Source of the DNA: Levilactobacillus brevis
GTDB taxonomy: Bacteria; Bacillota; Bacilli; Lactobacillales; Lactobacillaceae
Length of the DNA stretch: 64,000 bases
Assembly (NCBI GenBank): GCA_021383565.1
Contig: CP079699.1
Location: 558,001 to 622,000 of the forward strand
Reading direction: 5' to 3'
This document shows, one piece after another, positions 1 to 64,000 of this stretch. The position numbers and the translations under genes are program-made. The notes beneath the pieces are model-generated. The model saw only the letters and a program-made list of their open reading frames with translations, was not told where the DNA came from and did not search any database. The stretch's first letter is position 1, and each line of letters starts with the position of its first letter.

Positions 1-519
1 AATATTATCTTCCACATGAACGTGCCGGAAACCATTCGCGACCTCTACCACCAGCGGAAACGTTGGGCGCAAGGCGGCACGGAAGTCTGGTTGACCAATA
101 TCAAGAAGTTTCTCCGGCATCCGGTAGAACACCGTTACCAGTGGTCAATGTTTGTGGATTCCACGTTGTCCATCATCTGGTCGTTTTTCTTCACGATCAC
201 GTCGATTGCTTTTGTCGGCCTCATGCTGTATTTTCTCTTCACCGGTGACTATGAGCGCGTTATTCACGGGATCGTGATTTCCTTTATCTTTGTGACGTTT
301 GAGATGTTTGCGGGCTTCATGCAACTGCTGGCGGCGCTTTTACTGGACCATCACGGGGCCAAGCTAAAATACCTCTTCTTCGCGCCGCTATACATGCTGT
401 TCTACTGGATGGTTAATCCCATTACGGTGGTGATGACCTTTATCCCGGCGCTCAAGACGATTCTGGGATTCGGTTCTGGCACGTGGGTCAGCCCCAAGCG
501 GCAGTCGATGAAGAAGTAA
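1..519 (+). CDS. pgaC: Poly-beta-1,6-N-acetylglucosamine synthase-type glycosyltransferase, C-terminal part (5' end outside window)
   Basis: The open frame runs in from base 1, so the start lies outside the window; 172 residues are visible. A QRKRWAQGG segment near residue 20 is the Q/RxxRW acceptor/product motif of processive family 2 glycosyltransferases. It is followed by about four hydrophobic membrane segments and ends in GTWVSPKR, which resembles the tail of IcaA/PgaC. Family knowledge: such enzymes polymerise UDP-GlcNAc at the membrane into PNAG exopolysaccharide used in biofilm. No PilZ domain follows, unlike BcsA cellulose synthase. The next genes face the other way, so this is the end of its operon. 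The family assignment is good; the exact polymer is an inference. Confidence 0.75.
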   Translation, partial: NIIFHMNVPETIRDLYHQRKRWAQGGTEVWLTNIKKFLRHPVEHRYQWSMFVDSTLSIIWSFFFTITSIAFVGLMLYFLFTGDYERVIHGIVISFIFVTFEMFAGFMQLLAALLLDHHGAKLKYLFFAPLYMLFYWMVNPITVVMTFIPALKTILGFGSGTWVSPKRQSMKK

Positions 520-562
520 CTAAGAGAAATAGGAACGGCTACCCGTTAAATTAAATCGGATG

Positions 563-856
563 CTAAAGGTTGAAAACTAGAAAGCAGCTAGAACCCTTAG
601 TGTGACAAGGATAACGCCCACTATAATAGGGTAGTCGCGTGCTGGCCGCCTTACCGTTCGCCAAATTTGGTCTGGATCGCGGTAGGCAGGATCGTGAAAA
701 GCCTGAGGAACGGTCTTTTCCCTCGCTTTGAGCCGATAATTCACGTCTCAAAGACGCCATTTTCCAAGCAGAACCACTTGGAAAATCCCACAGCTGAGAC
801 CAAATTTGACTCACTCATGGCTATATGAGGCGTATTCGCAAACTTTCAACTTTCAG
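563..856 (+). mobile_element. Intergenic cloverleaf repeat, copy A (internally deleted)
   Basis: Copy A of a repeat family found throughout the window. The left end CTAAAGGTTGAAA and the right end (reverse complement CTGAAAGTTGAAA) form terminal inverted repeats. The core has a closing helix AAATTTGGTCT at 663-673 pairing with 797-807. Three hairpins lie inside it: 696-701/715-720, 726-732/747-753 and 759-768/777-786. Compared with copy D, about 200 bp of the right half is missing. The flanks TCGGATG and TAGGATA match at 5 of 7 bases, like an aged target duplication. It holds no credible gene; short open frames on either strand are by-products of the repeat. Confidence 0.8.
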
Positions 857-866
857 TAGGATACAA

Positions 867-897
867 GAAGGGCCTGGGATGTTTTCCCAGGCCCTTC
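867..897. terminator. Strong hairpin, probable terminator
   Basis: A perfect 13-bp stem, GAAGGGCCTGGGA with its complement, closes a short loop between the convergent glycosyltransferase and mnmM genes. The flanking T-runs are short on both sides, so its direction is unclear. Confidence 0.6.
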
Positions 898-921
898 GTC
901 ATGTTCATTTGGTTAGCGGTT

Positions 922-956
922 AAAAGGACAAGGTTCCTTTAGTCTGATTCGCTAAC
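922..956 (-). terminator. Terminator overlapping the mnmM stop codon
   Basis: Read on the minus strand, AAAGGA pairs with TCCTTT and is followed by a short T-run. An outer pairing TTAGCG/CGCTAA starts inside the mnmM stop region. Confidence 0.5.
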
Positions 957-1518
957 GGCGTTCAATAGCCAGGAGGAATGGCGGATGATGAATCTGATTA
1001 ATGAAGCCGTAGCGTAAGACCTGGTAGGTTTTCTGCGGTAATTGCTGACAGAAGTCGACCACGGCCTCCCGTTCCGTTTGCCCACCGGGATGACCCGAGT
1101 ACACGACTAAGATAATGCGGCCACCTCGCCGTAAGTGGGCCAATAGGGCCTTAACAGCGGTCAGCGTCGTGTTGGGCCGCGTAATCAGGGACTTGTCACC
1201 ACCGGGCAAATAGCCCAGGTTGAAGATGGCCCCGCTAATGGACGTGTCAGCGGTCAAAAATTCGCCGACGTGTTCATGGCCGGTTGCGTGGAGCTCGACC
1301 TGCGCGGCCAGTCCCGTCAAAGCGAGCTGCGTCTGGGTCTCTTTGAGAGCGGCCGCTTGAATATCAAAGCCAATGACGTGACCGGTTCTGCCGACCTGAT
1401 TGGCCAGAAAAAGGGTGTCGTGGCCGTTGCCGACCGTGGCATCGACCACCGTATCTCCGGTCCCCACACAGTCACTGAGTAAGGTATGACTATAGGTTAA
1501 AGCATTGGGTAAATTCAC
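952..1518 (-). CDS. mnmM: tRNA 5-aminomethyl-2-thiouridine methyltransferase, MnmM/YtqB family
   Basis: A 188-residue class I SAM-dependent methyltransferase. The SAM-binding motif VDATVGNGHDT is at residues 25-35, and NLGYLPGGDK near residue 100 is typical of the YtqB group, now named MnmM. Family role: methylation of nm5s2U34 to mnm5s2U34 in the wobble position of certain tRNAs. It starts with GTG at 1516-1518, overlapping the TAG stop of the upstream phosphatase gene by one base (TAGTG), so the two are translationally coupled. The length is normal for the family. Confidence 0.85.
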   Translation of the reverse strand: MNLPNALTYSHTLLSDCVGTGDTVVDATVGNGHDTLFLANQVGRTGHVIGFDIQAAALKETQTQLALTGLAAQVELHATGHEHVGEFLTADTSISGAIFNLGYLPGGDKSLITRPNTTLTAVKALLAHLRRGGRIILVVYSGHPGGQTEREAVVDFCQQLPQKTYQVLRYGFINQIHHPPFLLAIERR

Positions 1519-2156
1519 TATAATTCATCTCCATAACGGGTTAAATACCATTGCGTGACGGTTAGCAGGACAAAGCCTAATGACCAGCCGGCGACCACGT
1601 CACTGGGGTAGTGGACCCCGACGTAGACCCGTGACAGGCCAATGACGACGATCCACAGACTCAGCAGGCCAACCAGTAGCCAACGCCAGTAACGGTGTTG
1701 ACGTAGCGTCCAGCCTAGAAGAACGATGAGGGTGCCCCACAGGAGCATGGCCGTAATCGAGTGGCCACTGGGAAAGCTGTACGAGCTGGCCGCAACGAGA
1801 CGGTCGACGGTGGGGCGATCGCGGCGGACGACGTGTTTGATGAGGCTGTTGCCCACGCCGGCCCAGATCAGGACGTTCCAGCCGAGAAAGAGGGCGCCGC
1901 GGTATCGGCGTGCCACGACCAAGCCGGCCATGACGATTAACGTGATCCAGGTCACGGGTTGGGGATTGCCGGAGTTGGTCACGGCGATAATGGTGGACGT
2001 CGTGGCGTGTGAGAGCGGATGGCGAACCAGACCGATGACGAATTGGTCGAAGCCGTTTAGCCAGCTTTGCTGGTAGACGACGCCAATCAGGTCCAGTAGA
2101 AAAATGATACCGGCGGCCATGGTGAACCGCCAGCGTAATTTAGAAATGGGTGGCAA
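1518..2156 (-). CDS. PAP2-family membrane phosphatase
   Basis: A 212-residue membrane protein with the three PAP2 phosphatase motifs in order: KHVVRRDRPT (KX6RP), SFPSGHS (PSGH) and SRVYVGVHYPSD (SRX5HX3D). About six membrane segments surround them. Such proteins dephosphorylate lipid phosphates such as undecaprenyl pyrophosphate or phosphatidylglycerophosphate; the substrate cannot be read here. I chose the TTG at 2154-2156 because an AAAGGAGG ribosome binding site lies 8 bases before it. An in-frame ATG at 2250-2252 would add 32 residues, but it has no binding site and directly follows a TATACT box that may be the promoter. It overlaps mnmM by one base. Confidence 0.85.
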   Translation of the reverse strand: MPPISKLRWRFTMAAGIIFLLDLIGVVYQQSWLNGFDQFVIGLVRHPLSHATTSTIIAVTNSGNPQPVTWITLIVMAGLVVARRYRGALFLGWNVLIWAGVGNSLIKHVVRRDRPTVDRLVAASSYSFPSGHSITAMLLWGTLIVLLGWTLRQHRYWRWLLVGLLSLWIVVIGLSRVYVGVHYPSDVVAGWSLGFVLLTVTQWYLTRYGDEL

Positions 2157-2537
2157 GGGTGTTGCCTCCTTTTGAGAAGTTAAGGTTAGGCCGTTATCGG
2201 CAGTCAAAGCGACCAACGAGCGGCGCCAGTCGTTAAATTGAAGCACTTCCATTAGTATAGCACATCGTTGGGGTCGTTAGGTTTTAGAGTGGGAGTATGG
2301 CTGAGTGATTGCCGATACGACGATTACCGAGGACAGCTTGTTTGCAAGAGTACGCCAAATTTGTGGCTCTCCAGGAGCATTTTGCTCGGACCAGGCAAGT
2401 GGGAGTTGCCAATTAAGTGGAGGCAGTGAGTGGTGGGGTGCAACTTCTAATAAATCATAGATAAGTGGGAAAATTAATTCAAAGCTCGTAGCTTGCTAGT
2501 GCAATGGGTTAAGTCAGTGCTGAAGATAAACGTCATT
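2157..2537. other. Intergenic stretch upstream of the PAP2 gene, nothing recognised
   Basis: Apart from the likely leader and promoter of the PAP2 gene near 2160-2260 I see no gene, RNA or repeat here. Confidence 0.5.
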
Positions 2538-2713
2538 GTAGCCGTGAGTGAAGCGAAATCTGGGCTCAGCCGGGGCATTTACCAGCGGTTTTGGCTGGTA
2601 AATGGGTGTCTTTGAGACGGTGGTTTTCCGGCTCAAAGCAAGGACCGAGACCGTCCTTTGGCTCGGTCCGGCCTTCCCAGCGTTCCAGCCCAGATTTAGC
2701 GAACGGCAAGGCG
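2538..2713 (-). mobile_element. Intergenic cloverleaf repeat, copy B (core only)
   Basis: Only the structured core remains, in reverse orientation. The closing helix is AAATCTGGGCT at 2556-2566 with AGCCCAGATTT at 2687-2697. The hairpins are 2577-2586/2594-2603, 2610-2616/2632-2638 and 2642-2649/2662-2669. All helices pair perfectly although the sequence differs from copies A, D and E, which is the clearest example of compensating change in the family. The terminal inverted repeats are not recognisable. Confidence 0.75.
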
Positions 2714-2786
2714 ACCGGTATCCACAAGCCTATCAATGCAAGCCCGGATCTTCTAACCATTAGTTCCGAAGAATCCCCGTAGCCCC

Positions 2787-2815
2787 TTGCTTTTCTGAAA
2801 GGGGTTTGCTAAGAT
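2787..2815 (+). promoter_or_regulatory. Promoter of leuS
   Basis: TTGCTT and TAAGAT are spaced by 17 bases, just upstream of the T-box leader. Confidence 0.6.
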
Positions 2816-2821
2816 TAAAGC

Positions 2822-3064
2822 AATTTGATTCTTCAAGACGTTGACGAGAAGTAGTAGTCTTAGTGAGTATTTAGAAAGCGGATGGTCGCTGCAAATCCGT
2901 TACCCCAGAGACGAACTTATCTCCGAGTCATTTCTGCCGCAAGGTGGGCGTTTGGCGACGTTATCAGCCGGAATGAGCCTCGAATTGGTTTCGAGGAAAT
3001 GTAGGTGGTACCGCGCTTAGACGCCCTGCAGGAGCCCATTTTTGGGTTGCTGGGGGCTTTTTTT
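2822..3064 (+). promoter_or_regulatory. T-box leader (leucine) of leuS
   Basis: A tRNA-sensing leader. The conserved T-box AGGTGGTACCGCG is at 3003-3015, followed by a terminator hairpin and T-run at about 3022-3064. In the specifier region GAACTTATC, the triplet CTT at 2916-2918 reads leucine; the overlapping TTA would also be leucine. Family mechanism: uncharged tRNA-Leu stabilises the antiterminator and switches on synthetase expression. Confidence 0.9.
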
Positions 3065-3100
3065 GTGGCACGACGTTAATTGAGAAAGGGAGCGAAGTTT

Positions 3101-5530
3101 TTGGCTTACAAACACGAGATAATTGAACACAAGTGGCAACACTACTGGCGCGTTAACGACACGTTTAAGACCAGTGACAGCCAGAGCAAGCCTAAATATT
3201 ACGTATTGGATATGTTCCCCTACCCGTCAGGTCAAGGCCTGCACGTGGGACATCCAGAAGGGTACACGGCAACCGATATTATGGCCCGCTTAAAGCGGAT
3301 GCAGGGGTTCAACGTCTTACATCCAATGGGGTGGGACGCCTTCGGTTTACCAGCCGAGCAGTATGCTTTAAAGACCGGGCACAACCCTAAGGATTTCACG
3401 GCCCACAACATCAAGAACTTCAAGCGACAGATTCGTTCGCTGGGCTTCTCCTATGACTGGAGTCGCGAAGTCAACACGACCGACGAATCCTTCTACAAGT
3501 GGACACAATGGATTTTCGAACAACTCTACAAGAAGGGGCTGGCCTACGAAGACAAGATTATGGTCAACTGGGCACCCGACTTCATGGGCGGAACTGTTGT
3601 GGCCAATGAAGAAGTCGTGGATGGCAAGACGGAGCGGGGCGGTTACCCCGTCTACCGCGTGCCAATGCGTCAGTGGGTCCTGAAGATTACAGCCTACGCC
3701 GATCGGTTAATCGACGACCTGGACGACCTCGACTGGCCCGACAGCATTAAGGAAATGCAACGAAACTGGATTGGCCGTTCCGAAGGCGCCAGCGTCTTCT
3801 TCCCAGTGGCTGGGCAGGAAGATACCAAAGTCGAAGTCTACACGACGCGTCCCGATACGTTGTTTGGGGCCACTTACATGGTCTTAGCACCAGAACACGC
3901 CTTGGTCGACCAGATTACGACGCCGGAACAGGCCGCCGCAGTCAAGGCCTACAAGGAAGCAATCGAAAGCAAGTCCGACTTGGAACGGACCGATTTAAAC
4001 AAGGACAAGACCGGGGTCTTCACTGGGGCTTACGGCATTAACCCACTGAGCGGCAAGAAGCTGCCAATCTGGATTGGGGATTACGTCCTTGCTTCGTACG
4101 GGACTGGGGCCATCATGGCTGTACCGGCGCACGACGACCGGGACAACGAATTTGCTCGGAAATTCAATCTGCCAATTACCCAAGTGATTGCGGGAGATGA
4201 TGATACCGATGTTCAAAAGGCCGCTTACACCGGCGATGGTGAACACATCAACTCCGACTTCATGAATGGCATGGATAAGCAGACGGCCATCAAGGCAGCC
4301 ATCGACTGGCTAGAAGACCACAAGGCCGGCCATAAGCAGGTTAATTTCCGGTTGCGTGACTGGATCTTCTCTCGTCAACGCTACTGGGGTGAACCCATTC
4401 CAGTTATTCACTGGGAAGATGGCGAAACGACGCTGGTTCCCGAAGACGAATTACCATTGAAGCTACCGGCAGCTAAGCAACTCGAACCTTCCGGAACGGG
4501 TGAAAGTCCACTGGCGAACCTGGATGACTGGGTGAACGTCGTGGATGAAAATGGGCGTAAAGGAAAGCGGGAAACCAACACCATGCCACAGTGGGCGGGG
4601 AGTTCGTGGTACTTCTTGCGTTATGTTGATCCGCACAATGACCAAGCCATTGCCGACCCCGACAAGTTGAAATACTGGATGCCGGTTGACCTTTACATCG
4701 GTGGAGCGGAACACGCCGTCTTGCATTTGCTCTACGCACGGTTCTGGCATAAGTTCCTCTACGATCTGGGCGTTGTGCCGACCAAGGAACCCTTCCAGAA
4801 GCTGGTTAACCAGGGGATGATCCTGGGGACCAACCACGAAAAGATGTCCAAGTCCAAGGGCAACGTCATCAATCCCGACGAAATTGTCGAGAAAGATGGG
4901 GCCGATACCCTGCGGTTGTACGAAATGTTCATGGGACCATTGGAAGCTTCCAAGCCTTGGAGCACGGAAGGTATCAACGGTTCTCGTCGCTGGTTAGACC
5001 GGGTATGGCGGTTATTGATCGATGACAACAACCACCTGCGTGATCGGGTCACGATGATTAACGATGGTAAGTTAGACAAGATCTACAACCAGACTGTAAA
5101 AACGGTGAGCGAAGACATGGAAGCCATGCGCTTCAACGTGGCGATCTCGCAATTGATGGTCTTCGTCAACGAAGCCTACAAGGCGGACAGCTTGCCATTG
5201 CTGTACATGGAAGGCTTTGTCAAGATGATCTCGCCAATCGTGCCGCACATTGCCGAAGAACTCTGGTCACTGATGGGCCACGACGAAACGATTGCTTACG
5301 AAAAATGGCCAACGTATGACCCGAAGCAATTGGTCGAAGACGTGGTTGAAATGGTGGTCCAAGTTAACGGTAAGGTCCGGGCCCACTTGAAGGTTGCTAA
5401 GGACGCTGCCAAGGACGATATCGAAGCCCAAGCTTTGGCCGATGACACGGTGAAGACCCATACTGATGGCAAGACGATTCGCAAGGTAATCGTCGTACCA
5501 GGTAAGCTGGTCAACATTGTTGCTAACTAA
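3101..5530 (+). CDS. leuS: Leucyl-tRNA synthetase
   Basis: An 809-residue class Ia aminoacyl-tRNA synthetase that charges tRNA-Leu. The ATP-binding HIGH-type signature appears as GLHVGHP near residue 48 and the second signature as KMSKSKGN near residue 581. Between them lie the zinc/CP1 editing region and the GSSWYFLRY segment; the C-terminal anticodon-binding domain ends in [12 protein letters not shown] chose TTG at 3101 because GAAAGGGAG lies about 9 bases before it and the protein then begins [13 protein letters not shown], as in other lactobacilli. It is a single gene behind a leucine T-box. An IS lies just downstream, in its terminator. Confidence 0.97.
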
Positions 5531-5543
5531 ATTTAAGTAAAAG

Positions 5544-5626
5544 GTGGTTGAAAACCACTAAATACGCGGCGGCATCGTTGGCGTGGTCACGTTCGGTCAA
5601 GATACCTATCATGTAGCCGTGAGTAA
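5544..5626 (-). repeat. Decayed fragment of the cloverleaf repeat family (copy G)
   Basis: ATACGCGGCGGCATCG followed by GTAGCCGTGAGT matches, with changes, the right-hand module of copy D in reverse orientation. Neither the core nor the ends remain. Confidence 0.5.
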
Positions 5627-5634
5627 GTTAAAAC

Positions 5635-5679
5635 AAAGTGTCAGTCACTTTCCTAATTGGGAGGTGGCTGACACTTTTT
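5635..5679 (+). terminator. leuS terminator
   Basis: AAAGTGTCAG pairs with CTGACACTTT and is followed by T residues. The IS target duplication CTTTTTAG begins inside this T-run, so the terminator was left intact by the insertion. Confidence 0.75.
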
Positions 5680-5720
5680 AGGGTTCTAAAATATCTGTTG
5701 TTGGTAATCAACTTAATTGG

Positions 5721-5748
5721 TTACTGGCAGCGGATATTTTTGTATACT
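5721..5748 (+). promoter_or_regulatory. Likely transposase promoter
   Basis: TTACTG and TATACT are spaced by 16 bases, inside the left end of the IS and upstream of the start-codon hairpin. Confidence 0.4.
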
Positions 5749-5776
5749 GTATAGAGTAAAAATGGGTACAAAAAAG

Positions 5777-5841
5777 GGATATAGTCGCAGATCTATGTCC
5801 ATCCACTACCACATTTCAAGAGAAAGAAAGTGACTATATCC
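5777..5841 (+). promoter_or_regulatory. Hairpin ending one base before the transposase start codon
   Basis: GGATATAGTC at 5777-5786 pairs with GACTATATCC at 5832-5841, extendable by a G-U and a C-G pair. The right arm covers the ribosome-binding region, so folding would reduce translation. The second IS copy has the same arms. Confidence 0.55.
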
Positions 5842-5842
5842 T

Positions 5843-7102
5843 ATGTCCAATGATACTAAAATTATTCTGGGGATAAAAGACCCTAATATCAAAAAACTGA
5901 AAATAATGAATCCCTTAGAAGTAAAGGGACCACTCAAGGTACAGGCACTTTTAGACTACCGTCCAAAAGCTTGTCCTAAATGTGGCGTTTTGAACCAGAA
6001 GAGCATTATCAAATACGGTTGGCGTTGGACCACGGTTAAACTCCCACAAGCCGTTGAACGAGACGTTAAACTTCACCTTAAAAAACGTAATTTCAAGTGT
6101 AAGCAATGCCATCAATACTTTCTGGCAGAAACGTCGTTGGTTCAGCGAAACCACACCATCTCTAACGTCAGCCGGATCTCGTGTTTAGTAAAGCTCAGTG
6201 AGACGGTTTCAATGCGGCATATCGCAAACGAATTAAACATTTCGAGTACGAGTGTTTTACGAATCATGCGTAGCTACCAACCGGATATTAAGACAAATTA
6301 CAGCTGGTTGCCAGCAGTTATTAATATGGATGAAGTCAAGTCTACCAAAGATGCCAAAGGTGCAATGAGCTTTGTCTTTATGGACGGTATGCGAAACGAA
6401 TTTATCGATATCCTTGAATCACGAACCCTGTATGATCTCGAAAAATACTTCAATCGATATACTAAGGCTGCGCGAGAAGGCGTGAAAATCATTGTGACAG
6501 ATATGAATTACACGTATCCGCAATTGACAGAAACCGTTTTTCCAAACGCGATTGTGGTAACCGATAGGTTCCACATCGTGAGTTCTATAATGCGTGGTTT
6601 CAATCGTGTGAGAGTTCGTATAATGAAGTCCTATGCCAATTCAAATATCAAACATAAGATCTTAAAACGATACTGGAAACTACTCTTAAAACCTAACGAA
6701 AAGCTGAACTTCAACGTCTATCATAATTTCACTCATCTCTCAGGAATTAATACTGAGAATAGTACGGTCGATTACATTCTCAGCTTCAATGATGAATTAC
6801 GCCAAGCGTATGAGCTTTTACAGACCGTTCGGCGAGCCGTCAAGTATCGTCACACGTCCAAACTAGTAACCATTCTAGACAAGAAGAATGATTACTCCGA
6901 AGAGCTTGAAACACCGTTAAATACGTTGAGAGAACACCAAGAATCTGTGTACAATGCGCTAAAATACAATTATTCTAATGGACCAATGGAAGGTATCAAT
7001 AATAAAATCAAAGTAATCAAGCGAGTCAGCTACGGATTCGGTTGTTTTAGTAGCTTTAGATTAAGGATTCATCTAGTATTCGGAATTAAAAAGGCTGCCT
7101 AA
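5843..7102 (+). CDS. ISL3-family transposase
   Basis: A 419-residue DDE transposase of the ISL3 family. The N-terminal zinc-binding cysteines (CPKC at residues 44-47, CKQCHQYF near 94) precede a helix-turn-helix region, INMDEVKS with the first catalytic aspartate, TDMNYTYP with the second, and the C-terminal GPMEGINNKIK, typical of the third catalytic segment. It is intact. It differs from the copy at 37433-38692 by one residue: Pro45 here, Thr45 there. Its lower G+C compared with the neighbouring genes suits acquired DNA. Confidence 0.95.
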   Translation: MSNDTKIILGIKDPNIKKLKIMNPLEVKGPLKVQALLDYRPKACPKCGVLNQKSIIKYGWRWTTVKLPQAVERDVKLHLKKRNFKCKQCHQYFLAETSLVQRNHTISNVSRISCLVKLSETVSMRHIANELNISSTSVLRIMRSYQPDIKTNYSWLPAVINMDEVKSTKDAKGAMSFVFMDGMRNEFIDILESRTLYDLEKYFNRYTKAAREGVKIIVTDMNYTYPQLTETVFPNAIVVTDRFHIVSSIMRGFNRVRVRIMKSYANSNIKHKILKRYWKLLLKPNEKLNFNVYHNFTHLSGINTENSTVDYILSFNDELRQAYELLQTVRRAVKYRHTSKLVTILDKKNDYSEELETPLNTLREHQESVYNALKYNYSNGPMEGINNKIKVIKRVSYGFGCFSSFRLRIHLVFGIKKAA

Positions 7103-7275
7103 TCATAATACGATTAGGCAACCTCAGACAGCCGATTACCAACAACAGTTGACAAAGAGCCCTTTTTAGTTGGGTATGATGTTGGCACGGGAGATAATGA
7201 ACAGGAGTCGTCAATTGGATTTGGGCTAAGTGCGACTTAAGCGCACGCTAGACCAAAAGGCATTTGAGCTAAAGC

Positions 7276-8040
7276 CTACCGACGCCGGTGCCGCACGAAC
7301 GTGAAGAAGTGTAGGATGCTGGCTAACAAGACGTAGAAAATCACCACAAACGTGGCGTAGGTCAGCCAGAACTTCCCGGCCGCAAAGACGCCGAACCACC
7401 ACGCCTGTAAGCCCATGGTGATTAGAGCCATGACAGCAATCATGAAGAAGAGCAGTATGTAACGTTTCAAGGTATTATCATCCTTTCGTGGTCGGTTGGC
7501 AATCTTCTGGGAGAGTCGGTGGCACTCGGTCAGTTTACTTTCCCGTGGTGCGTGGGTACCCCAGGTGCCCGTGCCGACGAACTCGCCAACTTTGATCAGG
7601 CCGGCGCCGGTCAATACGCGGTCGATCGTGACGAAGGTCTGGTCGGTGATGCCGGTGAAGAAGTTTTCCGTAGAACTGATGAAGCAGGTGGTCATACTGA
7701 GATAGTGCTTGTTCTTATATTTTCCGGGCAGAGTATCGGCCTGTGCCGTCATCCGCACGAGACGGAACCGCATGCAGTCAAAGAACTGCTTCATCACACC
7801 GGACATGCCGCCCCAGTACGTCGGTGCGCAGACAATCCAGAAGTCGCTGGCGGCCATCTTGGCCTCAATCTCATCGAGCGCCGGACAGGACTTTTCCTTG
7901 GTATCCGGATAAATCTCGTAATCGCGCAGGAAGACCGTCTCGACTTCCGCGGAATCGGGCAAGCCATCGAGGACGGCCTGCAGGTAACCTGCGGTAATGC
8001 CGTGCCGCTCGTGGCTACCTAATAATGCTAAGTAACGCAA
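7276..8040 (-). CDS. Flavodoxin-like NAD(P)H-dependent reductase with C-terminal membrane hairpin
   Basis: 254 residues. The first ~185 resemble NADPH-dependent FMN reductases/flavodoxins: an N-terminal strand and loop LLGSHERHGIT, then APTYWGGMSGVMKQFFD near residue 92, the flavin-contact segment of the family. Two hydrophobic stretches at about 193-215 and 224-245 would anchor the C-terminus in the membrane. The start is TTG at 8038-8040, eight bases after GAGG. The substrate is unknown. The membrane tail is unusual for a flavodoxin-like protein. It lies alone, with the IS on one side. Confidence 0.7.
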   Translation of the reverse strand: MRYLALLGSHERHGITAGYLQAVLDGLPDSAEVETVFLRDYEIYPDTKEKSCPALDEIEAKMAASDFWIVCAPTYWGGMSGVMKQFFDCMRFRLVRMTAQADTLPGKYKNKHYLSMTTCFISSTENFFTGITDQTFVTIDRVLTGAGLIKVGEFVGTGTWGTHAPRESKLTECHRLSQKIANRPRKDDNTLKRYILLFFMIAVMALITMGLQAWWFGVFAAGKFWLTYATFVVIFYVLLASILHFFTFVRHRRR

Positions 8041-8211
8041 AGTAATCGCCTCACTTTAAATCTTTTACGGTCAGTGGGTTGGTCACGCAACCAATGACTA
8101 TGTAACCAGTATACCGCATGCGTCCTTAAAATTAAGAATTTTGTTTGGGGGATTGACCATTTAATCATCACGGTTGTCTTTGCACGCCGGACACGATTGC
8201 CCGGATAAACC

Positions 8212-8247
8212 AAAAAGCCCTCGCGGACCAACCGGTCGACGAGGGTG
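8212..8247 (-). terminator. Terminator of the 8260-8568 gene
   Basis: On the minus strand CCCTCG pairs with CGAGGG, with an ACCGGT-centred inner stem, followed by CTTTTTGG. Confidence 0.75.
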
Positions 8248-8259
8248 CACAAGCTGTAA

Positions 8260-8568
8260 TTATTGCAGTAATTCTGTCAGGATAGCGAAGAAACGTTGAC
8301 GAACAATATCGTCTTCGCCAGCCTTCGAGAACTGGTAGTTGAGCAAATGACGGTCAAATTCGTGGAAGAAAACGTCAGCCATCGTTTGATAATCGCTATC
8401 ATTGGTCTGGTCGATCCGCTTAAAACTACGCCAGGTTGCATAAATTAACTGTGCGTCCGGTACCTGCGCTAACTCTGGAAAATGTTGCCGAATGCTTTTG
8501 GTCATCCGCACAACCTGTTTCGCTCTTTCCGGGGACATCTGCATCTCCGGAGTTGCCGTTTGCGTCAT
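8260..8568 (-). CDS. Small uncharacterised protein
   Basis: 102 residues, no family recognised. The ATG at 8566-8568 has AAGGAGG well placed upstream, so an upstream extension to 8643 is unlikely to be translated. The protein is soluble and rich in Q, R and D, with SIRQHFPELAQVPDAQLIY in the middle and predicted helices throughout. It has no signal peptide or membrane segment. It is monocistronic with its own terminator; its neighbours give no hint of its role. Confidence 0.6.
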   Translation of the reverse strand: MTQTATPEMQMSPERAKQVVRMTKSIRQHFPELAQVPDAQLIYATWRSFKRIDQTNDSDYQTMADVFFHEFDRHLLNYQFSKAGEDDIVRQRFFAILTELLQ

Positions 8569-8710
8569 AATGGCATTCCTCCTTGAATAATCTGTTTCTT
8601 GACTATCTCCAGCATACCACTGTTCGGGGCATCCGGTAAGCAAAGGGCTGACTCGGCCACCAAGATTTCTAAATCTTTACCGAAACCTGATATTTGTACG
8701 TTTGAAGCTA

Positions 8711-8752
8711 TGGTATAATGTTAGTTTGATTAGCTGGCTGTTTTCGCCAGCT
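8711..8752 (+). promoter_or_regulatory. Extended -10 promoter and leader hairpin of the flippase gene
   Basis: TGGTATAAT (8711-8719) is an extended -10. It is followed by AGCTGGC pairing with GCCAGCT in the leader. Confidence 0.55.
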
Positions 8753-8792
8753 TAGGTGACGTTGAATTTAAAAAGTGAAAGTAGGGTGTCAA

Positions 8793-10436
8793 ATGTCGGC
8801 AAGGTCTGATCATACAGGAAATCAAACCGTGAGTGCACAGGATCAAATGGTCGCGGGCTCCGCATGGATGACGGCCGGGAGTATTTTTTCTCGGATTCTC
8901 GGGGCAATCTATATTGTGCCGTGGAGCATCTGGTTCGGCTCATTCTTCCTGCAAGCCAATGCGCTATACGGGAAGGGCTATAACATCTATAGTTTCTTCT
9001 TGATTGCGGCGATTGCAGGGGTGCCGTCTGCCATTGCCAAGCAGGTGGCCCACTATAACGCGTTGAATGAATACGGCATCAGTGTGCGGTTGTACAAGCG
9101 AGGACTGGTCATTGCCGTTCTCACGGGAGTCAGCATTGCCCTGCTACTATTCTTGGGCGCACCGTTATTTACCGGTGGCGATAAGCACCTGATTCCTGTG
9201 TTGCACTCGTTGGCGTGGGCCATCCTCATCATTCCCACGATGAGCCTGACACGGGGATACTTCCAAGGCTTCCAACAGATGGCCCCCTCGGCTATATCTC
9301 AGTTTGCCGAACAGCTTGCCCGGGTGGCCTACATGCTACTAACGGCCTTTATCATCATGGACGTGATGAAGGGCGACTGGGTAGCCGCCGTGTCGCAATC
9401 CACATTGGCCGCTGCGGTCGGAGCCCTGTGTGGCCTGATTGTCTTGGGCGTCTACTACTGGCGCCGGCGGGATTACTTCCGTGGCTTGGTCGCGGGCAGT
9501 AACGAAGAACTCGTGGTGCCGGCTAAGCAACTCTACAAAGAAATTATCGCGCAGGCCGTGCCGTTTATCATCTTAGGGGCCGGGATTACCATCTTCCAGT
9601 TGATTGACCAGTACACCTTTGCCCCCATCATGCACCTGGCCGGTCACTACTCGGACGTCTACCTGAACGACTTGTTCGCGCTGTTTGGCGTGAATGCCAA
9701 CAAATTAATTATGATTACCATTTCCCTCTCCTCGGCACTGGCCGTTACCGTCGTGCCGTTGTTATCGGAGGCTTACACCCGTGGCAATAAGCGGGAAATT
9801 TCCGGCCAGTTGACCAATGCTTTCTTGATGTTTGAATTCGTCATGTTGCCAGCTGCGTTGGGAATGGCGGCCGTAGCGCGTCCGTTGAACATTGTGTTCT
9901 ACGGGCAAACGCAGGAGGCCTTGGGATCGTCAATTCTGGCGTTTTCCTCGTATCTGTCCATCCTGCTGGGACTGTACACGGTGGTTGCCGCACTCATGCA
10001 AGGAATCTCGCAAAATCGGCGGGCTGTCCACTACTTTGCGGTCGGTACCGTGGTGAAGTTTATCGTTCAGTGGCCACTGGTCTACTTCCTGGGCGCTTTC
10101 GGTCCCTTGGTGGCGACCGGAATTGGTCTACTGGTAACCTGTTACCTGATTATTCATTCGCTGGACGTGCAGTTTGGGATTAATTACGCCACGATTGCTA
10201 AGAAGACCAACGGCATCCTGTTGGCTTCTCTGGGGACGTTTGCGATTGCCCGGGTTGTCGTGATGCTGGGCAGTCTGCTCGGTAGCAATGGCCGGGTGAT
10301 TAGCTTCACCGTGACGGCGATTGCGGCCGTTCTGGGGGGCTATTTCTACGTTTATCTGATGTTAAAGAGTCGCCTAGCCGATGCGATCATTGGGGATCGC
10401 GTGGCCGGCTTACGGCGGCGGTTGCACATTCGTTAG
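8793..10436 (+). CDS. ytgP: Polysaccharide/lipid II-type flippase, MurJ/SpoVB-like (YtgP)
   Basis: A 547-residue polytopic membrane protein of the MOP superfamily with about 14 membrane segments. The N-terminus GSAWMTAGSIFSRILGAIY and the later FSSYLSILLGLYTVVAALM are typical of the SpoVB/MurJ-like group. YtgP of Bacillus, also called Amj-independent MurJ, moves lipid-linked peptidoglycan precursors across the membrane; the same role is likely here. I prefer the ATG at 8793 (AGGG six bases upstream) over a GTG at 8775. A pseudouridine-synthase-like gene follows 12 bases downstream, the same pairing as ytgP-ytzG in Bacillus. Confidence 0.85.
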   Translation: MSARSDHTGNQTVSAQDQMVAGSAWMTAGSIFSRILGAIYIVPWSIWFGSFFLQANALYGKGYNIYSFFLIAAIAGVPSAIAKQVAHYNALNEYGISVRLYKRGLVIAVLTGVSIALLLFLGAPLFTGGDKHLIPVLHSLAWAILIIPTMSLTRGYFQGFQQMAPSAISQFAEQLARVAYMLLTAFIIMDVMKGDWVAAVSQSTLAAAVGALCGLIVLGVYYWRRRDYFRGLVAGSNEELVVPAKQLYKEIIAQAVPFIILGAGITIFQLIDQYTFAPIMHLAGHYSDVYLNDLFALFGVNANKLIMITISLSSALAVTVVPLLSEAYTRGNKREISGQLTNAFLMFEFVMLPAALGMAAVARPLNIVFYGQTQEALGSSILAFSSYLSILLGLYTVVAALMQGISQNRRAVHYFAVGTVVKFIVQWPLVYFLGAFGPLVATGIGLLVTCYLIIHSLDVQFGINYATIAKKTNGILLASLGTFAIARVVVMLGSLLGSNGRVISFTVTAIAAVLGGYFYVYLMLKSRLADAIIGDRVAGLRRRLHIR

Positions 10437-10448
10437 GAGGCAATTGCG

Positions 10449-11147
10449 ATGAATATTGAACGTTATTTAAACGATCATCGGCAGGGCACGCCGCGACAGA
10501 TCTTGCGTTTATTGCGGCAGGGCCGGGTTACCGTCAATGACGCACCCATCGATTCGCCTCTGGCAACGGTGGCGAAGGCCGACCAAGTCCGTGTGGATGG
10601 GATGACCGTCACGGGGCGGCAACCGCAGTATCTGTTGTTCAATAAGCCGATTGGATTTCAGCTGAGTATGGACCCGACCAGTGCCCACAGTCTGGGCAGT
10701 TTACTTAATGCGTTGGATCAGGTGCGACCGCTAAAGGCGTTGGCCGATCTTCCTAAAGAAGCAACCGGATTAGTGATTGCCAGCGACGATGACCATTTTC
10801 TGGCCGACGTCGAGGCTCAGGAGTGGGTCAGCACCTTACGCTGTCAGCTCAGCGGGAGTGTGACCCAGTTGCCGAGTCTGGAAAGCGACCTCACGTTTGA
10901 ATGGGTTCACGTGGTGCCGGATGATGTGCATCAGCTGACTCACGTGACGGTGCGGACGCGTGACCTCACGGCGGCACTGACGATTCTGCTGGATCTGAAA
11001 CACTTGAATGGCCCGGTCAGTCGCGTAGCGTATGGCCCACTGCAGTTGCCGGTCGATCTGTCCGTGGCATCCTATCGGGGGCTATTTCCCATCGAAATTG
11101 ATGACTTGAACGGACCGCTAGACACGGACCTTGAACCACACGATTGA
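10449..11147 (+). CDS. RsuA-family pseudouridine synthase-like protein, probably inactive
   Basis: 232 residues: an N-terminal S4 RNA-binding domain (about 1-55) and a pseudouridine-synthase fold with the LFNKPIGF motif near residues 63-70. The catalytic motif of the family, GRLDxxTxGL, reads ADLPKEATGL at 99-108, so the catalytic aspartate position is Pro102 and the conserved Thr is Ala105. The C-terminal QVRRM segment is also not recognisable. It starts at ATG 10449 behind AGGAGG and is likely co-transcribed with the flippase gene. It may be an RNA-binding relic; catalytic loss is inferred from alignment by eye. Confidence 0.75.
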   Translation: MNIERYLNDHRQGTPRQILRLLRQGRVTVNDAPIDSPLATVAKADQVRVDGMTVTGRQPQYLLFNKPIGFQLSMDPTSAHSLGSLLNALDQVRPLKALADLPKEATGLVIASDDDHFLADVEAQEWVSTLRCQLSGSVTQLPSLESDLTFEWVHVVPDDVHQLTHVTVRTRDLTAALTILLDLKHLNGPVSRVAYGPLQLPVDLSVASYRGLFPIEIDDLNGPLDTDLEPHD

Positions 11148-11149
11148 CG

Positions 11150-11429
11150 AACCGCCTTACCGTTCGCCAAATTTGGTCTGGAACGCGGTGGGCAGGACGG
11201 GAAAAGCCAAAGGGCAGTCTTTTTCCTCGCTTTGAGCCGATGACCCACGGCTGAGACCAAGTTTGACTCACTCACGGCTAAACGAGGTGTATCCGTTAAA
11301 CGGGCTGAACGTTGCCACGTCAGCGATGTCACCGCGTATCCAGTGGTTTTCAGCCGCAAGCGGCCATTTAATGGCGGTAAACCCTGCTAGCTGGGGACTG
11401 GAACGTATTCGCAAGCTCTCAACCTTCAG
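11150..11429 (+). mobile_element. Intergenic cloverleaf repeat, copy C (left end and two hairpins lost)
   Basis: It begins just after the stop codon of the RsuA-like gene. The closing helix is 11169-11179 with 11254-11264, and one hairpin (11200-11206/11219-11226) remains. The other two hairpins are deleted between short CCC-containing segments. The right end TCAACCTTCAG is present and the left inverted repeat is missing. Confidence 0.75.
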
Positions 11430-11444
11430 GTAGTAAGATAAATG

Positions 11445-11482
11445 AAAATGGACGACAGCCAAATAGACTGTTGTCCATTTTT
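11445..11482. terminator. Bidirectional terminator between the RsuA-like gene and nnrD
   Basis: AAAATGGAC and GTCCATTTT form the stem base, with ACAG/CTGT further in. T-runs lie on both strands between the convergent genes. Confidence 0.8.
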
Positions 11483-11562
11483 TATCAGATTCGGCTGGCT
11501 TTTGACGCATGTTTCAGCTGTTAACGTGGCAGGCGACGCGGTGTCGTCTACATTCACGATAC

Positions 11563-12393
11563 TTAGACTAATGCCTCGTGGGTCTTCATGAAGTGGGGCA
11601 GTTCATCAATAATCTGGTGAGGCAAGACCACGTACTGCCGCTGAGCGAGTTCCTCGGCAATGGCACTGTGACTATAGACCGCGGCAAGCACAGCGTCGGT
11701 GCGATCCGCAAACTGGGCGACGAAACCGCCGACCATACCGGCCAAGGTGTCCCCCATGCCGCCGGTTGCCTGGGCGGGGGTTCCCAGCGGATTTTCGTAG
11801 ACGGCCGTGGGCGTGTAGATCTGCGTACGGTGGGACTTGACGATGACCGTGGCGTTTAGCTGCTGCACCGCGGGTTGATTACGGGCTACCGTTTGGTCGG
11901 CAATGGCGATGCCACTGAGGCGCTGCCATTCCATCTGATGGGGGGTAAAGATCAGGTGGGCGTCTGGGAGTGGGAGCCGGTGTTGGGCGATCAGGGTGAT
12001 GGCGGAACCGTCGATAACGATCGTCTGGGTGGGCTTAAGGATGTCGAAAACGGTGTTGAGGGCCTGCAAACCGGCCGCATCAGTGCCCAATCCCGGGCCA
12101 ATCACGACCACATCGGCTGAAGTGGTCAAAGATTTGATTTGCTCATGATCGTTCATGTCCGCGAACATGGCTTCGGGTAGGCGGGCGTGCAAACTGGTTT
12201 GATTGCTGGCGTCGGTAATAGTGGTAACCAGCCCAGCACCGGCGTATACGGCGGCCGCACTCGCCATGAGAATGGCACCACCGAAGTTGCGGTTGCCTCC
12301 GATGAGAGTGACCCGGCCGTAAGTCCCCTTATAGCTGTCAGCGGGGCGCTGGCGGATGGTTTTGGTGAGAATGGATTGCGAGAGCGTTTCCAT
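11563..12393 (-). CDS. nnrD: ADP/ATP-dependent NAD(P)H-hydrate dehydratase
   Basis: A 276-residue ribokinase-fold enzyme of the YjeF C-terminal family that repairs hydrated NAD(P)H using ADP or ATP. Visible motifs are KGTYGRVTLIGG at the N-terminus, VIGPGLGTD in the middle, FTPHQMEW, and the anionic-hole/active-site segment ATGGMGDTLAG with its aspartate near residue 230. No epimerase (NnrE) domain is fused, as usual in lactobacilli. The start ATG at 12393 has a clear GAGGAGG. It is monocistronic and convergent with the RsuA-like gene. Confidence 0.92.
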   Translation of the reverse strand: METLSQSILTKTIRQRPADSYKGTYGRVTLIGGNRNFGGAILMASAAAVYAGAGLVTTITDASNQTSLHARLPEAMFADMNDHEQIKSLTTSADVVVIGPGLGTDAAGLQALNTVFDILKPTQTIVIDGSAITLIAQHRLPLPDAHLIFTPHQMEWQRLSGIAIADQTVARNQPAVQQLNATVIVKSHRTQIYTPTAVYENPLGTPAQATGGMGDTLAGMVGGFVAQFADRTDAVLAAVYSHSAIAEELAQRQYVVLPHQIIDELPHFMKTHEALV

Positions 12394-12454
12394 GTGAATT
12401 CCTCCTCAAAATTGATTTCGCTTTCAGTATAGCATTTTAGTGGTGGAAAACGGC

Positions 12455-12482
12455 TTACAATTCGGCTACGTTATGCTAGAAT
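12455..12482 (+). promoter_or_regulatory. Promoter of pepV
   Basis: TTACAA and TAGAAT are spaced by 16 bases, about 60 bases before the start codon. Confidence 0.5.
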
Positions 12483-12542
12483 TAAAATTAAGTATACTTT
12501 GGACAGTGTTGTGGTCCGAAAAAATTATAAGGAGGTCCAATC

Positions 12543-13943
12543 ATGGCAATTGATTGGCAACAGTTATCTGAACAGTACCGCGAGGACTATGTCGCTGACC
12601 TGACGATGTTAGTCGGCATCGACAGTGCCCGCGATGATTCCAAGGCAACCGCAGACTATCCCCTCGGACCCGGTCCGGCCAAAGCCTTAATCGCATTCTT
12701 AGGATTAGCTGAACGCGACGGCTTCACGGTCAAGAACCTCGATAATTTAGTGGGTTACGTGGAATATGGTGAGGGTGATGAGACGCTGGCCATTCTGGGT
12801 CACGCCGACACCATGCCCGGTGGTAAGGGCTGGCACACCGATCCCTTCACGCTAACCAAAAAGGATGGCAACCTGTATGGTCGGGGAACGTCTGACGATA
12901 AGGGACCAGCACTAGCTGCCTACTACGGCTTAAAGATGATGAAGGATCAAGGCATCAAGCCAACCAAGAAGATTCGCTTCATCATTGGGACTGACGAAGA
13001 AAGCGATTGGACGGGGATGCACCACTACCTCGACTTAGAACCTGCACCAACCTTGGGCTTCTCACCCGATGCCGAATTCCCGTTAATCAACGGTGAAAAA
13101 GGTAATGTGACCTTTGAAAGCCACTTTGGTGGGGCCAACGGTGGCACGGCGACGTTGCATGAATTCGATGCTGGTCTGCGGGAAAACATGGTGCCGCGGG
13201 ATGCCGAAGCGACGGTAACCACCGCCGATGCCGATCAGATGATGGCCGACTTCACGACTTTTGTGGATCAAGCACCGGTCACTGGGACGGTTGAACAGGC
13301 TGCGGATGGGTTGCATTTCCAAGTCATCGGTAAGGCCGCGCACGGGATGGAACCCAAGAACGGAATTAACGCCGGGACGTATCTGGCTACCTTCTTGACG
13401 AGCTACGACTTTGGTGGGGACGCCGAGGACTTCCTGTCATTCTTAGCGGACGCCTTACACGACGATTCACGGGCGCATAAACTAGGCTTGAACTTTAACG
13501 ATTCAGTTATGGGCGACCTCACCATGAACGTGGGGATTATGACCTTTACCGCCGATAAGGGTGGTCTGGTCAATACCAACTTCCGCTACCCAACGGGGAT
13601 TGGTGCCGCCGAAATCTTAGTTGGCCTGCAGAAAGCGACTGAGATGATGAATGTGGAAATCAAGCAGGGTCGCGAAATGGTTCCACATTACGTGGACCCA
13701 AGTGATCCCATCGTCACGACGCTGATGGACGTTTACCGGGAACAAACCGGTGATACGACCGCTCAGCCGGAAGTCGTGGGTGGTGGCACTTACGGTCGGT
13801 TAATGAAGCGTGGCGTGGCCTTTGGGGCATTGTTCCCCGGCACGGCCGACACCATGCATCAAGCCGACGAATTTCAACCAGAAGATGATTTAATTAAGGC
13901 GATGTCCATTTATGGGCAGGCGACCTATGAGTTAACGAAATAG
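12543..13943 (+). CDS. pepV: Dipeptidase PepV (M20 family)
   Basis: A 466-residue dinuclear zinc peptidase that cleaves a wide range of dipeptides in the cytoplasm. Metal-site motifs are GHADTMPGG (His/Asp) near residue 86, GRGTSDDKGP near 117, GTDEESDW with the catalytic glutamate near 150, and GTADTMHQADE at the C-terminal end. A lid domain lies between about 200 and 350. Length and motifs match lactobacillar PepV. AAGGAGG precedes the ATG. A universal stress protein gene follows after 34 bases and may be co-transcribed. Confidence 0.95.
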   Translation: MAIDWQQLSEQYREDYVADLTMLVGIDSARDDSKATADYPLGPGPAKALIAFLGLAERDGFTVKNLDNLVGYVEYGEGDETLAILGHADTMPGGKGWHTDPFTLTKKDGNLYGRGTSDDKGPALAAYYGLKMMKDQGIKPTKKIRFIIGTDEESDWTGMHHYLDLEPAPTLGFSPDAEFPLINGEKGNVTFESHFGGANGGTATLHEFDAGLRENMVPRDAEATVTTADADQMMADFTTFVDQAPVTGTVEQAADGLHFQVIGKAAHGMEPKNGINAGTYLATFLTSYDFGGDAEDFLSFLADALHDDSRAHKLGLNFNDSVMGDLTMNVGIMTFTADKGGLVNTNFRYPTGIGAAEILVGLQKATEMMNVEIKQGREMVPHYVDPSDPIVTTLMDVYREQTGDTTAQPEVVGGGTYGRLMKRGVAFGALFPGTADTMHQADEFQPEDDLIKAMSIYGQATYELTK

Positions 13944-13977
13944 GGTTGCGAGAAGCACCCACAAGGGAGTGGTAAAG

Positions 13978-14475
13978 ATGTCCGAACGCTACGAGCGAAT
14001 TCTAGTGGGGGTGGACGGTTCCCGGCAAGCTAAACGCGCGGTGGAAAAAGCCATTGCGGTTGCTGTCAGAAACGAAGCTGATTTGATCATTGTCACCATC
14101 ATGACGGGTGGCGATTATGTGGGAATCGGCAACAATACCAAGGTCGGTTTCGGCTTTGTTGATCAAGAGGTTATGGATGAGGCCCGCCAACGTTCGGAAC
14201 AGACCGTCGACGCATACCGGAAACAAGCGGAGGAAGCTGGCGTTAAGCACGTTGAGACGTCCGTATTTTACGGGCACCCCAACATCGACTTGGCCAAGAC
14301 CTTACCGCAAGAGTACGGGGCCGATCTGATCATGATTGGGGCGATTGGCTCCAACGTGGTCGAACGGATGTTGATGGGGTCGACTGCGAGCGCGGTGGTG
14401 GCCAATGCCGTGACCGACGTGCTGATTGTGCGCACCGACCTGCAGAATCATTCCACCAAGTTTAAACACATTTAG
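13978..14475 (+). CDS. Universal stress protein, UspA family
   Basis: A 165-residue single-domain Usp. The N-terminus ILVGVDGSRQAKRAVEKAI is followed by a C-terminal nucleotide-binding segment GAIGSNVVERMLMGSTASAV, the ATP-binding type of motif. Role by family: a stress-related nucleotide-binding protein of unclear biochemical function. ATG 13978 is preceded by GGGAG at the right distance; an upstream GTG in frame at 13969 is less likely. Confidence 0.88.
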   Translation: MSERYERILVGVDGSRQAKRAVEKAIAVAVRNEADLIIVTIMTGGDYVGIGNNTKVGFGFVDQEVMDEARQRSEQTVDAYRKQAEEAGVKHVETSVFYGHPNIDLAKTLPQEYGADLIMIGAIGSNVVERMLMGSTASAVVANAVTDVLIVRTDLQNHSTKFKHI

Positions 14476-14487
14476 GTTTTGTTCAGA

Positions 14488-14518
14488 AAAGGGTCGTCCG
14501 ATTGCGGGCGGCCTTTTT
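14488..14518 (+). terminator. Terminator of pepV-usp
   Basis: GGTCGTCCG pairs with CGGGCGGCC around an ATTG loop and is followed by five T residues. Confidence 0.85.
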
Positions 14519-14536
14519 GAGTGGGCTACTTATTAC

Positions 14537-15016
14537 CTAAAGGTTGAAAGCTGGGAAACAGCTAGAATCCTTAGTGTGACAAGGATAACGCCCACTATAA
14601 TAGGGTAGTGGTGTGCTGGCCGCCTTACTGTTCGCCAAATTTAGTCTGGATCACGGTGGGAAGGATCGGACCAAGCCAAAGGGCGGTCTTGTCCCTCGCT
14701 TTGAGCCGTCAGCCCGCGTCTCAAAGACGCCATTTTCCAAGCAAAACACTTGGAAAATCCCACGGCTGAGACCAAATTTGACGCACTCACGGCTAAACGA
14801 GGTGTGTCGGTTAAACTGGCTGAACGTTGCCACACCAGCGATGTTGCCGCGTATCCAGTGGTCTTCAGCCATCGTAACCGGAGGTAGCCAGAGGTGGAGG
14901 TAGCCGTGACAGCGCCGGAATCTCTGGCAGCCGCAGGTGGTGTTGATGACTAATTTAATTGCGGTAAACCTTGCCAGCTGGGGACTGGGGCGTGTTTGCA
15001 AACTTTCAACCTTCAG
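14537..15016 (+). mobile_element. Intergenic cloverleaf repeat, copy D (most complete copy)
   Basis: A 480-bp non-coding element. The ends CTAAAGGTTGAAAG and (reverse complement of the right end) CTGAAGGTTGAAAG match at 13 of 14 bases. A perfect direct repeat TTATTAC flanks it at 14530-14536 and 15017-15023. The core cloverleaf has closing helix 14637-14647/14769-14779 and hairpins 14668-14675/14688-14694, 14699-14705/14720-14726 and 14732-14741/14749-14758. A second module of about 220 bp follows, shared with copies C, E, F and G. No transposase is encoded. Confidence 0.85.
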
Positions 15017-15091
15017 TTATTACTAATGTAATTTAGGCTGATTTTGTTGCATATCTATCGGTGGCTTAAGTCTTTCTTAGAGTTTGGGGCT

Positions 15092-15283
15092 TCATCGTCC
15101 AGAATGGTCGGGCCGAAGAAGAGCGATGCTGAGGGCGTTCAAGCCAACCGTGAAGAGTAGCGCGCTAAGTGTGAGACCCAATAACGAGCGCGTAGAAGAA
15201 TTGAGCCAAAATAAACTCAGACTGGTGACACCTAGCCAAAAATGATAGTCTCTGAAGAATTGCTTGTTGATGGTCCATTTCAT
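15092..15283 (-). CDS. Small two-pass membrane protein
   Basis: 63 residues, no family recognised. Two hydrophobic stretches (about 14-29 and 33-53) make a membrane hairpin with short polar ends. ATG 15283 is chosen because AAGGAG lies 9 bases upstream; a TTG three codons earlier is also in frame. A TATACT box lies upstream on the minus strand at about 15340. It may be a genuine small protein, but nothing beyond topology supports a role. Confidence 0.5.
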   Translation of the reverse strand: MKWTINKQFFRDYHFWLGVTSLSLFWLNSSTRSLLGLTLSALLFTVGLNALSIALLRPDHSGR

Positions 15284-15392
15284 TGTCGTCAACTCCTTGG
15301 AATCGTCAGCTACTGAGTGCTAAGCGGTCTCAGCACCGAGTATAGGCAAACGACGCGAAAGGAGAATACAAAAGTCCTCGGAAAGTTAAGTC

Positions 15393-15424
15393 AAAAAAAC
15401 GGCCGCATCGTTAAACGATGGACC
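15393..15424 (-). terminator. Terminator of the 15448-15774 gene
   Basis: On the minus strand GGTCCATCG pairs with CGATGCGGCC, followed by seven T residues. Confidence 0.85.
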
Positions 15425-15447
15425 GCAGAGTTGACGCAAGGTAAATT

Positions 15448-15774
15448 TTAAAGACGGTGAATATCGAGGACGCTACCAGTATTGGCATCGGCAACAAATT
15501 GGTATTGAACCAATTTATCATCCTCGTAGCGGGTGATGCCGCCGTAGTAGACGCGGGACTTCACCGCGAACTTCTGGAAAGGTACCGCATGTTTTTCAAT
15601 CCAGGCGCCTTCGATGGGAGATTCTTGGCGGAACTGATGCTTGACCCGTTCCAAAATATTGTCGGGGTTCAGGCGTGAGCCGCCACCAAAGAAGCGCGTG
15701 ATGAATATGCCCATGAGGCCCCCGAGTACACCGGTAAGGCTCAGTTGATAAAGTTGTCCATTTCTAGCAGTCAT
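15448..15774 (-). CDS. Small membrane-anchored PepSY-like protein
   Basis: 108 residues. One N-terminal hydrophobic segment (about 11-27) is followed by an outside-type domain with VKSRVYYGGITRYED and a last strand QFVADANTGSVLDIHRL. The VDANTG-type ending resembles PepSY/YpeB domains of small secreted proteins in Firmicutes. Role unknown; PepSY domains are thought to modulate proteases. ATG is preceded by AAGGAGG. It is monocistronic with its own terminator. Confidence 0.6.
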   Translation of the reverse strand: MTARNGQLYQLSLTGVLGGLMGIFITRFFGGGSRLNPDNILERVKHQFRQESPIEGAWIEKHAVPFQKFAVKSRVYYGGITRYEDDKLVQYQFVADANTGSVLDIHRL

Positions 15775-15839
15775 CCTACCGCCTCCTTAGCAGTTGTTTT
15801 TGTAAGACGTGTAAACGTTCTATCTGCCCCTAGTATAAC

Positions 15840-16057
15840 AATGTTTGCTGGGAAGTTCCCGTAAAAAGGCAGAAAAGTTGGGAAAACTTTGAATGGCCAG
15901 ATTGGACCGTTTAAAAACCTTGGGCGCCGCGATCAGTCGCTTGAAATTGGTCTAGATAAAAATGGGGGTCGGAGTGGGTTGGGAAAGTTCGGTCACTTCT
16001 CTTTTCGAGCGAAGATCGTTGCATTTTCGCCATTTCCGGTAATCAGGAGCTAAAGTT
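15840..16057. other. Intergenic stretch before ytpP, nothing recognised
   Basis: Between the divergent small membrane protein gene and the ytpP promoter I see no gene, repeat or clear structure. Confidence 0.5.
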
Positions 16058-16086
16058 TTGTAATCCCTCGGCCACATTGCTATAAT
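16058..16086 (+). promoter_or_regulatory. Promoter of ytpP-ytpR
   Basis: TTGTAA and TATAAT are spaced by exactly 17 bases, close to the vegetative consensus. Confidence 0.8.
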
Positions 16087-16132
16087 GATGTTTGTGTATT
16101 TTTTAAAACTTAAATAAAGGAGTGCTTACCTC

Positions 16133-16465
16133 ATGGAACAATTACCCAAAATGTCAGCTGCTGAACTGAAAGACGTCGTTAAAGACGGCAAGACCATGTT
16201 ATTCTTCTCCGCTACTTGGTGCCCGGATTGCGCCTTCATTAAACCAGCCATGCCCGACATCGAAGCTGAATATCCTGATTTTAAGTTTATCGCGGTCGAC
16301 CGTGACGAAAACATTGACCTGGCTGTCGAATTGAACGTCTTCGGCATCCCGAGCTTCATTGCCTACTCAGACGGTGAAGAAATTGGTCGGTTAGTGAACA
16401 AAGACCGTAAGACTAAGGCTGAAGTTGAAGAATTTATCAATTCATTGGCAACTAACGCCGATTAA
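16133..16465 (+). CDS. ytpP: Thioredoxin-like protein YtpP
   Basis: A 110-residue thioredoxin fold. The active-site CXXC is WCPDC at residues 29-33 rather than the WCGPC of classical thioredoxin, so its redox potential or partner may differ. The cis-proline segment GIPSFIAY is present. In Bacillus the order ytpP-ytpQ-ytpR-sftA is similar; ytpQ is missing here. The substrate is unknown. The ribosome binding site AAAGGAG is well placed. It forms an operon with ytpR, 21 bases downstream. Confidence 0.9.
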   Translation: MEQLPKMSAAELKDVVKDGKTMLFFSATWCPDCAFIKPAMPDIEAEYPDFKFIAVDRDENIDLAVELNVFGIPSFIAYSDGEEIGRLVNKDRKTKAEVEEFINSLATNAD

Positions 16466-16486
16466 AACCGTTGGAAAGGATCCCAC

Positions 16487-17125
16487 ATGTTAATTGCTAG
16501 TTACAATCCCCAAGAATTAGGGGACACTTTGATTGTTATCGTTGCGCAAGATACGGCCCAACAGGCGCACACCGTTCGCGATGGTATCGCTCGAATTTAC
16601 GATACCGAAACGGAAAAGACACTCGGCTACAACTTCTTGGCGATCTCCAAGATTTTGCCCAACATCAGTGGCAATGGCCAAGTGATGTTGACCGCTGATG
16701 ATGTTGCCGCCTTAAACGCCGCTTTGGAAGAAGCCGGGTTCAACGGTGAACTGGAGGCCCAAACGGAATCCAAGTTTATCGTGGGTTACGTCAAGTCAGC
16801 CACGCCACATCCTGATTCCGACCATTTGTTGGTCACGGAAACGGTCGTTGATAAGGACCAGTCCTTACAGATCGTCAGTGGTTCACCGAACATGCAGACC
16901 GATATCAAGGTCGTGGTTGCTAAGGTTGGTGCCATGATGCCGAATGGTCTGATTATCTGGCCTGGTGCTTTACGGGGTGTTGAAAGTGACGGGATGATCT
17001 GCTCTGGTCGCGAGTTGGGCTTAGCCAACGCGCCGCAAAAGCCAGGTGCCCTAATCTTACCGGATGACTATGAAGTTGGCGAACCGTTTGATTTTGAACG
17101 CGGTCAAACCATCTTTACGGCCTAA
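16487..17125 (+). CDS. ytpR: tRNA-binding domain protein YtpR
   Basis: 212 residues. An N-terminal DUF4479-type region is followed by a tRNA-binding OB fold (about 95-205), recognisable from FIVGYVKSATPHPDSDHLLV, IVSGSPNM and LRGVESDGMICSGREL. The fold is also present in PheT and MetRS. Function is not established; it probably binds RNA. It follows ytpP in the same transcript and ends in a strong terminator. Confidence 0.9.
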   Translation: MLIASYNPQELGDTLIVIVAQDTAQQAHTVRDGIARIYDTETEKTLGYNFLAISKILPNISGNGQVMLTADDVAALNAALEEAGFNGELEAQTESKFIVGYVKSATPHPDSDHLLVTETVVDKDQSLQIVSGSPNMQTDIKVVVAKVGAMMPNGLIIWPGALRGVESDGMICSGRELGLANAPQKPGALILPDDYEVGEPFDFERGQTIFTA

Positions 17126-17148
17126 GAATTTGCTTAAGAAATATGACG

Positions 17149-17184
17149 AAAGCGGGTTTGCCCTTGTCGGCAACCCGCTTTTTT
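17149..17184 (+). terminator. Terminator of ytpP-ytpR
   Basis: AAGCGGGTT pairs with AACCCGCTT around an inner GCC/GGC pair, followed by six T residues. Confidence 0.9.
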
Positions 17185-17187
17185 GTG

Positions 17188-17463
17188 TACAATAGGGGAG
17201 ATTGACTTTAACCACTCTTAGCGAATTGGTTAGTCGTACTAATCACAGTGACCCGGTCCCGTCAACATGACGGAGAGTCCGCGCGGTCACGCTACCTGTA
17301 GGCCTAAAGCAATCTGACATGAATTGAAAAATCATCCAAACTAGCCACAGTGGGCTAGCCTTAAATAGGATTAGGGAATGAGTTAACCAGTCGCGTCTTT
17401 TAGCGGCGTCTCCTCCCATAGCGTTGAAATTCGGCAGGTGCGGTGTGCACCCGTCAAGGAGGA
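17188..17463 (+). promoter_or_regulatory. Promoter and long structured leader of sftA
   Basis: A TACAAT box at 17188-17193 starts a leader of about 270 bases. GATTGACTTTA (17200-17210) pairs with TAAAGCAATC (17305-17314) around two hairpins: GGTTAGT/ACTAATC at 17228-17244, and GTGACC/GGTCAC (17248-17290) which encloses CCGTCA/TGACGG. A hairpin CTAGCC/GGCTAG lies at 17341-17358. TCCTCC at 17411-17416 can pair with the ribosome-binding GGAGGA at 17458-17463. I do not recognise it as a known riboswitch. A separate small RNA starting here is another possibility. Confidence 0.55.
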
Positions 17464-17469
17464 AGAAAC

Positions 17470-20433
17470 ATGGAGCACTATGATGGACCAGCCTTTTTCC
17501 GGAAATTTGCGGTAAAGCCGAGCCCCGAACAATTAGAAGATACCACGGCCGAACGGGCCCAACGTTCCGTTAAACAGCGGCGGGAACGCAACGACCGGTT
17601 ACGGCTACGTGAACAGCGGGAGACCCAGCGCCAGCAACGCCAACAGACACCGTCCCGGCCAGCGGAACGTCCACAATCGGCGGCGTCCGTTACAGCTAAG
17701 CCCGCCGATACGCAGCCGGCACCGAGCAGTTCCGCCGAAAACTATCGGCCATTTCAGGTTACGCCAATTCCAAAGCAACTGCACTGGTCACGCCCAACCT
17801 CGGAATCGCGCCGCCGATATCGCCGATTAATTGCCAGTCTGAAGAAAACCGATCAAAGTTTTCTTCTTTTTGGTGCGGCCGATGAAATCGAAGAACCGAC
17901 CACGCCAACGGTGGCCAGTTCGGCCAGTCAGCCGGCCCAGTCATCGTCTGCGCCAGCCCAACCGACCCCGATGCCTGAAGCGACAAGTGTCCCGTCAGCA
18001 ACATCAGCTACGGCGACGGAAGCTTCTCAACCAGATCCAGCTGATAAAGCTACGCCGGTCGAACCAGCGGCTACTGCCAGTTCAGTCGCGGCGACCGTCG
18101 AAGAAACAACGGCTTCAACGACCGCGTCATCTGCAGTCAGTGCTTCTGCTGAGGCGCCGGCTAAGGTTGAAGCGATGGCTAGTTCTGAAGCTCAGTCAAC
18201 ACCGGAGTCGACGCAATCGGCACCCGCTACGTCTGGTTCTGTAGCGGCCCCAACGGAAGTCTTCTACCCACAGTCCGCGGCTTCAGCCGAAGCCAATGCA
18301 CCGCAATCTGTGGCGCCGCAACCCGAATCGACGATCGGTGGGGCAGGGGATTATTTGCCCGTGGGAACGGTTAAATCAGCGGTCCATTCGGCAGCAACTT
18401 CAACGGCTACTGACAGCGCTGCACCGGTCAGCTCAGTCGCCGCAAGCTCTGCGACGGCGCCAAGTCGTGTTGCTGTTACCGAATCATCGGCTGCGGCAGC
18501 GTCATCCGCGTCAGCCACCAGTCCGGTCAGTTCAGCGGCCGTTGTGCGCTCAACGGCTCATTTGGTTGTGAGCTCGGCTGCTGGTACGCCGGCTAGCGTT
18601 GCGTCTGCCAGCCATCAGCCAGCGGTTACGGCCGATTCGTCCGCACGACGGGTGTCGACATCGGTTGCCGATTTGAAGCCCCAGTCGGCGCCTGACACGG
18701 CAACTTTTGCGGCCGCGTCTAGCAGCGTAACCGCCTCGTCTGCGACATCCACGGCCGCCCAACGGCCAGCCGAAGTGAATCAATTGCTGGACCGTGTGCA
18801 GGCCGATCAACCTGCGTCGTCAGCTACTGCGTCCGTAAAACCCAAAGCCAAACCGGCTCGCGGTCTGGGACATTCTCTTGGGGATATCATGCAAGAAGAG
18901 GGTAACGACCAGCGGAATCTGGCCCTATTTGACCGGCCAAGCACGCCGGCAGTTGCGGCCGAAGAAGCCGAGGAGCAGCCTGCCCGCGGGTATCATTTCC
19001 CAGACGTTAGCTTACTCCCTAAGCCAGTAGTGCCCGACGAGGAAGCCTTAGACGAATGGATCGAACACCAAGCCGAGGTGCTGGACGAAACGTTGAGTGC
19101 CTTTCACGTGGACGCCCACGTCACCGACTGGACGGTGGGTCCAACCGTGACACAGTTCCAGATTAGTTTGGCGCTCGGCGTCAAGGTCAATAAGATTACG
19201 AATTTAAATGATGATCTGAAGTTGGCCTTAGCTGCCAAGGATATTCGAATCGAGGCCCCAATTCCCGGGAAGACCACGGTCGGTATTGAAATTCCGAACG
19301 TGAAGTCCCGACCGGTCATGCTCTCCGAAATTTTGAACTCACCAGCCTTTAAGAAGAGTGAATCACCGTTGACGGTGGCACTCGGAGTCGATTTATTTGG
19401 GCAGCCGCAAGTCACTGATCTGCGGAAGATGCCGCACGGTTTAATCGCCGGGGCCACGGGTTCCGGAAAGAGTGTGTTCATCAACTCCTTGCTGCTATCA
19501 ATTCTGTACAAGGCAACGCCGGCCCAGGTCAAGCTCTTGTTGATTGACCCCAAGGCCGTTGAAATGGCGCCGTATGATGGGTTGCCACATCTCTTGTCGC
19601 CCGTCATCTCCGATCCGAAGGCGGCCGCAGCGGCCCTTAAATGGGTGGTTACCGAGATGGACCAACGCTACGAGAAGTTGGCCGCGGCGGGGGTTCGGAA
19701 CATCGAGCAATTCAACGATCGTGCCGATGCCAATGACGAGCCGTCTTTGAAGATGCCTTACATCGTGATTATTATCGACGAGCTGGCCGATCTGATGATG
19801 ATGGCCGCTAGCGAAGTTCAAGACTATATCGTCCGGATTACGCAAAAGGCGCGGGCCGCCGGCATTCATTTGCTGGTCGCCACCCAACGGCCTAGCGTGG
19901 ACATTGTGACCGGGACCATCAAGAACAACATTCCAACGCGGATCGCCTTCATGGTGTCCAGCCAGATTGACTCACGGACCATTCTGGATACGGCGGGTGC
20001 CGAAAGCCTGCTGGGTCGCGGGGACATGTTGTATCTGGGCAATGGGGCCAGTCAGCCGATGCGGCTGCAAGGGGCCTTCGTTGAATCCGAAGTCGATGCC
20101 ATCACTGACTTTGTGCGGACGCAGGGTAAACCGCATTACGCGTTTGAACCCAAGGGACTCCTACAACGGGAGACCGCCGAGGAGAACCAAGACGAACTGT
20201 TACCGAAGGTTCTCGACTACATCGCTCAGGAAAAGACGGTGTCAACGTCTAAGCTACAGCGAGTCTTCTCGATTGGCTACAACCGTGCCGCTAACCTGAT
20301 TGATGACCTGGAACAGCGCCACTACGTCTCCCCACAACACGGCTCCAAGCCACGCGAGGTTTATCTGACGCCGGACGATTTAGGAAAGAACTTACCGGAG
20401 CCGCACGATAAAGATGCACCTTCTTCATTGTAA
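17470..20433 (+). CDS. sftA: DNA translocase SftA (FtsK/SpoIIIE family)
   Basis: 987 residues. The N-terminus lacks membrane segments, as in Bacillus SftA and unlike FtsK or SpoIIIE. A low-complexity Ala/Ser/Thr/Pro/Gln linker of some 400 residues follows (about 60-470). The motor has Walker A GATGSGKS at residues 661-668 and Walker B VIIIDELADL near 766. A C-terminal winged-helix gamma domain contains SIGYNRAANLIDDLE. Family role: ATP-driven DNA pumping that clears the chromosome from the division septum, working with FtsZ. ATG 17470 has AAGGAGG. murC follows, the same order as in Bacillus. Confidence 0.95.
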   Translation: MEHYDGPAFFRKFAVKPSPEQLEDTTAERAQRSVKQRRERNDRLRLREQRETQRQQRQQTPSRPAERPQSAASVTAKPADTQPAPSSSAENYRPFQVTPIPKQLHWSRPTSESRRRYRRLIASLKKTDQSFLLFGAADEIEEPTTPTVASSASQPAQSSSAPAQPTPMPEATSVPSATSATATEASQPDPADKATPVEPAATASSVAATVEETTASTTASSAVSASAEAPAKVEAMASSEAQSTPESTQSAPATSGSVAAPTEVFYPQSAASAEANAPQSVAPQPESTIGGAGDYLPVGTVKSAVHSAATSTATDSAAPVSSVAASSATAPSRVAVTESSAAAASSASATSPVSSAAVVRSTAHLVVSSAAGTPASVASASHQPAVTADSSARRVSTSVADLKPQSAPDTATFAAASSSVTASSATSTAAQRPAEVNQLLDRVQADQPASSATASVKPKAKPARGLGHSLGDIMQEEGNDQRNLALFDRPSTPAVAAEEAEEQPARGYHFPDVSLLPKPVVPDEEALDEWIEHQAEVLDETLSAFHVDAHVTDWTVGPTVTQFQISLALGVKVNKITNLNDDLKLALAAKDIRIEAPIPGKTTVGIEIPNVKSRPVMLSEILNSPAFKKSESPLTVALGVDLFGQPQVTDLRKMPHGLIAGATGSGKSVFINSLLLSILYKATPAQVKLLLIDPKAVEMAPYDGLPHLLSPVISDPKAAAAALKWVVTEMDQRYEKLAAAGVRNIEQFNDRADANDEPSLKMPYIVIIIDELADLMMMAASEVQDYIVRITQKARAAGIHLLVATQRPSVDIVTGTIKNNIPTRIAFMVSSQIDSRTILDTAGAESLLGRGDMLYLGNGASQPMRLQGAFVESEVDAITDFVRTQGKPHYAFEPKGLLQRETAEENQDELLPKVLDYIAQEKTVSTSKLQRVFSIGYNRAANLIDDLEQRHYVSPQHGSKPREVYLTPDDLGKNLPEPHDKDAPSSL

Positions 20434-20491
20434 AGTGAATAGACCTCACCTCGTTTTAAACGCACTCTGGCTTTTAAGGGGTGGGGGGATA

Positions 20492-20500
20492 TGCTAGAAT
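20492..20500 (+). promoter_or_regulatory. Possible murC promoter
   Basis: TGCTAGAAT is an extended -10; no good -35 is visible. Confidence 0.4.
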
Positions 20501-20573
20501 GGAAAAAGAGTCACTCGTATGGTTAATGGCGTCCTGTGGCCGAACCGCAAAGAGTAGAAAAGAGGATCATTTA

Positions 20574-21905
20574 ATGGATAACGCAACGGTTTATCATTTT
20601 GTTGGAATTAAAGGATCAGGGATGAGTGCCCTTGCCCTGATTTTACATGATAAGGGATTCAAGGTTCAGGGTTCAGATATTACCCAGTACACGTTCACCC
20701 AGCGTGGCCTGGAAAAGGCGGGCATCAAAGTCATGGACTTTGACGAAGCCAACATTCACGAAGGGTTGACGGTGATTGCCGGTAACTCCTTCACGGATGA
20801 TCATCCGGAAATCAAGAAGGCCCGCGCCATGGGGCTCCCCGTTTACCGTTACCATGAATTTTTAGGTCATTTGATTGAAGGCTATACCAGCATCGGGATT
20901 GCCGGTGCGCACGGGAAGACCAGCACTACTGGTCTGTTGTCTCACGTCCTGAGTGGCGTGGCCCCAACATCTTATCTGATCGGTGATGGGACCGGTAAAG
21001 GTACGCCGAATGCCCGGTTCTTCGTTTACGAAGCCGATGAATACCGGCGGCACTTCCTGGCAACCAAGCCCGATTATGCCATCATGACCAATATTGACTT
21101 CGACCATCCCGATTACTACACGGGGATCGACGATGTTTACAGCGCCTTCGAGACTTGGGCTAACCAAGTGAAGAAGGGGATCTTCGCCTGGGGTGACGAT
21201 CCGGAGCTACGGAAATTAAAGACGGACGTGCCGGTCTACTACTACGGGACCAACGACCGCGACGATTTCCAAGCCAAGAACATCAAGCGTTCGACGACTG
21301 GCTCAACCTTTGACGTGTACCATGGCGGCAAGAACCTCGGCAACTTCGAGATTCATCTGTACGGGGAACACAACGTGCTGAACAGTCTGGCCGTGATTGC
21401 CGTTTCCTACTTCGAAAAGGTCAGCATGGATGAAATCAAGCGTGAATTGGCCGACTTCAAGGGCGTTAAGCGTCGGTTCACTGAACGGAAATTAGCCGAC
21501 ATGACCATCATCGATGACTATGCGCACCATCCATCCGAAATCAAGGCTACCCTGGACGCCGCACGGCAGAAGTACCCGGATAAGGAGATCATCGCGGTCT
21601 TCCAGCCCCACACTTTCAGCCGGACAATTGCCCTGATGGATGACTTCGCCAAGAGCCTTAATTTGGCAGATAAGGTCTTCTTGACCAACATCTTTAGCTC
21701 CGCACGGGAAACGCAAGGCGCCGTCTCCAGTAAGGACTTGGCCGCTAAGATTGCCAAGGGTGGCGAGATTCTGACGGTCGACAACATGTCGCCACTCCTG
21801 GACTTCCACGATGCCGTGGTTGTCTTCATGGGAGCCGGGGACGTTCAGAAGTATGAACGGTCCTACGAAGAATTACTGAGTCATTTATCATTGAAGAATA
21901 ACTAA
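20574..21905 (+). CDS. murC: UDP-N-acetylmuramate-L-alanine ligase
   Basis: A 443-residue cytoplasmic Mur ligase adding the first stem residue, L-alanine, to UDP-MurNAc with ATP. The N-terminal Rossmann motif [13 protein letters not shown], the P-loop [13 protein letters not shown] near residue 105, and [16 protein letters not shown] in the C-terminal domain identify MurC rather than MurD, E or F. ATG 20574 follows AGAGG; upstream in-frame codons lack support. Its length is typical. Confidence 0.97.
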
Positions 21906-21917
21906 AGTTAAATACGT

Positions 21918-21950
21918 GTGTCCACTGGCGCTGGCTGGTGGGCATTTTTT
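21918..21950 (+). terminator. Probable murC terminator
   Basis: GTCCACTGGC and GCTGGTGGGC form an imperfect stem followed by six T residues. Confidence 0.55.
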
Positions 21951-21960
21951 AGATTAGCGG

Positions 21961-22480
21961 CCAAAGGTTGAAAGTTTGCGAATACGCTCCAGCCTCCAGC
22001 TGGCAAGGTTAACCGCCATTAAACGAGTTAACACCACCTGCGGCTGCCAGAGATTCCGGCGCTGTGGGGACCGCCTGTGGCCTGAGAAGCGGTCCTCCGG
22101 CTCGGTTTGAAGCCTAGCAAAATTCGCCAGTCTCCAAACACGTCTCGCGCTGTAAGCTGACTCAGAACGTCAGCTAATACCGCTGTCACGGCTACCTCCA
22201 TCTCTGGCTGCCTCCGGTTACGGAAGATGAAAGCCACCAAATAGATAATTACATCGCTGAAGTAGCGATGCTCGACCGGTTTAATTGGATACGCCTCACG
22301 TAGCCGTGAGTGAGGCAAATTTGGCCTCAGCCGTGGGATTTTCCAAGGGTTCTGCTTGGAAAATGGCGTCTTTGAGACGCGGGCTGACGGCTCAAAGCGA
22401 GGAACAAGACCGTTCTTTGGCTTGTCCCGTCCTGCCCACCGCGATCCAGGCCAAATTTGGCGAACGGTAAGGCGGTCAGC
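21961..22480 (-). mobile_element. Intergenic cloverleaf repeat, copy E
   Basis: In reverse orientation. It begins with the terminal repeat CAAAGGTTGAAAG, runs through the second module and reaches the cloverleaf core at 22317-22458: closing helix 22317-22327/22448-22458, hairpins 22338-22347/22355-22364, 22370-22376/22391-22397 and 22401-22408/22421-22428. The closing helix reads AAATTTGGCCT, a paired change from copies A and B. The other end diverges after 22480, so no direct repeat can be shown. Confidence 0.8.
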
Positions 22481-22554
22481 CCTAGCTAGTCGTGACAGCG
22501 AAGGCAGGTTATAATCGCAGCAGTTCCGGGTACGACGTTGCCTGTTAACTTTAG

Positions 22555-22582
22555 TTGACGGGCGCTAAAAATCTGCTATAAA
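22555..22582 (+). promoter_or_regulatory. Promoter of the Crp/Fnr-phosphorylase-pnuC operon
   Basis: TTGACG and TATAAA are spaced by 16 bases. Confidence 0.55.
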
Positions 22583-22659
22583 TAGATATGAATCCGGTTT
22601 CGCCGTTTAGGCGAGTTGTCGAGGACAAGTGTCCCGAAAAAAGTTAAAAAGCCGATAAT

Positions 22660-22671
22660 TTTCACGTGAAA
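22660..22671. promoter_or_regulatory. Perfect 12-bp palindrome upstream of the Crp/Fnr gene
   Basis: TTTCACGTGAAA lies in the leader, downstream of the promoter. A second dyad, GGACAAGTGTCC, is at 22623-22634. They may be operator sites; no binding is shown. Confidence 0.4.
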
Positions 22672-22748
22672 GCGGATACATTTAGAGACTCCCGTCATTG
22701 GGATCTTCGCTGAATTTTGCTAATCTTATTACATAAGGAGTTGTTGAC

Positions 22749-23414
22749 GTGACGATGGAGGATTTGTCACTACTAATGGACCAACAACCGGTCTTACAGC
22801 AAGTGTTGCGGACGTGTCCGCTACATATCGTGCGGGCGTTTCAGATTGAACGCTATGCGGTCGGTACTTTTCAGTTTTTACAAGGTTCGCAATATGACAA
22901 TACTTATATTGTGGCCGAAGGAAAGGTTAAGATTTACTTAACGTCAGCCGGTGGCAAGGCCGTAGTGTTGGATATTTACGAGCCGGGCGCGTTTGTCGGG
23001 GAACAAGAAGCCTTACTGGACAAGCCTTACAGTGCGTCGGTGGTTAACTTGACGCCGGTGACCGTGCTGAAGATTTCCAATGTTCTGTTCAAAACTTGGT
23101 TGACGGAAGATCACCATTTTTCCCAGGAACTAGTCTATAATTTGGCTAACCAGATTTACACGCTAACCAATCGTACGGAACGCTACAGTCTGCACTCGGC
23201 ACTGGACCAGACGATTTCCTATCTCATCTGGGCGACGCGGCGTAAACAGGTGGTGACGCGGGCTAACCTGCTAAACGAGATTGATACGTCAAGCCGTAAT
23301 CTCAATCGAATTCTCAAGCAACTCCGCGACTTAGACGTCATTGCAATCGACAAGTCGGCCATTCGCGTGACGGACTTGCCGCAATTGTTGACCATTTTAA
23401 GAAATGAGGGATAG
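22749..23414 (+). CDS. Crp/Fnr-family transcription regulator
   Basis: 221 residues. The N-terminal cyclic-nucleotide-binding-type beta roll (about 20-125) contains YIVAEGKVKIYLTSAGGKAVV and GAFVGEQEALLDKPYSASV. A C-terminal winged helix follows, with TRANLLNEIDTSSRNLNRILKQL as the recognition region. No cysteine cluster of the FNR iron-sulphur type is visible. The start is GTG 22749, eight bases after AAGGAG. It is the first gene of an operon with a nucleoside phosphorylase two bases downstream and a PnuC transporter, so it probably controls that pathway. Confidence 0.85.
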   Translation: MTMEDLSLLMDQQPVLQQVLRTCPLHIVRAFQIERYAVGTFQFLQGSQYDNTYIVAEGKVKIYLTSAGGKAVVLDIYEPGAFVGEQEALLDKPYSASVVNLTPVTVLKISNVLFKTWLTEDHHFSQELVYNLANQIYTLTNRTERYSLHSALDQTISYLIWATRRKQVVTRANLLNEIDTSSRNLNRILKQLRDLDVIAIDKSAIRVTDLPQLLTILRNEG

Positions 23415-23416
23415 AC

Positions 23417-24142
23417 ATGACGGAACCAGAACCACATACACAGTTGTTACCGACGATTAATACGGATAGCGCCATCATTATGGGGGACCCGGCGCGCGTT
23501 GACCGGAGTCGTCAATACTTAGAAGATGTCGAGGACTGGGCATTTAACCGCGAGTACAAGTCCATTCTGGGGACGTATCAGGGTAAACGCGTGCTGGTGA
23601 TGTCCACCGGGATCGGGGCGCCATCCGCCGGCATCGCCGTGGAGGAACTCAACAACGTTGGAGTTAAGAAGGTCATTCGCGTGGGCTCGGCCGGGGCGAT
23701 GCAACCGGGGATTGCATTGGGTAAGTTGATTATCGGCGAAGGGGTGGTCAGAGATGACGGCCTGACTGGCAAATACGTGCCGAACATTTATCCCGCCGTA
23801 CCGGCCTTTCGGTTGCTGGCGTTGGCCCACTACTATGCGCCGGAAGCCTATTACGGTATCATTCGCTCGCATGACGGTTTCTACATGGATGACAACGCCA
23901 AGAACGAGGCCTTTTGGTCGGACAAGGGGATCTTGGGCGCCGATATGGAGTCCGGGGCCTTGATGGTCATCGGTCGTCAACGGGGAATGGAAACGCTGTC
24001 GATCTTGAATAATGTGGTGCTCTATGAAGGTGACCTCGCGGCGGGCGTTAGCGATCTATCCAATGGGGATGATCTGATGGCCCAAGGCGAAGCGGATTCC
24101 ATCAAGTTAGCGTTAAACATTTTGAGTGATCAGTCACTTTAA
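23417..24142 (+). CDS. Nucleoside phosphorylase (uridine phosphorylase-like)
   Basis: A 241-residue NP-I family enzyme that splits nucleosides with phosphate into base and (deoxy)ribose-1-phosphate. IIMGDPARVDR near residue 20 is a phosphate-binding loop, VIRVGSAGAMQP near 89 is the central motif and GADMESGALMVIG near 175 is the nucleoside-binding glutamate segment. Sequence alone does not fix uridine, purine or nicotinamide riboside as substrate. Its place between a Crp/Fnr regulator and a PnuC transporter suggests that it acts on an imported nucleoside. Confidence 0.88.
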   Translation: MTEPEPHTQLLPTINTDSAIIMGDPARVDRSRQYLEDVEDWAFNREYKSILGTYQGKRVLVMSTGIGAPSAGIAVEELNNVGVKKVIRVGSAGAMQPGIALGKLIIGEGVVRDDGLTGKYVPNIYPAVPAFRLLALAHYYAPEAYYGIIRSHDGFYMDDNAKNEAFWSDKGILGADMESGALMVIGRQRGMETLSILNNVVLYEGDLAAGVSDLSNGDDLMAQGEADSIKLALNILSDQSL

Positions 24143-24172
24143 AACCAACGAATAGTCAAAGGGGAGTTTACG

Positions 24173-24898
24173 ATGGACAATGTTAAACAACACAACTGGT
24201 GGTACAACCAGCTCTTTACCAACTGGAAGAAGTTTGAAGTCATCTACGTGACAATTTTGATTCTGCTGCAACTGGTGGTCTACATGATCGTACCCGATAG
24301 TTTCATCGGGATGGTCTCCGGGGTTGGCGGGGTGCTGTGCCTGGTCTATGGTATGAAGGGCCGAAAAATTTCGTTTATCTTTGGTCTGGTGCAGTGCCTG
24401 GCGATGACGTACGTTGCTTGGATTAGCCACGCCTATGGGTCATTTGCGATGGATATTATTTATGTTATTTCACAACCCATCGGCTGGTACATGTGGGGCC
24501 ATGACGAGGCCACCCATTCGTTCAAGCGGAATACGCGGCGGTGGATTTTCATCGGTGCGTTCGTAGCCTGGGCCATCGGTTGGGTGGTCTTAGCCGCTTT
24601 AAACGGTCAACTGCCGTACTTCGATTCCGTGAACTTCGTGGTCAGCATCATCGCCCAACTGCTCTACATCCTGAAGTACAAGGAAAATTGGTCGCTGTGG
24701 ATCGTGGTCAACATCGCCAACGTCTTGTACTGGAGCATCCTGACCGTGCAGATTCTGATTGGGGCGACAAGCATTGGGACGCTAGGGGCCAACCTGTCTC
24801 AAGTTGCCTTACAAGCTGCCTTACTCTTCAACTCAATCTATGCCAACAAGGTTTGGGCAAGCGGTGAAGCCGACAATGAAGGTGGCGCCGGTAAATAA
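24173..24898 (+). CDS. pnuC: PnuC-family nucleoside/vitamin transporter
   Basis: A 241-residue membrane protein with about seven hydrophobic segments and the family-typical QPIGWYMWG near residue 102 and aromatic-rich LWIVVNIANVLYWSI near 178. PnuC proteins carry out facilitated diffusion, trapping the substrate by later phosphorylation or cleavage. Members move nicotinamide riboside, thiamine, riboflavin or deoxynucleosides. The phosphorylase next to it favours nicotinamide riboside or a deoxynucleoside. ATG follows GGGGAG. It is the last gene of the operon, with a strong terminator behind it. Confidence 0.85.
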   Translation: MDNVKQHNWWYNQLFTNWKKFEVIYVTILILLQLVVYMIVPDSFIGMVSGVGGVLCLVYGMKGRKISFIFGLVQCLAMTYVAWISHAYGSFAMDIIYVISQPIGWYMWGHDEATHSFKRNTRRWIFIGAFVAWAIGWVVLAALNGQLPYFDSVNFVVSIIAQLLYILKYKENWSLWIVVNIANVLYWSILTVQILIGATSIGTLGANLSQVALQAALLFNSIYANKVWASGEADNEGGAGK

Positions 24899-24934
24899 TT
24901 GCCCGCAATAGAAACTTAATAATTCGGATTTTGC

Positions 24935-24964
24935 AGGGGAGCGACGCGGGTCGCTCCCCTTTTT
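24935..24964 (+). terminator. Terminator of the pnuC operon
   Basis: AGGGGAGCGAC pairs perfectly with GTCGCTCCCCT around a four-base loop, followed by T residues. Confidence 0.92.
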
Positions 24965-25097
24965 GCTGGGCTTGTCCGCGACAGATTACTTGTATTTGGT
25001 CAGAGATTTGATAGAATATACTCTAATAAACCCAGAAGTTGTGCCGTAATTGGACGGTACTCAGCTGGGAAAGTTTGGACAAAAAAGGAGCGTTTCA

Positions 25098-25802
25098 ATG
25101 AACAACTATGAACAGCAACCCCGTCAAACGATTAATACCGAGGTCGGCCTGAATGGTTTCATGACTAAGATGTTTGGGTGGATGGGCTTGTCTGTGCTGG
25201 TATCTGCTGTGACGGCTTTTGTTATGGCAACCCAGTTCAGCGGGACCTTACAAAACCTCAGTGGTGGATCGATGATTCTGCCCCTCATCGTGTGGTTTGT
25301 TTTACCCTTCGTGATTAGCGGACAATCGATGAAACGTCCAACGGTTGCCTTTGTTGGCTTGATGGTCTACGCGGTGGTGACCGGGGCCGTCTTCTCAATC
25401 TACACGTTGATTTATAGTCAGACTTCGATTGCGGCCGCTTTTGTTTCTAGTGCCGCCGTCTTCCTGACGATGGCAACGATTGGGGTCACGACCAAGAAAG
25501 ACTTGACGCGAATCGGGACGCAAGCTTCAGCTGCCTTAATCGGGTTGATTGTGGCCATGGTGATTAACATCTTCCTGCAGAGCTCACTGATTGCCATGAT
25601 CTTCTCCTTCATCGCCGTGATTATCTTCGCCGCCCTGACGGCTTGGGATACGCAACGGATGAAGAAGATGTACCTCAAGTATGGTGACCAAGTGTCCAGC
25701 ACGGGACTGGCCATCAACGGGGCCTTACAACTATACTTGGATTTCGTTAACTTATTCTTACAACTCTTACAAATCTTCGGATTATTTGGCGGTAGAGACT
25801 AA
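25098..25802 (+). CDS. Bax inhibitor-1/YccA family membrane protein
   Basis: 234 residues with seven hydrophobic segments. The family-typical end AALTAWDTQRMKKMYLKYGD is followed by LAINGALQLYLDFVNLFLQLLQIFG. Bacterial members (YetJ in Bacillus) act as pH-sensitive calcium leak channels; whether this one does is unproven. ATG 25098 follows AAAGGAG; an upstream in-frame start has no binding site. It is monocistronic. Confidence 0.9.
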   Translation: MNNYEQQPRQTINTEVGLNGFMTKMFGWMGLSVLVSAVTAFVMATQFSGTLQNLSGGSMILPLIVWFVLPFVISGQSMKRPTVAFVGLMVYAVVTGAVFSIYTLIYSQTSIAAAFVSSAAVFLTMATIGVTTKKDLTRIGTQASAALIGLIVAMVINIFLQSSLIAMIFSFIAVIIFAALTAWDTQRMKKMYLKYGDQVSSTGLAINGALQLYLDFVNLFLQLLQIFGLFGGRD

Positions 25803-25824
25803 TCGTCAGGTTACTGAAAGGATC

Positions 25825-25862
25825 AAGCGAGGTATCGGCAAAGGCTGGTACTTCGCTTTTTG
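25825..25862 (+). terminator. Terminator of the Bax-inhibitor gene
   Basis: AAGCGAGGTA pairs, with G-U pairs, with TACTTCGCTT, followed by five T residues. Confidence 0.7.
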
Positions 25863-26216
25863 TATCTAACAGCTAAACCGTGTGGCCAGTGAAGAAACTG
25901 GCTATCAGTGAAGTTGCGAGGCTGGCATGAAAATTGCTTAGGTCATTCGATTCAGCTTGGGTAGACGATGAATGCCTAATTTGTGGGATTATGTATAATA
26001 CAATCAGGAAAGACGGCTATCGAATTGAAATCGTTTCGAATCGAATGACATTTTGCCCAGCAGACACGGGCAACTGGGGAGCGGCAAGGCGTGGCAAGCT
26101 AGTTTGAGGAAAATCAACGTAAAGTCGGTTTTCATTTCGGATTTGCGCCCATCTTTGGTAAAATGTAAGCAGAATACGCGAGTGGCCGCTGATAAGCCAC
26201 TCGGGAGGAGCGAATT
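25863..26216 (+). promoter_or_regulatory. polA upstream region
   Basis: About 350 bases without a gene. TATAAT at 25994-25999 is a likely -10. CATTCGATTC (25944-25953) and GAATCGAATG (26038-26047) are perfect inverted repeats on either side of it. CGAGTGGC/GCCACTCG (26179-26203) forms a hairpin that ends directly before the GGAGGAG ribosome binding site of polA. Confidence 0.45.
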
Positions 26217-28880
26217 ATGGCGGACAAACGATTATTATTGATCGACGGCAACAGTGTGACCTTCAAGGCCTTTTACGCGTTATACACGTCGTTAGGGCGT
26301 TTCACCAACAGTGAGGGACTGCACACCAACGCCATTTATGGGTTCAACACGATGTTGGAGACCATGCTGAAGAACGTGGACCCGACGCATGCCCTAGTGG
26401 CGTTTGATGCGGGTAAGGTCACGTTCCGGACAAAAATGTATGACAATTATAAGGGCGGCCGGGCCAAGACCGCACCAGAACTTTCGGAACAGTTTCCCTA
26501 CGTCAAGGAACTTTTGGCCGCACGGGGTATTCAGACTTACGAGCTCCCTAATTATGAAGCCGACGACATTATCGGGACGCTGGCTAAGCAGGCGGAGGCC
26601 GCAGGTTTTACCACGACCATCGTGACGGGAGATCGCGACCTCACACAATTGGCCAATGATCATACCACGGTGGCGATTTCCAAGAAGGGCGTCAGCGAGA
26701 TTGAGCGTTACACTCCGGCCTACGTCAAGGAAAAGATGGGCGTGACGCCCGAACAGATCATTGATATCAAGGGCCTTCAGGGCGATAATTCCGACAACTA
26801 TCCCGGGGTTACCGGTGTAGGCCCCAAGCGCGCCGTCGACCTGGTCGGCAAGTACGGCAGCATCGAGGGCATCTATGACCATATTGACGACATTACTGCC
26901 AAGAAGCTCAAGGAGCACCTGGTGGCCGACCACGACCAGGCCTTATTGGCCAAGAAGCTGGCAACTATCAATCGTGAGGCCCCGGTCGAAAAAAAGGTGG
27001 CTGACCTGGTCTATGCCGGGCCGAACCGCGATGACTTGATTGCCTTTTATCAACGCATGAACTTCCGGACGTTTTTGAGCAAGATGGACTTCGAGGGGGA
27101 GACACCGACCGCGACTCCAGGGCTCAAGGACATCGACTACACAGTCTTGACGGCCGAAAACGTTGCGGCCTTGCCTGACTTTACCGCCGACGGGTGTGAA
27201 TTTTACCTAGAGATGCCGGAGGAGAACTATCATACGTCTGACTTTGCCGGTTTTGCCATTGGGGATGATGACCAGTGGTGGGTCAGCCGCGATGTCAGCC
27301 TCTTACAGCAGGAACCGTTAAAGACCATTCTAACGTCGTCTGACGTGGCCAAACAAGTCTTTGACGCCAAGCGGACGTACGTGGGCTTAAATCGCTTAGG
27401 TCTCACCTTAGCTGGTGTAGATTGCGACCTTCTGTTGTGCTCTTACCTGTTGAACACCTACGACAACAGTAACGATCTGGGACGAGTCGCCATGGAACAC
27501 GGTTACGAACAGGTTGCGACTGACGAAGACGTCTATGGCAAGGGGGCCAAGCGCGCCATTCCCGAGGATGACGAGGTCTTCTTCAAACATTTGGCCCGCA
27601 AGACGCGTGCCATTGAACAGCTGCGGCCAAAACTCTTCGAGGGCTTAGACGAAAACGAACAGACCAAATTGTATCGTGAGATTGAACTGCCCATGAGCTT
27701 CGTTCTCGCCCGGATGGAAATTGCCGGGATTACCGTGGACGCCAGCGAACTGGAGGCCATGGGAAGCAAGTTTACCGAGCAATTAGCCGAGATTGAACAG
27801 ACCATCTACCAAGAGGCTGGTGAAGAATTTAATATCGGCTCCCCCAAGCAGTTGGGGCACATTCTGTTCGAGAAGATGGGCTTGCCCGTCATCAAGAAGA
27901 CCAAGACCGGATATTCAACTGCGGTTGGCGTGCTGGAGAAATTGGCCGCCGATGCGCCGATTGCCGAAAACATTCTGCGTTACCGTAAGATTGCCAAGAT
28001 TCAGTCGACCTACGTGGAGGGCCTACTCAAGGTGATTCACCCCGAGGATCAGAAGGTCCACACCCGCTATCTTCAAACGTTGACGCAGACGGGCCGACTG
28101 TCCTCGGTCGATCCGAACCTGCAAAATATCCCGGTTAGAACCGAAGAGGGCCGCGCCATTCGCAAGGCTTTTGTGCCCCGTCATCAGGGGTGGCAGATCT
28201 TCTCGTCTGATTATTCGCAGATTGAACTGCGGGTGCTGGCCCACATGAGCCACGATGCCAACATGCAGGAGGCCTTTAGGGAGGGCGAGGATATCCATGC
28301 GGCCACGGCCCGGAGAATCTTTAAGATGGCGCCGGATGCCGAGGTCACGCCGAACATTCGGCGGCAGGCCAAGGCGGTGAACTTCGGGATTGTCTACGGG
28401 ATCAGTGATTTTGGTTTGTCCCAAAACATTGGCATCACGCGAAAGCAAGCGAAGAACTTCATCGACACCTACTTCGAAGAGTACCCCGGCGTCAAGGCCT
28501 ACACGGAACGTATGGTGCAACAAGCGCATGAACTGGGATACGTCGAGACCATCGCGCACCGCCGGCGGTATTTGCCAGATATTAACTCGCGAAACTTCAA
28601 CCAACGGTCGTTTGCCGAACGGACGGCGATGAACACGCCGATTCAAGGGAGTGCCGCCGATATCATCAAGATTGCGATGATTCGAATGGAAGACGCGTTG
28701 AAGGACCTACAGGCCACGATGCTCCTACAGGTCCACGATGAACTGATCTTCGAGGCCCCGGCCGAGGAGATCGAGACGTTGGCCAAGCTCGTGCCCAGCG
28801 TCATGGATTCCGCCATTGACTTGGAGATTCCACTGAAGGTTGAAAGTCATTATGGACCAACTTGGTACGACGCCAAGTAG
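26217..28880 (+). CDS. polA: DNA polymerase I
   Basis: An 887-residue repair and Okazaki-fragment polymerase. The N-terminal 5'-3' exonuclease (about 1-290) shows LLIDGNSV, YEADDIIG and GLQGDNSDNYPGV. The middle 3'-5' exonuclease-like domain lacks the usual catalytic acidic motifs on inspection, as in Bacillus, so proofreading is probably absent. The polymerase domain has motif A SSDYSQIELRVLAH near 665, motif B RRQAKAVNFGIVYG near 717 and motif C QVHDELIF near 840. It heads a cluster with mutM, coaE and nrdR. Confidence 0.97.
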   Translation: MADKRLLLIDGNSVTFKAFYALYTSLGRFTNSEGLHTNAIYGFNTMLETMLKNVDPTHALVAFDAGKVTFRTKMYDNYKGGRAKTAPELSEQFPYVKELLAARGIQTYELPNYEADDIIGTLAKQAEAAGFTTTIVTGDRDLTQLANDHTTVAISKKGVSEIERYTPAYVKEKMGVTPEQIIDIKGLQGDNSDNYPGVTGVGPKRAVDLVGKYGSIEGIYDHIDDITAKKLKEHLVADHDQALLAKKLATINREAPVEKKVADLVYAGPNRDDLIAFYQRMNFRTFLSKMDFEGETPTATPGLKDIDYTVLTAENVAALPDFTADGCEFYLEMPEENYHTSDFAGFAIGDDDQWWVSRDVSLLQQEPLKTILTSSDVAKQVFDAKRTYVGLNRLGLTLAGVDCDLLLCSYLLNTYDNSNDLGRVAMEHGYEQVATDEDVYGKGAKRAIPEDDEVFFKHLARKTRAIEQLRPKLFEGLDENEQTKLYREIELPMSFVLARMEIAGITVDASELEAMGSKFTEQLAEIEQTIYQEAGEEFNIGSPKQLGHILFEKMGLPVIKKTKTGYSTAVGVLEKLAADAPIAENILRYRKIAKIQSTYVEGLLKVIHPEDQKVHTRYLQTLTQTGRLSSVDPNLQNIPVRTEEGRAIRKAFVPRHQGWQIFSSDYSQIELRVLAHMSHDANMQEAFREGEDIHAATARRIFKMAPDAEVTPNIRRQAKAVNFGIVYGISDFGLSQNIGITRKQAKNFIDTYFEEYPGVKAYTERMVQQAHELGYVETIAHRRRYLPDINSRNFNQRSFAERTAMNTPIQGSAADIIKIAMIRMEDALKDLQATMLLQVHDELIFEAPAEEIETLAKLVPSVMDSAIDLEIPLKVESHYGPTWYDAK

Positions 28881-28916
28881 TCGCAAAACAAGTAGTCGCA
28901 AAAGGAGAGAGAACGT

Positions 28917-29777
28917 ATGCCAGAATTACCAGAGGTTGAAACGGTACGACGCGGCTTAGAAAGCCTCGTCGGTGGGGCGACGATCGACCACGTCGCGGTA
29001 TTTTATCCGAAGATGGTTCGACCGGATGCTGAGATCTTTACGGCCGACCTGATTGACCGCAAGATTGAACGGATTGACCGGCGCGGGAAGTACCTGCTCT
29101 TCCGGTTCAGCGGCAACCTCACGCTGGTCTCTCACCTGCGCATGGAAGGCAAGTACGACGTCCAGCCGGCGGGGAGTCCGGTGCCGAAACACACGCACGT
29201 CATCTTTTACCTGAAGGATCACCGGGATTTGCGGTACAACGATACCCGGAAATTTGGCCGCATGCGCCTGGTTGAGACCGGGACGGAAGACACCGAATTG
29301 CCATCGCTGGGTAAATTAGGCCCGGAGCCCACCGAGGCAACCCTAACGCTGGCTTACATGCAACGAATCTTTGGCAAGTCCCACAAGGTGGTTAAGCCCT
29401 TCTTGCTGGACCAGTCCCGGATTGCTGGTCTGGGCAACATCTACGTGGATGAGGTCCTGTGGTTGTCAAAGATTAATCCGCTGACGCCAGTGGATACCCT
29501 AACGACGGCCCAGCTGGCCACGTTGCGGAAGAACATTATTCAAGAGATAGCCCGCGCCATCCAGGGCCACGGAACGACCGTGCACTCCTTCTCCACGGCT
29601 TTTGGTGAGACGGGGAATTTTCAGAACAGTCTGCACGTCTACGGTCATGAGGGGGAACCCTGTGAGCGCTGTGGAACCGAGATTGTTAAGATCAAGGTCG
29701 CTCAGCGTGGAACCCACTTCTGTCCGCACTGTCAGCCGTATCCCAGCAAGGCGGCGGAAGAGGCTGCCCATGACTGA
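28917..29777 (+). CDS. mutM: Formamidopyrimidine-DNA glycosylase
   Basis: A 286-residue bifunctional glycosylase/AP lyase that removes oxidised purines such as 8-oxoguanine. The N-terminus PELPEVETVRRGL holds the catalytic proline and glutamate. A C-terminal zinc finger with CERCGTEI and FCPHC is complete. It follows polA by 36 bases and overlaps coaE by 8 bases, so the genes are co-translated. Confidence 0.97.
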   Translation: MPELPEVETVRRGLESLVGGATIDHVAVFYPKMVRPDAEIFTADLIDRKIERIDRRGKYLLFRFSGNLTLVSHLRMEGKYDVQPAGSPVPKHTHVIFYLKDHRDLRYNDTRKFGRMRLVETGTEDTELPSLGKLGPEPTEATLTLAYMQRIFGKSHKVVKPFLLDQSRIAGLGNIYVDEVLWLSKINPLTPVDTLTTAQLATLRKNIIQEIARAIQGHGTTVHSFSTAFGETGNFQNSLHVYGHEGEPCERCGTEIVKIKVAQRGTHFCPHCQPYPSKAAEEAAHD

Positions 29778-30396
29778 GGTGTGGGGCCTAACCGGCGGCA
29801 TCGCCACGGGTAAGTCGACAGTCAGTGCCTGGCTGAAACAAGCCGGGTTAACCATCATTGACGCGGACGTTATTGCCCGTGAGGTGGTGGCTCCAGGCAC
29901 GGCGGGACTCCGACAGGTCCTAGCGACCTTTGGCTCCGCGTATCAGTTGACGGATGGGGGCTTAGATCGTCACAAGTTGGGGCAACTGGTCTTTGGCAAA
30001 CCGGCCGAATTACGCCGGTTAGAGGCCATTACCACCCCGCTGATTCAAGCCGAGATTAACCGCCAGTTGGCCGTGTACCGTGAGCAACAAGTTCCAGCGA
30101 TTATGATTGATGCACCGACGTTTTATGAGGTGGGCTACCTGATTCATCTGGTGGACCACGTGATGGTGGTCGCAACCACGCCGATGATTCAACGGCGACG
30201 CTTGATGGCCCGCGACGGCCTGTCTGAAGCGGCCGCTCAGGCGCGGATAGACCAGCAGTGGCCGATTGCCAAGAAGGTTGCCTTGGCGGATATCGTCATT
30301 GATAATGCGGGAACGATTGCCGAAACGCGCCAACAAGTGGTAAAATGGCTTGACACCACTCATTTGGGCGAATCATCAGCGATCGTTGACAATTGA
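29770..30396 (+). CDS. coaE: Dephospho-CoA kinase
   Basis: A 208-residue enzyme for the last step of coenzyme A synthesis, phosphorylating dephospho-CoA with ATP. P-loop GGIATGKST is at residues 8-16, followed by IDADVIAREV and the lid-region RRRLMARDGLSEAAAQARI. Its ATG lies inside the end of mutM. The next gene nrdR is 90 bases downstream. Confidence 0.96.
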   Translation: MTEVWGLTGGIATGKSTVSAWLKQAGLTIIDADVIAREVVAPGTAGLRQVLATFGSAYQLTDGGLDRHKLGQLVFGKPAELRRLEAITTPLIQAEINRQLAVYREQQVPAIMIDAPTFYEVGYLIHLVDHVMVVATTPMIQRRRLMARDGLSEAAAQARIDQQWPIAKKVALADIVIDNAGTIAETRQQVVKWLDTTHLGESSAIVDN

Positions 30397-30486
30397 TCTG
30401 AATGTTTGTGGGGAAACTGACCCCGTGATGGTGGCCAGTCGATGAAGCGAGATAAACGTAACCAATGAAAAAATGAGGTGACCAAA

Positions 30487-30987
30487 ATGCAGTGTCCGCA
30501 CTGTCATCATAATGGATCGCGGGTCGTCGATAGTCGACCGACCGACGATGGGCGCGTCATCCGCCGGCGCCGTGAGTGTGAGAGCTGTGGCTTTCGGTTC
30601 ACGACGTTTGAGCGGGTTGAAGTGACACCGCTGTTGGTAATTAAGAAGAACGGGACGCGTGAGGAATTCAATCGTGAAAAGATTTTACGTGGAATCATCC
30701 GTTCGGCGGAGAAACGTCCGGTGGGGATGGACGTCATGACCAAGATTGTCGATGACGTCGAAAACAAAATCCGTGCGCTGGGAGTCAACGAGATTTCCAG
30801 TCAGTTGATCGGGGAGTATGTGATGAACCGATTGGTCGATGTGGATGAGATTGCCTATATTCGATTTGCCAGTGTTTACCGGCAATTCAAGGATACCGGC
30901 GTCTTCTTTAACGAATTAAAAGACATGATGGATAAGGATAAGGCGAAGGCCAAGGACCGGAACCATCGGCAAAGCGAGGCGAAATAG
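30487..30987 (+). CDS. nrdR: Transcriptional repressor NrdR
   Basis: 166 residues. The N-terminal zinc ribbon has MQCPHCHH and [13 protein letters not shown]. The ATP-cone domain follows with [20 protein letters not shown]. NrdR senses ATP/dATP and represses ribonucleotide reductase genes by binding NrdR boxes. ATG 30487 is chosen because it gives the standard start and AGGTG lies upstream; a GTG at 30478 is also in frame. dnaB and dnaI follow within a few bases, the conserved order of Firmicutes. Confidence 0.96.
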
Positions 30988-30990
30988 GGC

Positions 30991-32343
30991 ATGGAGGATT
31001 CCTGGCACCAATTGCAGCCGAAGACTGGTTTCATGGTTCGGTTGGTGGATCGCTTGACCGATCAGAGTTGGCAGACCCTAACGCAGCTCTATCAGCCGAT
31101 TATTGGACCGAGTGCCACGGGGCTCTTTTCGGCCCTTTTTTGGCTACCCGAGCGGGAAAGTTACCATCGCCACGCCATTTTGCTAGCGGAGCTTGGCTTG
31201 GATTTAGCCCATCTCTACGCGGCCCGGTTGCGGTTAGAGGCCACGGGACTCTTAACAACACGGGTGAAGACCGAGGGTGACCTGTCGAGCTTCGTGTATG
31301 AGCTCCACGCACCGCTGACGCCACAGGCCTTCTTCAAAGACGACCTGTTAAGCGTACAGTTACTGGGCGTGGTCGGTGAAGACCTTTACCAAGCACTGGT
31401 CAAGACGAATACGCCAGCGGTCCGGTCTGGTGAACACGAACAAAATATCACCAAGAACTTTCTGGACGTTTTCCATGTCGATGGGGATGAACTGCGGGAT
31501 ATTCCGGCGGTGATTACCAGTAATCGCGATGTCCAGTCGACGCCCAGTGGTCCCAATTTATCGGCGGACCAAGTGCAGTTTGATTTCAAGTTACTGGGCG
31601 AGCTACTGGAACGGTCTTTCGTAGACACACGGGCGGTCAGTAAGTATCGCCAGCTGTTGTTGACCGAGCACGCGACTTACGGCTTAGACGAACCGACCAT
31701 GGCTCGCTATATCGGTGAAGCCACCGATTTAGCAACTAATATCTTCAATCCGGAGCAGTTCAAGCGGATCGTGGCTCAGGCCTTCGGGTTACAACACCGA
31801 CAAGCGCCGAGTGCGGCGGCTACTGCGCCAACTTCGACCGACGTTAAGGGGGCATCTAGTGCCGAACAGGCCTTGATTAAGGTGGCGGCTCATACGGCAC
31901 CGGCGGCCTTTCTCCAGGGGATCAAACAGAACACGGGGGGCTTCGTCACGGACGGTGAGCAGCGGATCGTCCGCGATCTGGTCAGTCGTCAACTGTTTCC
32001 CGAGTCTGTGTTGAACCTGATGATTTACCACGTATTGGTTGATGAAGACCGACCGACGTTGAATAAAAACTTACTGGATACGATTGCTAACGATTGGAGC
32101 AAGGCAAAGATTAACACACCCCAGTTGGCCATTCAGAAGATTCGGGAGCGGCAACAGGCGGCGGCCAAACCACGGCGATCGCGTCGTCAGCCCACGGTCA
32201 AGGAGACCCTGCCGGATTGGGCGAAGAAGCCGAGTGGCGCCACTCAAGCAACCAGCAAGGCTAAGCTCTCAACGGATCAACAAAAACAATTACAACAACG
32301 GATTGCGCGTTTAGAAGAACGGAGCAAAGGGAAGGAGGACTAG
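30991..32343 (+). CDS. dnaB: Replication initiation/helicase-loading protein DnaB
   Basis: 450 residues. The N-terminal winged-helix region begins with KTGFMVRLVDRLTDQSWQTLTQLYQPIIGPSA, typical of Firmicutes DnaB, and a DnaD-like domain occupies about 310-385. Alanine/threonine-rich and basic linkers separate the domains. With DnaD and DnaI it loads the DnaC helicase at oriC. It is not the helicase itself. It starts 3 bases after nrdR and is followed by dnaI after 3 bases. Confidence 0.93.
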   Translation: MEDSWHQLQPKTGFMVRLVDRLTDQSWQTLTQLYQPIIGPSATGLFSALFWLPERESYHRHAILLAELGLDLAHLYAARLRLEATGLLTTRVKTEGDLSSFVYELHAPLTPQAFFKDDLLSVQLLGVVGEDLYQALVKTNTPAVRSGEHEQNITKNFLDVFHVDGDELRDIPAVITSNRDVQSTPSGPNLSADQVQFDFKLLGELLERSFVDTRAVSKYRQLLLTEHATYGLDEPTMARYIGEATDLATNIFNPEQFKRIVAQAFGLQHRQAPSAAATAPTSTDVKGASSAEQALIKVAAHTAPAAFLQGIKQNTGGFVTDGEQRIVRDLVSRQLFPESVLNLMIYHVLVDEDRPTLNKNLLDTIANDWSKAKINTPQLAIQKIRERQQAAAKPRRSRRQPTVKETLPDWAKKPSGATQATSKAKLSTDQQKQLQQRIARLEERSKGKED

Positions 32344-32346
32344 CAG

Positions 32347-33273
32347 ATGGAAGATTTAAGTAAGACCATGCAACAACTGATGAATCAGCGGCATCTCAAT
32401 GACAATTATCGCCAATTGATGGCGAAGGTCTACGACGATCCGACCGTGACGAAGTTCTATCAGGACCATCAAGCCGAGCTTGCGGACGATGTCATGACCC
32501 GTTCGGCGGCCAAATTGTATGAGTTTGTCTCGGAGCGTGAGAAGCTAGCGAAGGGTGGTAGCACGTTTGCGACGGGCTATGAACCCCAACTGATCGTGTC
32601 CAATCACCTGATCGACGTGGCCTACGTTCCCACGGCGGATACACTCGAGAAGCAGGCCCAGCAACAGTTACGTCAGCGGGTGAAGTCCGTCGCGATGCCG
32701 AAGAATATTCGCGACGCCTCACTGGCGCATTTTGACCAGGATGAGGATCGTGCTGAGGCTCTGATGGCGGCTTTGGACTTTATTGACGCCTACGAGGCTA
32801 ATCCTAAGCGCCGTCACCAGGCCCTGTATCTGGCTGGGAGTTTTGGCGTAGGCAAGACCTATCTTCTAGCCGCCGTCGCTAATCAGTTGGCAACGGATGG
32901 CTTCTCCACCACGTTGGTTCACTTCCCCAGCTTTGCGGTGGAAATGAAGAACGCTATCGCCCAAAACGGCGTGGCGGAGAAGCTCGATGCCTTGAAAAAA
33001 GCACCGATCCTGATGATCGACGATATTGGCGCCAATGCCATGTCGGCCTGGGTCAGAGACGACGTGTTAGGGGTCATCTTGGAATACCGAATGCAGGAGG
33101 AATTACCGACATTCTTTAGTTCCAACTTCTCTATGGCACAGTTAGAAAAGGAACACCTGCGGATTTCGACGCGAGGGGATGACGAACCGTTGAAGGCCCA
33201 GCGGCTGATGCAACGGATTCGCTTCTTGGCTCGTGAGATTACCATGGTAGGGGTCAACCGGCGGCCACAGTAG
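32347..33273 (+). CDS. dnaI: Primosomal protein DnaI (helicase loader ATPase)
   Basis: A 308-residue AAA+ protein. The N-terminal helicase-binding region is about 1-110. Walker A GSFGVGKTY is near residue 165 and Walker B LMIDDIGA near 225, and the arginine-containing LRISTRGDDEPLKAQRLMQRI follows near 280. It loads the replicative helicase with DnaB. It ends its operon; thrS downstream has its own promoter and T-box. Confidence 0.95.
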   Translation: MEDLSKTMQQLMNQRHLNDNYRQLMAKVYDDPTVTKFYQDHQAELADDVMTRSAAKLYEFVSEREKLAKGGSTFATGYEPQLIVSNHLIDVAYVPTADTLEKQAQQQLRQRVKSVAMPKNIRDASLAHFDQDEDRAEALMAALDFIDAYEANPKRRHQALYLAGSFGVGKTYLLAAVANQLATDGFSTTLVHFPSFAVEMKNAIAQNGVAEKLDALKKAPILMIDDIGANAMSAWVRDDVLGVILEYRMQEELPTFFSSNFSMAQLEKEHLRISTRGDDEPLKAQRLMQRIRFLAREITMVGVNRRPQ

Positions 33274-33319
33274 TCCGGTGAGTGGCCAAACTTTCCGGTG
33301 AATTTTTGGCCGTCAGTGC

Positions 33320-33348
33320 TTGACAATAATTAGTCGCAAGTGTTTAAT
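33320..33348 (+). promoter_or_regulatory. Promoter of thrS
   Basis: TTGACA and TTTAAT are spaced by 17 bases. Confidence 0.65.
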
Positions 33349-33354
33349 AGTCAA

Positions 33355-33602
33355 TGAAACCACATGAGCTATGACGAAAGACATGGTGTTGGCGGAGACG
33401 TTCACAGGAAGAGTTGGCCTTGCTTGGAAGCCAACTTAGCGCCCGCAGGCATTACCACTTTTCTAGCTGTCGGGAGGAAATTTCCGGCCGGTTCGTTCCG
33501 TTATCGACGATTAGAGTTCACGGGAGTAGTCTCGTGAAAAATATCGGGTGGAACCACGTTAATGACGTCCCCAGTGTCTTCTTTGGCACTGGGGATTTTT
33601 CG
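33355..33602 (+). promoter_or_regulatory. T-box leader (threonine) of thrS
   Basis: The T-box GGGTGGAACCACG is at 33546-33558. The terminator is CCCCAGTG with CACTGGGG and a T-run at 33567-33601. The specifier ACC at 33454-33456 reads threonine. Confidence 0.93.
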
Positions 33603-33639
33603 TTGTTTGGCCCAAAATCAATAAGGGAGATTGAAAATT

Positions 33640-35580
33640 ATGGCAAGTATTTCACTTAAATTTCCAGATGGCAACATTAAAGAATTCGCTGCTGGCACCA
33701 CGCCAGAAGATGTTGCCAAGTCAATTTCAATTAGCTTAGGCAAGAAGGCCGTTGCAGCCAAGCTGGACGGCGAATTGATCGACAACCTGACGCCCATCGC
33801 CCATGACGGTAGCATTGAAATCGTCACGAAGAGCGATGCCGACGGCTTAACTGTTCTGCGGAACACGACCGCTGCGCTGGTACGGATTGCCTTGAAGAAG
33901 GAATTCCCAGCCATTCGTTTGGGCGAAGTGAGCGCTGACGAAGATGGCTTCTACGTGGATACCGACAAGGACGACCAACAAGTCAGTGTTGACGAATTGG
34001 ATGCCATTGCGGTTATCGTCGAAAAGCTGGTGGGCGACAAGCTCGACATCGAACGGACGACGGTCAGCAAGGACGATGCCTTAGCCAAGGCCAAGGACGA
34101 TCCTTACACGACGGCGTTAATCAAGGCCGTTGACGGCGACCAAGTCAACTTCTTAAAGGTTGGCGACCACGAAATCCTGAGTGATGGCGCACAGTTGGCC
34201 AACACGGGTGACGTGAAGAAGTTCAAGTTACTTTCTGTTGCCGGTGCTTACTGGCAAGGTAAGTCCTCAAACCCAATGCTACAACGGATTTACGGGACGG
34301 CCTTCTATAAGCAAGCCGACTTGGATGCCGACTTAGCTAAGCGCCAAGAAGCCCGTGAACGTGATCACCGGGTTATTGGGAACCAATTGGACCTGTTCTT
34401 CGTTGATCCTAAGGTCGGTGCCGGGTTACCTTACTGGATGCCAAATGGGGCAACCATTCGTCGGACGATCGAACGTTACATCATCGACAAGGAAGTCGCT
34501 AACGGTTATCAACACGTTTACACGCCAGTTCTGGCCAACTTGGATCTGTACAAGCAGTCCGGTCACTGGGCCCACTACCGTGAAGACATGTTCCCACCTA
34601 TGGACATGGGTGATGGCGAACAACTTGAATTACGGCCAATGAACTGCCCAAGCCACATTCAAATTTACAACCACCACATCCGTTCTTACCGCGAATTACC
34701 ATTGCGGATTGCTGAATTAGGGATGATGCACCGTTACGAAAAGTCCGGTGCCCTGAGTGGTCTGCAACGGGTTCGTGAAATGACCTTGAACGATGGCCAC
34801 ACGTTCGTTGCCCCAGAACAAATTCAAGATGAATTCAAGAGTATCCTGGACTTGATGGTCAAGGTTTACCGCGACTTCGATATTAAGGATTACACGTTCC
34901 GTCTGAGCTACCGTGACCCTAAGAACACGGAAAAGTACTTCGATGACGATGAAATGTGGAACAACGCACAAACGATGTTGAAAGGTGCCATGGATGACTT
35001 GGGCTTACCTTACGTTGAAGCCGAAGGGGAAGCTGCTTTCTACGGTCCTAAGCTGGATGTCCAAACTAAGACGGCCCTTGGGAATGAAGAAACGTTGTCT
35101 ACTATTCAATTAGACTTCATGTTGCCAGAACGTTTCGACTTACACTACGTCGGTGCCGATGGTGAAGAACACCGCCCAGTTATGATTCACCGTGGCTTGG
35201 TTTCAACGATGGAACGGTTCACCGCTTACCTGACTGAAATCTACAAGGGGGCCTTCCCAACTTGGTTGGCACCTAAGCAAGTCACGATCATCCCAGTTTC
35301 CGAAGAGAAGCATGGGGCCTACGCTGACAAGTTAGCTGCCGAATTAAAGGCCGCTGACGTTCGAGTCAACGTTGACAAGCGTGGTGAAAAGATGGGTTAC
35401 CTGATCCGGGACGCCCAAACACACAAGATTCCATACACGTTGGTTGTGGGTGAAGACGAAATGGCTAATGGTACTGTCTCTGTCCGGAAGTATGGGGAAG
35501 AAGACAGTAATTCCATGAGCAGTGACGCCTTCGTCAAGGAAATCTTGGCTGACATCGCTTCATACAGTCGCGAAGACTAG
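33640..35580 (+). CDS. thrS: Threonyl-tRNA synthetase
   Basis: A 646-residue class II synthetase. The N-terminal TGS domain (about 1-63) begins [15 protein letters not shown], then the editing domain, the catalytic core with [10 protein letters not shown] (zinc-binding cysteine) and [15 protein letters not shown] (motif 2), and a C-terminal anticodon-binding domain. ATG 33640 is preferred to the TTG nine bases earlier. Codon use suggests high expression. Controlled by the T-box. Confidence 0.97.
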
Positions 35581-35634
35581 GACTTTGATGCTTCTGGCGA
35601 ACAACCAGAGAATAGAAGAGAATTGATGCAAAGG

Positions 35635-35661
35635 TGGTCGGGGTCATGCCTCGGCCCTTTT
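35635..35661 (+). terminator. Probable thrS terminator
   Basis: GGTCGGGG and CCTCGGCC pair with G-U pairs and are followed by four T residues. Confidence 0.5.
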
Positions 35662-35752
35662 GCTGTCTCGGAGCTGGTTGAAGTCAGGTACGTGTGTCAG
35701 TTGGGCCTGTTCGTTGTTTGACAGTCACAAATATATTACTGACGAAACACTG

Positions 35753-35781
35753 TTGACATGTTCTGAACTAGCTGGTATGAT
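35753..35781 (+). promoter_or_regulatory. Promoter of infC-rpmI-rplT
   Basis: TTGACA and TATGAT are spaced by 17 bases, near consensus. Confidence 0.85.
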
Positions 35782-35787
35782 GGTTAA

Positions 35788-35926
35788 GTTGAGAAATTAA
35801 GCAGAGGCTTCCGCTTCTCGCCTTGTGGCTAACGCTGCTAGGCTGGATATGCACGTTAATCCGATTGTTTTGATTGGATTTCTTGCGGGAGCCGTTTGAT
35901 TATCATCAAAGGTTCCCGCATTTTTT
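35788..35926 (+). promoter_or_regulatory. L20-type autoregulatory leader with attenuator
   Basis: A long leader precedes infC. It ends in an attenuator: TGCGGGAGCC pairs with GGTTCCCGCA, with TTTGAT/ATCAAA inside, followed by six T residues (35884-35926). In low-G+C Gram-positives ribosomal protein L20 binds the leader of this operon and causes early termination. The position and terminator fit; I have not verified the full consensus. Confidence 0.7.
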
Positions 35927-35975
35927 GTGGGTGAGATTCTGCAGTTCTCGGAGATTATTTTGGAGGTGGATTACC

Positions 35976-36491
35976 ATAGCAAACGACACGATTGTCAACG
36001 AGGGAATTCGAGCACGTGAAGTACGGCTTATCGCTGGTGACGGCGAGCAATTGGGCATTAAGACCAAGCGCGAAGCTTTACAGATCGCCGAAGACGCAAA
36101 CCTCGATTTAGTTTTGGTTGCACCGAAAGCTAAGCCACCAGTAGCCCGCATCATGGACTACGGGAAGTACCGGTTCGAGTTGCAAAAGAAGCAACGTGAA
36201 GCGCGTAAAAAGCAAAAAGTGGTCAGTGTCAAGGAAGTTCGCTTGAGTCCTACCATTGATACCAACGACTTTAACACCAAGCTGAAGAACGCTAAGAAGT
36301 TCTTGGCTAAGGGTGAAAAAGTTCGGGTTTCAATCCGGTTTAAGGGTCGGGCAATTACCCATAAAGACATTGGTCGCGAAGTGTTAAATCGTATGGCAGC
36401 TGAAACGGCGGATGTCGCAACGGTTGTACAACGGCCTAAGATGGACGGTCGGAGCATGTTCTTAATGCTTTCGCCCATCGCAGAGAAATAG
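35976..36491 (+). CDS. infC: Translation initiation factor IF-3
   Basis: 171 residues. IF-3 binds the 30S subunit and checks the start codon. [13 protein letters not shown] opens the N-terminal domain, [12 protein letters not shown] follows, and the C-terminal domain has [14 protein letters not shown]. No ATG, GTG or TTG lies at the right distance from the GGAGG at 35962-35966. I place the start at ATA 35976 (nine bases from GGAGG); ATT at 35970, the E. coli infC start codon, is in frame but only three bases away. An ATG 34 codons upstream lies inside the attenuator and is unlikely. Rare start codons let IF-3 repress its own synthesis. Confidence 0.9.
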
Positions 36492-36544
36492 TGTGAATTG
36501 ATTGGGTAGCTTTAGCTGCCGATTTAAGGAGGAAATTACGTATT

Positions 36545-36739
36545 ATGCCAAAGATGAAGACTAACCGCGCCGCAGCTAAGCGTTTCAAAGTAACTGCTAA
36601 GGGCGGTATCAAGAGTGCCAATGCTTACACCTCTCACCGTTTCCACGGTAAGACCAAGAAGCAACGCCGGAACCTTCGTGGTACCCGGATGATGAACGAA
36701 ACGACTCTTAAGACTTACCGTTCATTATTACAAAAGTAA
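36545..36739 (+). CDS. rpmI: 50S ribosomal protein L35
   Basis: A 64-residue basic protein starting [15 protein letters not shown], with [16 protein letters not shown], matching bacterial L35 over its full length. It is the second gene of the infC operon and has AAGGAGG upstream. Confidence 0.97.
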
Positions 36740-36809
36740 GCGAGTCGTAGATTTTTCGGGTCGACGAAATGTCGACATAATGTTTGAATTGATTTAGGAG
36801 GAAAAGATT

Positions 36810-37169
36810 ATGCCACGAGTTAAAGGCGGTACTGTTACACGCGCACGTCGCAAGAAGGTTTTAAAGTTAGCTAAGGGTTACCGTGGTTCAAAGCACCGTT
36901 TATTTAAGGTTGCTAAGGACCAAGTCATGAAGGGTCGTCAATACGCCTTCCGTGACCGGAAAGCTACTAAGCGTAATTTCCGTAAGCTTTGGATTGCCCG
37001 GATCAACGCCGCAGCCCGGATGAACGGTCTGAGCTACAGCAAGTTGATGCACGGTTTGAAGTTAGCCAACATCGATGTTAACCGTAAGATGTTAGCTGAT
37101 CTGGCAGTTAACGATGCTGCTGCATTCACTGCTTTAGCAGAACAAGCTAAGGCTGCATTGGCTGCTTAA
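36810..37169 (+). CDS. rplT: 50S ribosomal protein L20
   Basis: 119 residues, full-length L20: [21 protein letters not shown] at the basic N-terminus and [18 protein letters not shown] in the globular part. It is required for early 50S assembly and is the likely repressor of its own operon through the leader upstream of infC. AGGAGG precedes ATG. Confidence 0.97.
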
Positions 37170-37182
37170 TTCAGTTAATGAG

Positions 37183-37215
37183 AAAGGGACTTCGCGGATA
37201 GCGGGGTCCTTTTTT
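37183..37215 (+). terminator. Terminator of infC-rpmI-rplT
   Basis: AAAGGGAC pairs with GGTCCTTT, with CGC/GCG inside, followed by T residues. Confidence 0.8.
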
Positions 37216-37284
37216 ATTAGAGTGCAAAGGCGGGCGTTTAGGTCCTGAGCATTAGGGAGCTAAGGGGCTTCTGTTCGGCTTCGC

Positions 37285-37373
37285 CGGGCAGGCGTCACTT
37301 AGGTTTCTAAGCACAGGGACCTGCCCAACCGCGCACGTTTCAGAGGCCGCAAGCTTGTGAAGTGGAAACTTTA
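37285..37373 (+). repeat. Hairpin repeat R1, left part (split by the IS)
   Basis: GGGCAGG (37286-37292) pairs with CCTGCCC (37320-37326); CTTAG/CTAAG lies inside. It continues with CACGTTTCAGAGGC and is interrupted by the IS at 37374. The rest resumes at 38862 (AGTGTGTC). The joined sequence aligns with repeat R2. Confidence 0.6.
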
Positions 37374-38853
37374 GGCTCTTTGTCAACTGTTGTTGGTAAT
37401 CGGCTGTCTGAGGTTGCCTAATCGTATTATGATTAGGCAGCCTTTTTAATTCCGAATACTAGATGAATCCTTAATCTAAAGCTACTAAAACAACCGAATC
37501 CGTAGCTGACTCGCTTGATTACTTTGATTTTATTATTGATACCTTCCATTGGTCCATTAGAATAATTGTATTTTAGCGCATTGTACACAGATTCTTGGTG
37601 TTCTCTCAACGTATTTAACGGTGTTTCAAGCTCTTCGGAGTAATCATTCTTCTTGTCTAGAATGGTTACTAGTTTGGACGTGTGACGATACTTGACGGCT
37701 CGCCGGACGGTCTGTAAAAGCTCATACGCTTGGCGTAATTCATCATTGAAGCTGAGAATGTAATCGACCGTACTATTCTCAGTATTAATTCCTGAGAGAT
37801 GAGTGAAATTATGATAGACGTTGAAGTTCAGCTTTTCATTAGGTTTTAAGAGTAGTTTCCAGTATCGTTTTAAGATCTTATGTTTGATATTTGAATTGGC
37901 ATAGGACTTCATTATACGAACTCTCACACGATTGAAACCACGCATTATAGAACTCACGATGTGGAACCTATCGGTTACCACAATCGCGTTTGGAAAAACG
38001 GTTTCTGTCAATTGCGGATACGTGTAATTCATATCTGTCACAATGATTTTCACGCCTTCTCGCGCAGCCTTAGTATATCGATTGAAGTATTTTTCGAGAT
38101 CATACAGGGTTCGTGATTCAAGGATATCGATAAATTCGTTTCGCATACCGTCCATAAAGACAAAGCTCATTGCACCTTTGGCATCTTTGGTAGACTTGAC
38201 TTCATCCATATTAATAACTGCTGGCAACCAGCTGTAATTTGTCTTAATATCCGGTTGGTAGCTACGCATGATTCGTAAAACACTCGTACTCGAAATGTTT
38301 AATTCGTTTGCGATATGTCGCATTGAAACCGTCTCACTGAGCTTTACTAAACACGAGATCCGGCTGACGTTAGAGATGGTGTGGTTTCGCTGAACTAACG
38401 ACGTTTCTGCCAGAAAGTATTGATGGCATTGCTTACACTTGAAATTACGTTTTTTAAGGTGAAGTTTAACGTCTCGTTCAACGGCTTGTGGGAGTTTAAC
38501 CGTGGTCCAACGCCAACCGTATTTGATAATGCTCTTCTGGTTCAAAACGCCACATTTAGTACAAGCTTTTGGACGGTAGTCTAAAAGTGCCTGTACCTTG
38601 AGTGGTCCCTTTACTTCTAAGGGATTCATTATTTTCAGTTTTTTGATATTAGGGTCTTTTATCCCCAGAATAATTTTAGTATCATTGGACATAGGATATA
38701 GTCACTTTCTTTCTCTTGAAATGTGGTAGTGGATGGACATAGATCTGCGACTATATCCCTTTTTTGTACCCATTTTTACTCTATACAGTATACAAAAATA
38801 TCCGCTGCCAGTAACCAATTAAGTTGATTACCAACAACAGATATTTTAGAACC
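37374..38853 (-). mobile_element. ISL3-family insertion sequence, copy 2
   Basis: 1480 bp, inverted relative to copy 1, with the same terminal repeats. A perfect 8-bp duplication AAACTTTA flanks it at 37366-37373 and 38854-38861. The target lies within repeat R1. Confidence 0.95.
37433..38692 (-). CDS. ISL3-family transposase
   Basis: 419 residues, intact and identical to the transposase at 5843-7102 except for Thr45 instead of Pro45. The change falls between the two cysteines of the first CXXC pair (CTKC here), so zinc binding is probably kept. The same catalytic segments are present (INMDEVKS, TDMNYTYP, GPMEGINN). The start-proximal hairpin is conserved as well. Confidence 0.95.
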   Translation of the reverse strand: MSNDTKIILGIKDPNIKKLKIMNPLEVKGPLKVQALLDYRPKACTKCGVLNQKSIIKYGWRWTTVKLPQAVERDVKLHLKKRNFKCKQCHQYFLAETSLVQRNHTISNVSRISCLVKLSETVSMRHIANELNISSTSVLRIMRSYQPDIKTNYSWLPAVINMDEVKSTKDAKGAMSFVFMDGMRNEFIDILESRTLYDLEKYFNRYTKAAREGVKIIVTDMNYTYPQLTETVFPNAIVVTDRFHIVSSIMRGFNRVRVRIMKSYANSNIKHKILKRYWKLLLKPNEKLNFNVYHNFTHLSGINTENSTVDYILSFNDELRQAYELLQTVRRAVKYRHTSKLVTILDKKNDYSEELETPLNTLREHQESVYNALKYNYSNGPMEGINNKIKVIKRVSYGFGCFSSFRLRIHLVFGIKKAA

Positions 38854-38904
38854 AAACTTTAAGTGTGTCTTCTTGAAACTAGAAAAAGCAATAGTAATTG
38901 ACTA

Positions 38905-39000
38905 GGAACCGGGCCGGTGCTTAATGGGGTTAAGCGCAGGGACCTGCCTTGCCGAACACGTTTCAGAAGCTGCAAGTTTCCGAAGTAGAAAACTTTGAGT
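38905..39000 (+). repeat. Hairpin repeat R2
   Basis: GCTTAA pairs with TTAAGC (38919-38935), followed by GCAGGGACCTGCC and CACGTTTCAGAAGCTGC. It aligns with R1 as reconstructed after removing the IS. Confidence 0.55.
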
Positions 39001-39023
39001 GTGGCCACCTGAAATTGGCCAGA

Positions 39024-39108
39024 GCCACTGTATGTGGTGTAGCCGGGCAGGCGTCGCTTCGATTTCTAAGCGCAGGGACCTGCCCGACTACACAAATTTT
39101 CAAGTGGC
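39024..39108 (+). repeat. Hairpin repeat R3
   Basis: GTGTAGCCGGGCAGG (39037-39051) pairs with CCTGCCCGACTACAC (39079-39093) with one mismatch. The outer arms GCCACT/AGTGGC (39024-39029, 39103-39108) extend it. It shares TTTCTAAGC and CAGGGACCTGCCC with R1. Confidence 0.65.
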
Positions 39109-39228
39109 TGTTAAATGATTAAACGCGACGCTGTCGGTACGCCAGCGCCCAGGCAGTCCGGTTCTTACCGATTGCCGAGAGAAACGGATTTCCAGTCGTT
39201 ACGAGTGGTAAAATTCGCGAAAATTGCG

Positions 39229-39234
39229 TATAAT
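39229..39234 (+). promoter_or_regulatory. Likely -10 box of the yqeG operon
   Basis: TATAAT with TGCG just upstream; no good -35. Confidence 0.45.
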
Positions 39235-39287
39235 GAAAAGCTAGACAGCCGGTAACGGCAAACGGACGAAGGGGGGCAGTCACCCGC

Positions 39288-39830
39288 ATGGTTTCCGCAT
39301 TCAAACCAACGTGGATGGTTACAAATATATACGATTTGACACCGGATCAGTTGAGAGCTCACGGCATTAAGGCTGTGATGACCGATCTGGATAACACCTT
39401 AATTGCTTGGAATAATCCCGATGGCACACCTGAATTACGGCATTGGCTAACGATGTTAGAAATGGCCGGTATCCAGGTCATTGTGGTGTCCAACAATAGC
39501 CGCGCGCGGGTCGACCGAGCCGTCGCACCTTTTAATCTGCCTTACGTTCATCGGGCCCTTAAGCCACTGACTTGGGGGATTCGGCGGGCGTTACGGCGGT
39601 GGCATTTGCGCCGTGAGGAAGCCATCATGGTGGGTGACCAACTCATGACGGACGTGCTTTCGGCACATCGAAGTGGTGTGCGCAGTGTCTTGGTGAAGCC
39701 GATTTTGAAGTCGGACGCCTGGATTACGAAGGGCAATCGCTTATTAGAAAAAGTCGTCATGTGGCGTTTGCGGCATGCGTACCCAGAATTAACTTGGCAG
39801 GAGGATCTTAATGAACGAAAAACACACTGA
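39288..39830 (+). CDS. yqeG: YqeG-family HAD phosphatase
   Basis: 180 residues, HAD subfamily IIIA. Motif I MTDLDNTLI carries the nucleophile aspartate, motif II VVSNN follows, and GDQLMTDVLSA is the metal-binding motif. The relatives GEP4/YqeG dephosphorylate phosphatidylglycerophosphate; that role is possible here. First gene of the conserved yqeG-yqeH-yhbY-nadD-yqeK-rsfS operon; it overlaps yqeH by 20 bases. Confidence 0.9.
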   Translation: MVSAFKPTWMVTNIYDLTPDQLRAHGIKAVMTDLDNTLIAWNNPDGTPELRHWLTMLEMAGIQVIVVSNNSRARVDRAVAPFNLPYVHRALKPLTWGIRRALRRWHLRREEAIMVGDQLMTDVLSAHRSGVRSVLVKPILKSDAWITKGNRLLEKVVMWRLRHAYPELTWQEDLNERKTH

Positions 39831-40953
39831 ACCCGTTTTAGTTGACGGTGAGGCTCTGCACTGTATTGGGTGTGGGGCAGAGATTCAAACAACGGACAAG
39901 ACAGCGCCGGGGTATACGCCTCAGTCGGCCTTGGATAAGGGCATGGAAAAGGAAGAAGTTTATTGTCAACGGTGCTTCCGTTTGCGGCATTACAATGAAA
40001 TTGTGCCGGTCGGCCTGACCGACGATGACTTTCTGAACTTGTTGACCCAGATTCAAGATGCCAACGCGCTGATTGTTTACGTTGTCGACATCTTTGATTT
40101 CAACGGTAGTGTGATTCCGGGACTCCACCGGTTTGTGGGTGAGAACCCTATCTTACTGGTCGGTAACAAGGAAGACCTGTTACCAAGTTCTCTGAAGCGT
40201 AGCAAGCTGAAGGATTGGATTCGCCAACGGGCTAACGAGCAGGGGTTGCGCCCAATTGACGTGACACTCCTGAGTGCCAAGACGAATCAGTCAGTGGATC
40301 AATTACTGACGATGATCGACAAGTACCGGGGGGATCGCGACGTTTACGTGGTTGGGGTGACCAACGTTGGGAAGTCCACGCTGATTAACCAAATTATTCG
40401 GCAGAATACCGGGGTCAAGGACCTGATCACCACGTCGCGCTTCCCGGGAACCACGCTGGACAAGATTGAACTACCACTGGATGATGACCACGTGCTGGTC
40501 GACACCCCAGGGATTATTCAGAACCAGCAGATGGCTCACTTCTTGTATGGTAAGGATCTCAAGATCGTGGCCCCACAAAAGCAGATCAAGCCCAAGACTT
40601 ACCAGCTGAACGATCAACAGACGTTGTTCTTCGGCGGGGTTGCCCGGTTTGATTACACTAAGGGACCCAAGAGTGGCTTCATCGCTTACTTTGAAAATAA
40701 TCTTTACATTCACCGCACCAAACTGGAGAATGCGGACGACTTCTATGACCGGCAATTGGGTCAGTTGTTGACGCCGCCACAACCGGAAAACAAGGATGAT
40801 TTTCCACCGTTGGTTGCGCATGAATTTAAAACCACTGTTAAGAGCGACCTGGTCTTTGAAGGCCTAGGTTGGATTACGGTTCCAGCTGGCGTGAACGTGA
40901 CCGGCTGGGCACCTGCAGGCGTCGGCGTATTGGTCCGGCGCGCAATGATTTAG
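39811..40953 (+). CDS. yqeH: Ribosome biogenesis GTPase YqeH
   Basis: A 380-residue circularly permuted GTPase needed for 30S assembly. The N-terminal zinc finger has CIGCGAEI and YCQRCFRLRHYNEI. The GTPase motifs run in permuted order: G4 VGNKEDLLP, G5 LLSAKTN, then G1 GVTNVGKST and G3 DTPG. The C-terminal domain is present. The start ATG lies inside yqeG behind AGGAGG. Confidence 0.96.
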   Translation: MNEKHTEPVLVDGEALHCIGCGAEIQTTDKTAPGYTPQSALDKGMEKEEVYCQRCFRLRHYNEIVPVGLTDDDFLNLLTQIQDANALIVYVVDIFDFNGSVIPGLHRFVGENPILLVGNKEDLLPSSLKRSKLKDWIRQRANEQGLRPIDVTLLSAKTNQSVDQLLTMIDKYRGDRDVYVVGVTNVGKSTLINQIIRQNTGVKDLITTSRFPGTTLDKIELPLDDDHVLVDTPGIIQNQQMAHFLYGKDLKIVAPQKQIKPKTYQLNDQQTLFFGGVARFDYTKGPKSGFIAYFENNLYIHRTKLENADDFYDRQLGQLLTPPQPENKDDFPPLVAHEFKTTVKSDLVFEGLGWITVPAGVNVTGWAPAGVGVLVRRAMI

Positions 40954-40972
40954 ATAAATGGAGGAAAACAAC

Positions 40973-41281
40973 GTGTTACGAGGGAAACAAAAGAGATACT
41001 TACGTGCTCACGCACACGCCATGCACCCCTTATTTTCCGTGGGGAAGAATGGATTGACGCAGGCTTGGTTGGATCAATTGACCGGAGCCTTGGAGAAACG
41101 CGAATTAATCAAGATCAATCTCCAACAGAGTGCGGAAGCTTCGGTTGATGAGACCAAGGACTTTATCGAACAAGGAACGGATATTCAAGTCGTTCAAACA
41201 ATTGGTCGCGTGTTGGTCCTTTACCGGCCCGCAACGGATGAAGAAAATCAGAGAATTTCATCAGTCGTTGAAAATATGTAG
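40973..41281 (+). CDS. yhbY: RNA-binding protein YhbY (CRM domain)
   Basis: A 102-residue single CRM domain. GKQKRYLRAHAHAMHPLFSVGKNGL covers the GxxG-type loop region, and QTIGRVLVLYRP is the last strand. It associates with pre-50S particles in other bacteria. The start is GTG 40973, eight bases after GGAGG; the ATG at 40958 overlaps the ribosome binding site itself and is not used. Confidence 0.93.
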   Translation: MLRGKQKRYLRAHAHAMHPLFSVGKNGLTQAWLDQLTGALEKRELIKINLQQSAEASVDETKDFIEQGTDIQVVQTIGRVLVLYRPATDEENQRISSVVENM

Positions 41282-41295
41282 GAGGTCTGGCAGTC

Positions 41296-41928
41296 GTGGT
41301 AAAAATCTCAGAGCAAACGAGTACGCAGGTGGCAACGCAGATGCAGGCCACCGCTAAGAAGCGCCGAATTGGGATTCTTGGTGGGACCTTTAATCCGCCA
41401 CACTTGGGTCACTTGGTCATTGCCGATCAAGTTGCGACACAGTTGGGACTTGATCAGGTGTTATTTATGCCCGATGCCGAACCACCGCATGTCGATCGCA
41501 AGCTCGCCATTCCAGCCGCCGATCGGGTGGCCATGGTGCAAGCGGCGATTAAGGATAACCCCTTATTTAAGCTGGAATTGACGGAAGTGCAACGGGGTGG
41601 CAAGAGCTATACCTACGACACGATGGTCCAATTGACCCGCGAACATCCCGAAAACCAGTATTATTTCATTATTGGTGGGGATATGGTGGCTTATTTGCCA
41701 AAATGGTACCGGATTGACGAGCTCGTCAAGTTGGTCCAGTTTGTGGGCGTCTGCCGGCAAGGGTTTACCCGGGAATCACCGTATCCCGTGCTGTGGGTGG
41801 ACGTGCCTAACATTGGGATTAGTTCAACCATGATTCGTGATCAGATTCGTCGTGGGCAATCGGTCCGCTATCTGGTGCCAACCATGGTGGATCTCTATAT
41901 AAAGGAGCATCTGTTATACCGTGACTGA
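41296..41928 (+). CDS. nadD: Nicotinate-nucleotide adenylyltransferase
   Basis: A 210-residue enzyme making deamido-NAD from nicotinate mononucleotide and ATP. The nucleotidyltransferase motif GGTFNPPHLGHL is near residue 29, and GISSTMIRDQIRRG is the C-terminal ISSTxxR signature. GTG start behind GGAGG; the N-terminus has about 20 extra polar residues compared with most family members. It overlaps yqeK by 8 bases. Confidence 0.95.
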   Translation: MVKISEQTSTQVATQMQATAKKRRIGILGGTFNPPHLGHLVIADQVATQLGLDQVLFMPDAEPPHVDRKLAIPAADRVAMVQAAIKDNPLFKLELTEVQRGGKSYTYDTMVQLTREHPENQYYFIIGGDMVAYLPKWYRIDELVKLVQFVGVCRQGFTRESPYPVLWVDVPNIGISSTMIRDQIRRGQSVRYLVPTMVDLYIKEHLLYRD

Positions 41929-42526
41929 GTTAACGTACCATGCTAATATCTTTCCCGGCACCCGTCAGGAATTAATCGATCAGATCGCACAACAACTGCG
42001 TCCTAAACGGTTCCATCACGTGTTACGCGTGGAGCAGACGGCCCTAGAGCTGGCTGCCGCCAATCACGTAGATGCCGAACGGGCCAGCATTGCCGGGTTA
42101 ATTCACGACTACGCCAAGCAACGACCGGATGACGATTTCATTGCCGCCATCAAGGCGTACCGACTCGATCCCGATCTGTTGAATTACGGCAATGCCATTT
42201 GGCATGGGGTCGTGGGCGCCGAGTTGATCAAGCGCGAGCTACACATTTATGATGAAGACGTCTTGAATGCGGTTCGCCACCATACGACCGGCGCTGTCTA
42301 CATGACGCCGCTGGAACAGATCGTGTATATGGCCGACTACATTGAACCAGCTCGAGATTTTCCGGGTGTCGATGAGGCACGGAAAATCACGGCCAAAGAC
42401 CTAGGGGCCGGGGTTGCTTTTCAGGCGCAGCATACGTTGCAGTATTTGGTCGAAAACGGGTTGCCCGTTTATCCCAAGTCGCTGGAAACGTACAATGCCT
42501 GGGTTCCCCGTTACCACGCTAAATAA
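41921..42526 (+). CDS. yqeK: HD-domain Ap4A hydrolase YqeK
   Basis: 201 residues. RFHHVLRVEQTALELA starts the HD domain, with AGLIHDYAKQRPDD, AIWHGVVGAEL and AVRHHTTG giving the metal ligands. YqeK enzymes cut diadenosine tetraphosphate symmetrically. Start GTG 41921, overlapping nadD. Confidence 0.92.
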   Translation: MTELTYHANIFPGTRQELIDQIAQQLRPKRFHHVLRVEQTALELAAANHVDAERASIAGLIHDYAKQRPDDDFIAAIKAYRLDPDLLNYGNAIWHGVVGAELIKRELHIYDEDVLNAVRHHTTGAVYMTPLEQIVYMADYIEPARDFPGVDEARKITAKDLGAGVAFQAQHTLQYLVENGLPVYPKSLETYNAWVPRYHAK

Positions 42527-42568
42527 ACAACATGAAATGAAGATCCAAAAATCGAGAGGAGCACTTGC

Positions 42569-42931
42569 ATGGATAGCAAAGAAGTCTTAGAAATCGCAGT
42601 CAAGGCTGCGGAAAGTAAGCGGGCTGAAGATATGACCGCTTTAGATATGCGGAAGGTTAGCCTGATGGCCGACTACTTCCTGATTGTGGACGCCAACTCC
42701 AGCCGGCAGATTCAAGCCATTGTTGACGAGGTTGAAGATCAGGTCAGCGCCAAGGGTGTGACCATCAAGGATGTTGAAGGCAAGAACAGTGCCAACTGGA
42801 TTCTGATCGACCTTGGCGACGTGATTGTTCACGTGTTCCAAAAGGAACAACGGAGTCACTACAACTTAGAGAAGTTGTGGTCTGACGCGCCAGAAGTTGA
42901 TTTGACACAGTGGGTAGAGGCTGAAGCATGA
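42569..42931 (+). CDS. rsfS: Ribosomal silencing factor RsfS
   Basis: A 120-residue RsfS/Iojap protein that binds L14 on the 50S subunit and blocks subunit joining when nutrients are short. DYFLIVDANSSRQIQAIVDEVE and GDVIVHVFQKEQRSHYNLEKLW are family signatures. AGAGGAG precedes ATG. It overlaps the methyltransferase gene by 4 bases. Confidence 0.96.
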   Translation: MDSKEVLEIAVKAAESKRAEDMTALDMRKVSLMADYFLIVDANSSRQIQAIVDEVEDQVSAKGVTIKDVEGKNSANWILIDLGDVIVHVFQKEQRSHYNLEKLWSDAPEVDLTQWVEAEA

Positions 42932-43671
42932 TCTATCAGTCTTTTGCCGAGCTTTACGACGAATTGTTTGATCCAGCCATGTACGACCAGTGGCTGGATT
43001 TTGTCGCCCAACGTGTCGCACCGACTGATGGTGAACTCCTGGACCTGGCCTGCGGGAGTGGGCGTTTAGGCGTCCTACTGGCGCAGAAGGGCTACCAGGT
43101 CAGTGGCTTGGACCTCTCTGAGGAGATGTTAGCGCTCGCTGCCAAACACGCTGAGGAGGCCGAGGTGACGATGCCACTGATGGCCGGTGACATGCTGGAC
43201 CTAACCATGATTGGCGATTATCAGACCATTACGTGTTTTGCCGATTCTTTCTGTTATTTACCGGACTTGGCGGCTGTGACCGCGGCCTTTCGACAGGTGC
43301 ACGACCATCTGACGGTGGGCGGCAAGTTTCTCTTTGACGTGATTACGCCGCACCAAACGGATGACGTTTATCCGGGGTACATGTATAATTACGTCGATGA
43401 CACGCGGGCCTTTATCTGGACCAGTTATGGCATCGAAGACGAACCGCATGCGGCAGAACATGACCTGACGTTCTTCACTCAAAATGAAGAGACCGGCGAT
43501 TATCACAAGGTGACGGAGCTACACCACGAACGGACCTACGAGCTCGCGGATTATCAGGCGGCCTTAAAGTCGGCAGGTTTGACGTTACAACGCGTCAGCG
43601 CAGACTTCGGTGAGGCGGAAGTCACACCGGAGACAACACGTTGGTTCTTTGAGGTTACGCGGGAGGCATAG
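42928..43671 (+). CDS. Class I SAM-dependent methyltransferase (YqeM-like)
   Basis: 247 residues. SAM motif I LLDLACGSGRLGVLLA is near residue 36, then GLDLSEEMLALA and a C-terminal half with an inserted beta region. It is the yqeM position in the conserved cluster. The substrate is unknown; proximity to rsfS and tmcAL suggests rRNA, tRNA or a translation protein, but that is only context. Confidence 0.85.
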   Translation: MIYQSFAELYDELFDPAMYDQWLDFVAQRVAPTDGELLDLACGSGRLGVLLAQKGYQVSGLDLSEEMLALAAKHAEEAEVTMPLMAGDMLDLTMIGDYQTITCFADSFCYLPDLAAVTAAFRQVHDHLTVGGKFLFDVITPHQTDDVYPGYMYNYVDDTRAFIWTSYGIEDEPHAAEHDLTFFTQNEETGDYHKVTELHHERTYELADYQAALKSAGLTLQRVSADFGEAEVTPETTRWFFEVTREA

Positions 43672-43673
43672 AC

Positions 43674-44822
43674 ATGGCGCTACAGGCGGTAGGCATCATT
43701 GCGGAGTACAATCCGTTTCACAACGGGCATGCGTATCAGGTCGCTCAGGCGAAGCAAATCACCGGTGCTGATGTCGTCGTGGCGGTGATGAGTGGTAATT
43801 GGGTACAACGTGGTGAGCCGGCCCTCATGGACAAATGGCAACGCGCACAGGCAGCCATTGCTGGGGGCGTGGATCTCGTGGTGGAACTCCCCACGGCCAT
43901 GGCCGTCCAGCCGGCCCACTTATTTGCGGCGGGCGGCGTGGCCCTAGTGGCTGCGTTGAAGTGTCGGTGGTTGGCCTTTGGCAGTGAACATCCCGAGATG
44001 GATGTCGACCGCTTGATGGCCAACTTACCTCAGGACCCGGCGACATTTAGGCGGTTCGACCAGACCTACGCTTCGTTGTTTCAAGGCTATTTGCGCGACC
44101 AGACGGGGATTACGCTGAATGCGGCCAATGACATTCTGGGCTTCTTCTATGCGTTGGCCAATCGTCGCCAAGGGAATCCGCTAGAACTTCTGGCACTGGC
44201 ACGCAAAGGGAGTCAGCACAATGACGCGACGATTGCGGCGGCCAGTCCATTCGCCAGTGCCACCGCGGTACGAACGGCGGCGTTAGCGGCGAACTGGGCG
44301 GCTGTGCAGCCGGTCGTTCCTGAGACGACGTTGCGCCAACTTCGGGCCGCACAATTGACCAGTTGGACCGACTTTTGGCCGTACCTGCGCTATCAGTTGG
44401 TGAGTGGCGACGTGGCCGATCTGCGCCAGATGTATCAGATTACGGAGGGCGTGGAGTATCGCCTGAAGCGGGCGGCATTGACCAGTGCCACGTTTGCTGA
44501 GTTCATGCACGCCGTAAAGACCAAGCGCTACACCTATACGCGTCTCCAGCGGCAGTCGGCCTATCTTTTGGGGCAGATGAAGCCTGCAGAAATGCAGGTT
44601 ACGCCACGCTACTTGCGGGTCTTGGGCTATTCACCGGCCGGTCAGCGTTACCTGCATCAGATTAAGAAGCAGGTTGACTTGCCACTGGTGAGTCGGGCCG
44701 ACCGCGATTGGCAGAAGGGCCCCGGGGCTCTCGATGATCGACTGGGGGCGCTACGCACGCTGATTACGGGAATTCCGCAGGATTATGGACGGATTCCCGT
44801 AAAAATAACGCTTTCAGAGTGA
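43674..44822 (+). CDS. tmcAL: tRNA(Met) cytidine acetate ligase TmcAL (YlbM)
   Basis: A 382-residue nucleotidyltransferase-fold enzyme. The motif GIIAEYNPFHNGHAYQV at residues 7-23 is the HxGH-type site, followed by VVVAVMSGNWVQRGEPA and AFGSEHP. TmcAL uses acetate and ATP to make N4-acetylcytidine at the wobble position of elongator tRNA-Met in Bacillus. It starts 2 bases after the methyltransferase. Confidence 0.92.
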   Translation: MALQAVGIIAEYNPFHNGHAYQVAQAKQITGADVVVAVMSGNWVQRGEPALMDKWQRAQAAIAGGVDLVVELPTAMAVQPAHLFAAGGVALVAALKCRWLAFGSEHPEMDVDRLMANLPQDPATFRRFDQTYASLFQGYLRDQTGITLNAANDILGFFYALANRRQGNPLELLALARKGSQHNDATIAAASPFASATAVRTAALAANWAAVQPVVPETTLRQLRAAQLTSWTDFWPYLRYQLVSGDVADLRQMYQITEGVEYRLKRAALTSATFAEFMHAVKTKRYTYTRLQRQSAYLLGQMKPAEMQVTPRYLRVLGYSPAGQRYLHQIKKQVDLPLVSRADRDWQKGPGALDDRLGALRTLITGIPQDYGRIPVKITLSE

Positions 44823-44839
44823 CTATCAAGGAAATTACC

Positions 44840-44868
44840 TTGACATCACATTTTTGGACAGGTATAAT
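44840..44868 (+). promoter_or_regulatory. Consensus promoter of yceD-rpmF
   Basis: TTGACA and TATAAT are spaced by 17 bases, a perfect vegetative promoter. A small hairpin TCAAGG/CCTTGA (44826-44843) overlaps the -35. Confidence 0.9.
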
Positions 44869-44895
44869 TTATCACGTTGCATTGGAGGGATTGCG

Positions 44896-45450
44896 ATGAA
44901 ATGGTCGTTGACCGAACTGCGAAAGAACCACCGTAATGATCCGTTGATGTTTGATGAAACCTTGAATTTAAAGGCGGATCTGATGGAACGTTATGGTAAC
45001 GAGGTCTTAGATATTGGTCCCGTCCACGCTAAGGGGCTTGCCTCAGTTGTGGGGGGCGGCGATGTCGTCATCGTTGCCCAGGTAACGGCGGATTTAAAGG
45101 TCCCGTCGAGCCGGTCTTTAGCACCGGTGGATTTCCCCGTTAATTTCAAAATGACGGAATTTTATGTTTCTGATCCAACTGCTGTCCAACGGTTTGAGAA
45201 GACCGATGTGGTGATGGTGGTGACCGATGACCAGATTGATTTAGACAAGGCCGTCGGCGATAACATTATTTTACAGATTCCGATGCACATTCTTTCTAAC
45301 GCCGAGCAACAAGGCGAAGCGATGCCAACCGGTCAAGACTGGGAGGTCGTTTCCGAAGAGAACCTTGAAGCGGTCGAGAAAGAAAATCAACCAGTTGATC
45401 CACGTCTTGCAAAGTTAAAGGATTTCTTCCCTGATCAGGATGATCAATAA
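44896..45450 (+). CDS. YceD/DUF177-family protein
   Basis: 184 residues. The start is MKWSLTELRKNHRNDPL; the DUF177 core with PVDFPVNFKMTEFYV and a conserved DLDKAVGDNIILQIPM segment follows. The C-terminus is acidic. DUF177 proteins are encoded next to rpmF across bacteria and plants and affect 23S rRNA accumulation in plants. ATG 44896 is preceded by GGAGGG; an upstream in-frame ATG overlaps the promoter. Confidence 0.9.
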   Translation: MKWSLTELRKNHRNDPLMFDETLNLKADLMERYGNEVLDIGPVHAKGLASVVGGGDVVIVAQVTADLKVPSSRSLAPVDFPVNFKMTEFYVSDPTAVQRFEKTDVVMVVTDDQIDLDKAVGDNIILQIPMHILSNAEQQGEAMPTGQDWEVVSEENLEAVEKENQPVDPRLAKLKDFFPDQDDQ

Positions 45451-45517
45451 TCTCCTTTGTAAGCCTTAAAAATTTTTTCACTAGTGGATATAATTTTATT
45501 TGAAGGAGGTGTTTTCT

Positions 45518-45706
45518 TTGGCTGTACCAGCACGGAAAACGTCTAAGACGAAAAAAGCTATGCGTCGTGGTCACATCAAGTTAACGACGCCTAATTTAAC
45601 TCCTTGCCCAAACTGTGGTGAATTACGTAAGTCACACATGGTTTGCCCAAGTTGCGGTTTCTACGATGGCCGTCAGGTCGTTGCGGTTAAGAACGCAAAC
45701 AACTAA
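45518..45706 (+). CDS. rpmF: 50S ribosomal protein L32
   Basis: 62 residues starting AVPARKTSKTKKAMRRGH, with the four-cysteine zinc motif CPNC and CPSC intact, so it is the zinc-binding form. The TTG at 45518 is the start, eight bases after GGAGG. A TATAAT box at 45489-45494 may add a second promoter. Confidence 0.96.
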   Translation: MAVPARKTSKTKKAMRRGHIKLTTPNLTPCPNCGELRKSHMVCPSCGFYDGRQVVAVKNANN

Positions 45707-45724
45707 TTAAATTTAGTCGAAAGA

Positions 45725-45761
45725 AACTCCCATGAAGTCCGCGGCTTCTGGGAGTTTTTTT
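45725..45761 (+). terminator. Terminator of yceD-rpmF
   Basis: AAACTCCCA pairs with TGGGAGTTT, with GAAG/CTTC inside, followed by T residues. Confidence 0.9.
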
Positions 45762-45782
45762 GTGGCGCGGCCGAGGTGCCCT

Positions 45783-45812
45783 TTGTGCAAGCCCGGTGAA
45801 AAAAGGTATAAT
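45783..45812 (+). promoter_or_regulatory. Promoter of the HAD phosphatase pair
   Basis: TTGTGC and TATAAT are spaced by 18 bases. Confidence 0.6.
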
Positions 45813-45845
45813 GACGACATTAACGAAAAGTTGAGGAGTGAAATT

Positions 45846-46661
45846 TTGGCAATTAAATTAATCGCGACCGACTTAAACGGCACGCTGCTACACGATGATC
45901 AGACGTTCAATCAATCCCTGTTCAAGGAGACACTACAGGCCTTGAAGCAACGGGGGATTCAACTGGTCCTGTCTTCCGGGAATCAGTTCACCCACTTGGA
46001 GAAGCTCTTTCATGAGGTGATGGCCGATAATCTGGCGATTGTTGCCGAGAATGGGGCCTCAATCTATTTAAAGGGCCAACAGGTCTTCGACGGCAGTCTC
46101 AGCGCCCAGCAGGTTAACCACTTCGTGACGGTGGACCGGCAACAGGATTTCCTCAAATCAGCCTACGTGATCTTGGTTGGTCAACACGGTTCATATACTG
46201 AGACCGGTGCGCCCCAAGTCCTGATTGATGCGGCGGAAAAATTCTATGACAATCTCAAACAGGTGGCCGATCTACGGACAGTAGACGACCGAATCAAGAA
46301 GATCAGCGTGTCCACGGCACCCGGTCAGGGCGGACAATTAGTGGCCGATCTGAATACCTACTTTGATGGGCAACTCCGAGCGCACGACAGCGGCTATGGC
46401 GTCGTGGACGTGGTTGCGGCGAACGTGGGCAAGTTACCGGCTGTTCAGTGGTTGGCCGAACGCTGGCACGTGGCTGCCGACGAGATCATGGCCTTTGGGG
46501 ATGGCGCCAATGATGTGCCGCTGCTTCAGTTCGCCCAGCACAGTTGGGCCATGGCCAATGCGCCTGTTGAGGTCCAACGTGCGGCGACACAGGTGACGAG
46601 CGTGGACAACGAACACGACGGCGTGTTAACGACGATTCAGTCGGCGTTAATGGTGATTTAG
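45846..46661 (+). CDS. Cof-type HAD phosphatase
   Basis: A 271-residue HAD subfamily IIB phosphatase. Motif I is IATDLNGTLL; note Asn in place of the usual second Asp-x-Asp acid (DLNGT instead of DLDGT), so the acid/base residue is changed. Motif II LVLSSGNQF and the C-terminal GDGANDVPLLQFAQ are otherwise standard. Such enzymes act on sugar phosphates or flavin intermediates. Start TTG 45846 behind GAGGAG. The DLNGT variant recurs in some lactobacillar homologues as far as I recall. Confidence 0.85.
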   Translation: MAIKLIATDLNGTLLHDDQTFNQSLFKETLQALKQRGIQLVLSSGNQFTHLEKLFHEVMADNLAIVAENGASIYLKGQQVFDGSLSAQQVNHFVTVDRQQDFLKSAYVILVGQHGSYTETGAPQVLIDAAEKFYDNLKQVADLRTVDDRIKKISVSTAPGQGGQLVADLNTYFDGQLRAHDSGYGVVDVVAANVGKLPAVQWLAERWHVAADEIMAFGDGANDVPLLQFAQHSWAMANAPVEVQRAATQVTSVDNEHDGVLTTIQSALMVI

Positions 46662-46664
46662 ACC

Positions 46665-47303
46665 ATGGATAATTTCTTCTTTGACTTTGACAACACACTT
46701 GTGGATTCCAGTGAGGCCGCCGTCCGCGCCACGCAGCAGGCCTACGCGCTTCAAGGATTGACGGTGCCCACTCGTGCGGCTATCGTGGGCTACATGGGTG
46801 TTCCGATCGAAGTGTCTTTCGCTAAAATGGCTGCGGAAACGTTGACGGATTCAGATCTGGAGGTCTTGTTTACGGTCTTTCGCCAGCAGTACCAACTCGC
46901 AGAACGAACCGGAATGACGCCGTTTGCCGGGATGACAGCTACACTGGCAACGTTGCGGGAACGTGGTAAACGTCTCTTTGTGGTGTCGAGTAAGCACTCC
47001 GAGCCGTTGCGTCGGAATTTGGCGCAGGCGGGATTTACCGGGACCTTTGTGGCCGTGTGTGGTTCGGATATGGTGGCGAACTATAAACCAGCTCCGGATG
47101 GCGTTTTGAACCTATTAGACCGGTTCGGCCTCGATCCACAAGTATCCGTGATGATTGGCGATGCCAAGTACGATATTCAGATGGGTCAGCGTGCCGGCGC
47201 GGCAACGGCCGGGGCCTTGTGGGGCGCCGCCGATCCGGCAGCTTTGCGGGCTGAACATCCGACGGCGCTTTTAGCGACGCCGACTGAATTGCTTAACCTA
47301 TAA
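46665..47303 (+). CDS. HAD-IA phosphatase (phosphoglycolate phosphatase-like)
   Basis: 212 residues. Motif I FFDFDNTLVDSSEAA, cap domain, FVVSSKHSEPLRRNL and metal motif MIGDAKYDIQMGQRAGAATAG. It resembles Gph/PpaX hydrolases; the substrate is uncertain. It starts 3 bases after the Cof-type gene, so the two form an operon. Confidence 0.85.
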   Translation: MDNFFFDFDNTLVDSSEAAVRATQQAYALQGLTVPTRAAIVGYMGVPIEVSFAKMAAETLTDSDLEVLFTVFRQQYQLAERTGMTPFAGMTATLATLRERGKRLFVVSSKHSEPLRRNLAQAGFTGTFVAVCGSDMVANYKPAPDGVLNLLDRFGLDPQVSVMIGDAKYDIQMGQRAGAATAGALWGAADPAALRAEHPTALLATPTELLNL

Positions 47304-47441
47304 TTATTTTGGGCTTTGGGGTAAATGACTCTGGACGTCCTTTTTTGTTAGCTAAGAAACATCAATCCAAATTTTTAGCAAACTCTCACCGTAGCGTTAG
47401 AACGCCCGTCAAGACTGGTGTTACGCGGACTAGTGTTAAAA

Positions 47442-47537
47442 TATAATGATGTTTATAAGGTGGCACGCAAAAATAATCACAATGCCGGTTATTTTTGCGC
47501 CGCTGATAAACTTTAGCTGGGATTTGTCTTATAAGAC
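47442..47537. promoter_or_regulatory. Control region of the matrixin gene
   Basis: TATAAT at 47442-47447; a hairpin CGCAAAAATAA/TTATTTTTGCG at 47466-47499; a perfect 12-bp palindrome GTCTTATAAGAC at 47526-47537. The palindrome may be an operator. Confidence 0.4.
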
Positions 47538-47583
47538 GGCTAAACTAGTAATCATCGAGTGATTTAGGGGGAAACGCGAGGTC

Positions 47584-48234
47584 ATGTGGAAGCGGCGTTT
47601 ATTATTGGCGATTATGGTCATGGGGATACTGGGAATCGTCCGTTTGGGAGAATCGCAGAACTGGAATTTTACGCAAGTGCGGGTCAACCGGGTGATGCGC
47701 CAGTTGGAGACGAGGTTACCGGGAAGTCAGCAACAGGCGGCAACGCCGGTGGAGAAGATCGCTGCGGAACATCCGTTGCAGCCTATTTACTATTATCATT
47801 TTGCGCCGAGTGTGCCGGTTAACGTCCGGCCGATATTTGAAGAGGCTGTGACCGTGTACAATCGGACGGGTGTCGTCAAATTAGTGGCGGGCCACCCGCG
47901 GCAGAAACAGAATGGCGTCACTTTTTTTACCTATCATCGTGGGCCGAGTGCCGAGCAGCCGAACTTTTTAGAGTTGGGGGAAGGGGGCCCGGAGATTCGG
48001 CGCTACGTGGGTCTCGGAAGCTATACCATCAACCGGGCACGAGCCGGTCTGAACCTGGAGCATCCTGAAGCGGGGATTCGGGCGTCGGTAGCGGTCCATG
48101 AGCTCGGTCATGCGGTGGGCTTGGACCACAGTAAGAGTCGGCTATCCGTCATGTATCCGTACGATCAAGGACATCTCCACCTATCACCGGCAGACTTGAA
48201 GACGTTAAAGGTACTGTACGCACAGCGAAGCTAG
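47584..48234 (+). CDS. Matrixin-like zinc metalloprotease, membrane-anchored or secreted
   Basis: 216 residues. An N-terminal signal/anchor (basic MWKRR then a hydrophobic segment) has no clear cleavage site. The catalytic zinc site HELGHAVGLDH is near residues 172-182 with the methionine turn SVMYP behind it, as in peptidase family M10. The middle part includes VPVNVRPIFEEAVTVYNRTG. Lactobacillar members are common but uncharacterised. ATG 47584 has GAGGTC upstream, not a strong binding site. It is monocistronic. Confidence 0.82.
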   Translation: MWKRRLLLAIMVMGILGIVRLGESQNWNFTQVRVNRVMRQLETRLPGSQQQAATPVEKIAAEHPLQPIYYYHFAPSVPVNVRPIFEEAVTVYNRTGVVKLVAGHPRQKQNGVTFFTYHRGPSAEQPNFLELGEGGPEIRRYVGLGSYTINRARAGLNLEHPEAGIRASVAVHELGHAVGLDHSKSRLSVMYPYDQGHLHLSPADLKTLKVLYAQRS

Positions 48235-48264
48235 GTGGGCGATGGGCGACAATTTTATAACGAT

Positions 48265-48304
48265 CAAAAAGGCGGCTCGATTTCGCAAGGAAACCGAACC
48301 GCCT
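48265..48304 (-). terminator. Terminator of the NADH oxidase gene
   Basis: On the minus strand GGCGGTTCGGTTTC pairs with GAAATCGAGCCGCC, with one mismatch, followed by five T residues. Confidence 0.85.
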
Positions 48305-48322
48305 AGTTGGTGTCGGTTAAAT

Positions 48323-49678
48323 TTAAGAACGCTGGTAACCGTGTTCCTGAGCCACGGCCATTTGACCGGCTAAGTTCAGGTAATTGAATGGTTGGCTAAA
48401 GTTGGGCGAGAAGAGCATGTCCACCAGTGCCAGCTGGTCAATGGTCGCGTGGTTCTGCATTAATGTGGAGACGGTATTGGCCGCCTGTGAGATGTCGTGG
48501 GCACTGTAGAGCTGAGCCCCCAAGATTTGCCGGTTGTTACGATTGTAGATCAGTTCAATCGTGACCTGATAGGCATTGGGCATAAAGTCCGGCCGGTAAC
48601 TGCCCTGATAGCAGACGCTCGCCACGTTAAACCGAGCGGCTTTGGCGGCGCGGGTGGTCATGCCGACGCAGGCCACCGTATGGTCAAAGACCAACATGGC
48701 CGTGGAAGATTGCGTGCCGATGGTGCGGACACGCCGTTCAAATGCGTTTATGCCGGCCAGAGCGCCCTGACGGACAGCGTGAGAAGCGAGCGGGGAATAC
48801 CCCGTGGACTGCGTGGGATTGTAATGGATGGTGGCATTATCGCCGGCCGCGAGAATATCGGGGTCCGATGTCTGCATGTAGTCATCCTTTACGATAGCGC
48901 CATTCTTAGCGCGTCTAACCTGACCAGCCACGAGCTCGGTCTGTGGGAGCATCCCGGCACTGACGGCTGCCATGTCGACGACGAATTTGCCCTGCGTCGT
49001 AGTGATGGCTAAGGCCCCATCGGGCGTATTGGCGAAGCGTGTGGCCCGGGTCCCCGTCAGGACGCGGACACCGTGATCGGTGAGTAGTTGTTTGACGGAT
49101 TCGGCCAGTTTGGGTTCCAGATAGCCATCTAGGAGTTGTTGTGGTTTCTGGATAAGCGTGACCTCATGACCCGTGCGCGCGTATCCTTCAGCGAGTTCAA
49201 CGCCGATGTACCCGCCGCCAATGATGGCGACTCGGCGAAAGTCCGCGGCCGCCGCGCAGAGATCCCGTGCCTGGTCAAAGGTTTTACACAGACGCACCTT
49301 GGGATTCTCGATGCCCGTGATGGCGGGGATAGCCGTGATCGACCCCGTCGCCATGATTAATTTATCATAGTGGTCGGTTGACTTGGTCTTCGTCAGCAGG
49401 TCCTGCGCGACCAGTGTGTGGGCCTGTGCGTCGATGGAAAGGACGTCGGTCTGAGTCTTCATGGTCACCCCTTGTTTAATAAAGTCTTCCGGTTCCGCAT
49501 AGAAGGTATCGGCTAAGGACCGAACCGTTCCTTCAATGCGTAGATACGTTGCACAAGAGAGATACGAAATGTTTTTTTGCCGTTCGTAGACGGTAATCTC
49601 AGCATTTGGATAATTCGTTAAGACCTGCTTAACGGCGGCGATTCCGGCATGGGTACTCCCAACAATAATAACTTTCAT
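48323..49678 (-). CDS. nox: NADH oxidase, water-forming type (FAD-dependent)
   Basis: 451 residues of the two-dinucleotide-binding flavoprotein family. The FAD site VIIVGSTHAGIAA is at residues 3-15, redox cysteine Cys42 lies in SYLSCATYL, the NADH site AIIGGGYIGVELAEG follows, and the second FAD motif is DILAAGDNA. Cys42 favours the Nox2/CoA-disulphide reductase group that reduces oxygen to water and regenerates NAD, useful in heterofermentation. The water-forming activity is inferred. It is monocistronic. Confidence 0.85.
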   Translation of the reverse strand: MKVIIVGSTHAGIAAVKQVLTNYPNAEITVYERQKNISYLSCATYLRIEGTVRSLADTFYAEPEDFIKQGVTMKTQTDVLSIDAQAHTLVAQDLLTKTKSTDHYDKLIMATGSITAIPAITGIENPKVRLCKTFDQARDLCAAAADFRRVAIIGGGYIGVELAEGYARTGHEVTLIQKPQQLLDGYLEPKLAESVKQLLTDHGVRVLTGTRATRFANTPDGALAITTTQGKFVVDMAAVSAGMLPQTELVAGQVRRAKNGAIVKDDYMQTSDPDILAAGDNATIHYNPTQSTGYSPLASHAVRQGALAGINAFERRVRTIGTQSSTAMLVFDHTVACVGMTTRAAKAARFNVASVCYQGSYRPDFMPNAYQVTIELIYNRNNRQILGAQLYSAHDISQAANTVSTLMQNHATIDQLALVDMLFSPNFSQPFNYLNLAGQMAVAQEHGYQRS

Positions 49679-49714
49679 AAATTGATCTTCCCTTTTACTG
49701 TTTAACAGATTAAT

Positions 49715-49771
49715 GTATAATTTATGTTATAAGTTTCCCGGCGAAACTATCTATATCATGATAAATTATAC
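49715..49771. promoter_or_regulatory. Nested inverted repeats upstream of nox
   Basis: GTATAATTTAT (49715-49725) and ATAAATTATAC (49761-49771) are perfect arms of 11 bp; AGTTTC/GAAACT lies between them (49732-49748). The site overlaps the likely nox promoter on the minus strand. Confidence 0.5.
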
Positions 49772-49996
49772 TTACTTTTTGTAAAAATAACAATGGGACA
49801 ACCTAGGGCCGCTGGCTAGATAAACCGATGAAACCGGTGCGCTTAGCTGGTTTTGCAAAGTGGTCCGCATTCGGTAAACTATTAAGTAAAGGGTTCATGG
49901 ATGGTCGATAGGTGACAGGGGCATTGGTCACCCGGGTTAAGACCGCCAAGTTGGTGGGAACGTTAGGCTTTAATTTAAGCAAAGAAGGGTTTCAGC
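49772..49996. other. Intergenic stretch before the diguanylate cyclase gene
   Basis: No gene seen. It includes a weak dyad GGTGAC/GTCACC near 49912-49930 and the ribosome-binding region of the next gene. Confidence 0.4.
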
Positions 49997-51127
49997 ATGA
50001 CATGGTCGCAGTGGCAGGTACCACCATTTATCTCGAGTATTTTCTTTATCCTGGGTGTTTTTACCCTATATTGGGTGACCTTTAGTTGGCTCGATATGTG
50101 GGTGCATCGCCGACACATTGATATTGCCGACGACGTCATTAATGCCTGGTATGGCGTGATCTACGTGTTGGTGTTTATCTTCTGCATGCAGATCCCGGTG
50201 ATTGGGAAGCCGATCTCCTGGGAATTTATGAACTTTCAATTGATTGCCATTATTTTCTGCGCGTACTTCTTAAATATTCACGTCTCACTCTACTTATTTC
50301 CACCGATTGTACTGGTCTATATGGTGTTCAACGAATCCCTGCGCTATTGGGAGTCGTGGGGGTATGCCGTGACTCTAGTTGTTTTCTTCATGGCGATGAA
50401 CTGGATTCGGGTCCGCTACCATGATCAGCGTCGTGCCTGGATGATTTACATGGCCGTGGGGGCCCCGTTCGGTGGCGTACTGTGGTTGTGGATGAAATTC
50501 AAGTTCGCGCTGAGCTGGACCACCTTTCAACAAGAATGGCTCTACCTGATTATCTTCGAGCTGTTGCTCTACGCGTACGTCAATATGCTGACGCATGATG
50601 GCGAATTGAAGTCCCGCTTGGAGCGGCTGGCGAGCCACGATACTTTGACACACGCGCGAAACTTCTCGTCGTACACGGATACCGTGAAGTTTCTGTTCAA
50701 GCAGAGTACGCGAACGGGGGAACCACTGTCGATGATCATGTTCGATATCGACCACTTTAAACACGTCAATGATACCTATGGGCATTCGGCGGGGGATGCC
50801 GTTCTACGGGAGGTTGCGGAGACGGCTCAAGAGGTGTTGACCCACAAGGATTCGAAGCTGAAATTATATCGGACCGGGGGCGAGGAGTTTAACATTTTAC
50901 TGCCGGGCTACGACTTGGATCAGACCAGTCGGATTGCGACGGCGGTCTTCGAGGCGGTGAAACAGCTGACGGTTCATACACGCGGGCAGGCCATTCAGGT
51001 GACGCTTTCGCTAGGGGTCTCGGCGATGCTTACCGCGGACAAGACGCCCATGGATTTCTACAACCGGGTCGATCAGAACCTCTATCATTCTAAAAAACAT
51101 GGCCGGAAGCAAATTACGGTCGGCTAA
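49997..51127 (+). CDS. Membrane-bound diguanylate cyclase (GGDEF)
   Basis: 376 residues. About six hydrophobic segments in the first 200 residues form a sensor-like membrane part. The cyclase domain follows: MIMFDIDHFKHVNDTYGHSAGD with metal-binding aspartate, then the active-site signature RTGGEEF near residue 295, an active variant of GGDEF. No RxxD inhibitory site is found at the usual spot five residues before it. It should make cyclic di-GMP from GTP. No EAL domain or PilZ target is visible nearby. It is monocistronic. Confidence 0.88.
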   Translation: MTWSQWQVPPFISSIFFILGVFTLYWVTFSWLDMWVHRRHIDIADDVINAWYGVIYVLVFIFCMQIPVIGKPISWEFMNFQLIAIIFCAYFLNIHVSLYLFPPIVLVYMVFNESLRYWESWGYAVTLVVFFMAMNWIRVRYHDQRRAWMIYMAVGAPFGGVLWLWMKFKFALSWTTFQQEWLYLIIFELLLYAYVNMLTHDGELKSRLERLASHDTLTHARNFSSYTDTVKFLFKQSTRTGEPLSMIMFDIDHFKHVNDTYGHSAGDAVLREVAETAQEVLTHKDSKLKLYRTGGEEFNILLPGYDLDQTSRIATAVFEAVKQLTVHTRGQAIQVTLSLGVSAMLTADKTPMDFYNRVDQNLYHSKKHGRKQITVG

Positions 51128-51131
51128 TCAG

Positions 51132-51169
51132 AATCGGTCAGGTCCCTTAGCGGACGGGCCGATTTTTTA
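51132..51169 (+). terminator. Terminator of the cyclase gene
   Basis: AATCGGTC pairs with GGCCGATT, with TCC/GGA inside, followed by T residues. Confidence 0.8.
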
Positions 51170-51576
51170 TTAACCGTTTAATAATTAGCCAAAATTAAAA
51201 GAGTTTGCCAAAAGCGAAGCATAACAGTAGGGAAATTACCTTTCCTTTGGTAGACTGGTCAATGGAAAGGCGTTCCGGCCCCTCGTCCGGTCGGTTAATG
51301 TCGGTACCCGAATGGAGATGACGATTTTTTAAGAAAATTTGCAGAACGCTTTTTTTCGCGAAAATCTTTCCAGAAATGAGTTTTTGGCAACGCACTGTGA
51401 AAAAACCAAAGAACTTGTCAAACGGCGTGGCGCGGCGATCATAAAACCGCGGAGCCACAGCGTTTTCTGTTCGATTCAGGCTTATGAAATGGCTAAATTC
51501 ACAGTGAATCTTCACCAGATTTTTAATGGTGTAAATCATTATTTTGCGAATTGGACCGTATCAATTTACAAAAAGG
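51170..51576. other. AT-rich region upstream of xfp
   Basis: About 400 bases without a convincing gene; open frames on both strands here overlap each other and have no family match by eye. It holds the dyad ATTCACAGTGAAT at 51497-51509, about 70 bases upstream of the xfp -35. Confidence 0.5.
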
Positions 51577-51604
51577 TTGACTTTTTGAGTAAATTTAGTA
51601 TGAT
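51577..51604 (+). promoter_or_regulatory. Promoter of xfp
   Basis: TTGACT and TATGAT are spaced by 16 bases in an AT-rich setting. Confidence 0.75.
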
Positions 51605-51683
51605 GAAGAAGTACAAAATTAACCTCTAATGATTTACGTTAATTGTTTAGAAGGATGTTATTCAACGAAGGAGTGTAAAATTC

Positions 51684-54143
51684 ATGGCAGTAGATTACGA
51701 TTCCAAGTCATACTTGGAAAAGGTTGACGCCTGGTGGCGTGCTACAACGTATCTTTCCGGTGGTATGATCTTCCTGAAGGACAACCCATTGTTCTCGGTA
51801 ACGAACACACCAATCAAAAAAGAAGACGTTAAGGTTAAGCCTATCGGACACTGGGGTACGATCTCAGGACAAACGTTCCTGTACGCCCATGCCAACCGTT
51901 TGATCAACAAGTACGGCTTGAACATGTTCTATATCGGTGGTCCCGGTCATGGTGGCCAAGTTATGGTAACGAACGCGTACTTAGACGGTACCTACACTGA
52001 AGATTACCCTGAAATTACGCAGGATCTTGAAGGTATGGCTCGTCTGTACAAGCGGTTCTCATTCCCAGGTGGGATTGGTTCCCACATGACTGCGCAAACG
52101 CCTGGTTCACTCCACGAAGGTGGGGAACTTGGTTACTCTCTCTCCCATGCAACTGGTGCCGTTTTAGACAACCCAGACCAAATTGCATTTACTGTAGTTG
52201 GTGATGGTGAAGTTGAAACTGGTCCTGCTATGACTGCATGGAACTCCATCAAGTTCTTGAACCCTAAGAACGATGGTGCCGTATTACCTATCCTTGACGT
52301 AAACGGCTTTAAGATTTCCAACCCAACGATCTTCTCTCGGATGAGCGATGACAAGATCGCGAAGTTCTTCGAAGGTTTGGGCTGGTCACCTCGCTTCCTC
52401 GAAAACGACGATATCCATGATTACATGACTTACCACGAAAAGGCGGCTAAGTTATTTGACCAAGCTATCGCTGACATCAAGCAAATTCAAAAAGACGCCC
52501 GTGAAAACGGCCGGTACGAAGACGGTGAAATCGCCGCTTGGCCAGTTGTTATCGCACGTTTGCCAAAGGGTTGGGGCGGTCCTCAAAAGAACCCAGCCGG
52601 CGAACCAATTGAAAACTCATTCCGTGCTCACCAAGTTCCGCTTGGCTTGAGCCAAAACAACTTTGATGAATTACCAGAATTCGAAGCTTGGATGAACTCA
52701 TACAAGCCAGCCGAATTATTCAACACTGATGGTTCATTGAAGGCAGAAGTCGCTGACTTTGCCCCTAAGGGTGACAAGCGGATGGCTGCCAACCCAGTTG
52801 CTAACGGTGGTCGTGCACGCGGCGAAAAGCCAGCTATGCTTGACTTACCTAACTGGAAGGACTTCGCTAACGACATCAACGAAGATAACCGTGGGACCCA
52901 ATTACCAGATGGTAACCGGAACATGGATATGAACGTTCTGTCAACCTTCTTTGCTGGCGTTGCCACGAAGAACCCATCATCATTCCGGATCTTCGGACCT
53001 GATGAAACGATGTCTAACCGTCTCTGGGAAATGTTCAAGATTACCAACCGTCAATGGATGAGTAAGGTCAAGGAACCAAATGACCAATACGAAGCTCCTG
53101 AAGGTCGTATCTTGGATGCCCAATTATCAGAACACCAAGCTGAAGGTTGGCTTGAAGGTTACACCTTAACTGGTCGTACCGGTGTGTTCACGTCTTACGA
53201 ATCATTCTTGCGGGTTGTCGACTCAATGACGACGCAACACTTCAAGTGGATCCGTCAGGCGGCTGCAGAACCATGGCGTAATGATTACCCATCATTGAAC
53301 CTGGTTTCTACTTCTACTGTATTCCAACAAGACCATAACGGTTACACCCACCAAGATCCAGGTATGTTAACCCACTTGTCTGAAAAGAAGTCTGACTTTA
53401 TCCGTCAGTACCTTCCAGCCGATGGGAACACGCTCTTGGCCGTATTCAACCGTGCCTTCAACGACCGTCAAAAGTTGAATCATATCGTTGCTTCTAAGCA
53501 ACCTCGTCAACAATGGTTCTCCATCGACGAAGCTGAAGAATTGGCTACTAAGGGTCTTAAGACTATCGATTGGGCTTCCACTGTTGCTGAAGGTGAAGAT
53601 GCTGATATCGTCTTTGCTTCTGCCGGTGTTGAACCAACCATCGAAACTCTGGCTGCTCTTAGCCTGATCAACGACGCCTTCCCAGCCGTTAAGATGCGTT
53701 ACGTTAACGTTGTTGAATTGGAACGTCTTCAAAAGAAGAACGGCCCTCTGAACGACGAACGTGCATTGAGCGATGCTGAATTCACGTCACTCTTCGGCGA
53801 ATCTGGTACGCCAGTTCTGTTTGGCTTCCACGGTTACGAAGACTTGATCGAATCCTTCTTCTACGAACGTCAACACTTAGGCTTGCACGTTCATGGTTAC
53901 CGTGAAGACGGTGATATCACGACTGCTTACGACATGCGTGTATACTCCGAATTAGACCGGTTCCACCAAGCCAAGGATGCTGCGAACACCTTAGTTGCTA
54001 AGGGTGTTATTGACGAAGCTGCCGCAAAGGCCTTCGACAAGAAGATGGATGACATCTTAGCTAAGCACTTCAAGGTTACGCGTGACGAAGGTCATGATAT
54101 TGAAGAATTTACGAAGTGGGCATGGAGTCCATTGAAGAAGTAA
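51684..54143 (+). CDS. xfp: Phosphoketolase (xylulose-5-phosphate/fructose-6-phosphate)
   Basis: An 819-residue thiamine-diphosphate enzyme that splits xylulose 5-phosphate (and often fructose 6-phosphate) with phosphate into acetyl phosphate and an aldose phosphate. It is the key step of heterolactic fermentation. GGPGHGGQ near residue 88, [15 protein letters not shown] near 172 (cofactor site) and [12 protein letters not shown] in the second half are family signatures. Codon use is strongly biased to one synonym set, as in highly expressed genes. AAGGAG precedes ATG; strong promoter and terminator flank it. Confidence 0.98.
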
Positions 54144-54164
54144 TTTCTTCTCACTAAATTTTTC

Positions 54165-54204
54165 AGAGAGGGTCAACTCCGATGGGGGTTGATCCTCTTT
54201 TTTT
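54165..54204 (+). terminator. Terminator of xfp
   Basis: AGAGGGTCAACTCC pairs, allowing one mismatch, with GGGGTTGATCCTCT, followed by seven T residues. Confidence 0.92.
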
Positions 54205-54219
54205 GGTAGGAGCCGATAA

Positions 54220-54257
54220 AAATGGCCCTAGAAATCAGAAGATTTCTAGGGCCATTT
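54220..54257. terminator. Perfect 17-bp hairpin, probable bidirectional terminator
   Basis: AAATGGCCCTAGAAATC pairs perfectly with GATTTCTAGGGCCATTT around AGAA. An A-run before it gives a T-run on the minus strand. Confidence 0.7.
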
Positions 54258-54279
54258 GCGAATCGCAGATCTAAGGGGT

Positions 54280-54395
54280 GAAGGGTCGCGAACACGTTCC
54301 GATCCTCAGCTGGCAAGGGTCGACATTAAATGAGTCAGCAACATCACCTGCGTTTGAGACCGTCTGTGGTCTGAGAGGGGGCGCCTTTTATACAG
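54280..54395 (-). repeat. Decayed fragment of the cloverleaf repeat family (copy F)
   Basis: GTGAAGGGTCGCGAACACG, CAGCTGGCAAGG and CATCACCTGCG match the end and second module of copy E with many changes. The core is missing. Confidence 0.5.
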
Positions 54396-54437
54396 GGGGC
54401 TCAGTCTTCGAACAAGCAATTGATGTCACCCCACAAC

Positions 54438-54470
54438 AAAACCCCACGCTTACACGGCAGCGTGGGGTTC
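54438..54470 (-). terminator. Terminator of the adh gene
   Basis: On the minus strand ACCCCACGCT pairs with AGCGTGGGGT, followed by TTTTG. Confidence 0.8.
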
Positions 54471-54499
54471 TTTGGAAGTATTGAAGTTTTTGAAATGAA

Positions 54500-55516
54500 T
54501 TACTTGGTGAAGTCGACAACCATCCGGCCAACAATCTTGTTAGCTTTCATTTCGTCGATGATATCGTTCACTTCGTCAAGACGACGGGTTTGAACGATAG
54601 GGTGAACCTTGCCTTCAGCACCGAATTGGAAGGTTTCAGCTAAGTCTTGACGGGTACCAACTAAGGAACCACGAACTGAGATACCATCCAGAACAGTCTT
54701 GGCAATGTTTAATTCCATATCACCTTGAGGTAAGGCAACGGCAACTAATTTGCCATCTGGCTTCAAAGCGTTAACGGATTGCGTGAAGGCATCCTTGGTA
54801 ACGGCCGTAACTTGGGCGTTATCCACACCGCCGACCTTCTTTTGGATTTGTTCAGCAACGTCACCGTCATGACGGTTGATTAAGATTTCAGCACCGTCTT
54901 TCTTAGCAGCGGCTAACTTGTCAGGGTTACCATCAACGGCAATAACGTGGGCACCGAAGACGTTGTGGGCGTATTGGATAGCCAAGTTACCTAAACCACC
55001 GGCACCGACAACTTCAACCCATTGGCCAGGCTTCGTTTCACCGGTCTTCAGGGCCTTGTACATGGTAACACCGGCACAAGTCAGGGAAGTTGCTTCGATT
55101 GGGTCCAAGCCTTCTGGCACCTTAACGGCGTAGTTGGCGTCAACGATACATTCTTCAGCCATCGCACCATCAACAGTGAAGCCAGAGTTCTTAACGTTCC
55201 GGCAAAGCGTTTCGCGGCCGGTCAAGCAGTATTCACAGTGGCCACAGCCCTTGAAGAACCAAGCGATAGAAACCCGGTCACCAATCTTTAAGTTGTCAAC
55301 GTCATCGGCAACTTGGATAACCCGACCAACACCTTCATGGCCGATAATCCGACCAGGTTGCTTACCGAAATCACCGGCAGCAACGTGTAAATCGGTGTGA
55401 CAGAGACCACAGTATTCCATCTTAACTAAGGCTTCACCATGGGTAATGGGACGTAAAGTAACATCTTTAATGTCAACGTAACCGTCAACTGAATCGCGAA
55501 TAACAGCAGCTTTCAT
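54500..55516 (-). CDS. adh: Zinc-dependent alcohol dehydrogenase (AdhP-type)
   Basis: A 338-residue medium-chain dehydrogenase. The catalytic zinc site CGLCHTDLH is near residues 36-44, GHEGVGRV follows, and the structural zinc lobe [15 protein letters not shown] is complete. The NAD-binding [17 protein letters not shown] is in the middle. It reduces acetaldehyde to ethanol, the redox outlet of the phosphoketolase pathway. Codon use is biased as in xfp. It runs convergent to xfp with terminators between. Confidence 0.94.
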
Positions 55517-55551
55517 TTTAAAAGACCCCTTTTCTTTTTTCTACAATGCCT

Positions 55552-55579
55552 AGTATACTAAAAACTCACCTAATTTCAA
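55552..55579 (-). promoter_or_regulatory. Promoter of adh
   Basis: On the minus strand TTGAAA and TATACT are spaced by 16 bases. A dyad TTTCAAGTGAAA (55574-55585) overlaps the -35. Confidence 0.65.
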
Positions 55580-55585
55580 GTGAAA

Positions 55586-55932
55586 ATGTGAACAAAAACG
55601 AAAAACTTAATATGTGATTCGTTGTTCAAAGCCGACAATGAACGCTTTCTTGGATTATTAAGTAAACGGTCAAATGTGAAAGAAAAAATTTAAAGGGTTT
55701 TCAAAAGCAAGACTGATCATTGTATGCAACCGGTTGTCACACACGGCGGCTTTGAAAATGACCGGTAGATAATCGTAAAAAATAGATAAATGTGAAGCGA
55801 CTGGTGGTTTTCGCATACAATTATGAGAAACTATGATAAAATTAAATGTTGAAATGAATAACGGACGTCCGCTACCGGTATGGTTTTGGTTGGCAGTGGA
55901 CGCATTTAATTAGTCAGAGGAGTTAAAGCGCA
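55586..55932. other. Intergenic region between adh and arlR
   Basis: About 350 bases, AT-rich. A weak promoter (TTTCGC, 17 bases, TATGAT at 55832-55837) and a leader with imperfect pairing between 55863 and 55903 precede arlR. No gene seen. Confidence 0.45.
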
Positions 55933-56619
55933 ATGAGTCGAATTTTAATTATTGAAGATGAAAAAAATCTTGCCCGCTTCGTCGAGCTTGAATTGAAGCA
56001 TGAAGGTTACGAGACTAACGTGCAGTTCAACGGTCGGACGGGGCTGGAAGCAGCGCTATCCCAAGACTTCGACGTTATTTTACTGGACCTTATGTTGCCA
56101 GAACTTAACGGGATTGAAGTGGCCCGTCGTGTTCGGGAAGTCAAGAGTACGCCGATTATCATGATGACGGCCCGTGACTCCGTGATCGACCGGGTTTCGG
56201 GGTTAGACCATGGGGCTGACGACTACATCGTGAAGCCATTTGCGATTGAAGAATTATTGGCACGGGTACGGGCCTTGCTGCGGCGGATTCACTTGGAAGG
56301 CGAACAGAAGAATACCAAACAAACGACCGTTAAATTTAAAGATCTCACCATTGAAAAGGAAAATCGGATCGTCCGCCGGGGCGATGAAGTCATCAACCTG
56401 ACTAAGCGGGAATACGAATTACTCCTGGCCTTGATGGAAAACATCAACGTGGTCTTGGCCCGGGATGTTCTATTAACCAAGGTTTGGGGTTACGAATCCG
56501 AAGTGGAAACTAACGTGGTCGATGTCTACGTGCGTTACCTACGGAACAAAATTGATGTGGCCGGCCAGAAGAGTTATATTCAGACGGTACGGGGCACGGG
56601 GTACGTGATGCGTTCGTGA
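55933..56619 (+). CDS. arlR: OmpR-family response regulator, ArlR/CsrR-like
   Basis: 228 residues. The receiver domain has acidic Glu8-Asp9, phosphorylation site Asp52 in ILLDLMLPE and Lys in IVKPFAIEELLARV. The winged-helix domain (about 130-225) has LTKREYELLLALMEN and NVVDVYVRYLRNKID. The closest type is ArlR/CovR. It overlaps its kinase gene by four bases (GTGA). AGAGGAG precedes ATG. Confidence 0.9.
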   Translation: MSRILIIEDEKNLARFVELELKHEGYETNVQFNGRTGLEAALSQDFDVILLDLMLPELNGIEVARRVREVKSTPIIMMTARDSVIDRVSGLDHGADDYIVKPFAIEELLARVRALLRRIHLEGEQKNTKQTTVKFKDLTIEKENRIVRRGDEVINLTKREYELLLALMENINVVLARDVLLTKVWGYESEVETNVVDVYVRYLRNKIDVAGQKSYIQTVRGTGYVMRS

Positions 56620-58277
56620 AATCAATCAACATTGAAGACCACGCGTCGCCAGAAGAAACACCCCAAAAGAAGCGGGGCTTTCGTTTCTCTTTAAAGTGGG
56701 AGTGGACGCTTTCCACGGCTTTCGGAGTGCTGGTTATCTTTGCGGCCATCGTGTTTTTAATTTTTAGTAGCTTTATGACGGTTCTGATGCGTCAGGAGAA
56801 GACCCACGTCGCGGATTCACTGAACGTCGTGGTGGAGCGCCTGAGCAATCAGAGTGCCGCGTTGACGGATAGTCAGGTTGATCAGTTGTTACGTCCGCGC
56901 AACGTCTTGGCCGATGAAACCAGTGGTTCTGACCAGGGGGCGCCGTACAACAACGCCGTGGTGACGACCCTGGCTCGCGATAGTCAAACGGTGACGGTCT
57001 ACAATCCGCAGGGGCGGGCACTGTTCTCTACGGGCGACACCACTGCGAAATTTAAGGCGGTGGGCAAGCAACATATCGTCGTTTCCACGCTTAATGAGCG
57101 CAAGCATCTGGTTGGCCGAATGCCAATCCACAGTAAGGAAAATGATCGGCTTCTGGGCTACGTCCAAGTGACCGATAATCTGAAGGATTACCGCGCCACG
57201 CAGGTTAAGCTGTTTCAGGTCGCCATTGTGCTCGGACTCATCGCTGGGTTGGCGGTGGCTATCCTCAGTTATATTCTGGCTTCGTTTCTCTTACGACCGG
57301 TTGAATCGATTCGAGAGACCATTCACGCCGTCCGCGACGATCCCCAGACGGATAAACGGGTGCCGGAGATTCGCCATACCGATGAGCTGAGTGATCTGGG
57401 TAATCTCTTCAACGGGATGCTGGATACGACACAGGGCTACATGGACCAGCAGCAACAGTTCGTGGAAGATGTCTCCCATGAACTCCGGACGCCGGTAGCC
57501 ATCATTCAGGGGCACATGGAGATGTTGGATCGCTGGGGGAAGGATGACCCCGAGGTGCTCGATGAATCCATTAAGGCCTCGCTACAAGAGACCAAGCGGA
57601 TGAAGAGCCTGGTTCAAGAAATGCTGGACCTGCAGCGGGCCGAACAGATCGAGGTCAACTATACCAATGAGGTGACCAACGTCAGTGAAGTGGTCCAACA
57701 GGTCTATGACAATTTCAAGATGATTCATCCTGACTTCGTATTTATTCTGGACGATGATGTCCACCGGCCGGTTCAGGTACAGATTTACCGGAACCACTTG
57801 GAGCAGATTCTGATTATCCTGCTAGACAATGCGGTGAAATACACGCAGACTCGAAAGGAAATTCACCTGAGCTTCGAGAGCGACTCTAGGAACATCGAGG
57901 TGGCCGTTCAAGACTTCGGTGAGGGAATCTCCCAAGAGAACCGCGACCGGGTCTTTAACCGCTTCTATCGCGTGGATAAAGCCCGTTCGCGGACCAAGGG
58001 TGGTAATGGCCTGGGCTTGGCAATCGCTAAACGGCTGATTGAGGCTTATCATGGCAAGATTACCATCGAAAGTGCGGTGGGTTACGGATCAGTCTTCCGA
58101 ATTTCTCTCCCAATCTTGTCGGATGAGGCTGCACGGGTTCTGAATGAAAAGAAGGAGCGCGCACAGGCCGAGGCCAACGATACCGGGATTCCGGGGATTA
58201 AGTCGGCACTGCTAGAGGATTCACCTGATCAGACGAAATCTGATCAAGATGATTCTGCTACGGATTCGAAATCTTAA
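56616..58277 (+). CDS. arlS: Sensor histidine kinase, ArlS-like
   Basis: 553 residues. Two membrane segments (about 28-52 and 195-220) enclose an extracellular sensor of about 140 residues. A HAMP region follows, then the H-box FVEDVSHELRTPVAI with the phospho-accepting histidine near residue 288. The ATPase domain has the N box LLDNAVKYT, G1 QDFGEGIS, F box RFYRVDKARSR and G2 GGNGLGLAIAK. The C-terminal 50 residues are polar and acidic. The start is GTG, coupled to arlR. The stimulus is unknown. Confidence 0.92.
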   Translation: MKSINIEDHASPEETPQKKRGFRFSLKWEWTLSTAFGVLVIFAAIVFLIFSSFMTVLMRQEKTHVADSLNVVVERLSNQSAALTDSQVDQLLRPRNVLADETSGSDQGAPYNNAVVTTLARDSQTVTVYNPQGRALFSTGDTTAKFKAVGKQHIVVSTLNERKHLVGRMPIHSKENDRLLGYVQVTDNLKDYRATQVKLFQVAIVLGLIAGLAVAILSYILASFLLRPVESIRETIHAVRDDPQTDKRVPEIRHTDELSDLGNLFNGMLDTTQGYMDQQQQFVEDVSHELRTPVAIIQGHMEMLDRWGKDDPEVLDESIKASLQETKRMKSLVQEMLDLQRAEQIEVNYTNEVTNVSEVVQQVYDNFKMIHPDFVFILDDDVHRPVQVQIYRNHLEQILIILLDNAVKYTQTRKEIHLSFESDSRNIEVAVQDFGEGISQENRDRVFNRFYRVDKARSRTKGGNGLGLAIAKRLIEAYHGKITIESAVGYGSVFRISLPILSDEAARVLNEKKERAQAEANDTGIPGIKSALLEDSPDQTKSDQDDSATDSKS

Positions 58278-58288
58278 TAATTTAACGC

Positions 58289-58330
58289 GTACCTCCGTGG
58301 AACGATAACCGTTCCGTGGGGGTATTTTTG
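58289..58330 (+). terminator. Terminator of arlRS
   Basis: TACCTCCGTGGAACG pairs, allowing mismatches, with CGTTCCGTGGGGGTA, followed by five T residues. Confidence 0.85.
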
Positions 58331-58351
58331 TGCACTATTTTATTTTGATGG

Positions 58352-58413
58352 TTGACAGGTTAAGGGGGATCCGGTATTCTAAGATAACTAGTTAGTTACT
58401 CTAGTAACTAACT
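58352..58413 (+). promoter_or_regulatory. Promoter with large palindrome upstream of the YxeA-like gene
   Basis: TTGACA and TATTCT are spaced by 17 bases (58352-58380). AGTTAGTTACT (58390-58400) and AGTAACTAACT (58403-58413) are perfect inverted repeats at the expected transcription start, in operator position. Confidence 0.7.
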
Positions 58414-58433
58414 GATATGGGGAGGATATTAAA

Positions 58434-58838
58434 ATGAAATTTTTACTGAAATTTGGCTTGCTTTGTGGTGGCTTACTTGTTTTGATAGTTGCCGGTGCGG
58501 TGATTACCCCCAACCTGACGAAGAATCATGGGTCGGAACTGGCATTGGCCATTGATAATGTGAACCCAGCGGTCAAGACGGAGGACGTTTATGCCGAGAC
58601 GACGGTAAAGCCTATCCGCCACTACATCGGTGGGGGTGGTGAGCACGAGTACGTCTACGAGATGCAGACCTATAATCAACGTGGGGAGGCTCGTAAACTC
58701 CACTTCGAGTCGCAGTGGATACTGAAACCTCATCACTACCTGAAGATCACCACGAAGGGACAAAACGTGGAGACCTGGGAGGCCGTTGACAAAGCCGACG
58801 TACCGAGTGGGGTTCGGCAGAATTTGATGATGTCGTAG
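58434..58838 (+). CDS. YxeA-family (DUF1093) exported protein
   Basis: 134 residues. An N-terminal hydrophobic signal/anchor (about 5-27) is followed by a small beta-rich domain with YVYEMQTYNQRGEARKLHFE and YLKITTKGQNVETWEAVDKADVP, the DUF1093/YxeA pattern. It probably works outside the membrane; the function is unknown. GGGAGG precedes ATG. A large palindrome at its promoter suggests tight control. Confidence 0.8.
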   Translation: MKFLLKFGLLCGGLLVLIVAGAVITPNLTKNHGSELALAIDNVNPAVKTEDVYAETTVKPIRHYIGGGGEHEYVYEMQTYNQRGEARKLHFESQWILKPHHYLKITTKGQNVETWEAVDKADVPSGVRQNLMMS

Positions 58839-58943
58839 GCCTTGCTAGGGATGATCATTGTTAGTTACAAGGATGCTGATTGCTATGGCCAATAAGTGGT
58901 GTAGCAAGGACTTGGGGTCGTGGCTAACCGAGTCCGTTGCATA

Positions 58944-58983
58944 CAAAAAGTGCTCCCAGTCTTCGTGATTGGGAGCACTTTTA
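58944..58983. terminator. Bidirectional terminator between the YxeA-like gene and yidC
   Basis: AAAAGTGCTCCCA pairs perfectly with TGGGAGCACTTTT; both strands show a T-run. It lies between two convergent genes. Confidence 0.9.
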
Positions 58984-59002
58984 CTAGTCATTCAATAGGT
59001 CA

Positions 59003-59917
59003 TTAATGATGTCGTTGTTGCTTACCGGCATTCCGGTTACGATTCTTCTTTTGTTGCGTGGCACTGGCCTGGGCCTTGGCCGCTGGTGTGGCGGGTTTAG
59101 ACACCACTGGTTCAACGACGGGGGCTGGCCGGTCCTTCATCTTTTCCTTAATTTCCCGCCGAATCTTAGGACGGTAGAAGTTGATGATGAGCGTCTGAAC
59201 ACAGGCGAACAGACCACCGACGAAGAAGTACAGCCCCAAACCGGCTGGTGAACTCAACGTGAAGAAGAGAATCATTATTGGGGAGAGGAGCAACGTAATG
59301 CGCATCTGTTTCTTCTGGTCTTCCGGCATGCCCAACATGGAGAGATAGGCTTGGAGCAGGTAGGAGAGGAAGGACAGAATGGCGAGAATCCAGCTAGATT
59401 TCCCTAACGGAATCGTCAGGAAGACGGCACTGGACAGTTCCGGTGAGTAGCGAATAGCCGCATACAGGGCGGCAAAGATTGGCATCTGGATCAGCAATGG
59501 TAAGCAACCAATCCCACCAGTCATACTGATACCGTTTTCCTTGTACATTGCCATCATGGCTTGGCCAGCAGCGGATTGTTCTTCCGGCGTCTTGGCTTCC
59601 TTTTGCCGTTTTTGCAGGGCGGCCATCTGTGGGCGCACCATCGAAATCTTTTCTTGTTGAACGGTGGCGCTCCGCATCTGCTTGACCATGATTGGGAGTA
59701 AGACCATCCGGACGATCACCGTCAGGACGATAATGGCCCAGCCGTAACTGTTGCCGAAGATCTGGGCGAGCCAGTCCATGACGTGTTGTCCGGGAACGGC
59801 CAAGTAGTCGTAGACGAAGCCGTACGGTTTACCGTTCTTGGTCTGCACACAGCCACTCAAGACGAGGGCCATGGCCGCTAAAGCACCGGTCACCGTGACT
59901 TTCTTGGAGATTTTCAT
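59003..59917 (-). CDS. yidC: Membrane protein insertase YidC/OxaA
   Basis: A 304-residue lipoprotein-type YidC. The signal peptide ends in the lipobox LSGC with Cys23. Five membrane segments follow, with GWAIIVLTVIVRMVLLPIM and MTGGIGCLPLLIQMPIFAALY in the core and a hydrophilic basic tail. It inserts membrane proteins with or without SecYEG. ATG 59915-59917 is chosen because it begins a proper signal peptide; an upstream in-frame start would spoil it. The basic C-terminal tail resembles YidC2, which binds ribosomes. Confidence 0.94.
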   Translation of the reverse strand: MKISKKVTVTGALAAMALVLSGCVQTKNGKPYGFVYDYLAVPGQHVMDWLAQIFGNSYGWAIIVLTVIVRMVLLPIMVKQMRSATVQQEKISMVRPQMAALQKRQKEAKTPEEQSAAGQAMMAMYKENGISMTGGIGCLPLLIQMPIFAALYAAIRYSPELSSAVFLTIPLGKSSWILAILSFLSYLLQAYLSMLGMPEDQKKQMRITLLLSPIMILFFTLSSPAGLGLYFFVGGLFACVQTLIINFYRPKIRREIKEKMKDRPAPVVEPVVSKPATPAAKAQASATQQKKNRNRNAGKQQRHH

Positions 59918-60028
59918 ATTAATTTTGAACCCCTTTGTATTTAAAACGTAGAGCGCGCACGCCCCCAAACGACGAAAACGCCGCTAACATCAAACATATT
60001 ACTTGATTTGGTGGTGATTTTCAAATGA

Positions 60029-60304
60029 TTATCTAGTGATTATACGAAAATCAACAAATCGTTGCGTCCGGGCCGCCGTAACCTGAAGATCGCGAACCAC
60101 GACCCAGGGCGTCACGCCTTGTTTAATTTGCCGAGCAAAGTCAGCCAACTGCTGCTCAGTACCACTGGCGACGATGGCGACTTGGCCGGTTGGCAGGTTT
60201 TGCACGGTCCCGGTGACCCCGAGTTGGTGGGCCAATTGGGCCGTAGACCAGCGAAAACCCACGCCCTGAACCTGTCCCGTGACTAAGAGATGCTGCGTGA
60301 TCAC
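60029..60304 (-). CDS. acyP: Acylphosphatase
   Basis: 91 residues, a complete acylphosphatase. The motif GQVQGVGFR at 10-18 has the phosphate-binding loop and catalytic Arg18; Asn36 is the second catalytic residue. It hydrolyses acyl phosphates such as acetyl phosphate, a main product of phosphoketolase. GTG start after AGGGGG. It lies upstream of yidC on the same strand, a common lactobacillar arrangement. Confidence 0.95.
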   Translation of the reverse strand: MITQHLLVTGQVQGVGFRWSTAQLAHQLGVTGTVQNLPTGQVAIVASGTEQQLADFARQIKQGVTPWVVVRDLQVTAARTQRFVDFRIITR

Positions 60305-60452
60305 AAAAAGTTCCCCCTTATGCTGGAAAATTTAGATTAATCATAACGCGAAGTGCCGCGGCTGCCTAGTGATATGGTAAAATTAACCGTACGACTTTTG
60401 CTGACGGCCGTTTGGTCGTCAGGTGGCGTCGAAAAAACGTAAATCTACTATA

Positions 60453-60458
60453 TATAAT
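60453..60458 (+). promoter_or_regulatory. Likely -10 box of the rRNA methyltransferase gene
   Basis: TATAAT 45 bases before the start codon; no clear -35. Confidence 0.4.
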
Positions 60459-60502
60459 GACAGTATCAACGAATGCGTGTACATCAAGTGGAGGGCTTTA
60501 AC

Positions 60503-61273
60503 GTGAGAGAAAAAATAACGTCGGGTCAAAATAAACGTGTCAAGCAGTGGCGGGCCTTAACCTCAAAGAAGGGGCGAAAGGCGACGCAATCCTATCTGCT
60601 GGAGGGCTGGCATCTGGTGCAGGAAGCCTTAAAAGCACAGGTTCCCCTCACCGCCATTATTGGGACGGCTGAGCAACTGGCCGCCCACGCCGCGACTTTT
60701 CCGGCCGATGTCGATGTCTTCGAACTGACGGATAGCATCGCCAAGACCTTGGGCGATACCAGCACGCCGCAGGGCATCTTCGCGACGGCTCCCATGCCGG
60801 ACGATACTGGTGTCGATCCAACCACGGCCACGGGGAGCTGGTTATTTCTGGATCAGGTACAAGATCCCGGTAACATTGGGACCATGGTCCGGACGGCCGA
60901 TGCGGCTGGCCTAACCGGGGTTGTCTTGGGTCAGGGGAGTGCGAGTCGCTTCCTGCCCAAAGTGTTGCGGTCCATGCAGGGGAGTCAATTTCACATTCAA
61001 TTGGTGGAAGGCGACCTGCACGACTGGATTACGGCATTTACCCAACGGCAATTGCCAGTCTATGGGACTAACTTGGATCCTCAGGCCAAGGATTACCGCG
61101 ACGTTGCAGCCATGAAAGCCGGCGCTATTGTGATGGGGAATGAAGGGAACGGGATGGCCCCGGACCTTCAACAACTGACAACACAAAATCTTTACATTCC
61201 CATTAAGGGACAAGCAGAATCGCTCAACGTTGCTGTTGCAGCGGGGATTGTGATGTTCCGGCTAGTAGGCTGA
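60503..61273 (+). CDS. ysgA: SpoU/TrmH-family RNA 2'-O-methyltransferase (YsgA)
   Basis: 256 residues. The N-terminal substrate-binding domain is about 1-100. The knotted SPOUT domain follows with DQVQDPGNIGTMVRTADAAG (motif 1), IVMGNEGNGM (motif 2) and IPIKGQAESLNVAVAAGI (motif 3), all intact. It probably methylates 23S rRNA. GTG 60503 is preferred because GGAGGG is seven bases upstream; an ATG at 60473 has no binding site. It precedes the pheST region, as ysgA does in Bacillus. Confidence 0.93.
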   Translation: MREKITSGQNKRVKQWRALTSKKGRKATQSYLLEGWHLVQEALKAQVPLTAIIGTAEQLAAHAATFPADVDVFELTDSIAKTLGDTSTPQGIFATAPMPDDTGVDPTTATGSWLFLDQVQDPGNIGTMVRTADAAGLTGVVLGQGSASRFLPKVLRSMQGSQFHIQLVEGDLHDWITAFTQRQLPVYGTNLDPQAKDYRDVAAMKAGAIVMGNEGNGMAPDLQQLTTQNLYIPIKGQAESLNVAVAAGIVMFRLVG

Positions 61274-61317
61274 ACGTTAAGAAACGGTAAATCAGCCCGA
61301 CTTTCAGGACATTTTCA

Positions 61318-61345
61318 TTGCTTTTTCTTTAAAAGGAAGTATGAT
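61318..61345 (+). promoter_or_regulatory. Promoter of the HD-domain gene
   Basis: TTGCTT and TATGAT are spaced by 16 bases. Confidence 0.6.
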
Positions 61346-61401
61346 ATAGGGTAATTGAGAAAGACTAAAAATCATAATTCTAAATGAAAAGGAAGCATTC
61401 T

Positions 61402-61899
61402 ATGACCAAACTTACTTGGCGTGATGACCCCGAGTACCTCGCTTTAGTTTCTGATTTGTTGGAAAAGGAGCCGGTTCAACGCCTGGCGAATTACACCCAG
61501 CATCACCATTCTACCCGTTTGGAACACTCTATTTCAGTGTCCTATAACAGTTATTTAATTGCAAAGAAACTTGGCTTGAATACCCGGGCCACCGCACGGG
61601 GTGGTTTGTTACACGATCTATTCTATTATGATTGGCGCACGACGAAGTTCAACTTAGGCTCGCATGCCTTCATTCATCCACGAGTAGCGCTCCGAAACGC
61701 TGAAAAGCTGACCGATCTGAGCCCTATGGAAAAGGATATTATTTTGAAGCACATGTGGGGGGCCACGCTGGCAACGCCTAAATATCGGGAAAGTGCCATT
61801 GTGTCTCTGGTTGACGATTACGAAGCAATCCATGAATTCTTTGGACCAACGCGTAAACACGTTCAAGCCTGGGTTGAAAAGCTTACGCCTAACGCCTAG
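61402..61899 (+). CDS. HD-domain phosphohydrolase
   Basis: 165 residues. His42, His71-Asp72 (GGLLHDLFYYDW), further histidines near 88-92, and Asp near 140 (VSLVDDYEA) make the HD metal site. It resembles small HD hydrolases widespread in Firmicutes, probably acting on a nucleotide or phosphate ester. ATG 61402 has AAGGAAG upstream; an ATG six codons earlier has none. It is followed after 36 bases by an HxlR regulator. Confidence 0.8.
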   Translation: MTKLTWRDDPEYLALVSDLLEKEPVQRLANYTQHHHSTRLEHSISVSYNSYLIAKKLGLNTRATARGGLLHDLFYYDWRTTKFNLGSHAFIHPRVALRNAEKLTDLSPMEKDIILKHMWGATLATPKYRESAIVSLVDDYEAIHEFFGPTRKHVQAWVEKLTPNA

Positions 61900-61935
61900 T
61901 TTCAGTCGAAACTTAGATGGGAGGCCAGAATTACC

Positions 61936-62301
61936 ATGCAAATGATGTCATCAGAGAAGACAGAGGAAACCGTTGATTTTTCGCTCTGTCCACGATTCGA
62001 ACAGACCTTCTCATTCTTGGGAAAGAAGTGGAATGGTCTCATCATTGACGTGCTCCTGCATGAGGGGCCCCAACGATTTAGAGATCTTGCCCGCAAGGTT
62101 CCGCGTTGTAGTGACCGGGTCTTGGTCGAACGACTGAAGGAACTAGAAGTCAACGGCGTCATCGTTCGCCGAACTTTCCCAGATAATTCGTTGATTGAAT
62201 ACGAATTAACGACGAAGGGTGAAGAGTTCAAGGATGTCATGGCCGCGGTTCATGCGTGGTCGGACAAGTGGTCATGCCCCACTGAGGCGGACCAGAAGTA
62301 G
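61936..62301 (+). CDS. HxlR-family transcription regulator
   Basis: A 121-residue winged-helix protein. The N-terminal LCPRFEQTFSFLGKKWNGLII is the HxlR opening with one cysteine, followed by RFRDLARKVPRCSDRVLVERLKEL (recognition helix) and EYELTTKGEEF. Members often respond to thiol stress or aldehydes. The target is not apparent; it may be the HD gene in front of it. It is read in the same direction, probably in one transcript. Confidence 0.88.
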   Translation: MQMMSSEKTEETVDFSLCPRFEQTFSFLGKKWNGLIIDVLLHEGPQRFRDLARKVPRCSDRVLVERLKELEVNGVIVRRTFPDNSLIEYELTTKGEEFKDVMAAVHAWSDKWSCPTEADQK

Positions 62302-62330
62302 TTGACAGTCGGTGAAAAGTCGGCTAGTCT
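62302..62330 (+). promoter_or_regulatory. Promoter of pheST
   Basis: TTGACA and TAGTCT are spaced by 17 bases, upstream of the T-box. Confidence 0.6.
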
Positions 62331-62336
62331 ATAACA

Positions 62337-62598
62337 TGTAATAATTTAAAAACGATGATAGAAAAGCAGTAGCCGGTGCAATTTGTCAGGAAGAGTTTGC
62401 CAAGACTGGAAGCAAACTTCAAATTACTGGGTGAATTCAGTTCTTGAGTTGTAATCGGGAGTCGTGGTCACACGATGAATGATTTTCCGGTGAGTGACCG
62501 TTATCACTTCTGAGTGTGGTTGGTGCCTGCGGGGACCGACTGAATCAGGGTGGTACCGCGAAGCTTCGTCCCTAGTTATGGGGACGGAGCCTTTTTTT
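62337..62598 (+). promoter_or_regulatory. T-box leader (phenylalanine) of pheST
   Basis: The T-box AGGGTGGTACCGCG is at 62547-62560, followed by a terminator GCTTCGTCCC/GGGACGGAGC and T-run to 62598. The specifier TTC at 62436-62438 reads phenylalanine. Confidence 0.93.
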
Positions 62599-62664
62599 GT
62601 GGCCTGAGCGGCGACAAGGGTACCCAGTGGAAGTAGAAAAAGTAGAGAAAATGGAGGATGACGT

Positions 62665-63711
62665 ATGTCGTTAAAGGATAAACTCAGCGAATTGCGGCAA
62701 CGCGGTTTAGCAGATATCAAGAAATCTTCAGACTTAAAAGACGTTAATCAAGTGCGCGTCCAGTTGTTAGGGAAGAAGGGGCCCATCACCGAAGTTTTAC
62801 GCGGGATGCGGGACCTCGATGCCGAAGAACGGCCTAAGGTTGGTGCTTTTGCCAACGAGATCCGTGACGATCTGACCAATGCCTTGGCGCAGCGTAAGGA
62901 AGAACTCGAACAGGCCGTCTTGAACGCCCAATTAGCCAAGGAAACGTTGGACGTCACTCTGCCCGGGACGCCGGTGGCCAAGGGTGAACCGCACGTGATC
63001 CAACAGATTGTGGATCAGATTGAAGACCTCTTCTTGGGCATGGGCTACCAAGTTCTGAGTGGTCCCGAAGTCGAAGAAGATAAGTACAACTTTGAAATGA
63101 TGAACTTGCCAAAGAATCACCCAGCCCGGGACATGCAGGATACGTTCTACATTACCAAGGAAATTCTGATGCGGACCCAAACCTCACCGATGCAGGCACG
63201 GACACTGGAAAAGCACGACTTCAGCCAAGGTCCCTTGAAGATGATTTCCCCCGGTGTCGTTTACCGGCGGGATACCGATGATCCGACCCACTCCCACCAA
63301 TTCCATCAGGTGGAAGGATTGGTCATCGACAAGCACATCACCATGGCCGACTTAAAGGGGACGCTGCAGGTGCTGGCATACGAATTGTTCGGTGACAAAT
63401 TCGATGTGCGGTTACGCCCCAGCTACTTCCCATTCACCGAACCTTCAGTCGAAGCCGATATTACCTGCTTTAACTGTGGCGGTAAGGGCTGCAAGGTCTG
63501 CAAGAACACCGGCTGGATCGAAGTGTTGGGTGCCGGAATGGTTCACCCGAACGTCTTGAAGATGGCCGGCGTTGATCCCGACGTTTACGGTGGTTTTGCC
63601 TTTGGGGTTGGTCCCGATCGCTTTGCCATGTTGAAGTATGGTGTCGATGATATCCGGAACTTCTACTTAAATGATGTTCGGTTCCTCACCCAATTTACAA
63701 AGAAAGGATAA
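62665..63711 (+). CDS. pheS: Phenylalanyl-tRNA synthetase alpha subunit
   Basis: 348 residues. The N-terminal coiled-coil (about 1-85) and class II core are present: motif 2-like [20 protein letters not shown] and motif 3 [21 protein letters not shown]. The Phe pocket and zinc-like [17 protein letters not shown] segment are visible. It forms an alpha2-beta2 enzyme with PheT. ATG is preceded by GGAGG. pheT starts 9 bases downstream. Confidence 0.97.
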
Positions 63712-63720
63712 TCGCCAACC

Positions 63721-64000
63721 ATGAAGATTTCATACAATTGGATTAAAGAATATTTAGACTTAAACGTAAAACCCGCTGACCTGGCGGAAAAAATCGAACG
63801 GACTTCCGTGGAAGTCGATGGCGTTACCACGCCAAGCGACGGCCTCAAGAAGATCGTGGTTGGTCACGTCCTTTCCATGGTCGCTCATCCGGACTCCGAT
63901 CATCTTCACATCTGCCAAGTTGATGTGGGTGAAGACGATCCCTTACAGATCGTGTGTGGTGCACCGAACGTGGCGGCCGGTCAAAACGTCATCGTGGCCT
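63721..64000 (+). CDS. pheT: Phenylalanyl-tRNA synthetase beta subunit, N-terminal part (cut by window end)
   Basis: The first 93 codons are visible: [28 protein letters not shown] and the tRNA-binding OB fold with [19 protein letters not shown], related to YtpR at 16487-17125. The frame is open to the end of the window. Confidence 0.96.

Follow-up and report, generated by a model that had tools for sequence, protein, structure and literature searches.

Bacterial MITEs such as QMITE2 of Coxiella (PMC10969869) are short, non-coding and intergenic, possess inverted ends (TIRs) and target duplications of 7-9 bp, carry no transposase of their own and have transcripts predicted to be structured; the repeat family analysed in this study resembles them in all these respects. 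The REP/BIME/REPIN repeats with RAYT (PMC3733652) likewise resemble the family in being chromosomal and intergenic, in having units in opposite orientation, in lying mostly downstream of genes and in their high copy number. REPs are palindromes of 20-40 bp tagged GTAG or CGTC (PMC3733652). BOX, RUP, ERIC and NEMIS are interspersed palindromes, some 100-200 bp in length, with the capacity to fold as RNA; BOX and RUP are also covered in PMC10969869. With the structured RNAs collected in Rfam the family shares an ornate conserved fold backed by covariation.

The window, i.e. the whole stretch of 64,000 nucleotides analysed (G000:C1:558001-622000), is part of a 2.68-Mb Levilactobacillus genome, referred to here as the own genome. 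An earlier note, made from the sequence alone, had described five intergenic copies (A-E) of a cloverleaf-like core with paired changes in its helices, had concluded that the fold is maintained and had not recognised the family. All five copies were found near the positions reported for them, and two more fragments were identified in the window (Table 1). The paired changes also held and are present in the alignment of the copies: the closing helix reads CAAATTTGGTC/GACCAAATTTG in copy A, CAAATTTGGCC/GGCCAAATTTG in copy E and TAAATCTGGGC/GCCCAGATTTC in copy B, and one hairpin reads ATTTTCCAAG/CTTGGAAAAT in copies A, D and E and ATTTACCAGC/GCTGGTAAAT in copy B. The boundaries required correction. 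The element is wider than the core: it holds two units, and the cloverleaf at 14637-14779 covers its left half alone. The cloverleaf itself is an antisense version, since diverged, of a unit of about 190 nt that comes in divergent pairs.

Table 1. Positions of element copies, their units and target-site duplications in the window.
Feature	Position	Strand	Remarks
Copy A	563..856	+	Internally deleted element; TIRs 563-576 and 843-856
Copy A, leftward unit	about 649-827	sense on -	Covariance-model match
Copy B	2526..2739	-	Fragment, leftward unit only; unit sense strand + at 2540-2707
Element fragment	5543..5632	-	Consensus 240-337; adjoins ISL3-family insertion sequence
Copy C	11150..11429	+	Remnant; consensus 83-334 and 514-601
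Copy D, left target-site duplication	14530..14536		ttattac
Copy D	14537..15016	+	Internal deletion; TIRs 14537-14550 and 15003-15016
Copy D, leftward unit	14622..14800	-	Includes cloverleaf 14637-14779; unit sense on - strand
Copy D, rightward-unit remnant	14870..14939	+	65 bits
Copy D, right target-site duplication	15017..15023		ttattac
Copy E	21961..22495	-	Core nearly complete, both units present
Copy E, rightward unit	22035..22225	-	Full length, 206.8 bits; reference for single-sequence fold
Copy E, leftward unit	22301..22468	+	Copy inverted, hence sense on + strand
Terminal element fragment	54272..54377	-	Consensus 471-600

Copy D is flanked by a universal-stress-protein gene (13969-14475) and a short reverse ORF. 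In a DNA search, 40 of 164 candidate genome places were scored and all 40 matched copy D. Across 464 kb of contiguous own-genome sequence, 31 element copies and fragments were counted (67/Mb), five of them longer than 400 bp. Other repeats also occur in the window. An ISL3-family insertion sequence (419-aa transposase) is present as two 100% identical inverted copies (5682-7161 and 37374-38853), which could flip the intervening 30 kb through recombination. About 50 bp separate the first copy from an element fragment, and the second is bracketed by an imperfect repeat pair (37283-37368 and 38931-39099, about 80% identical) outside the element family. A 70% identical repeat (16847-16920 and 63925-63998), the first copy of which falls within a tRNA-binding-domain gene (DUF4479), is likely to be a paralogous domain.

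The intact consensus of the element is about 600 bp long and is bounded by CTRAAGGTTGAAAG and CTTTCAACCTTYAG (14-bp inverted ends); the interior of copy D is shorter by about 115 bp. Target duplications measure 7-9 bp overall and 7-8 bp around consensus copies of the own genome, where besides that of copy D the duplications atgtttga, ataaataa and gctaataa were identified (L017, L018 and L026). This TIR pair was found in the own genome and in genus g38; the variant CTAAAGGTTGCAAG was found in one L. brevis copy. Recognisable TIRs were not seen in the unit-bearing copies of several lineages (g4, G005 and G010), and thus the TIR is not universal.

Each element contains two homologous units of about 190 nt in divergent inverted arrangement, with the left-hand unit on the - strand and its right-hand partner on the +, each starting near AGCCGGAGG and ending near CCGGAGGCGG. 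The cloverleaf corresponds to the leftward unit viewed on the antisense strand, and the covariance model recognises its - strand. The model matched the left unit in copies A and D and, on the + strand, in the inverted copies B and E (Table 1), and in other genera both units are able to score highly. Multi-unit loci are almost all minus-then-plus, their units separated by about 15-370 bp; in a few the units share a strand, and no locus is plus-then-minus. In g38 (G321) there are pristine copies of about 540 bp that share these ends, the target duplications and the pair of units; the spacer between units there goes down to 15-27 bp and therefore leaves little space for internal promoters. L. acidifarinae, L. 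spicheri and L. namurensis have a shorter unit variant from which the last hairpin is missing. The units are better conserved between species than the remainder of the element, and the long closing stem varies in sequence even among the copies of one genome, with its complementarity kept.

The RNAalifold consensus of 119 units is multibranched and has 65 pairs. The covariance model and covariation test that the earlier note had proposed as a check were run on units from many genomes, and significant pairs were obtained: with 112 units drawn from several genera, E<0.05 was attained by 33 column pairs, of which 32 belong to the 65-bp fold and the 33rd is nested within the last hairpin. The test was a custom tree-aware shuffling script modelled on R-scape, not R-scape itself. 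Standard pairs occupied 96% of pair cells, compared with 32-42% when the partner was slid by 1-3 columns; two-sided changes were found at 44 of 45 pairs, and none of 500 shuffles reached the observed values. Alignment A4 was built with a model already holding part of the fold, and hence a structure-blind MAFFT alignment with a single-sequence MFE fold is the cleaner control. It gave 27 significant pairs, 21 of them in that fold; the other six belong to the consensus helices or are nested inside them. Significance arose once other genera joined the Levilactobacillus cores; for 79 Levilactobacillus cores alone no pair was found at E<0.05, although each of the ten top-scoring pairs fell in the fold. 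The maintenance of the fold claimed in the earlier note was therefore upheld, with the structure-blind alignment in agreement. These results show that the internal fold is kept by matched mutations while the letters change, and for this reason the fold, not the sequence, is probably what is read. On the sense strand GU exceeded AC (224:142), but the ratio was only 160:121 when limited to pairs that both strands predict, which is a weak hint of a preferred folding strand.

The failure to recognise the family also held as far as RNA families are concerned: comparison with Rfam at gathering and relaxed thresholds gave nothing credible, the best being a 16-bit match to Glutamine-II (E 0.22). As to an insertion-sequence origin of the pairing, which had been named as a possible refutation, the TIRs and target duplications account for the outermost ends only and do not explain the internal covarying helices. 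Another explanation is that the element is a protein-coding remnant or the end of an insertion sequence in which the pairing is incidental. In its favour, some frames of the own-genome consensus are open for 100-150 codons; against it, open frames are no commoner than in the shuffled control, unit lengths are spread modulo 3 and are not multiples of 3, and no Pfam match was found for the element. A protein-coding origin was rejected on these grounds, and this explanation as a whole is all but excluded.

Comparison of orthologous intergenic sites in L. wangkuiensis, L. mulengensis and L. lanxiensis revealed flanks about 94-97% identical, and the units at three such sites differed by 17-52%, their pairs mostly compensated. 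One of these units showed 92% identity to a non-orthologous copy on another contig of a sister genome, against about 81% to its positional counterpart. We infer that units are exchanged by gene conversion or turnover among hundreds of copies. Because such processes help to spread paired changes, covariation at one locus alone is no proof of selection on that copy. At one orthologous site (L060, L073 and L087, about 8.1 kb) the outer stem is common and the whole interior is replaced by a different unit type. It could be argued that the paired changes are a mutational by-product of quasi-palindrome template switching or gene conversion, the fold itself being unselected. Hairpin-rich DNA is prone to template switching that perfects the arms, and the exchange of internal segments between units at orthologous sites speaks for this view. 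However, it leaves unexplained the conserved unpaired letters in junctions and loops, the long-range helices closing the multibranch and the presence of the 65-bp architecture in 11 genera, and we consider it very unlikely.

Evidence on mobility came from the ends. The exact TIR had 72 matches in G321 (g38) and its reversed control pattern none. Fifteen TIR-bounded elements, fourteen from G321 and one from the Levilactobacillus genome G022, were tested; they hold the unit pair or part of it, and 13 of them have 7-9 bp duplications, compared with 2 of 210 mismatched control flank pairings. The family is thus a mobile or formerly mobile non-coding chromosomal element. No clean empty site could be delimited for copy E, the flanks being too diverged.

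No autonomous element with the same ends was found among the TIR pairs of the own genome or at the sites considered in G321 and G022. Apart from an IS3-family insertion, the long TIR pairs were formed by separate elements lying next to each other. In the own genome the single long TIR pair was rejected as a candidate, as it represents an IS3-family insertion within an element copy (at L169, G000:C1:811000-815200, an IS3-type two-ORF insertion sequence sits inside the copy). A 3.7-kb TIR pair in G321 was rejected since it consists of two separate elements around a polysaccharide operon (L262, G321:C5:242200-246400; glycosyltransferase and deacetylase genes), an arrangement that may be a composite unit. 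The ISL3-family insertion sequence of the window was excluded as the mover, its ends being unrelated. Phage or plasmid origin was rejected, as neither collection searched gave a match. Contigs at L266, L280 and L279 (G309, g38) terminate 13-30 bases within the TIR, which suggests either that copies there are almost identical and arose very recently or that a longer element bounded by these ends is hidden.

Analysis of the distribution revealed the core in 29 of 36 genomes of the genus Levilactobacillus by DNA search. A covariance model of the right-hand unit (R1) matched 66 of 301 Lactobacillaceae genomes, and the second model, R2, for which 122 units from several genera were used, matched 88 of 301, in 11 of 40 genera and often with many copies. 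Unit matches numbered at least 129 in L. brevis CD0817, at least 137 in L. spicheri, 50 in L. namurensis and 46 in L. acidifarinae; the folded unit thus reaches tens to hundreds of copies per chromosome over at least 11 genera. No unit was found in five Lentilactobacillus species, Secundilactobacillus oryzae, Ligilactobacillus aviarius or Apilactobacillus ozensis. An order-level search gave only two genomes outside the family, both with weak matches, and in a class-level search none of 398 other Bacilli genomes matched, a few of these being Lactobacillaceae of non-carrier genera. Apart from the two weak outside matches, the family is confined to Lactobacillaceae in the samples searched.

This distribution bears on a further explanation, namely a host-maintained repeat of the REP/BIME kind (with a role in nucleoid, supercoiling or termination) consisting of inverted pairs homogenised by gene conversion, TIR mobility being secondary or past. 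It is supported by the restriction to chromosomes in the collections searched, the inverted pairs, the 3' and convergent placement and the retention at orthologous sites; published REPs have the same layout (PMC3733652). However, clear TIRs and target duplications occur in two genera, and the element is missing from 29 of the 40 Lactobacillaceae genera sampled and therefore has no essential role. Furthermore, no Y1_Tnp was found in 35 of the 66 element-bearing genomes (R1-detected), by which a RAYT/Y1 transposase was also rejected as the mover. We regard this explanation as unlikely.

At the 41 loci where both neighbours are present, the flanking genes are convergent in 18 cases, tandem in 21 and divergent in two; in the 464 kb of the own genome a copy is present in 6 of 43 convergent, 10 of 151 tandem and 2 of 48 divergent gaps. 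An intrinsic-terminator-like site lies between gene and element in 19 of 40 cases. The placement fits insertion into harmless DNA equally with a role at the 3' end. One rival explanation is that the unit is a structured RNA which a MITE carries and spreads and which serves the cell or its regulation as an mRNA stabiliser, terminator, processing site or decoy. Transcription of the unit is presumed in this explanation, and the symmetric layout would ensure that read-through from either side yields one sense unit. The ornate fold with conserved junction and loop nucleotides, the excess of GU over AC and the skew of placement to gene 3' ends support it. On the other hand, given the terminator-like sites preceding the element, many copies would receive little transcription, the unit shows no apparent conserved promoter or T-tract, with a spacer as short as that in g38, and selection against harmful insertions would give an equal placement bias. 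This explanation remains possible.

Our main reading is a MITE-like non-coding mobile element whose fold-dependent units serve its propagation, with a transposase acting in trans. The propagation role and the transposase are inferred, neither a transposase nor a transcript having been identified, and we hold this reading to be as likely right as wrong. In it, a DDE-type transposase encoded elsewhere would cut at the CTRAAGGTTGAAAG ends. The folded units would be cis-acting, fold-dependent parts required for persistence of the element, so that selection would act on shape; the fold may be read in RNA from read-through transcription or in DNA made single-stranded when the element is mobilised or replicated. 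Compensated variants would be passed between the numerous copies by gene conversion, and therefore sequence would change fast and the fold would stay. The divergent layout would provide one sense unit per strand and consequently the same behaviour of the element in either orientation. Against the main reading stand the lack of any transposase found with these ends, the lineages without recognisable TIRs, the weak wobble asymmetry and the absence of a demonstrated role of the fold in mobilisation. A bolder reading, to which we give rather less credence, is a new class of fold-defined mobile element whose inverted pair of ornate units would itself be the substrate or active RNA recognised by shape, by an unidentified host or mobile factor, and which would have spread through the Lactobacillaceae independently of any one set of TIRs.

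The family makes up a noticeable share of many lactobacillus chromosomes, and such repeats affect assembly, annotation and strain typing of the carrier genomes. Its many natural variants in culturable food bacteria make it a tractable case for finding out what recognises the shape of nucleic acid in a mobile element, and the family bears on whether the interiors of MITEs can hold selected structure. No description of it in lactobacilli was found in the literature searched (open-licence papers only), and the repeat family is likely to be undescribed. The nearest kinds are MITEs (PMC10969869) and REP/REPIN (PMC3733652), and the size and covariation of the unit differ from both. In contrast to bacterial MITEs, the element is about 600 bp long, with two internal covarying multibranched units and a core common to 11 genera. 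Unlike REPs, its unit is not a short GTAG/CGTC-tagged hairpin but a multibranched fold of about 190 nt and 65 bp, and many carriers are without Y1_Tnp. It differs from BOX, RUP, ERIC and NEMIS in sequence, in its range over 11 genera and in its paired-unit layout; to our knowledge, quantified covariation of such extent is not known in those families. Compared with the structured RNAs of Rfam, the unit matches no family, is multicopy and resides within a mobile element.
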